DNA from: a virus
Strand: one strand, 5' to 3'
DNA length: 22,153 bases
IMG/VR virus record: IMGVR_UViG_3300009158_001511
Span: 1 to 22,153 of that record
The position numbers and the translations under genes were made by a program. The notes beneath the pieces were generated by a model, which saw only the letters and a list, made by a program, of their open reading frames with translations, had not been told where the DNA came from and made no database searches. Below are positions 1-22,153 of the stretch, one piece after another (the first letter of the stretch is position 1; the number at the start of each line of letters is the position of its first letter).

Positions 1-1
1 A

Positions 2-160
2 GGGTTACAGTGGTACAATAAGGAAATATTAAAACTATATGCAATTGATTTTAAAAAGAATGCAAAAGAACTAAGCAGAAAAACAGGCATTCCATATATG
101 TCAATTGTTAGAACTATAAATAAAACCAAAAAACAAATGAAACAAAACATACGCAAATGA
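2..160 (+). CDS. C-terminal part of a helix-turn-helix protein (partial)
   Basis: The frame is open from the window edge to a TGA, giving the last 52 residues of a protein whose start lies upstream. The stretch ELSRKTGIPYMSIVRTINK resembles the second and recognition helices of a sigma-70 region 4 or small terminase type helix-turn-helix, preceded by a LYAIDFKK segment and followed by a Lys-rich tail. This suggests a small DNA-binding regulator or accessory protein. Its stop codon overlaps the next start by four bases (ATGA), which indicates one transcript and translational coupling. The family is inferred from pattern only; because the N-terminus is missing, a larger multidomain protein cannot be excluded. 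Confidence 0.55.
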   Translation, partial: GLQWYNKEILKLYAIDFKKNAKELSRKTGIPYMSIVRTINKTKKQMKQNIRK

Positions 161-396
161 TTTTATCAATTTTAACCGCAGTCTGTGCATCACTATTTAT
201 TAACGATATACATAACCTTCCCTTTAAATGGAAAGCGAATTTCAAGCCATTTAATTGCGGAAGTTGCCTGGCTGCGTGGCTTGCACCAATACACTATTTC
301 GCACCTGAATTAATACAAAATATTACTTCGTGCATATTTATTGCCGGATTTTTAGCACCTGTTGTTTCAAAATTAATATGGAATTTATGGAAATAA
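157..396 (+). CDS. Small membrane protein, unknown function
   Basis: This 79-residue protein starts at the ATG of an ATGA overlap with the preceding gene. It has a hydrophobic N-terminus (residues 1-16, MILSILTAVCASLFIN), a central Cys-containing segment (FNCGSCLAAWLAP, about residues 32-44) and a hydrophobic C-terminal helix (about 58-75). Two or three membrane-associated segments are likely. The CGSC pair within a Trp/Leu-rich helix resembles small inner-membrane proteins found in Bacteroidota phages, but I cannot attach a function. A holin-like role is possible, yet nothing in the sequence shows it and no endolysin is adjacent. The gene looks real because it is tightly coupled on both sides. 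Confidence 0.6.
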   Translation: MILSILTAVCASLFINDIHNLPFKWKANFKPFNCGSCLAAWLAPIHYFAPELIQNITSCIFIAGFLAPVVSKLIWNLWK

Positions 397-713
397 AACA
401 AGAACACCGCGACTTTTTAGACGCTAATATTAACAATTACGAAAGCGCGCAAAATGGATATATCCGAAATTTGGATTTACCCGAACTTCAAATGTACGAA
501 CACATTTACCGTTTGTATTTAGACCCTAATTTTTTATTGTCTGTTTGGTGCGGTGCTTGTAAGTTTGATATGATTATGCGTTTATACAATTGGTATGTGG
601 CACAACCTAAACAAGTCGAACCTAAACCAATACGTGAACAATTTGAAACAGTTGTAAATGCAATTGAAAAAGAAATAAAGAAACGCGGACGTAAACCCAA
701 AGCAAATGGCTAA
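378..713 (+). CDS. Hypothetical phage protein, about 111 residues
   Basis: The frame opens further upstream, but the start is placed at ATG 378 (MEFMEIKQ...) or nine bases later at 387, because an earlier start would overlap most of the membrane protein gene. The product is mostly helical, with a conserved-looking core (LYLDPNFLLSVWCGACKFDMIMRLY split over about residues 50-75) and a basic C-terminus (KKRGRKPKANG) that could contact nucleic acid. I recognise the WCGAC..D.IMRLY pattern as typical of hypothetical proteins in Bacteroidota phages, but no role is known to me. The last bases overlap the next gene by eight nucleotides. Confidence 0.6.
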   Translation: MEFMEIKQEHRDFLDANINNYESAQNGYIRNLDLPELQMYEHIYRLYLDPNFLLSVWCGACKFDMIMRLYNWYVAQPKQVEPKPIREQFETVVNAIEKEIKKRGRKPKANG

Positions 714-1188
714 TTTTATACACCCAACCGCCATAATTGGCGACAACGTTATTTTAGGCGACAACAACTACATTGGCGCTTTTTGTATTATTGGCGACCC
801 CGCAGAACACAAAAAATATTGGGGTCAAGAAAAAGGCAAAGTAATTATTGGCAACAATAACATTGTTACCGGATTGGTTACAATTGACGCCGGAACTGAA
901 GTGCCAACCATTATTGAAGACGGTTGTTTTATTATGAAACACGCGCATATCGGTCACGATTGCCGAATAATGAATAATGTAACAATAAGCTGCGGCGCAA
1001 AGATTGGGGGACATTCAATTATCGGTGAAGGTTCAAACATTGGATTGAACGCAGTATTGCATCAATTCAGTATAATAAAAAGGGGTTGTATGATTGGCGC
1101 AAGTGCTTTTTTTAAAGGTGAATCAGAACCCGAAATGAAATATGCCGGTGTACCTGCAAAATATCTTTCACCAAATATAAAAAAATGA
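706..1188 (+). CDS. LpxA-like left-handed beta-helix acyltransferase
   Basis: The 160-residue protein is built of imperfect hexapeptide repeats ([LIV]-G-x4), for example HPTAIIGDNVILGDNNYIGA at the N-terminus and ISCGAKIGGHSIIGEGSNIG in the middle, the mark of a left-handed parallel beta-helix. The overall series (HPTAIIG start, HIGHDC at residues 81-86, NAVLHQFSIIKRG..IGASAFFKG) follows UDP-N-acetylglucosamine O-acyltransferase LpxA; His84 sits where the catalytic His of LpxA is expected. LpxA is about 260 residues, and this protein ends right after the helix at AGVPAKY, so the C-terminal helical domain is absent. It could acylate a sugar or lipid A precursor, or act as an O/N-acetyltransferase on a nucleotide sugar. 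It sits with two glycosyltransferases, which supports a glycan role. Confidence 0.85.
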   Translation: MANFIHPTAIIGDNVILGDNNYIGAFCIIGDPAEHKKYWGQEKGKVIIGNNNIVTGLVTIDAGTEVPTIIEDGCFIMKHAHIGHDCRIMNNVTISCGAKIGGHSIIGEGSNIGLNAVLHQFSIIKRGCMIGASAFFKGESEPEMKYAGVPAKYLSPNIKK

Positions 1189-1775
1189 ACGAATTTGATA
1201 AATGGCGCGAACGCTACGATACAATGACAATTGATGAACAAATAGTTTATCATAATGAATTAGAAGCACGTTATCCCGAACAAAATCATTATAATTATGA
1301 TAATGTAAAGGAAGCATTATTGCTTTGTAATAAACCAATAGTTTTAGAATTTGGAACTTGGAAGGGCGATTTAGCTAAACAAGCTATGCAAGACTTTAAC
1401 ATATTAGATTGGTATGGGATAGAAATTTGCGAAGCTGCAATTCGTTCAACAAAATGCAAAGAAGTTAATTATATTAAGCCTACAAAATTTGATTGGTTTA
1501 AAGATAAAAGAACAATAAAAGCCGATATTATCATAGCAACACATTTTATTGAACATTTAAGTAACGACCATTTTGAACAATTAGCTAAATATTGCAAAGG
1601 GGTTAAATATATACATTTTGAATCCCCGTTGACAAACGACGGGAATAATTGGGTTGGTTACGAGGGTACACATAAACTAACAATAGGTTGGAATAAAATA
1701 AACGAAATAATGAAACAAAACGGATTTAGTTTAATTATTGATAAACCTGAAAGCAAAACCTATGACCAAACTTGA
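1185..1775 (+). CDS. Class I SAM-dependent methyltransferase-like protein
   Basis: This 196-residue protein begins in an ATGA overlap with the acyltransferase gene. A Rossmann-fold methyltransferase pattern is visible: motif I VLEFGTWKGDLA (residues 53-64), an acidic residue ending the second strand (YGIEI, Glu80), and a fourth-strand motif ADIIIATHFIEHLS (113-126), the HxxEHL signature common in methyltransferases of the Methyltransf_11/23 type. The N-terminal 45 residues are a helical extension. The position between a sugar acyltransferase and glycosyltransferases suggests O-methylation of a glycan or similar small substrate rather than DNA; no DNA target-recognition region is present. The substrate is inferred from context only. 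Confidence 0.75.
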   Translation: MNEFDKWRERYDTMTIDEQIVYHNELEARYPEQNHYNYDNVKEALLLCNKPIVLEFGTWKGDLAKQAMQDFNILDWYGIEICEAAIRSTKCKEVNYIKPTKFDWFKDKRTIKADIIIATHFIEHLSNDHFEQLAKYCKGVKYIHFESPLTNDGNNWVGYEGTHKLTIGWNKINEIMKQNGFSLIIDKPESKTYDQT

Positions 1776-1790
1776 TTCAAATATTAGAAA

Positions 1791-2480
1791 ATGAATATAG
1801 CCGTAATTTTACTAAACCTAAACAGAAACCATTTGGCAAAACGCGTTGTTGACCAAAATTTTAAAAATGCGGGACACAATGCGGATTGTTTTTTGGTTGA
1901 CAATGGCAGCGACGAAGTGCCGTATGACATTTACAATTGGACAAATTGCAATGTTTCAACAAAGAAACGGGGTATTGCCGCAGGTGTTAACGCCGGTTTA
2001 AATATGACACGCGCATACGACGGCGTATGTATATTAGCAAATGACATTCTTTTACCTGATAATTGGTTGTCAAATTGGGTTATGTTTTCAGAACGTGTGT
2101 CAAAAACGGGCATTATTGGCATACATTGTGTTGAAGATTTGCCACCATTGGTTGACGGAATTCATAAAACACACGTGCCATTTGGCGATAATTTTATAAC
2201 AAGGGAATTGATTGACACTATTGGCGGTTACAATACAGAATACGACCCGTATGGAATGCAAGACCGTGATTATGCAGAACGCGCAATAATTGCAGGATTT
2301 ACAAATTATTACATACCTGATTTACGTTCTGAACATATTGGACACGACGTTGGAAATGGTACAGAATACCGACAAATGAAGGACGAAAGTTTACAACGCG
2401 CACAGGCAGTTTGGGAAAAATACCAACCAATTTACCATACAGAAAAAAAACTTTATGCGGATTTTAGCAATAACAAGTAA
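1791..2480 (+). CDS. Family 2-type (GT-A) glycosyltransferase
   Basis: The 229-residue product has the GT-A layout: an N-terminal strand AVILLNLNRN, the nucleotide-binding VDNGS (residues 36-40), KRGIAAGVNAGL (59-70), an NDI metal-binding triad at 84-86 in place of DxD, and an acidic catalytic segment GMQDRDYAERA (155-165). The following EHIGHD (181-186) fits the metal/His region that closes family 2 enzymes. It probably transfers a sugar from a nucleotide-sugar to an unknown acceptor in the cytoplasm. The family is usually 230-300 residues, so it is compact but complete. Its 3' end overlaps the next glycosyltransferase gene by 26 bases. Confidence 0.88.
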   Translation: MNIAVILLNLNRNHLAKRVVDQNFKNAGHNADCFLVDNGSDEVPYDIYNWTNCNVSTKKRGIAAGVNAGLNMTRAYDGVCILANDILLPDNWLSNWVMFSERVSKTGIIGIHCVEDLPPLVDGIHKTHVPFGDNFITRELIDTIGGYNTEYDPYGMQDRDYAERAIIAGFTNYYIPDLRSEHIGHDVGNGTEYRQMKDESLQRAQAVWEKYQPIYHTEKKLYADFSNNK

Positions 2481-3462
2481 AACAAGCGGGGTCGCTTACC
2501 ATAGAATCATTATGCCAATAGTCAATATGCAAAAAGATTATTGTTTAATGACCGATACATTAAGCGAAGAAACATTTGAAGGCAATTACGATATTGTTGT
2601 TATGAATAGAATGCTTGCAAACATAACACCCGAACAAATGGACGCCTGGCGCACAAAGTTTGGTTTTAAATTAGTTGTTGACAACGACGATTATTGGTAT
2701 TTAGACCCTTCGCACATATTACACGAACGTTACGTTTTAAATAATGTTAGTCAGCAAATTATTGATTGGCTTCGAATTGCAGACCTTTGCACAGTTACGC
2801 ACGAACGATTAGCTGAAGAAGTAAAGCCATACAATACCAATATTGAAATTGTGCCAAACGCTATTCCATACGGCGAAGAACAGTTTAAGGATTTTAAAAA
2901 GGATTCAGATCTTATTCGTTTATTTTGGTCAGGTTCGGGAACGCACGGCAAAGACTTGGAAATATTACGTAACCCAATGAAGCGTATTAATTTTCCTGTA
3001 CGTACAGTTATTGCCGGATTCAACGAAGATGAAAAGCCAATTTGGGACGGAATGATTTGCGCATTTACAAACGGATTGAAACTAAACCCAACGATTTACA
3101 ATTTTAATCAGGTTACCGAATATATGGCAGCCTATGCGGATTCAGATATTTCATTAATACCATTAATTGATTCAAAGTTTAATTCAATGAAGTCTAATTT
3201 GAAGGTACTTGAAACCGCAGCAAAGAAAAACCCTGCCATTGTCAGTAACGTACACCCGTACAAAGGATTTTATCCCGCCTGTCACGTCAATAGCCAAAAA
3301 GATTGGTACTATTGGATAAAACTATTAACCAAAGACCCTGACGCCCGTAAAAGCTACGGAAACGCTTTATACGAATATTGTAATAAGAACTTCAATTTAC
3401 ACGAAGTAAATAAACACCGATTCGCTATTTATAAAAAACTAATAGGCAATGCCGGTAATTAA
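2455..3462 (+). CDS. GT-B fold glycosyltransferase (family 4-like)
   Basis: The 335-residue protein starts with MRILAITSKTSGVAYHRI, a GT-B N-terminal strand followed by a Gly/Tyr/His loop. DNDDYWYL (residues 76-83) and IVPNAIPY (132-139, the VxNGV-like hinge of family 4 enzymes) follow. The C-terminal donor-binding domain has RLFWSGSGTHGKDLEIL and the segment FNSMKSNLKVLETAA (242-256), where Glu253 matches the conserved Glu of the EX7E motif. A retaining transferase using a nucleotide sugar is likely; the acceptor is unknown. It pairs with the upstream GT-A enzyme, suggesting two successive sugar additions. The start lies inside the upstream gene, with no better alternative. Confidence 0.85.
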   Translation: MRILAITSKTSGVAYHRIIMPIVNMQKDYCLMTDTLSEETFEGNYDIVVMNRMLANITPEQMDAWRTKFGFKLVVDNDDYWYLDPSHILHERYVLNNVSQQIIDWLRIADLCTVTHERLAEEVKPYNTNIEIVPNAIPYGEEQFKDFKKDSDLIRLFWSGSGTHGKDLEILRNPMKRINFPVRTVIAGFNEDEKPIWDGMICAFTNGLKLNPTIYNFNQVTEYMAAYADSDISLIPLIDSKFNSMKSNLKVLETAAKKNPAIVSNVHPYKGFYPACHVNSQKDWYYWIKLLTKDPDARKSYGNALYEYCNKNFNLHEVNKHRFAIYKKLIGNAGN

Positions 3463-4195
3463 ATGTTCAAACGGGAAATACAGAATTGGGTCAGGCGCTT
3501 GCATATATGACACCGAAGAAAAGGCAATAAAAGTTTGGCAGGCAATATTAGCTTCAGGCGCTTACGCTGCGGATTTAAACAAAGTTAGTTTTGATTTTGA
3601 CGATACTTTAACGACTGAAAAAGGTTTTAAAAAAGCAAAAGAATTAATTGCAGAAGGTAAAACAGTTTACATAGTTACACGAAGACAACAAAGCGCAAGT
3701 GAAGAAGTTTACAAAGTTGCTGACGAATTAGGAATACCAAAAAGCAGGGTTAAATTTACAAATGGTTCTTATAAATGGGAAACCATTAAACACTACGGCA
3801 TTGGTACACACTACGACAACAATTCACGTGAAATAGAATTGATTAATTCTAAAACGACCGCAAAGGGTGTAAAATTTGCGTTTCAGGATTCATATACAGA
3901 TTATCCCGAAGCAGCGACAAACAACGCTAAAAAAGCTTTAAAATACGCAGAAACGAATGGTTGGGGTGAATGTGGCACACCTGTTGGAAAAGCAAGAGCA
4001 AACCAATTAGCAAACAAAGAACCAATTTCACGCGATACAATTGCAAGAATGGCGTCATTTAAAAGACACCAACAGAATAAAAACGTACCTTACGAACAAG
4101 GTTGCGGCGGTTTAATGTGGGACGCTTGGGGTGGCGACGAAGGTGTTGAATGGGCGATTCGTAAGCTTAAACAAATAGATGAAGAAACACACTAA
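3449..4195 (+). CDS. Composite phage protein with HAD-type phosphatase core
   Basis: Three parts are visible in 248 residues. Residues 1-42 (C6-NGKYRIGSGACIY) form a short module that I associate with Bacteroidota phage head proteins. Residues 45-165 look like a HAD hydrolase: FDFDDT (48-53, nucleophile DxDxT Asp49/Asp51), Thr77 in VYIVTRR, Lys109 as candidate motif III and Asp123 in HYDNN as motif IV. Residues 176-242 (GTPVGKARANQLANKEPIS, MASFKRHQQN, WDAWGGDEGVEWA) match a module often found in phage prohead protease or portal-associated proteins. It may be a polynucleotide or nucleotide phosphatase with a packaging role. It overlaps both neighbours, and precedes the HNH-terminase genes. 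Confidence 0.7.
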   Translation: MPVIKCSNGKYRIGSGACIYDTEEKAIKVWQAILASGAYAADLNKVSFDFDDTLTTEKGFKKAKELIAEGKTVYIVTRRQQSASEEVYKVADELGIPKSRVKFTNGSYKWETIKHYGIGTHYDNNSREIELINSKTTAKGVKFAFQDSYTDYPEAATNNAKKALKYAETNGWGECGTPVGKARANQLANKEPISRDTIARMASFKRHQQNKNVPYEQGCGGLMWDAWGGDEGVEWAIRKLKQIDEETH

Positions 4196-4436
4196 AATTT
4201 ATCTTGATTACTTTGGCTATGGTTTAGAAGACTTTATTCCCTGCGAAGTATGCGGACAAAGAGCAGTTGACATACACCACATAGACGCACGGGGAATGGG
4301 CGGTACAAAGAAACAAGACACAATTGAGAATTTACAGGCATTATGCAGGTATTGTCACGTTGTATTAGGGGACACAAAGAATCATTATCAATATTTAAAG
4401 GAAATTCACAATAAGTTATTAAATGGCAAAGGTTAA
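4179..4436 (+). CDS. HNH endonuclease, packaging-associated
   Basis: This 85-residue protein carries a zinc-type HNH fold: Cys22-x2-Cys25, His33-His34 (HHID), Asn51 in ENLQALC and Cys56-x2-Cys59-His60. HNH proteins of this size placed just upstream of terminase genes are known to stimulate genome cleavage by the terminase in HK97-like phages. Here it lies two genes before the small terminase-like protein, so a role in making genome ends (cos or headful) is a fair inference. A free homing endonuclease is a less likely alternative because the gene is embedded in the operon, overlapping the previous gene by 17 bases. Confidence 0.85.
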   Translation: MKKHTKIYLDYFGYGLEDFIPCEVCGQRAVDIHHIDARGMGGTKKQDTIENLQALCRYCHVVLGDTKNHYQYLKEIHNKLLNGKG

Positions 4437-4545
4437 ACAAGACAGTCGCAAAGTATCATTCGGTAAAAGAAAGCGCGGACACGCGAAAAAGAGTTATAAC
4501 AAACATAGTCAAAGACCAAAAGCGTACAAAGGTCAGGGACGATAA
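4423..4545 (+). CDS. Small highly basic protein, 40 residues
   Basis: ATG 4423 opens a frame ending at TAA 4543-4545 and encoding 40 residues with about 15 Lys/Arg: MAKVKQDSRKVSF, then GKRKRGHAKKSYN, then KHSQRPKAYKGQGR. It overlaps the HNH gene by 14 bases and fills most of the gap before the small terminase gene, so it fits the operon spacing. The Arg/Lys-rich, Ser/Tyr/Gly-containing sequence resembles a tiny protein that I recall next to terminase genes in Bacteroidota phages. It may bind DNA or RNA; the function is unknown. Without it the interval 4437-4568 would be an unexplained gap. Confidence 0.65.
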   Translation: MAKVKQDSRKVSFGKRKRGHAKKSYNKHSQRPKAYKGQGR

Positions 4546-4568
4546 AACTGTGTTCAAACTGTGTAATT

Positions 4569-4940
4569 ATGGCAAAAAATATATCAGGTTTAAAACCATT
4601 CAAAGCGGGCGAAGATTCAAGACGCAACTTAGAAGGACGACCAAGAAAATACGTTAGTTTGTTAAAAGAACAAGGCTACAAATTAAACGAAATAAACGAT
4701 TCAATACAAGCGTTAATGTCAATGACCCCAAAGGAATTGGAAGCGGTGACAAAGAACCCGGACGCAACTGTGCTTGAAATGACTGTTGCAAAGGCAATCA
4801 CTAAGTCAATGAATAACGGAAGTCTTTATTCAATGGACACTTTATTGTCCCGTGTTTACGGTAAACCAAAAGAACAGGTTGACGTTCAACAAGATTCACG
4901 AATTGAAGTCGTATTTGTTGACGGCAAAACCATTTTGTAA
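4569..4940 (+). CDS. Small terminase-like protein (DUF5681-type N-terminus)
   Basis: The 123-residue product begins with LKPFKAGEDSRRNLEGRPRK, which resembles the FKPGxSGNPxGRP motif of DUF5681, a family found directly before large terminases. The middle is helical (LKEQGYKLNEINDSIQALM, VLEMTVAKAITKSMNNGSL) with the DTLLSRVYGKPKEQV pattern typical of these proteins. The C-terminus (RIEVVFVDGKTIL) is a short strand tail. By position and family pattern it probably acts as DNA-recognising small terminase subunit. It is separated from the large subunit gene by 29 bases. Assignment rests on context and the N-terminal motif; there is no clear helix-turn-helix by eye. Confidence 0.72.
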   Translation: MAKNISGLKPFKAGEDSRRNLEGRPRKYVSLLKEQGYKLNEINDSIQALMSMTPKELEAVTKNPDATVLEMTVAKAITKSMNNGSLYSMDTLLSRVYGKPKEQVDVQQDSRIEVVFVDGKTIL

Positions 4941-4969
4941 ATAGATTACAAAGTGCATATCTTTACATT

Positions 4970-6121
4970 ATGCGCATAGAACTTCCAACACCACATATTA
5001 ACCAAAGGAAAATATTGGATTCCGATAAACGCTTTATTGTCGTTATGTGCGGACGTCGTTTTGGTAAGTCAGAACTTTCACAAATACTTGGAATCACAGA
5101 AGCTTTAAAAGGCGGGTCAGTTGCATACGTCACACCGACATATGGATTGGCGCAAGTATTCTTTGAACGCCTGACAAAGACATTGCCATTTAAAAACAAT
5201 ATATCAAAACTTAAAATCTATTGTCCCAACGAAGGTTCAATTGAATTCTTTACAGGTGAACGGTTGGATAACTTGCGCGGTCGCAAATTCCATTTGGTTA
5301 TTATTGACGAAGCAGCTTTTATTTCAGATCTTGAAGACGGTTGGTCAAATAGCATACGCCCAACGCTGACCGATTACGAAGGACGTGCGGTTTTCCTTTC
5401 AACGCCACGTGGCAAAAACTTCTTTTATTCCCTATTTATGAAGCAGGGTGAAAACGATTGGCAAAGCTTTAAATTCAGCACATACGACAACCCGCACATA
5501 AACCCCCGTGAAATTGACGACGCCCGAATACAATTACCGGAAGTCGTATTTAATCAAGAATATTTAGCAGACCCCGCAGAAAATAGCGCCAACCCTTTTG
5601 GGAACGCATTTATTAGACGCTGCATAAAACCATTATCAGCACAGACAATTGTTTGTTACGGTATTGACCTGGCAAAGTCAGTTGACTTTACTGTTATCAT
5701 TGGCTTAGATAAAAGCGGAAACGTGGCTTATTTTGACCGCTTCCAATTGGATTGGCATAACACTAAGGAAACCATAAAAAGATTGCCGCCTGCGCCTATA
5801 ATCGTGGATTCAACGGGTGTTGGCGACCCGATACTTGAAGACTTATTGCGCGAAGGTGTAAACATTGAAGGTTTGAAGTTTACAAGTCAAAGCAAACAAC
5901 AATTAATGGAAGGTTTAGCTTCAGCCATTCAACAGGCTAAAATCGGATTTCCTGAAGGGGTTATTGTGGACGAATTAGACGTGTTTGAATATCAGTTTAC
6001 CGCAAACGGTGTAAGATATTCAGCGCCGTCCGGATTCCACGACGACTGCGTTGTTGCTTTGGCTTTGGCTTGGCAAAACCACGCAGTAAAACGCGGGAAT
6101 GGGCGATACGCCTTTGCTTAA
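4970..6121 (+). CDS. terL: Terminase large subunit
   Basis: The 383-residue protein has both halves of a packaging motor. ATPase: Walker A-like CGRRFGKSE (residues 27-35), Walker B HLVIIDEA (108-115, Asp113/Glu114) and coupling motif FLSTPRGKNFF (142-152). RNase H-like nuclease: Asp233 in YGIDLAKSVDF, Asp280 in IIVDSTGVGD and Asp358-Asp359 in GFHDDCVVALALA. It translocates DNA into the prohead and cuts it. The length is at the short end for the family but all catalytic residues are present. The product runs to a TAA followed by a 165-base noncoding stretch, so it ends the packaging operon. Confidence 0.97.
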   Translation: MRIELPTPHINQRKILDSDKRFIVVMCGRRFGKSELSQILGITEALKGGSVAYVTPTYGLAQVFFERLTKTLPFKNNISKLKIYCPNEGSIEFFTGERLDNLRGRKFHLVIIDEAAFISDLEDGWSNSIRPTLTDYEGRAVFLSTPRGKNFFYSLFMKQGENDWQSFKFSTYDNPHINPREIDDARIQLPEVVFNQEYLADPAENSANPFGNAFIRRCIKPLSAQTIVCYGIDLAKSVDFTVIIGLDKSGNVAYFDRFQLDWHNTKETIKRLPPAPIIVDSTGVGDPILEDLLREGVNIEGLKFTSQSKQQLMEGLASAIQQAKIGFPEGVIVDELDVFEYQFTANGVRYSAPSGFHDDCVVALALAWQNHAVKRGNGRYAFA

Positions 6122-6286
6122 TCAATCACAAAAGTTGCTTTATTAGGGAACTTTGAGGCGTAAACGATTGATAATCGGCTCATATATGATTGATAAACCG
6201 TTTATACTTATTATTTACCGTTCATCACATTTTGTTTGAAACTTGTATAAAACCTGTGCTATATTTGTGGAAACAATAAAACTAAT
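6121..6286 (+). promoter_or_regulatory. Noncoding gap with GATTGATAA repeats upstream of a promoter
   Basis: Between the large terminase and the next small gene there are about 165 noncoding bases. GATTGATAA occurs twice in direct orientation at 6166-6174 and 6188-6196, 22 bases apart (two helical turns), with the palindrome TCATATATGA (6180-6189) between them, and the reverse complement ATCAATC at 6121-6127. TAAACG (6161) and CGTTTA (6199) flank the pair. Spacing of two turns and position upstream of a promoter suggest an operator for a phage regulator. No strong terminator for the terminase operon is visible; AAAGTT/AACTTT (6131/6149) is a weak hairpin without a T tract. Confidence 0.4.
6235..6267 (+). 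promoter_or_regulatory. Bacteroidota-type promoter
   Basis: TTTG at 6235-6238 (a second TTTG lies at 6231) is followed after 21 bases by TATATTTG at 6260-6267, a full match to the -7 consensus TAnnTTTG used by the primary sigma factor of Bacteroidota; the -33 element is TTTG with spacing close to the usual 19-21. Transcription would begin near 6273, leaving a leader of about 14 bases before ATG 6287. It would drive the methyltransferase block separately from the packaging genes. Confidence 0.6.
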
Positions 6287-6436
6287 ATGAAACAAGCATT
6301 TAAAATTTACAAAAAAGGTACTACTGATAATTGGGTTACAATCTTAATTCCAATTGAATCATTTAATTTAGAAGTATTAAAATTTAAAATGGAAAAATAT
6401 CTTGCTTTAGGATATGAAGTAAAACTTATTAAATAA
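6287..6436 (+). CDS. Small hypothetical protein, 49 residues
   Basis: ATG 6287 to TAA 6434-6436 encodes a 49-residue protein, MKQAFKIYKKGTTDNWVTI followed by a beta/alpha-looking remainder (ESFNLEVLKFKMEKYLALGYEVKLIK). It is the first gene after the promoter at 6235-6267. The alternating strand-helix-strand look suggests a small folded domain rather than a random frame, and codon use (AAA, GAA, TTA) is like its neighbours. The function is unknown. Confidence 0.55.
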   Translation: MKQAFKIYKKGTTDNWVTILIPIESFNLEVLKFKMEKYLALGYEVKLIK

Positions 6437-6451
6437 ACCATAACAAATAAT

Positions 6452-6601
6452 ATGAACAAATTAAAAACACCACAGGAAAAACATTTAGAATTATTAGCTG
6501 CACGTCAAAAGCAATACGCAAAAGATTCTTTGGGTATGGGTTGGTTCTTCGCTATTATTGCAGGCGCTTTATTGTTGACCGCTTTAATTGAAAACCTTTA
6601 A
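6452..6601 (+). CDS. Small single-span membrane protein, 49 residues
   Basis: ATG 6452 to TAA 6599-6601 encodes 49 residues: a charged amphipathic N-terminus (TPQEKHLELLAARQKQYAK) and one strongly hydrophobic segment MGWFFAIIAGALLLTALI (about residues 29-46) ending in ENL. A type with the N-terminus in the cytoplasm and a C-terminal transmembrane anchor is likely. It lies 15 bases after the previous small gene and one base before the methyltransferase start. The function is unknown; the size and topology would also suit a small phage membrane effector. Confidence 0.55.
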   Translation: MNKLKTPQEKHLELLAARQKQYAKDSLGMGWFFAIIAGALLLTALIENL

Positions 6602-6602
6602 T

Positions 6603-7376
6603 ATGAATCACGCAAGTTTATTTAGCGGGATTGGGGGTTTTGATCTGGCTGCACATTGGGCGGGTTGGAATAACGTATTTCATTGCGAATGGAATCCATT
6701 TGGTCAACAAGTTTTAAATTATCATTTTCCTAATTCAATTTCTTATAATGACATCACAAAAACCGATTTTACAGTTCACGCAAACAAAATTGACATTCTC
6801 ACAGGTGGATTCCCCTGCCAACCATATTCAATTGCAGGACTTAGAAAAGGAAAAGACGACCAAAGACATTTATTTCCTGAAATGCTTAGAGCAATTAAAG
6901 AAATCAGACCGCGTTGGGTTATTGGCGAAAATGTTCGTGGGCTTGTTAGTTGGAACGAAGGGTTGGTATTCGACGAAGTGTGCGCTGACCTGGAAAATGA
7001 AGGCTATGAGGTACAACCGTTTATTATTCCTGCTTCAAGCGTCAACGCGCCACATAGAAGGGAAAGAATATGGTTTATTGCCTACGCCAACTTGCAACGA
7101 ATCGACAAATATGACTTTGCCGCCGTCACAAATAAAACGGAACGACAGTATTGTGAAAAGGATTTTATTGAAAAACCCGGAAGCTGGGAAGAATTTCCGA
7201 TTGAATCCGAAGTACGTGGAAGAAATGATGGGCTTCCCGAAGGATTGGACGCTAAAACCTTTTCTTATTGGGAAAAAGAATCAATTAAAGCATACGGAAA
7301 CGCAATAGTTCCGCAAGTTGCTTTTGAAATATTCAAAACAATTAATACATTTGAAGAACAATTAAAAAACCTATAA
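6603..7376 (+). CDS. C5-cytosine DNA methyltransferase
   Basis: The start is taken at ATG 6603 (MNHASLFSGIGGF); an in-frame TTG at 6588 would overlap the preceding gene. The 257 residues hold the ordered motifs of m5C methyltransferases: I LFSGIGGFDLA (6-16), IV GGFPCQPYS with catalytic Cys72, VI ENVRG (109-113), VIII PHRRERIWF (150-158) and X GNAIVPQ (232-238). The region between motif VIII and X, where target recognition lies, is only about 70 residues, so the enzyme is compact. It probably methylates phage DNA to evade host restriction; no cognate nuclease is nearby. The target sequence cannot be read. Much of the gene is also open in the +1 frame (see 6748-7308). Confidence 0.93.
   Translation: MNHASLFSGIGGFDLAAHWAGWNNVFHCEWNPFGQQVLNYHFPNSISYNDITKTDFTVHANKIDILTGGFPCQPYSIAGLRKGKDDQRHLFPEMLRAIKEIRPRWVIGENVRGLVSWNEGLVFDEVCADLENEGYEVQPFIIPASSVNAPHRRERIWFIAYANLQRIDKYDFAAVTNKTERQYCEKDFIEKPGSWEEFPIESEVRGRNDGLPEGLDAKTFSYWEKESIKAYGNAIVPQVAFEIFKTINTFEEQLKNL
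6748..7308 (+). CDS. Possible overprinted gene inside the methyltransferase (+1 frame)
   Basis: The +1 frame within the methyltransferase stays open for 186 codons from an ATG at 6748 to a TAG at 7308; an internal ATG at 6931 (codon 62) would give 125 residues. The product has recognisable pieces: CALTWK (residues 78-83), RLLFLL (91-96), LLPTPT (110-115), and LNPKYVEEMMGFPKDWT (152-168) ending with LKHTETQ. I recall these as conserved in stand-alone proteins annotated as DNA methylase in Bacteroidota and phages. At the same time the main frame reads through motifs VI to X over the same bases, so both readings look meaningful. Other same-strand out-of-frame openings in this window are at most about 86 codons. 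Whether it is translated is unknown. Confidence 0.45.
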   Translation: MTSQKPILQFTQTKLTFSQVDSPANHIQLQDLEKEKTTKDIYFLKCLEQLKKSDRVGLLAKMFVGLLVGTKGWYSTKCALTWKMKAMRYNRLLFLLQASTRHIEGKEYGLLPTPTCNESTNMTLPPSQIKRNDSIVKRILLKNPEAGKNFRLNPKYVEEMMGFPKDWTLKPFLIGKKNQLKHTETQ

Positions 7377-7378
7377 TT

Positions 7379-7546
7379 ATGCCTTACTCAACTTGCTGCG
7401 GCGCACACACCAATTTTACTGAAATGGACATTTGTCCGGATTGCTTAGAACATTGCGACTTTGAAGACGACGACGAAGAAGAAGTTGCACAGGACGAACA
7501 AACAGAAAACCGAATTGACCAAACTAAAATTGACCAAAATGCCTAA
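7379..7546 (+). CDS. Small Cys-rich acidic protein, 55 residues
   Basis: ATG 7379 to TAA 7544-7546 encodes 55 residues. The N-terminal half, STCCGAHTNFTEMDICPDCLEHC, has Cys6-Cys7 and Cys19-x2-Cys22 with nearby His10/His25 and Cys26, a pattern suited to one zinc ion. The C-terminal half is very acidic (DFEDDDEEE) and ends in a Gln/Asp-rich tail. It follows the methyltransferase by two bases. Small zinc ribbons of this form (CCGA...CPDC) are common in phages of Bacteroidota, but the role is not known to me. It overlaps the next start by eight bases. Confidence 0.6.
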   Translation: MPYSTCCGAHTNFTEMDICPDCLEHCDFEDDDEEEVAQDEQTENRIDQTKIDQNA

Positions 7547-7700
7547 TTACTACGAACTAAAACAAACGACTTTAATGGAATTGGAAATTGAAGGTTTAAT
7601 TGAAAAGATTAAACAACTTGAAATAAACATTGGAATTAAAGAATTGGAAGTTAAACAATTAAAAATGCGTATATTAGCATTGGCAGATATTAACCAATAA
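7539..7700 (+). CDS. Small coiled-coil protein, 53 residues
   Basis: The start is placed at ATG 7539, which overlaps the preceding gene by eight bases; the frame is open further upstream (TTG 7461) but there it lies within the Cys-rich gene. The product MPNYYELKQTTLMELEIEG and onward is almost entirely one charged helix with Leu/Ile every three to four residues (LIEKIKQLEINIGIKELEVKQLKMRILAL), a likely coiled coil. The function is unknown; it may oligomerise or scaffold another small protein of this block. Confidence 0.5.
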   Translation: MPNYYELKQTTLMELEIEGLIEKIKQLEINIGIKELEVKQLKMRILALADINQ

Positions 7701-7706
7701 TACTTT

Positions 7707-8066
7707 ATGATAACAAATTTTGAATTCCTTACAAGGGAAATGACCGACGAAGAAAAGAAGTTAGTGCCAATTCTGATAAAAGGATTTAGTACCAAGACAA
7801 AAGACAACCCAATTAAAGCGCCTGAAATAGTACAAACAATCAATGGCAAACGTGATACATTGGGTTTAAAATTAAACTTTTCTGAAGTTAGGTTGCGAAA
7901 AATAGTTAACTTTATAAGGGCGGAAGGCATATTGCCGTTAATAGCTACGTCAAACGGTTACTATTGCAGCAATGACAAAGAAGAAATTAAAAGCCAAATT
8001 GAAAGCTTAACGCAGCGCGCTGAAGCGATTATGTCAAGCGCTAACGGGTTAAATAAATTTTTATGA
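7707..8066 (+). CDS. Winged-helix-like protein, 119 residues
   Basis: The core VRLRKIVNFIRAEGILPLIATSNGYYCSND (in pieces, about residues 61-90) matches a pattern that I associate with winged-helix proteins of Bacteroidota phages: a recognition helix (RKIVNFIRAEG) followed by a small wing ending with SNGYYCS and then a coiled C-terminal helix (KSQIESLTQRAEAIMSSA). The N-terminal part (TREMTDEEKKLVPILIKGF) is helical. DNA binding and a regulatory or replication role are inferred from fold resemblance. It starts six bases after the coiled-coil gene and ends in an ATGA overlap with a tiny possible frame at 8063. Confidence 0.6.
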   Translation: MITNFEFLTREMTDEEKKLVPILIKGFSTKTKDNPIKAPEIVQTINGKRDTLGLKLNFSEVRLRKIVNFIRAEGILPLIATSNGYYCSNDKEEIKSQIESLTQRAEAIMSSANGLNKFL

Positions 8067-8134
8067 TAATAGTTTTTTCAATAATATGTTGGGAATGTGC
8101 TAAACTTATATTCTATAAACTTATAAATAAATAA
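8063..8134 (+). CDS. Possible 23-residue hydrophobic peptide
   Basis: An ATGA overlap with the end of the preceding gene begins a frame ending at TAA 8132-8134: MIIVFSIICWECAKLIF, then YKLINK. One hydrophobic helix (residues 1-18) with a basic tail would make a single-span membrane peptide. The start coupling is exact, and the TAA is three bases before the next ATG, which fits the tight packing of this operon. Against it: the region is AT-rich and holds a ten-base direct repeat TAAACTTATA (8101 and 8116). Low confidence. Confidence 0.3.
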   Translation: MIIVFSIICWECAKLIFYKLINK

Positions 8135-8137
8135 TAT

Positions 8138-8296
8138 ATGAAGGAATTAATTAAACTTCGCGAATGGGTTGAACAACAATGCAAAACAGATCAGCCATTT
8201 AGTTGCGCGGACATCTTAAATAAGATTGACGAAATGTGCGAAACTGACGACGATATTGATAATCTTTTACTAACTTCGTGCTATGAAATGGAATAA
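8138..8296 (+). CDS. Small acidic hypothetical protein, 52 residues
   Basis: ATG 8138 to TAA 8294-8296 encodes 52 residues with a helix (ELIKLREWVEQQC), a Cys-containing middle (FSCADILNKIDEMCETDDD) and an acidic end. It overlaps the start of the tail chaperone gene by 14 bases, which argues that it is translated within the same operon. The function is unknown. It may belong to the tail module only by position. Confidence 0.5.
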   Translation: MKELIKLREWVEQQCKTDQPFSCADILNKIDEMCETDDDIDNLLLTSCYEME

Positions 8297-8957
8297 TTTA
8301 ACCCTTTGGCAGTACCAACAATTAATGCCTATTTTAACCAACCCCGAAAAGGATTGGACAGAATTAGACAAAGAAGTAAAGCAGTTGGCGGTAATTAGCG
8401 GATTGACTGAATATCAGATCGACAGTTTAAGCATTGAAACATTAAAGGAAATGCGCCAAGACCTGGCATTTTTAGACGAACCGATTGAAGGCAAACCGGT
8501 TGACTTTATTGTTGTCAATGGCAGACGTTACCGAATGAATTACGATATTAAGAATATGCCGGCTGCACGCTACATTGAAAGCAAGGTATTCAGCAAAGAC
8601 ACATTGGGAAACCTGCACAAAATAGCTGCGTCAATGGTTATACCGCAAAAGAAGACTTGGTTCGGCAAATGGATTGACGACAAATACGACGCAAGCAAAC
8701 ACGAAGATTATGCTACGGATATGCAGGAAGCTAACTTTATACACGTTTACCATTCGTTGGTTTTTTTTTATCAAGTTTACAGAAATTGGATAGAAGTTTC
8801 TCGGGACTATATGAAGGCGGAAATGATGAAAGCGGGAATGACGGCGACGCAAGCGGATTCGGTGGTGTTGCTTTTATGCGAATCTACGGGTGGCATTATA
8901 CCGCCAAACTTGTTGCCGAACACGAAAATATCAGAAATTCAGAAGCTTTTGAAATGA
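8283..8957 (+). CDS. Tail assembly chaperone, unshifted (G-like) product
   Basis: The 224-residue frame-0 protein starts LTLWQYQQLMPILTNPEKDW, and has a conserved-looking middle (GLTEYQIDSLSIETLKEM, LHKIAASMVIPQKKTWFG, DDKYDASKHEDYATDM) that I associate with the tail assembly chaperone of Bacteroidota phages, the counterpart of lambda gpG. Codons 160-162 (GTT TTT TTT) lie in a run of nine T, where a second product can arise by a -1 shift. After the run frame 0 goes on for another 62 residues with a sensible helical sequence (RDYMKAEMMKAGMTATQADS). Such proteins bind the tape-measure protein and prevent its aggregation during tail assembly. Location upstream of the tail genes fits. Confidence 0.75.
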   Translation: MKWNNLTLWQYQQLMPILTNPEKDWTELDKEVKQLAVISGLTEYQIDSLSIETLKEMRQDLAFLDEPIEGKPVDFIVVNGRRYRMNYDIKNMPAARYIESKVFSKDTLGNLHKIAASMVIPQKKTWFGKWIDDKYDASKHEDYATDMQEANFIHVYHSLVFFYQVYRNWIEVSRDYMKAEMMKAGMTATQADSVVLLLCESTGGIIPPNLLPNTKISEIQKLLK

Positions 8958-9040
8958 AGACTTTGGAGTTTTTGAATACAATGGCGTATTTAAAGTCAAA
9001 AAATGCATACGACCGCGAAGAATTAAAGCGGCAAAGATAG
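8283..9040 (+). CDS. Tail assembly chaperone, -1 frameshifted (G-T-like) product
   Basis: A -1 shift on T TTT TTT (8762-8768) in frame 0 moves reading into a frame that is open from 8735 (after a TAA at 8732-8734) to the TAG at 9038-9040. The shifted product would have 162 + 90 = 252 residues. Downstream of the overlap its C-terminus reads YGWHYTAKLVAEHENIRNSE and FLNTMAYLKSKNAYDREE, a helical domain resembling the GW-x-Y..LVAEHE pattern of T-domain extensions. The shifted frame has no plausible start of its own (only TTG at 8786), so frameshifting or transcriptional slippage is the simplest way to express it. This mirrors the G/GT arrangement known in many long-tailed phages. Confidence 0.65.
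8762..8768 (+). promoter_or_regulatory. Slippery sequence T TTT TTT (within T9 run 8761-8769)
   Basis: The last T of GTT plus two TTT codons of frame 0 give a perfect XXXYYYZ-type heptamer with both tRNAs able to re-pair in the -1 frame. It lies within GG-T9-ATCAAG. Downstream stimulatory structure was not identified by eye. RNA polymerase slippage on nine T is an equally possible mechanism. Confidence 0.6.
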
Positions 9041-9072
9041 TTGGTTTTATGTTATGAGTAAATATGAAGAAG

Positions 9073-9096
9073 ACCCCGTTATTTAGCGGGGTTTTT
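9073..9096 (+). terminator. Rho-independent terminator after the chaperone gene
   Basis: ACCCCG (9073-9078) pairs with CGGGGT (9087-9092) around an eight-base loop, followed by T residues to 9096. It lies 33 bases after the end of the shifted chaperone frame. It may attenuate rather than stop transcription, since no clear promoter precedes the next gene at 9137. Confidence 0.85.
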
Positions 9097-9136
9097 CTAT
9101 TGGCGGTATTTAGAGTTGAAATAGCTATTTATTTGT

Positions 9137-9865
9137 ATGAGTGAAGCCAAAGCACAGGCAAAAGCAATTAGGGACGGATTTCTTAAAAGAATCGGTGAAC
9201 AATACAACCTTATTGACCCGACTGAATTTCCTATTGCTGAACAAATGCTTATATTCTATGGTAAGGAGTTCAACGACGAAGTACAAAAGAATCTAAGCAA
9301 AAGCGGTTCAATTGCTTCCGGTAAGATTGGGGATTTGGTTGTACCAAAGGTCAATAAATTTGGGAATGATTATGAAATGTATTTGGGATATGACAAAGAC
9401 AACCCGGCTTCAGTTTATTATAAGTTTATAAACAAGGGGGTTCGTGGTGTTGGCGGTGAAAATGCAAGACCTAAAAAGGTTGCTTCAGATTCCCCGTATC
9501 AATATAAAACACCATACCCAAACAAGAAAATGGCAACGTCAATTTTGCAATGGTACAGGTTAGGTAAGGCAAAGACGACAAATGAAACACAGACAAAGAA
9601 ATTAAGCAAGACCCAAAGGAAAAATAAAAAGCTTTCAAATGCAGTTAAAAAAGCGCCTTCATTAAAAACATTGGCATACGCTACGGCTGCGGCAATTAAA
9701 AGGGACGGTTTACGTACAACTTCGTATTTTGACAAAGCAATTAAAACAGTATTTAATAAAGAATTCTTTGAAACAATGGCAGTTGCTTTTGGCGGTGACG
9801 TTCAGCTTCAAATTAGACAAATAGGAAATAAAATAGAATCAAGCAATGGCAATAACAGTAAATAG
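9137..9865 (+). CDS. Phage tail/virion-associated protein, function unknown
   Basis: The 242-residue protein follows the terminator and starts at ATG 9137. The N-terminal third is helical (AKAQAKAIRDGFLKRIGEQY); the middle is strand-rich with Lys/Pro (VYYKFINKGVRGVGGENARP); the C-terminal third has a very basic stretch (KLSKTQRKNKKLSNAVKKA) and a helical end with SLKTLAYATAAAIKRDGLRT. This layout resembles proteins that I recall between the chaperone and large tail genes of Bacteroidota phages; some neck or tail-completion proteins have a similar SYFDKAI end. The exact role is unknown. The 3' end overlaps the next gene by 20 bases. Confidence 0.55.
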   Translation: MSEAKAQAKAIRDGFLKRIGEQYNLIDPTEFPIAEQMLIFYGKEFNDEVQKNLSKSGSIASGKIGDLVVPKVNKFGNDYEMYLGYDKDNPASVYYKFINKGVRGVGGENARPKKVASDSPYQYKTPYPNKKMATSILQWYRLGKAKTTNETQTKKLSKTQRKNKKLSNAVKKAPSLKTLAYATAAAIKRDGLRTTSYFDKAIKTVFNKEFFETMAVAFGGDVQLQIRQIGNKIESSNGNNSK

Positions 9866-11060
9866 TCAACCGGCTACATATCCAAGTATGCACGAAGACC
9901 TTTGGTTTGTAGCTTCTTCAACAAATGTTGGGGTTACAAACTTTAAATTTGTGTACGACGTATATATTGACGGCGCACAGGTAAGCAGAAACAAAGTATT
10001 CCCTGCACCAAGTGGTGAAGGTAGTTACGGCGTATTTAACGCGTCACCAATGGTGCGCGCATACGTAACCAATTACTTTGAACCTTCAGGAAGCACGGTT
10101 TTAATGGCTTCAAATAATAAAATAAAAGTTGACTATCAAGTGCGCATAGGCGAAGAAGTAAGCGGTGCAGTTGTTGCAAACCTGGCTTCAGGTTCTTATT
10201 CAGCATACAACTATTATGCGCCTTTGTTCGGGGATATATTCACGGAAAACGGCGACGTACCTTTGGTATTGTCAAGCTATTATGATAATTTACTTATTGA
10301 GAATTACACGGACGATTGGTTGTCAGATCGCGACAATGGGGATATACCTATTGAATACGGCGACCAATTTTTTATTACATTCTTAAAGATTACGGGCGGT
10401 ACATATAAACTTTGGGTTCAACCGACAAATGAAAACGGAACTTTCGGAACTGCGGTAAGTGGTGGAATTACAATGACCGGACAATTTAACTTATTCAATT
10501 TCCAAGCTGCGGCAATCAATGCTTGGGCGGGTTCAACAATAATCACAGAAAACACATACGGGTACAATGTTTATATTACGCTTGGCGCAGCCGTTACAAG
10601 GGTTTTACGATTCAGACAGGTATGTAACCCAAAGTACCGACAGTATAACCTTCACTTCCTTAACAGACTTGGCGGGTACGATACAATGGCATTCAGGCTT
10701 GTCAATAAGCGAAGAAGTCAATTTGAACGTTCTTCATACCGACGCAATCCTTATCAATTATCAGGTAGTCAAATGACTAATATTGATACGTACAACAAAT
10801 ACAATGAAACTACGTACAACTTCGCAATACAACATACTGACTTTTATATGTTGACTTCAGATTGGGTTAATGACCAAGATTTTGCTTGGCTTGCTCAATT
10901 AGTTGCGTCACCGATTATTTATATGGAAGTACAAGGTGCATTTTTCCCTGTAACAATTAACAACACAAACTATCAATACAAATACAAGGTTGCTGACCAA
11001 TTATTTAATTTTGATTTAGAAGTTGAAGTTGGTAAATATTTAAACAGTCAATACAGATAA
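9846..11060 (+). CDS. Beta-rich structural (tail) protein, 404 residues
   Basis: ATG 9846 lies inside the previous gene's end, as in several other junctions here. The 404-residue product is rich in beta-strand-type sequence (Tyr, Thr, Val, Asn), with few charged clusters and no signal peptide, as expected for a virion protein. A recognisable central segment is QVCNPKYRQYNLHFLNRLGG (about residues 260-279), which I associate with tail proteins encoded next to the tape-measure gene in Bacteroidota phages. A distal-tail or baseplate-like protein is likely by position and composition. The stop overlaps the next start by one base (TAATG). Confidence 0.6.
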   Translation: MAITVNSQPATYPSMHEDLWFVASSTNVGVTNFKFVYDVYIDGAQVSRNKVFPAPSGEGSYGVFNASPMVRAYVTNYFEPSGSTVLMASNNKIKVDYQVRIGEEVSGAVVANLASGSYSAYNYYAPLFGDIFTENGDVPLVLSSYYDNLLIENYTDDWLSDRDNGDIPIEYGDQFFITFLKITGGTYKLWVQPTNENGTFGTAVSGGITMTGQFNLFNFQAAAINAWAGSTIITENTYGYNVYITLGAAVTRVLRFRQVCNPKYRQYNLHFLNRLGGYDTMAFRLVNKRRSQFERSSYRRNPYQLSGSQMTNIDTYNKYNETTYNFAIQHTDFYMLTSDWVNDQDFAWLAQLVASPIIYMEVQGAFFPVTINNTNYQYKYKVADQLFNFDLEVEVGKYLNSQYR

Positions 11061-13138
11061 TGATTAGAACCGAAATTTATATTGAAAATCAATTGATTGA
11101 TCTGTTGCAAGATATTGGGACAAACTTTACATATACGATTGACGACGTAAACGACTTTGGAAGTCGTAATACTTCGTTTAGCCGTACAATTGCAATTCCT
11201 GCAACGTCAAGAAACAACAAGATATTAGGTTTTGCATTTGAATTAGGTATTTCATTTGAACACAATATGGAATTGCCTAACGTAAATACAAACTTTACGC
11301 CTTCGCAGGCTGCTAAATGTGAAGTATTTATTGATAAAATACAGATATTCAAAGGCGTTATTCGCATACTTGAAATAGTTTCAAATAAGAATGCAACAGA
11401 ATATCAATGCGCGGTGTTTGGTGAATTAGGCGGGTTTATTACTGAATTAGGTAATAAGCGTTTAGAAGACTTGGATTTTAGCGAATACAACCATACTTGG
11501 AACGTTACTTCAATCCAAAACAGTTGGGATTCAATTACAGGTTCAGGTTACTATTATCCATTGATTGATTACGGTAACGTTTCAAGTAATAAAGACGATT
11601 TCAGCGTTTCGGCTTTTCGTCCTGCATTATACGCAAAGGAATACATTGAAAAGATATTTGAAGATACTTCGTACAGTTTAAATTGCGACTTTTTTAATAC
11701 TGATTTCTTTAAAAAATTAATTATTCCAAACAATAGTCAGGGTATTCAGGGTACAAATGACCGTTTTATACTTGCAACTATTGACGCAACCAAAACAATA
11801 TTAAACAGTAACACCCCAACCGCACGAAATATAAATGTACCATTTGATACTACGACTTTACTTTATTTTACGGAAAATGGAAGTAAAAGCATATTTACTT
11901 ATACTGACGGTACAAAGACAATTAGGGCGTTGGCTTCCATAACCGGAGTTTATCAAACTGACGCTGCTTCTTCAATTACTGCGACTTTGTACATTGGGGG
12001 TGTTGCAGTACAAACTTTTACACAAACAACTATTTCAGCAAATAACCCGTATTCATTTAACTTTGATTTCACAGGAAATATTTTAAATACAAACCAAGTG
12101 CGTATTGAAATAAGCGTACCTGTAACTGCAAACACTTATATTGTAACAATATCAAATGCAAACTTTAATTTTAGTCAATTAGCTGCGCAATTAGCAACTG
12201 TTGCTTACAATGGTACTGTTTCAATAAATAACAACTTACCAAAAGGAATTTTTCAAAAAGATTTCTTTTTAAGTATTGTTAAAATGTTTAATATGTACGT
12301 TTATCAGGATAACATAAACGACAAACAAATAAATATTGCACCATATATTGATTTTTATTCTGATGCCGTGACTAATTCATTGGATTGGTCACAGAAGATT
12401 GATACAGGTTCAACAATATCAATTAAACCAATGTCACAATTGAATGCGCGTTATTATGCGTATAAATATTCTGACGATTCTGACTATTTTAATGAAAACT
12501 ACAAAAAGAAATATGGTCAATCATACGGTGATTTTTTATATGATTCACAATTTGATTTTGTAAAAGACACGGCATATTCTCAAATTATATTTGCACCAAC
12601 TGTTTTAACGCAACCAACTTCACACGGACACCTTGACAAATATTTTTCAGCTATTTATAAATTATCTAATTATAATACACAGGAAGACCCAATGGATTCT
12701 GTGTTACGTATTTTAATGGCTAAAAAATTAAACATTGCGCACCAATGGCATATTAAAAGCGGAATCAATGGCGCAGGTTCTAATTTAGCTTCATTAACAA
12801 CTTACGGTTATGCCGGACACTTAGACGACCCAACCAACCCAACTGTTGACTTAAATTTTGGCGCACCAAAGGAATTGCAATTTCCTGCGTCAACTTACCC
12901 AACAAATAATCTTTTTAATACATATCATTTGCCGTACATTTTAGAAATTACGGATATGGAATCAAAACTTTTGACGTGCCGTGCTTACTTAAATACGGTT
13001 GACATATATAATTTAGATTTCAGCAAATACATTTGGATAAATGGCGTATTGTTTAGACTAAACAAAGTTGAATCATACGACCCTTTGGCATATAGAACAA
13101 CACAGATTAGTTTACTTAAAGTAATAAAAACGAATTAA
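11060..13138 (+). CDS. Large tail protein (baseplate hub-like), 692 residues
   Basis: The 692-residue protein begins MIRTEIYIENQLIDLLQDIG, followed by TSFSRTIAIPATSRNNKI (about residues 39-56) and an ELGGFITELGNKRL segment. The N-terminal domain pattern (a strand, Leu-rich helix, FSRTI.IPAT) is one that I recall in phage tail proteins of Bacteroidota. The middle (about residues 230-370) is Thr/Asn-rich beta material resembling a carbohydrate-binding or jelly-roll-type insertion, and the C-terminal part is mixed. The size and position before the tape measure suggest a tail-tip or hub component. No lytic motif is visible. Its stop overlaps the tape-measure start by one base. Confidence 0.6.
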   Translation: MIRTEIYIENQLIDLLQDIGTNFTYTIDDVNDFGSRNTSFSRTIAIPATSRNNKILGFAFELGISFEHNMELPNVNTNFTPSQAAKCEVFIDKIQIFKGVIRILEIVSNKNATEYQCAVFGELGGFITELGNKRLEDLDFSEYNHTWNVTSIQNSWDSITGSGYYYPLIDYGNVSSNKDDFSVSAFRPALYAKEYIEKIFEDTSYSLNCDFFNTDFFKKLIIPNNSQGIQGTNDRFILATIDATKTILNSNTPTARNINVPFDTTTLLYFTENGSKSIFTYTDGTKTIRALASITGVYQTDAASSITATLYIGGVAVQTFTQTTISANNPYSFNFDFTGNILNTNQVRIEISVPVTANTYIVTISNANFNFSQLAAQLATVAYNGTVSINNNLPKGIFQKDFFLSIVKMFNMYVYQDNINDKQINIAPYIDFYSDAVTNSLDWSQKIDTGSTISIKPMSQLNARYYAYKYSDDSDYFNENYKKKYGQSYGDFLYDSQFDFVKDTAYSQIIFAPTVLTQPTSHGHLDKYFSAIYKLSNYNTQEDPMDSVLRILMAKKLNIAHQWHIKSGINGAGSNLASLTTYGYAGHLDDPTNPTVDLNFGAPKELQFPASTYPTNNLFNTYHLPYILEITDMESKLLTCRAYLNTVDIYNLDFSKYIWINGVLFRLNKVESYDPLAYRTTQISLLKVIKTN

Positions 13139-15423
13139 TGGCAGAAGAAACAATTGGTATAAAAATAACCACAGACGCCGCGCAGGCAACCGCAGACGTT
13201 CAAAAATTAGACAAAGCTTTTGAAGAAACGGATAATTCGGTTAAAAGTTTACGAACACAATTAAAAGAAGCACAGGCGCAGGTTGGTTTAATGGCTGACA
13301 AGTTTGGTGCGACTTCAAAAGAAGCAGTAAACGCAGCTAAAAAAGCCGCTGAATTAAAAGACAGAATCGGTGACGCAAAAGCATTGACAGACGCGTTTAA
13401 CCCCGACGCAAAGTTTAAGGCAGTCGCTTCTTCTTTGGCAGGTGTTGCCGGCGGATTTAGTGCGCTTCAGGGTGCAATGGCATTATTTGGAAATGAGAAT
13501 AAAGACGTTGAAAAAGCTTTATTAAAGGTAAATGCTGCAATGGCATTGTCGCAAGGTTTACAGGCAGTCGGTGAAAGCGTGGATTCATTTAGACAATTAG
13601 GCGCGGTAATTAAAAGTACAACCGTATTTCAGGAATTAAACAATGCTGCAACAAAAACGGCTACATTTGTACAAAAAGCATTTGGCATTGCAACAGTTGA
13701 AACAAGTCAAGGATTTAAAGTTTTAAAAGGTGCTATTGTTGCAACGGGAATTGGTGCATTGGTTGTCGCTTTGGGTTTAGTAATAAATAATTTTGATGCA
13801 ATTTCAGATTGGATAAAGAAAAGCCCTTTGGGAAGTTTAGCCAAAGGCGTTGGCGATTTAGTAACACAATTCACAGACTTTATTGGTGTAACAAGTGAAG
13901 CTGAACGTAATTTAAACAAATTATCAGTTGCCAATAAGCGTGCAAACGAAGATATTGAAAATCGTATTAAAGTATTAAAGGCGCAAGGCGGATCTGAAGA
14001 TGAAATTTATAAATTAGGACAAAAAAGAGTTGAAAACGAATTAAGCACTTTACGTGAAAGCTTAAAAACAAAAGGTAAATTAACAGAAGACGAAAATAAA
14101 CAGTTCAGGGATTTAAAGACTGAACAATTAGTTTTGACGGCTGACTATAATAAAAAGACGGCTGACGCAACTGCAAAAGCAGGTGAAGAAGCTAAAAAGA
14201 AACGTGACGAAGCAAATAAGCAAGCCATTGAAGATAAAAAGACGGCTGATAAAATGCTTATTGATTTACAAAATGAAAAGGCATTGGCTGAAATTACTTC
14301 TGAAGACGACAAAGCAAAGAAGCAAGCTGAAATAAATTACAATGCACGTATTGCTGAAATTGACGCTTTAAAAGTTGACGTAAAAACAAAGAACGAACTT
14401 AAAAAGATAACTGAAGAAGCTTACCAATTAGAAGTCAAAGAAATTGACGACAAGGTAAAAGAAAAGCGCGCTGAAAATGATAAAAAGTTTGAAGAAGAAT
14501 TGCAAGCGACATTATCAGAAGCACGTATTGCTAAATTTAAAGACGGCAAAGAAAAAGAAGTTGCTGCTTTGGACGAAGCTTTGGAAGCAGATACTAAAAA
14601 GGTTTTGGACAATGCTGATTATACAGAAGTTCAGAAAAAAGAACTTATTGCTGCATTAAAAGATAAACACGGTGCAGAACTTGGCGAAATAGATGCTAAA
14701 TATGTAAAAGAAGCCGACGACAAAGAACAAGCACGTTTAGATTCTATAATAAATAATGAAAACCTTTCATACGCAGCAAGAAAAGAAGGTATTGACAATG
14801 CATTGGCTTTAAACAAAAAGCTTTACGACGAAGGTAAAATTGATAGCATTGCATATACTAAAACTGAAAAAGAATTAGCTGACGCAAGGGTTGAAATAGG
14901 TAAAAAAGAAGCGGCTGCACGTGCTGACAATGCACAAAAGATTAGTTCTACATTAAAGAACGCTGCAAAGGCTATTGGTGAACATACAGTTGCCGGTAAG
15001 GCTGCGGCAATTGCTGCGGTGACTATTGATACATATATGTCAGCGACGGCGGCATTTAAGTCGTTAGCGGGCATTCCTGTTGTCGGTCCTGTTTTGGGTG
15101 CGGTTGCTGCGGCTGCGGCAATCGTTGCAGGTTTAAAGAATGTGAAAGCAATCTTAGCCGTTAAAACGCCTGACGTACCTTCCGGAAGTTCTGAACCTGG
15201 ATTTGTTGACATACCAAGTCCTGGCGCACCTGCAAGCGGTGGCGCAATGCCAAGTCTTGGCGGGGGTGGTGGTGCTGCACCAAGTTTAGGTGGTGGCGGG
15301 GGTGGTGGCGGAAATGGTGGCGGTGGTGGCAATAATGCAATTCGTGCATACGTTGTTGAAAGCGATATTTCAGGTTCACAGAAAAGAGTTCAGCAAATAC
15401 AAGACCAAGCAAGATTTGAATAA
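13138..15423 (+). CDS. Tail tape-measure protein
   Basis: The 761-residue protein has the tape-measure layout: helical N-terminus (AQATADVQKLDKAFEETDN), a long Lys/Glu/Ala-rich coiled coil over about residues 260-600, a hydrophobic region near 200-222 (GIGALVVALGLVI), a second hydrophobic Ala/Gly-rich region near 620-675 (IPVVGPVLGAVAAAAAIVAG) and a Pro/Gly-rich linker. Near the C-terminus there are runs of Gly encoded at about 15258-15335. It sets tail length; by the common rule of about 1.5 angstrom per residue the tail would be near 110 nm. No peptidase or lytic transglycosylase motif is evident. The chaperone genes lie upstream. Confidence 0.9.
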   Translation: MAEETIGIKITTDAAQATADVQKLDKAFEETDNSVKSLRTQLKEAQAQVGLMADKFGATSKEAVNAAKKAAELKDRIGDAKALTDAFNPDAKFKAVASSLAGVAGGFSALQGAMALFGNENKDVEKALLKVNAAMALSQGLQAVGESVDSFRQLGAVIKSTTVFQELNNAATKTATFVQKAFGIATVETSQGFKVLKGAIVATGIGALVVALGLVINNFDAISDWIKKSPLGSLAKGVGDLVTQFTDFIGVTSEAERNLNKLSVANKRANEDIENRIKVLKAQGGSEDEIYKLGQKRVENELSTLRESLKTKGKLTEDENKQFRDLKTEQLVLTADYNKKTADATAKAGEEAKKKRDEANKQAIEDKKTADKMLIDLQNEKALAEITSEDDKAKKQAEINYNARIAEIDALKVDVKTKNELKKITEEAYQLEVKEIDDKVKEKRAENDKKFEEELQATLSEARIAKFKDGKEKEVAALDEALEADTKKVLDNADYTEVQKKELIAALKDKHGAELGEIDAKYVKEADDKEQARLDSIINNENLSYAARKEGIDNALALNKKLYDEGKIDSIAYTKTEKELADARVEIGKKEAAARADNAQKISSTLKNAAKAIGEHTVAGKAAAIAAVTIDTYMSATAAFKSLAGIPVVGPVLGAVAAAAAIVAGLKNVKAILAVKTPDVPSGSSEPGFVDIPSPGAPASGGAMPSLGGGGGAAPSLGGGGGGGGNGGGGGNNAIRAYVVESDISGSQKRVQQIQDQARFE

Positions 15424-15451
15424 ACGATAAATTAAATAAAATAAACTATTT

Positions 15452-16051
15452 ATGGGTATGAATACAGAATTACCAATATATATGTTGGATATAACTGACG
15501 ACATTGAAGACGATTCACAGGTTGACTTCATTGCATTGGTTGACCGTCCTGCAATACAAAAGAATTGGAACGCATTTAATAAAACACAGAAATTTGAAAT
15601 TGTTAATGAAGACCGCCGCATTATTTCCGGCGCTATTATGTTGGCTGATACGCCAATTTTTCGTTCTGACGCTACTTATGGCGATTACTACGTTGCTTTT
15701 AGTAGGGATACTATTCTTAAAATTGTACAAAAGTTTTTCAAAAAAGGATTCCAAAGCAATGTGAACTTAATGCACGATTCAAGCGCACAGTTTGAAAACG
15801 TAACATTATTTGAAAGCTTTATTTCAGATCCTTCGCGTGGTATTATGCCAATGAAAGGGTTTGAAGACGCACCTGTTGGTTCTTGGTTTGGTTCAATGAT
15901 AGTTGACAACGAAGAAGCCTGGCAAAAGGTAAAGAATGGCGAAATAATGGGTTTTAGTGTTGAAGGGTTATTTAATTACAAACCAAAGGAAGTAAACAAG
16001 GTTTCTTCAATGGTTGACGAGATTAAAAAAATATTGTCACAAGTTAAGTGA
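15452..16051 (+). CDS. XkdF-like prohead protease
   Basis: The 199-residue protein carries the XkdF/prohead serine protease pattern: VDFIALVDRPAIQKNW near residues 24-39, His108 in NLMHD, Ser122 in LFESFISD and then GSWFGSMIVDNEEAWQKV with GEIMGFSVEG at 163-172, a hallmark of the family. His and Ser are the catalytic residues of the herpesvirus-assemblin-like fold. It cleaves scaffold and capsid propeptides during head maturation. Its position just before scaffold and capsid genes fits. The gene begins 28 bases after the tape-measure gene. Confidence 0.85.
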   Translation: MGMNTELPIYMLDITDDIEDDSQVDFIALVDRPAIQKNWNAFNKTQKFEIVNEDRRIISGAIMLADTPIFRSDATYGDYYVAFSRDTILKIVQKFFKKGFQSNVNLMHDSSAQFENVTLFESFISDPSRGIMPMKGFEDAPVGSWFGSMIVDNEEAWQKVKNGEIMGFSVEGLFNYKPKEVNKVSSMVDEIKKILSQVK

Positions 16052-16088
16052 TAAACATTTTATTTTTTAACTATATAATAAAAAAAGT

Positions 16089-16712
16089 ATGAACGCACAG
16101 GAAGCGATTTTAAAAATCAAAGCTTTGTTTGAAGAAAACACGGCTGCACCTGTTGAAGAAATGAAGGCTGAACCAATTGTTGAAGAAACAAAGGTTGAAA
16201 TGTCTGAATATTCTTTAATGGACGGCACAAAAGTTGAAATTTCAGCTTTGGAAATTGGCGGTTCAGTTACAATGCCTGACGGTACACCTGCACCCGCAGG
16301 CGAACACCAATTGGTTGACGGAACTGTTATGCAATTAGACGAAAACGGTATTATCATTGAACTTTCTTCAAAAGAAGAAGACGTGACACCGGAAGAAGAA
16401 GCTGCACCTGCACCTGAAGATATGGGCAAGGAAGCAGACAAAAAAATGCAAGAAATGACCGAAGCATTTGAAGCGCAAATTGCTGAAATAAAAGCAGCAA
16501 AAGAAGTTTCAGACGCAAAGGTTTTGGATTTGGAAAATAAGGTTAAGCAAGGATTTGCACAGGTAGCTGAATTAATTGAAGCACTTTCAAGTACACCAAG
16601 CGCAGACCCAATTTCAAAGCCAAATTCTTTTAATTCATTTATAAAAACAAATGATATTAAAGAACAAAGATTGGAAAAATATAGAAACGCAATTTTAAAC
16701 ACTAAAAATTAA
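16089..16712 (+). CDS. Scaffolding protein (acidic, coiled coil)
   Basis: The 207-residue protein lies between the protease and capsid genes, where scaffolding proteins are encoded. It is very acidic, with Pro/Glu/Ala-rich runs (TPEEEAAPAPEDMGKEAD) and a central coiled coil of about residues 115-170 (KKMQEMTEAFEAQIAEIKAA and following). A small strand-rich domain, ALEIGGSVTMPDGTPAPAGEH, is present near residue 55. The C-terminus is basic (KTNDIKEQRLEKYRNAILNTKN), as in scaffolds that bind capsid protein. It should be removed by the protease encoded upstream. It is assigned by position and composition. Confidence 0.75.
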   Translation: MNAQEAILKIKALFEENTAAPVEEMKAEPIVEETKVEMSEYSLMDGTKVEISALEIGGSVTMPDGTPAPAGEHQLVDGTVMQLDENGIIIELSSKEEDVTPEEEAAPAPEDMGKEADKKMQEMTEAFEAQIAEIKAAKEVSDAKVLDLENKVKQGFAQVAELIEALSSTPSADPISKPNSFNSFIKTNDIKEQRLEKYRNAILNTKN

Positions 16713-16717
16713 TAACA

Positions 16718-17671
16718 ATGGCATTTGATGTATCAGCATTAGCCGCATATACTGAACAAAACGCAGCACAATTAGTGACGTCTTCAGTATTAGGCGCAAA
16801 GACTGCAAACTTGATTAAGAGTGCAGGAAATGTTATGGTTGGCGTAAAAAGCGCTGAAACTATTAACATTATGGACACAGACGCAATATTTCAGGCAGGC
16901 GGAAGCTGCGGATTTACTGCTTCAGGTTCAACAACTTTCACACAAAGAACTGTGACTGTTGGAAAAATTAAAGTAAACGAAGCACTTTGTCCAAAAGACT
17001 TAGAAGCTAAGTATTTACAAAAAGCATTGCCTACGGGTTCAATGTACGATTCAGTTCCTTTTGAGCAAGAATTTGCTGATAAAAAAGCAAAAACAATTGC
17101 TGCACAATTAGAAACTGCAATTTGGCAAGGTGACACTTCAAGTGTTAACGTAAACTTAAACAAGTTTGACGGTTTAGTAAAATTAATCGGTGCTGCTTCG
17201 GGTGTTGTAGCTGCAAATGCTTCTACTTATATTAGTGGTGCGCCTTTGAGTTCAATTACTGCTGCTAACGTTATCAGCATTTTTGACGGTGTTTACCAAG
17301 CAATCCCTGCAAAAGTTGTAGCTGCTGACGATATGACCATTTTCTGCGGTCAAGATTTGTTCAGAACTTACACAGTTGCTTTAAAGAACGCAAACAGTTT
17401 CCATTATTCAGTTGACGCGAAGGCAGACGGTGAGTTTGTTCTACCGGGTACAATGATTAAGGTTGTTTCTGTTGGTGGATTGAATGGCACAAACAAAATT
17501 TACGCTGCACGTTTAAGTAACTTGTTTATCGGTACAGACTTATTGAACGAAGAAGAAAAGTTTGAAATTTTCTACGCAAAAGAAGCTGACCAAGTACGTT
17601 TTGTATCTGAATTCAAAATGGGCGTGAATATTGCATTCCCTGATGAAACAGTGAAATTCATATTGGCTTAA
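16718..17671 (+). CDS. Major capsid protein
   Basis: The 317-residue protein starts five bases after the scaffold gene. It has no long charged N-terminal delta domain, consistent with the separate scaffold. Features of HK97-like capsid proteins include a helical spine region (FEQEFADKKAKTIAAQLETA, about residues 110-129), an A-domain-like segment MTIFCGQDLFRTYTVALKNA, and the Gly-rich VLPGTMIKVVSVGGLNGTNK stretch, with a beta-strand end (VRFVSEFKMGVNIAFPDETVKFILA). It forms the icosahedral head. It is followed by a strong terminator, as is common after capsid genes. Confidence 0.85.
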   Translation: MAFDVSALAAYTEQNAAQLVTSSVLGAKTANLIKSAGNVMVGVKSAETINIMDTDAIFQAGGSCGFTASGSTTFTQRTVTVGKIKVNEALCPKDLEAKYLQKALPTGSMYDSVPFEQEFADKKAKTIAAQLETAIWQGDTSSVNVNLNKFDGLVKLIGAASGVVAANASTYISGAPLSSITAANVISIFDGVYQAIPAKVVAADDMTIFCGQDLFRTYTVALKNANSFHYSVDAKADGEFVLPGTMIKVVSVGGLNGTNKIYAARLSNLFIGTDLLNEEEKFEIFYAKEADQVRFVSEFKMGVNIAFPDETVKFILA

Positions 17672-17677
17672 TTAATA

Positions 17678-17703
17678 GGGGGGTGAAATATCCCCCCATT
17701 TTT
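17678..17703 (+). terminator. Rho-independent terminator after the capsid gene
   Basis: Six G (17678-17683) pair with six C (17692-17697) around an eight-base loop TGAAATAT, followed by ATTTTT to 17703. It is a strong hairpin lying six bases beyond the capsid stop codon. It may set the ratio of capsid to downstream gene expression. Confidence 0.88.
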
Positions 17704-17725
17704 ATAAAATTTAAAATTTAATATT

Positions 17726-18247
17726 ATGCCGTGCGCATTAACACAGGGATATTCTTTAGATTGTCGCGATAGTTTAGGCGGAATCGTTGAAGTATATTTT
17801 ACTGAAGCTGCAAACGTAACAACAACAACCGAAGCAAGTGGTGTAATTACCGCTTTAACTAAGGCTGCGGGAAAACGTTTTTGGAAATATGCTTTAGTAA
17901 AAGATACTTCTATGTTCAACCAAACAATGACTGCTTCCGTTGCAAACGGCACAGTATTCTATGCGCAAGAACTTCAGATTATCCTTAACAAATTACAAAC
18001 CAATACAAGAAACGAATTATTGTTATTGGCTCAAAATAGTTTAGTTGCAGTCGCAAAAGATAGCAACGGAATTTATTGGTATTTAGGAAAAACACGTGGT
18101 ATTGATATGACTGCAAATGCAGCTTCAACAGGTACTGCGCAAGGTGACAGAAGCGGATTCACTTTAACTTTCACAGGATCTGAGCCTGCGTTAGCGCCAA
18201 GTGTAATTTCAACTGTTGCTACTGCGTTGGAAACACCGGGTGCTTAA
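17726..18247 (+). CDS. Probable major tail protein (tail tube-like)
   Basis: This 173-residue protein begins MPCALTQGYSLDCRDSLGG and continues with strand-rich sequence (IVEVYFTEAANVTTTTEA), then KRFWKYALVKDTSMFNQTMT and TRNELLLLAQNSLVAVAKDSNGIYW, ending ALETPGA. The pattern Q-G-Y-x-L-D-C-R-D followed by a beta-sandwich-like body is one that I recall for small virion proteins in Bacteroidota phages and best fits a tail tube protein by size. It lies between two strong terminators, as expected for a highly expressed product. Evidence for tube identity is indirect; a head decoration protein is an alternative. Confidence 0.6.
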   Translation: MPCALTQGYSLDCRDSLGGIVEVYFTEAANVTTTTEASGVITALTKAAGKRFWKYALVKDTSMFNQTMTASVANGTVFYAQELQIILNKLQTNTRNELLLLAQNSLVAVAKDSNGIYWYLGKTRGIDMTANAASTGTAQGDRSGFTLTFTGSEPALAPSVISTVATALETPGA

Positions 18248-18277
18248 AACTTTGTTTTTCATAGGTTTATAGGTTTG

Positions 18278-18310
18278 CCGCCGTTCGTTAATTCGTTCGG
18301 CGGTTTTTTT
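18278..18310 (+). terminator. Rho-independent terminator after the tail tube-like gene
   Basis: CCGCCG (18278-18283) pairs with CGGCGG (18298-18303), with a 14-base loop, followed by seven T (18304-18310). It begins 31 bases after the stop codon and encloses, together with the terminator at 17678, a single-gene unit. Confidence 0.88.
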
Positions 18311-18521
18311 ATGTAGTAATGTTATAACTTGACTTTTGTTATAACATAGTAAAGTTATAACTTGACAAAATCAGTAGTAATACTGCGACAATTACGGAAG
18401 TTATAAACACTTATTCGTACGATAATGTGTCATAAAACGCACTTTTTGATACGTATTTGTACCATATAAGTCATATTTATACTTAATGTGCAACAAATTA
18501 CATTTTTGGCTATTTACCTAT
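18311..18521 (+). promoter_or_regulatory. Noncoding gap, probable promoter/operator region
   Basis: The gap between terminator and next gene is 211 bases with no credible gene. It holds palindromic GTTATAAC three times (18321-18328, 18338-18345, 18354-18361) and a fourth partial copy at 18400. A new promoter must lie here for the portal genes, but a match to TAnnTTTG was not found; weak candidates include a TTTG near 18445 or 18456. The rest is AT-rich without further structure by eye. Confidence 0.45.
18314..18366 (+). repeat. Direct repeat of about 20 bases with palindromic core
   Basis: TAGTAATGTTATAACTTGAC (18314-18333) recurs as TAGTAAAGTTATAACTTGAC (18347-18366), identical at 19 of 20 bases with a period of 33 bases. 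Each copy contains the palindrome GTTATAAC, and a third GTTATAAC lies between them (18338-18345). TAGTAAT recurs once more at 18375-18381. The arrangement looks like binding sites for a dimeric regulator. Confidence 0.7.
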
Positions 18522-18896
18522 ATGATTAGGTTCACGAAAGGACAGACACAAAATATTATATTGACTTTAACAGAAAAGCAGTTATTGACAAACCCAAATT
18601 ACTTATTTGTCTTCACAAATAGAAGCGCAAATACAGAAGTAAAGTTTGTTAGATTAAATGCAACGGATTTAAGTTTGTACAAGGATAGGTACAATGAATT
18701 TTCCATTGTAACCAACACAAATTTTGGTTCTTCTTTAAATGGACAATATGTTTATCAGATTTACGAACAAGCAAGTACGTCAAATACCAACCCAACCGGT
18801 TTGAATTTATTGGAAACGGGGATAATGGCATTGGTCGGAACGCCGTTTGAATTTACTGAATATTCAACAACAGACACATACACAATTAGACAATAA
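18522..18896 (+). CDS. Small virion-associated protein, 124 residues
   Basis: The start is taken at ATG 18522 (MIRFTKGQTQNIILTLTEK); an in-frame ATG at 18486 would add a hydrophobic 12-residue stretch that looks like leader. The protein is a small beta-sandwich type: PNYLFVFTNRSANTEVKFV, SLYKDRYNEFSIVTNTNF, GQYVYQIYEQASTSNTNP, then LNLLETGIMALVG. I recall proteins of this pattern immediately upstream of portal genes in Bacteroidota phages, with function unknown. It begins a transcription unit after the repeat region and ends with a one-base overlap with the portal gene. Confidence 0.6.
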   Translation: MIRFTKGQTQNIILTLTEKQLLTNPNYLFVFTNRSANTEVKFVRLNATDLSLYKDRYNEFSIVTNTNFGSSLNGQYVYQIYEQASTSNTNPTGLNLLETGIMALVGTPFEFTEYSTTDTYTIRQ

Positions 18897-20683
18897 TGGA
18901 TTTACGCGTATTATCATTTGCAGAAGCACGTCAGCCTGAATTTAAGGAAAAAAAGGGTGAAGGATATGTTCAGTATGGCGACCGCAACGATTACCCAATT
19001 TATTTGGTTGAACTATTTAATAAGTCAGCCAAACACAATGCCATTGTAAAAAGCAAGGTGCATTATATAACCGGAAACGGTTGGAAGGGCAACGACCAAG
19101 CTGAAACATTTATTCAAAAGGTTAACAGAATGGAATCTTTGGACGATTTAACCCGCAAGGTTTCATTGGACACAGAATTGTTTGGTGGCTATTATTTGGA
19201 AATTATTTGGTCAGAAATGAAGCAATTGGCTGAAATATGGCATTTAGATTATACAAAAGTGCGTACAAATAAAGACAATACGCAATTTTGGTACAAAGAA
19301 GATTGGACAGACAGAAATGAAAAGTCATTAATTTATACGGCATTCAATCCAAACACCCCAACAGGTAAGCAAATTCTTTATGTTAAGGAATACCGCCCAA
19401 ATATGGGTATTTACAGTTTACCTGGTTACTTTGGCGCTTTAAATTATATTGAATCAGACATTGAAATTTCCAAACACGTTTTAGGAAACGCACAAACAGG
19501 ATTCAGCGCAAGTAAATTAATTACTTTGCCAAATGGCGAACCTTCAGACGAAGAAAAGCGCAATATTGAAAAGCGTTTCACAAATAGATTTAGCGGTTCA
19601 GACGGTAAGAAGTTTATTTTAGCTTTTGTTAATGATAGCGCAAGAAAACCAATTGTTGACGATTTAGGCGCGTCAGATATTACCAAAGAAGACTTTGGAC
19701 GTGTTGACACATTAATACAAACAAATATGTTTAGCGGTCACCAAATTACAACGCCTTCAATATTCGGTATTGCTGAAGCGGGTAAATTGGGCGCACGATC
19801 TGAAATGCGCGACGGTTACGAAATATTTAAAAATACTTACGTTAATAGTAAGCAAATGCACCTTGAAGGTGTGTTTAATATGCTTGCAAAATATCGTGGT
19901 GTTGTTGACCCTGAATTAAGTATTATTCCAACCGAACCAATTGGCTTTGAATTTACTGAAAACTTATTAAAAGAAATTGCACCGAAGGAATGGCTATTGG
20001 AAAAAGCAGGTATTGATATTTCAAAATATCAGACCGTTGCACCTGTGGCACAACAAGCACAATTTGCAGACGATTTTAGCGCCTTTTATGACTTTGGCGA
20101 AACAAAGGACGGCTTCAATGTTTGGAAGCAAAAAACACGCTTTAACGACGATTCTGAATACCAAATGTTTGCAGACGTAAGCCAATTACAGGCAAACGTA
20201 CTTGATTTGATTGCAAAAGACAAAAGGGTAACGCCGGACGTATTGGCAACAACACTTGACCAAAACGTTGACACTATTGAATTGGTTATTAAGGATTTAA
20301 TTGACAAAGGTTATATTAATTCAAATTCATATACAATTGGCGAAGGAATTGACGGAAATACAATTATAGAACATACTTTAACCGAACCTATTGGCGATAT
20401 TTTAACAAAGATTCAACCACAAACAAAGGAATTGTTAATTCGTTATTCTTACGAATGGAAAACAGGTTTTTCAAATAAGGATAAAAAAACAAGCCGCCCG
20501 TTTTGTGTTGCTTTATTAGATGCAAATAAAATGTATTCACGATCTGAAATTGAATCAATAAGCGCACGTTTAGGATATTCCGTTTGGGATAGGAAGGGCG
20601 GTTGGTACACAGTACCTGGAACTGATACACACGAAGCAAGTTGCCGACACCAATGGGTTTCAAACATAGTAACAAGAAAATAG
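18896..20683 (+). CDS. Portal protein with C-terminal extension
   Basis: The 595-residue protein has the portal pattern: N-terminal YVQYGDRNDYPIYLVELFNK (about residues 23-42), AIVKSKVHYITGNGW (49-63) and a wing region with SLDTELFGGYYLEIIW, with TPSIFGIAEAGKLGARSEMR in the later core. It is the dodecameric ring at the head-tail vertex, through which the terminase pumps DNA. Residues about 424-474 (VLDLIAKDKRVTPDVLATTL) look like a winged helix, and the last 80 residues carry a Cys-containing domain (PFC 534-536, Cys583 in SCRHQW) like those in head morphogenesis proteins. It starts one base inside the previous gene. Confidence 0.83.
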   Translation: MDLRVLSFAEARQPEFKEKKGEGYVQYGDRNDYPIYLVELFNKSAKHNAIVKSKVHYITGNGWKGNDQAETFIQKVNRMESLDDLTRKVSLDTELFGGYYLEIIWSEMKQLAEIWHLDYTKVRTNKDNTQFWYKEDWTDRNEKSLIYTAFNPNTPTGKQILYVKEYRPNMGIYSLPGYFGALNYIESDIEISKHVLGNAQTGFSASKLITLPNGEPSDEEKRNIEKRFTNRFSGSDGKKFILAFVNDSARKPIVDDLGASDITKEDFGRVDTLIQTNMFSGHQITTPSIFGIAEAGKLGARSEMRDGYEIFKNTYVNSKQMHLEGVFNMLAKYRGVVDPELSIIPTEPIGFEFTENLLKEIAPKEWLLEKAGIDISKYQTVAPVAQQAQFADDFSAFYDFGETKDGFNVWKQKTRFNDDSEYQMFADVSQLQANVLDLIAKDKRVTPDVLATTLDQNVDTIELVIKDLIDKGYINSNSYTIGEGIDGNTIIEHTLTEPIGDILTKIQPQTKELLIRYSYEWKTGFSNKDKKTSRPFCVALLDANKMYSRSEIESISARLGYSVWDRKGGWYTVPGTDTHEASCRHQWVSNIVTRK

Positions 20684-20684
20684 A

Positions 20685-21272
20685 ATGAGCAAAAACACAT
20701 TATTTATATCAGTACAGACAATTAAGGACAGAACCGGGTTACACGCTAACGTGGACGAAAAATTGGTTTTGCCTGAAATTAAGACCGCGCAGGATATGTA
20801 TATTTTACCCGCTTTGGGTTCAGCATTGTACAATGAATTGCAAGCTGCGGTTGTTGCAAATACATTTACACAATTACAAACAACTTTATTAGACGATTAC
20901 CTTGTTGACTGTTTGATATATTTTGTTATGTCAGAATTGCCGCAAGGTTTATCATATCAGTTTTACAATAAGGGTTTAATAAGAAAAACAGGTGAAAATC
21001 AAGAATCACCGTCAATGCAGGATATGATTGACGTTGCAAATAGATACCGCGCACGCGCTGAATTCTATAAACAAAGACTTATAAAATACCTAAAACAAAA
21101 CAATGCTTTGTACCCAAATTATTTAAACTTTGGTTCAGGCATTGATTCAATTAAACCTGACAATGAAGGATATTCTGTTTCAATGTGGTTGGGTGATAAT
21201 GGTTGTTGTGGTGACGGGGATAGCAAAAAAAGCTTTGAAGAACGTTATCAGGGAAACATTGGTTGTTGTTAA
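20685..21272 (+). CDS. Head-tail connector protein (DUF6712-like)
   Basis: The 195-residue helical protein begins two bases after the portal stop. The N-terminal QTIKDRTGLHANVDEKLVLP and the YILPALGSALYNELQAAV segment (about residues 38-56) fit a family that I associate with the adaptor position of Bacteroidota phages, annotated DUF6712. It probably forms a connector ring below the portal. The C-terminus is Gly/Cys-rich (WLGDNGCCGDGDS, then NIGCC), which is unusual for a virion protein. The function is inferred from position after the portal gene and from helical content. Confidence 0.7.
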   Translation: MSKNTLFISVQTIKDRTGLHANVDEKLVLPEIKTAQDMYILPALGSALYNELQAAVVANTFTQLQTTLLDDYLVDCLIYFVMSELPQGLSYQFYNKGLIRKTGENQESPSMQDMIDVANRYRARAEFYKQRLIKYLKQNNALYPNYLNFGSGIDSIKPDNEGYSVSMWLGDNGCCGDGDSKKSFEERYQGNIGCC

Positions 21273-21275
21273 AAT

Positions 21276-21404
21276 ATGAGTAAACAAGTAACTATTAAAA
21301 ACCAAAATAAGCTTAAAGTTTATTTGGAAAAAGCAAAAAAGAATGACATTAAACCAAATAGTCAAAGAACTGACAACGATAGGAAACCAACACGAACAAA
21401 TTGA
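21276..21404 (+). CDS. Possible small basic protein, 42 residues
   Basis: ATG 21276 to TGA 21402-21404 encodes 42 residues, MSKQVTIKNQNKLKVYLEK and then KKNDIKPNSQRTDNDRKPTRTN. It starts three bases after the connector stop and would be the first start after it, but it overlaps the next gene by 62 bases. It is strongly basic with a short helix. The overlap is longer than others here, so either the frame is real and overprinted, or it is a chance reading. The function is unknown. Confidence 0.4.
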   Translation: MSKQVTIKNQNKLKVYLEKAKKNDIKPNSQRTDNDRKPTRTN

Positions 21405-21792
21405 TTTTGTTTATTTTGGGGACGTTTGGGAACGTTTGAGCAATGGCGAAGTGACCTATCCTGCAATGTTTTTTACGTTGACAGGTGCAAGTTATGGCGC
21501 AAAAGAAATTGGTTTTTCATTTAGTCTTTATTTTATGGACAGAATGTTAAACGAAGAAACAAACGAAACGGAAGTTTTATCAGATATGACACAGGTTGCC
21601 GGTGACATAGTTGCACAATTACGTTACCCTGAAGATTACCAAATTGTGACTTGGACATTGAACCAAAATTTACCAATTACTTTTTACACAGAAAGCGACC
21701 CTGATTATTTAGCAGGTGTAAAATTAGACGTGACTTTAACAGTACCATTTATTAACAATAGGTGTCAAGTACCTTCAAATTATACTTTTTAA
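21343..21792 (+). CDS. Tail completion/terminator-like protein, 149 residues
   Basis: The protein is an alpha/beta type with an N-terminal helix (MTLNQIVKELTTIGNQHEQ) then strands: FVYFGDVWERLSNGEVTYP, GFSFSLYFMDRMLN and LAGVKLDVTLTVPFINNRC. The order of helix, three or four strands, and the closing VPF.N.RCQ.P segment resembles neck or tail-terminator proteins that I recall in Bacteroidota phages. By position after the connector it probably caps the tail or joins head and tail. It ends in a TAATG overlap with the following gene. Confidence 0.6.
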   Translation: MTLNQIVKELTTIGNQHEQIDFVYFGDVWERLSNGEVTYPAMFFTLTGASYGAKEIGFSFSLYFMDRMLNEETNETEVLSDMTQVAGDIVAQLRYPEDYQIVTWTLNQNLPITFYTESDPDYLAGVKLDVTLTVPFINNRCQVPSNYTF

Positions 21793-22153
21793 TGGAATCC
21801 AAAAAAATTAATCAATTAGCGACAGAACTTGCGCCTGATTTATCAGATTTAACAATTATAGGCGACCCTACAACCGGAATAAGTAAAAAAATTACGCTTT
21901 CACAAATGGCGTCTTTGTTTACAGGTACAGTTGAAGAATACGCTTCATTGTCGGCGTTCCCTTTGGTTGGTACGGCTGACACAATTTATATTGCGTTAGA
22001 TACAAACGTAATTTATCGTTGGAATTCAGGGACAAGTTCCTATAATGAATTGTCACCAAATATCGTGACTTCATTGGTATTTAGTGACGCAAATGGATTT
22101 GACGGAACGATTAGTTTGGTTGGTTCAACTGCAACACTTTCAATTACAACTGC
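21792..22153 (+). CDS. Start of a probable fibre/receptor-binding protein (partial)
   Basis: The frame starts at ATG 21792 in a TAATG overlap and remains open to the window end (at least 120 residues). The N-terminus MESKKINQLATELAPDLSD, followed by TIIGDPTTGISKKITLSQM, is a pattern common at the N-termini of phage fibre or repeat-bearing tail proteins (KKINQL...DPTTG...KITLSQ). The next part (YIALDTNVIYRWNSGTSSYN) looks like the short repeat that precedes the fibre shaft. The rest lies outside the window, so a hydrolase or tip domain cannot be judged. Confidence 0.65.
   Translation, partial: MESKKINQLATELAPDLSDLTIIGDPTTGISKKITLSQMASLFTGTVEEYASLSAFPLVGTADTIYIALDTNVIYRWNSGTSSYNELSPNIVTSLVFSDANGFDGTISLVGSTATLSITT

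Follow-up and report, generated by a model that had tools for sequence, protein, structure and literature searches.

Does a phage gene for a C5-cytosine methyltransferase encode, inside its own coding sequence and in another frame, a second protein that belongs to the same enzyme? This question was raised by a viral contig of 22,153 bases (an IMG/VR record), which was analyzed over its whole length and is referred to here as the window; it carries terminase, portal, and other structural genes. The methyltransferase frame, termed alpha (frame 0, predicted large subunit), spans 6603–7376 on the plus strand and encodes 257 amino acids. Its likely start is ATG 6603, which is directly abutted by the TAA stop (6600–6602) of a preceding small open reading frame (ORF); the ORF list starts the same frame at TTG 6588. 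The original prediction, made from the sequence alone, had reported a +1 frame open for 186 codons at 6748–7308 within the methyltransferase, and this was reproduced. The +1 ORF, termed beta (186 amino acids, predicted small subunit), runs on the plus strand from ATG to TAG and lies wholly inside alpha. All of the +1 motifs quoted for it were present, namely CALTWK (6979–6996), RLLFLL (7018–7035), LLPTPT, LNPKYVEEMMGFPKDWT at 7201–7251, and the terminal LKHTETQ, and frame 0 over the same bases reads VCADLE and SEVRGRNDGLPEGLD. Motifs VI, VIII, and X were found in frame 0, as had been claimed, and motif IV is there too.

Around the gene, a small ORF lies immediately 3′ of the methyltransferase (7380–7544; MPYSTCCGAHTNFTEMDICPDC...), which is zinc-ribbon-like and has an acidic tail. 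Glycosyltransferase-like genes (1791–3462, of which 2455–3462 corresponds to phrog_7162, E=1e-60) and an HNH endonuclease ORF (4179–4436) are situated 5′ of the terminase genes, the latter just 5′ of them. No partner restriction enzyme for the methyltransferase was recognized within the window.

Split C5 methyltransferases have precedents. M.AquI (CYCGRG) is a two-polypeptide C5 methyltransferase, and M.EcoHK31I recognizes YGGCCR, as M.EaeI similarly does. The small subunit of M.EcoHK31I is reportedly encoded inside the large-subunit gene in another frame.

The +1 Frame Is Kept Open by Selection

Two checks had been proposed with the original prediction, one for stops or random sequence in homologues read in +1 and one for substitutions counted in both frames, and both were run. 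Viral-contig relatives of alpha or beta, picked by similarity to either, served as homologues, and stops were counted in 67 non-redundant alphas (nucleotide identity <90%). In the overlap, 29 stops were observed in the +1 frame of the 67 homologues versus 440 expected from synonymous codon resampling, a 15-fold depletion that favors the ORF; because the sequences share ancestry, resampling P values are optimistic. Most of the 29 were the terminal stop of beta, placed a few codons ahead of its position in the window. The +2 frame of the same homologues held 1179 stops versus 1274 expected, and no +1 depletion occurred in 30 canonical Bacteroidota C5 methyltransferases (504 versus 472 expected). 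The +1 frame of the window gene itself stayed open in 6 of 20,000 synonymous resamples drawn with its own codon usage and in 0 of 20,000 drawn with phage codon usage, and the +1 frames of 15 other window genes had no open stretch longer than 89 codons.

For the substitution count, single substitutions in 33 near-independent pairs were classed by their effect in both frames, as pairwise, uncorrected counts. The +1 NN/NS was 0.18 (95% interval, 0.15–0.22) in the overlap, 1.44 (0.93–2.89) upstream of beta, and 2.81 when frame +2 was scored. Thus, +1-changing substitutions are suppressed, alpha-altering changes being about 5 times rarer when beta is also altered. This present-day purifying selection led us to reject the suggestion that the +1 frame is a relic of an older frame choice.

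Conservation of alpha combined with codon bias could nevertheless cast a shadow of apparent motifs into +1, and some of the +1 similarity is indeed such a shadow. Synonymously resampled alphas still scored against a beta profile, near relatives reaching about 100 bits and the window gene a mean of 121 ± 13 bits; because resampled alphas score too, a BLAST or HMM match in +1 by itself was not counted as proof. The real window gene, however, scored 255 bits against a profile built without it (z 10.6), and in 17 dual-coded phage records the real sequence beat every synonymous resample (z 3.6–10.4), whereas 0 of 30 canonical enzymes rose above their resamples (z −2.1 to 1.6). The weaker values of GordTnk2 (z 1.6) and Gladiator (z 3.0) arise because beta continues past alpha in them and only a part was scored. 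A beta match of CRP-822 was dropped, its motif IX being in frame 0 and its score within the resamples (z 2.7). A shadow is further contradicted by the stop depletion, which the canonical enzymes likewise do not show, by the suppression of +1-changing substitutions where frame 0 is near neutral, and by a stand-alone beta gene in one bacterial genome, both described below. We therefore hold it to be exceedingly improbable; the observation is real and not chance.

Beta Carries a Predicted Motif IX That Alpha Lacks

Alpha matched PF00145 (E=3e-49), with the best match confined to profile positions 1–169 of 324, and phrog_363 (E=9e-72). On the plus strand, motif I FSGIGG (6621–6638) and motif IV PCQP, which holds the catalytic Cys (6813–6824), are invariant or nearly so in the alpha alignment, and motif VI ENV (6927–6935) is invariant. 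Also invariant are R153 and R155 of motif VIII RRER (7056–7067) and G232, N233, and A234 of motif X GNAIVP (7296–7313), the latter motif extending beyond the beta stop. AlphaFold modeled alpha residues 1–167 and 233–257 mostly with confidence, including a motif X helix at residues 237–256, and residues 168–232 with a pLDDT of about 40; the span between motifs VIII and X is thus without a folded region in the model. By Foldseek, alpha matched M.HaeIII and M.HhaI over 170–181 columns of 324–327, roughly half their length. These two enzymes share the catalytic fold of alpha, but they are monomeric and hold the target-recognition domain and motif IX in the same frame.

Since an initial motif IX pattern failed on many canonical enzymes, an alignment was used instead. 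No motif IX pattern was present in frame 0 of the 67 alphas, and the best position-specific scoring matrix (PSSM) score in frame 0 of the window alpha was −7.3. The one high frame-0 score (11.4), in homologue L127, came from a string that arose by chance; the motif IX of L127 is clearly present in its beta. The window gene therefore does not carry motifs I–X in a single chain, alpha being without IX. When beta was aligned to the canonical enzymes by hhalign, the sole match was that of beta residues 149–169 to motif IX, a modest one (probability 11.6%; E 0.0026 for a single comparison). The putative motif IX, RLNPKYVEEMMGFPKDWT, lies at 7198–7251 on the plus strand, its residues M161, G162, P164, W167, and T168 are invariant, and its PSSM score was 8.3 versus 2.7 at the 99th percentile of resamples.

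Upstream of it, LLPTPT (7075–7092) belongs to the variable region, where the LPTP element is repeated; a single-chain actinophage enzyme has this element in its frame 0. The block CALTWK...RLLFLL (6979–7035) overprints alpha between motifs VI and VIII; in it C78, W82, K83, and R91 are conserved in at least 90% of sequences and L96 is invariant, and the segments covering it had NN/NS of 0.30 and 0.17. All 66 aligned betas matched phrog_1008 (E=3e-22 for the window), and no family was matched in Pfam and NCBIfam profile searches. A comparison of beta with the PDB was also negative, the N-terminal block WYSTKCALTWK...RLLFLL having no recognized relative in Pfam or PDB. AlphaFold modeled beta alone poorly (pLDDT 54.8), with the CALTWK...RLLFLL block as a strand pair (strands 78–86 and 92–100) in this low-confidence model, and a PDB fold search with it returned nothing. 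The proposed small-domain role of beta thus rests on sequence and evolution.

An N-terminal block without relatives would also suit a beta that is translated and selected for a job unrelated to the enzyme, such as that of a regulator or an anti-restriction protein. However, motif IX sits at its canonical place in beta and exactly this motif is missing from alpha; 311 of 316 ORFs found with the beta profile overlap an alpha in its +1 frame, and relatives exist in which the parts form a single chain or in which IX is joined to X. An unrelated job is accordingly very unlikely.

Constraint Alternates between the Two Frames

Along the overlap, constraint fell chiefly on alpha at alpha codons 49–80, and the first 30 codons of beta were weakly constrained (NN/NS 0.53 [0.26–1.28]). 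At codons 81–165 the +1 frame was constrained (NN/NS 0.17–0.30). At codons 166–205 (7098–7217, plus strand), the putative target-recognition span read in +1, frame 0 was near neutral and beta was constrained: the NS rate was 0.234 versus 0.21–0.23 for neutral proxies (changes silent in alpha, outside the overlap), and the rate of alpha-silent, beta-altering (SN) changes was 0.033. Both frames were constrained at codons 206–235. Past motif VIII, constraint shifts from alpha to beta, and at motif X it is back on alpha. Because frame 0 is near neutral between motifs VIII and IX and the alpha model is unfolded there, the target-recognition region is more likely to lie in beta than in alpha.

The start of beta is likewise preserved. 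Its ATG (6748–6750, plus strand) is made up of bases 2–3 of the alpha Asn49 codon and base 1 of Asp50. Where this column holds Asn, it is encoded in 48 of 49 cases by AAT, the codon that gives ATG, compared with 51.7% AAT elsewhere in alpha (P=4e-13, with relatedness not corrected), and a +1 stop preceded the ATG in 67 of 67 genes, at a median of 10 codons. These data show that the beta ATG is under selection. Candidate Shine-Dalgarno-like stretches precede an internal start in some other phages, namely Leyra (GGGAGG), Lily (AGAGGTG), and phiGT1 (AGAGGTG).

With IX in +1 and the rest in frame 0, the parts I–VIII, variable region plus IX, and X run colinearly with a canonical enzyme. This order could also be read by a programmed +1 frameshift after motif VIII, by which alpha I–VIII would be fused to the variable region and motif IX of beta and no separate beta would be made. 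Such a fused product, however, would be without motif X unless the frame shifted back, and beta is constrained in +1 even ahead of the supposed shift point (alpha codons 81–165). As the beta ATG and its upstream stop are conserved and beta exists as its own gene in one genome, we judge a frameshift highly improbable. An in silico frame-shifted mosaic for folding was dropped, as no single four-base word yields the three shifts needed.

Relatives Hold the Same Parts in Other Arrangements

Gene 63 of Mycobacterium phage Nimbo has the same parts as the window gene, but in one frame: motifs I–VIII, LPTP repeats, NPRLAAAFPEWMMGWPAGWVT, and then motif X, the motif IX segment (FPEWMMGWPAGW / PRLAAAFPEWMMGWPAGWVT) being in the same chain as X. 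In Gladiator and GordTnk2, alpha ends after motif VIII, and a +1 ORF that begins inside alpha carries IX and X. Actinophage loci included 25 single-chain cases and 25 in which IX and X are read in +1, counts that mirror the queries and not prevalence. Judged from their sequences, these relatives confirm a colinear, two-frame reading of the parts of the canonical enzyme. A near relative of the single-chain actinophage enzyme (L389:2895-3980) has IX and X in the +2 frame of a 99-amino-acid alpha fragment, which may reflect a sequencing error, decay, or a recent frame change. At two further loci (L216 and L224), alpha and beta switch frame at one place, which fits a single indel, either an assembly error or a recent mutation.

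In Nimbo (L365 / L353), the +1 frame over motifs VI–VIII still resembles the N-terminal block of beta (z 5.3), and this +1 sequence recurs in other single-chain actinophage genes; it may be a relic of a split ancestor or may still be translated. This +1 signal is unexplained by our model and, together with the weak constraint on the first 30 codons of beta, counts against it.

The overlap was present in phages of Bacteroides, Porphyromonas, Lactobacillus, Paenibacillus, and Mycobacterium and also in those of Salmonella, Escherichia, Xanthomonas, Stenotrophomonas, Sulfitobacter, and Bordetella. It was absent in Javan78 and Vibrio 1.133, whose enzymes keep motif IX in frame 0. The overlap was rare in Bacteroidota genomes (4 of 396), and C5 methyltransferases were common (66 of 148). 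A plasmid search with a beta of a gamma-proteobacterial phage, aimed at M.EcoHK31I-like enzymes, retrieved unassigned DNA cytosine methyltransferases only.

The original prediction had linked the +1 motifs to stand-alone proteins annotated as DNA methylases. Nearly all such proteins turned out to be the overlapping frame, and one genuine stand-alone beta was found. In Bacteroidetes bacterium 43-16 (MKTB01000005.1, locus L214), a second beta gene at 3496–4062 overlaps no alpha and lies 12 bases past the stop of a neighboring alpha, which is itself overlapped by a beta. What the two betas have in common by BLAST is chiefly the W...LxWKL...RF block and the block around motif IX. The extra gene is the clearest sign, as read from its sequence, that beta would be a protein in its own right, and one alpha may here serve two specificities. 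Upstream of this methyltransferase, an ORF on the minus strand (L214:818-2119) encodes pentapeptide-like repeats and a TIR-like C terminus (VFISYSFKDS...) and is possibly a defense gene.

Discussion

The evidence makes it very probable that the window gene specifies, in overlapping frames, both polypeptides of a split C5-cytosine DNA methyltransferase, with beta as its small, target-reading domain. Frame 0 would yield alpha, the catalytic large domain with motifs I–VIII and the motif X helix, and translation from the internal +1 ATG would yield beta, which combines a conserved block at its N terminus with the variable target-recognition region and motif IX. Together, alpha and beta would most likely form a single enzyme by which the phage methylates its own DNA; beta would read the target sequence and thereby set specificity, and the modification would protect the phage. 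There is thus strong support for the earlier suggestion that an overprinted second protein cooperates with the methyltransferase, and the suggestion can be sharpened: the motif IX absent from alpha, and probably the target-recognition region as well, appear to come from beta.

Among known enzymes, the nearest in layout is M.EcoHK31I, whose large subunit holds motifs I–VIII and X and whose small subunit holds IX (PMC3404938). Judged by its motif layout, the window gene appears to share this division into subunits and would thus belong to a known type, which in this analysis turned up across phages of several bacterial phyla, mostly with a single frame annotated. It differs from M.EcoHK31I in being a phage gene and in apparently placing the target-recognition region in beta; in M.EcoHK31I that domain is predicted in the large subunit, an assignment that is itself a prediction (PMC3404938). 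The small subunit of M.AquI holds both IX and X (PMC3404938), whereas in the window motif X belongs to alpha, within which beta is entirely nested. Closer to the M.AquI split, I–VIII followed by IX–X, are Gladiator (gp87/gp86) and GordTnk2, in which the downstream ORF begins in +1 within the upstream one.

A wider reading, which we consider evenly balanced between right and wrong, is that a large, old, and mainly phage-borne family encodes the target-recognition subunit within the catalytic gene, in frame +1. Such layouts would interconvert with single-chain enzymes through frame shifts after motif VIII and between IX and X, with constraint alternating between frames, and beta could escape as a separate gene, possibly giving two specificities, as in L214.

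Wrong annotation of the alternate frame had been offered as another explanation. It is half right, in a different sense: databases do often list one frame alone, although both are real. Only the beta frame is annotated in DosHalletts (gene 71) and Porphyromonas phage 018a; the records BK068099.1 (8776–9390) and PP978828.1 (46690–47235) annotate the beta frame alone, as a hypothetical protein, and lack the frame of the methyltransferase. The PHROG families phrog_1008 (beta) and phrog_363 (alpha) are both named DNA methyltransferase, and their entries are silent on their being two frames of one gene. Lily LILY_63 is annotated as "g62 internal gene", and two DNA-cytosine methyltransferases are recorded at the locus in Leyra. 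In the passages found of a comparison of 48 P. larvae phages, gp62 and gp63 are both given as DNA-cytosine methyltransferase and their overlap is undiscussed (PMC6070908). Within the literature searched, which left subscription papers largely outside, the overlap was nowhere described as a phage-wide arrangement.

Many phage records thus give one subunit of two, and enzymes cloned from such annotation would be half enzymes. To our knowledge, long same-strand overlapping genes have seldom been proven in prokaryotes, and there is debate over how they originate. In this case, known enzyme motifs would reveal what the hidden frame does, and because related phages still hold single-chain, staggered, and fully nested forms, the origin of the overlap may be traceable stepwise.

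Follow-up and report, generated by a model that had tools for sequence, protein, structure and literature searches.

The stretch of DNA analysed here, which we call the window, is a complete viral record from a metagenome, with 22,153 bases and no host DNA around it. It carries terminase, portal, prohead protease and tape measure genes, all identified by profile. Upstream of the tape measure gene lies a putative tail assembly chaperone gene with a run of nine T's (T9) late in its reading frame, and over this run a second, -1 frame is open that ends beyond the stop of frame 0. The features at the locus are as follows.

8283..8957, + strand: frame-0 putative tail assembly chaperone, short form, 224 aa (ORF; homologues in 434 loci, 210 distinct)
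8761..8769, + strand: predicted T9 slip site, GTT TTT TTT TAT in frame 0, which includes the heptamer T TTT TTT (homologues)
8768..9040, + strand: C-terminal domain in the -1 frame, 90 aa after the predicted shift, last part of the long form (homologues, alignment, model)
8769..8957, + strand: dual-coding overlap, about 189 bases (synonymous differences)
13138..15423, + strand: tape measure protein, expected partner of the chaperone (PHROG tape measure matches; homologous to the tape measure in L440)

The slip codons GTT TTT TTT TAT occupy 8760-8771 in frame 0. In the -1 frame, the open stretch begins at 8735 and closes with the stop codon at 9038-9040. The coordinates originally given were confirmed in the sequence. 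The -1 frame had also been said to have no ATG start of its own, which holds near the slip site but not further on: the sequence and the ORF list show -1 starts at TTG 8786, ATG 8876 and ATG 8954, the last of which overlaps the frame-0 stop as ATGA. The -1 frame stayed open over the 61-codon overlap in 44 out of 20,000 synonymous shuffles, for which the frame-0 protein was fixed and codon usage was the window's own. T9 is the sole A or T run of at least nine bases in the window, where a first-order Markov model predicts roughly 2.7 such runs of T and 4.2 of A. The T9 together with its overlapping -1 frame is more than a chance arrangement. An assembly titled Chitinophagaceae bacterium holds a related contig with the same gene (L242), which suggests a Bacteroidota-type host group, Chitinophagaceae.

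Two further features were observed nearby. The gene at 6588-7376 encodes a cytosine methyltransferase by its match to PF00145 (E 3e-49), and its +1 frame is open for 186 aa at 6748-7308 and matches phrog_1008 'DNA methyltransferase' (E 3e-22); the region 6588-7376 is possibly a second overprinted gene in the window. At 9073-9092, just past the -1 stop and before the next gene, there is a terminator-like hairpin, CCCCG...CGGGG followed by T's. A simple scan found such a hairpin after the chaperone gene in only 3 out of 44 relatives, and it is not conserved.

The T run in homologues and cultured relatives

We collected homologues by scanning viral contigs, by one scan of genome contigs and by searching genomes. 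Because many of the 434 loci were repeat fetches of the same contigs, our counts use the 210 distinct frame-0 ORFs. Five scans contributed the best 80 of 92, 291, 132, 358 and 183 relatives, respectively; all 68 relatives were kept in another scan, and a single relative was kept in each of two. The genome searches matched 3 out of 394, 1 out of 395, 3 out of 396, 3 out of 394 and 4 out of 395 genomes, which were partly the same ones. One scan pattern ended on the V-F codons at the site and was back-translated with all codons, which gave a mild bias towards V-F and none towards T9. No relatives of L270 were found among the 14 candidates scanned.

Among the matches listed, the run was present at the slip site in 208 of the 210 distinct homologues, as T9 in 192 and as T10 in 16. 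This comparison across related phages supports the prediction that a switch to the -1 frame is programmed at T9. The two homologues without the run were one whose contig begins after the slip site (L163) and a distant one (L272) with neither T run nor -1 tail. The 205 homologues with the run that were clustered (out of 208) formed 14 clusters at 60% identity and 7 at 40%. Runs of at least nine were found at all slip sites counted (66/66) and only ten times elsewhere in 302 kb. As a separate observation, L341 carries two further T9 runs near its chaperone gene, at 1810 and 2721.

The run lay in phase 1 in 204 of the 208 homologues, in phase 2 in two (ACT or GCT TTT TTT TTG) and in phase 0 in two (TTT TTT TTT TAT or GCT). 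Where one flank lacked T's, T's on the other flank compensated, and the total stayed at 9-10. Three of the four phase-shifted rows formed long, poorly placed branches in a tree of 44 representatives with less than 85% identity.

The distance from the slip site to the frame-0 stop was 129-213 bases, and the -1 stop came 44-143 bases past it in all 194 homologues with both stops visible. The shifted frame was therefore closed in 0 out of 194 and, because it outlasted frame 0 in every one, no homologue was an in-frame fusion. By contrast, the +1 frame closed within 0-15 codons in 208 out of 208.

Cultured relatives were reached by fold similarity (P12024S) and then by profile. In the Nonlabens (Persicivirga) phages P12024L (genes 40/41) and P12024S (genes 38/39; PHROG 32199, 38404), the gene after the terminase reads CTT TTT TTT TAT, a T9 in the window's phase, and the -1 tail is likewise alike, with a WGW motif. 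These phages differ from the window in having an overlap of only about 85 bases and a -1 tail annotated as a stand-alone 55-aa protein. Flavobacterium phage 6H is not counted as a relative, having a weak fold match (TMq 0.33) and no profile match below E 0.02.

Homopolymers are generally prone both to mutation in the DNA and to miscalls. T9 could accordingly be read as a contingency locus, with some genomes fused, or as a run of miscalled length, but none of the 194 homologues was fused in frame, every run preserved both frames and the two cultured phages agreed. Because the run recurs in 208 distinct homologues and in two cultured phage genomes, a sequencing error in its length is ruled out; as a general account, assembly error or phase variation is refuted by the same homologues and phages, and we regard this whole reading as exceedingly improbable.

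Coding in both frames and the two protein tails

For the main clade, we compared codons among 39 representatives with less than 95% nucleotide identity, chosen out of 82 full-length members. Of the codons for the same residue, the fraction that differed between sequences was 0.446-0.485 upstream of the site and zero (0/2926) at the four slip codons. Within the overlap it was 0.184 for frame 0 and 0.154 for the -1 frame, and past the frame-0 stop the -1 frame was back at 0.466 (Mann-Whitney p 4e-13 for synonymous differences). The most variable codon position was position 3 of frame 0, and then position 3 of the -1 frame after the frame-0 stop. From the drop in synonymous variation across the overlap, and from its absence at the slip codons, we conclude that protein is encoded in both frames; selection on the -1 frame sets in directly at the T run. 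The overlap of about 190 bases noticed beforehand, with frame 0 continuing to 8957, is thus borne out as a stretch where selection at the protein level acts on both frames. Judged from these sequences, a late shift would yield two products with a common N-terminus.

The -1 frame had been credited with a sensible C-terminal domain, and the homologue alignment indeed revealed a conserved one: the signature YGW...EFLNxMAYxKxK is kept in outline in alignment A9 (38 members, 29-86% identity to the window). AlphaFold predicted this domain to be helical, with pLDDT 83-91 from residue 41 on and a low-confidence linker before it. For the frame-0 protein, the model had a mean pLDDT of 87 and a helical C-terminus, with the slip codons within a long helix. 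Foldseek against solved structures gave no PDB match at E 0.001, the best VIA score was Z 4.0, and searches of solved structures by sequence gave none for A8 and two chance-level rows for A9. Fold matches in BFVD were mostly uncharacterised phage proteins; one was a 'Tail assembly chaperone' (E 0.35, TMt 0.59, 56 columns). Conservation of both C-termini over so long an overlap speaks for a role of the 62-residue tail that is peculiar to the short form and itself conserved; both ends therefore probably do something.

Instead of a fusion, the -1 ORF might yield a small protein of its own, translated from an internal start or after reinitiation where frame 0 stops. The P12024L annotation has such a gene, 55 aa long and starting at the frame-0 stop, and a -1 ATG was found at or beside that stop in 103 out of 196 homologues (as ATGA in the window and TAATG in P12024L). 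The other 93, however, have no ATG there, an ATG before the GW motif is missing in 104 out of 208, and ATG, GTG and TTG are all missing in 8 out of 208. In addition, selection on the -1 frame begins at the T run, upstream of those starts, and a separate protein would leave T9 unexplained. Since -1 starts are not conserved among the homologues, we rejected internal starts or reinitiation as a general account; a separate protein is very unlikely. The 55-aa proteins of the cultured phages, P12024L_41 (L441 24473-24640) and P12024S_39 (L443 2028-2195; PHROG 38404), correspond to the C-terminal end of the preceding gene's -1 tail and are likely a misannotation in both records.

Chaperone identity and gene order

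By sequence, the protein encoded at the locus is hard to place. Weak matches to Phage_TAC_7 were obtained for 6 of 38 members (best E 0.0047), and the window protein itself scored E 0.094 and 13.2 bits, with a cut-off of 25. The window protein matched no PHROG below E 0.05 and no NCBIfam model, and a tblastn search of the phage collection with this protein and with three distant homologues found nothing.

Gene order was more informative. In L272/L440 (G228), the gene immediately downstream of the distant homologue encodes a tape measure protein that matches the window's at E 3e-66, which supports identification as a tail assembly chaperone. In the window, L438 and L439, the common order is chaperone, 9137, 9846, 11060 and tape measure, the counterpart of 9137 in L438 being assigned by position and not by match. 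Three genes thus stand between chaperone and tape measure in these three, and none in L440. Synteny and the weak profile matches together support the predicted identity of the gene at 8283-9040 as a tail assembly chaperone gene.

Two relatives depart from the usual pattern. The L272/L440 gene (G228) is without a T run or long -1 tail, and its lineage perhaps has no shift, or has a shift elsewhere. In L435 (G1115), the chaperone gene and the next gene are present, without the usual tail genes after them; it is perhaps a decayed prophage.

Agent of the shift and comparison with known systems

Few recoding events in phages are as widespread as the frameshift in tail assembly chaperones. The window gene is like lambda gpG/gpGT and the pairs of other long-tailed phages in being a late tail gene with one N-terminus and two C-termini joined to it by a predicted -1 shift; as in lambda, a frame-0 product and a longer product would be made, and the tape measure gene lies downstream. 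It differs from lambda-type chaperones in having no usable sequence similarity to them, a slip site of T9-T10 and, in the window, three genes before the tape measure. The mean distance from slip site to stop is 26 nt for the chaperones of SEA-PHAGES and 36 nt for those of the Xu set (PMC10885494), whereas the window's slip site is about 190 bases before the frame-0 stop. Unlike in lambda, the short form here has its own conserved 62-residue tail.

We propose that 8283-9040 is one gene from which two proteins with about 162 common residues would be made. The short form would be read in frame 0 throughout. The long form would continue in the -1 frame from T9, exchanging the 62-residue helical tail for a 90-residue tail with the YGW...EFLN...YLK domain. 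RNA polymerase would slip on the T run, leaving part of the mRNA with one U too many or two too few. A set share of the long form, like gpGT beside gpG in lambda, would then build the tail around the tape measure. Lambda needs a small share of gpGT, at about 30 gpG to 1, and its T part is believed to bring the tail subunit to the tape measure (PMC5009743). By analogy, the short form may coat the tape measure, and the YGW domain of the long form may bring tail tube subunits.

The original prediction was of a lambda-like -1 shift on T TTT TTT. The shift at T9 is supported; the ribosome as its agent fares less well, as run length and the lack of a detectable stimulator fit the polymerase at least as well and, in our judgement, better. 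The kind of run on which transcriptional slippage depends, about nine T's or more in any phase, was found here in phases 0, 1 and 2. We favour polymerase slippage over ribosomal slippage because the run is always 9-10 and never seven or eight, although a ribosome needs only seven in phase, and because the four rows in phase 0 or 2 still total 9-10 T's. A third reason is that no downstream structure or covariation was detected, although ribosomal sites do not all carry such a structure, and that unstimulated heptamers shift weakly in Escherichia coli. The consensus fold downstream was -0.94 kcal/mol, with no compensatory pair or covariation (pseudoknots being outside the models), and folding z-scores of -0.19 to 0.89 in eight out of eight sequences gave no stimulatory structure. 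Of 64 E. coli heptamers without stimulators, 39 shifted at 2.1-10 times the 0.055% background and the rest less (PMC4066793). Selection against A/T runs in genes becomes visible at a length of nine in many bacterial genomes (PMC1088944).

If the programmed -1 shift were made by the ribosome on T TTT TTT, as in lambda G/GT, T9 would be a by-product of the heptamer and of the amino acids that the two frames have to encode. An in-frame heptamer of the form X XXY YYZ was present in all 208 homologues with the site, and the chaperone cases in PMC5009743, PMC3711429 and PMC10885494 are described as ribosomal. The residues V, F, F, Y in frame 0 and F, F, L in the -1 frame are conserved and partly explain the flanking T's. 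Against polymerase slippage, the flanking T's are partly forced by a hydrophobic first codon (V, L, I, F), the conserved -1 L or F needs a T at codon 4, and other phases were found in only 4 out of 208 rows. On the other side, a heptamer alone would allow runs of seven or eight T's, which are absent from the 208; no conserved downstream structure or covariation was detected, and inspection by eye of the sequence just upstream revealed no purine-rich Shine-Dalgarno-like stretch. Because every T9, whatever its phase, contains an in-frame T TTT TTT, ribosomal slippage keeps a substantial but clearly smaller probability. We consider that the shift at T9 is probably made mainly by RNA polymerase slippage.

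A coding A/T run of about nine with two C-termini is also a feature of Shigella mxiE and spa13, Thermus dnaX, IS elements and Citrobacter tssM; the mxiE run is nine T's. These are cellular or IS genes, whereas the window gene is a phage gene and its slippage is predicted. Slippage in mxiE is reported at 20-30%, and Citrobacter tssM belongs to a phage-like secretion system that needs a ratio of two lengths (both PMC4256274). In the open-licence literature, as far as its available excerpts extend, we found no published transcriptional slippage in a phage tail chaperone and no published frameshifted chaperones of Bacteroidetes or Flavobacterium phages.

Taking these results together, we lean slightly towards the view that Bacteroidota-type phages, from those of freshwater Chitinophagaceae to the cultured marine flavobacterial ones, set their chaperone ratio by polymerase slippage on T9-T10 and not by ribosomal frameshifting, with two C-terminal domains overprinted on 130-210 bases. 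P12024L offers a cultured system for direct tests of the polymerase reading. For annotation, a late T9-T10 in this gene of these phages would indicate a missed long form. If polymerase slippage is indeed the agent, the ratio of the two chaperones would be fixed during translation in some phages and during transcription in others.
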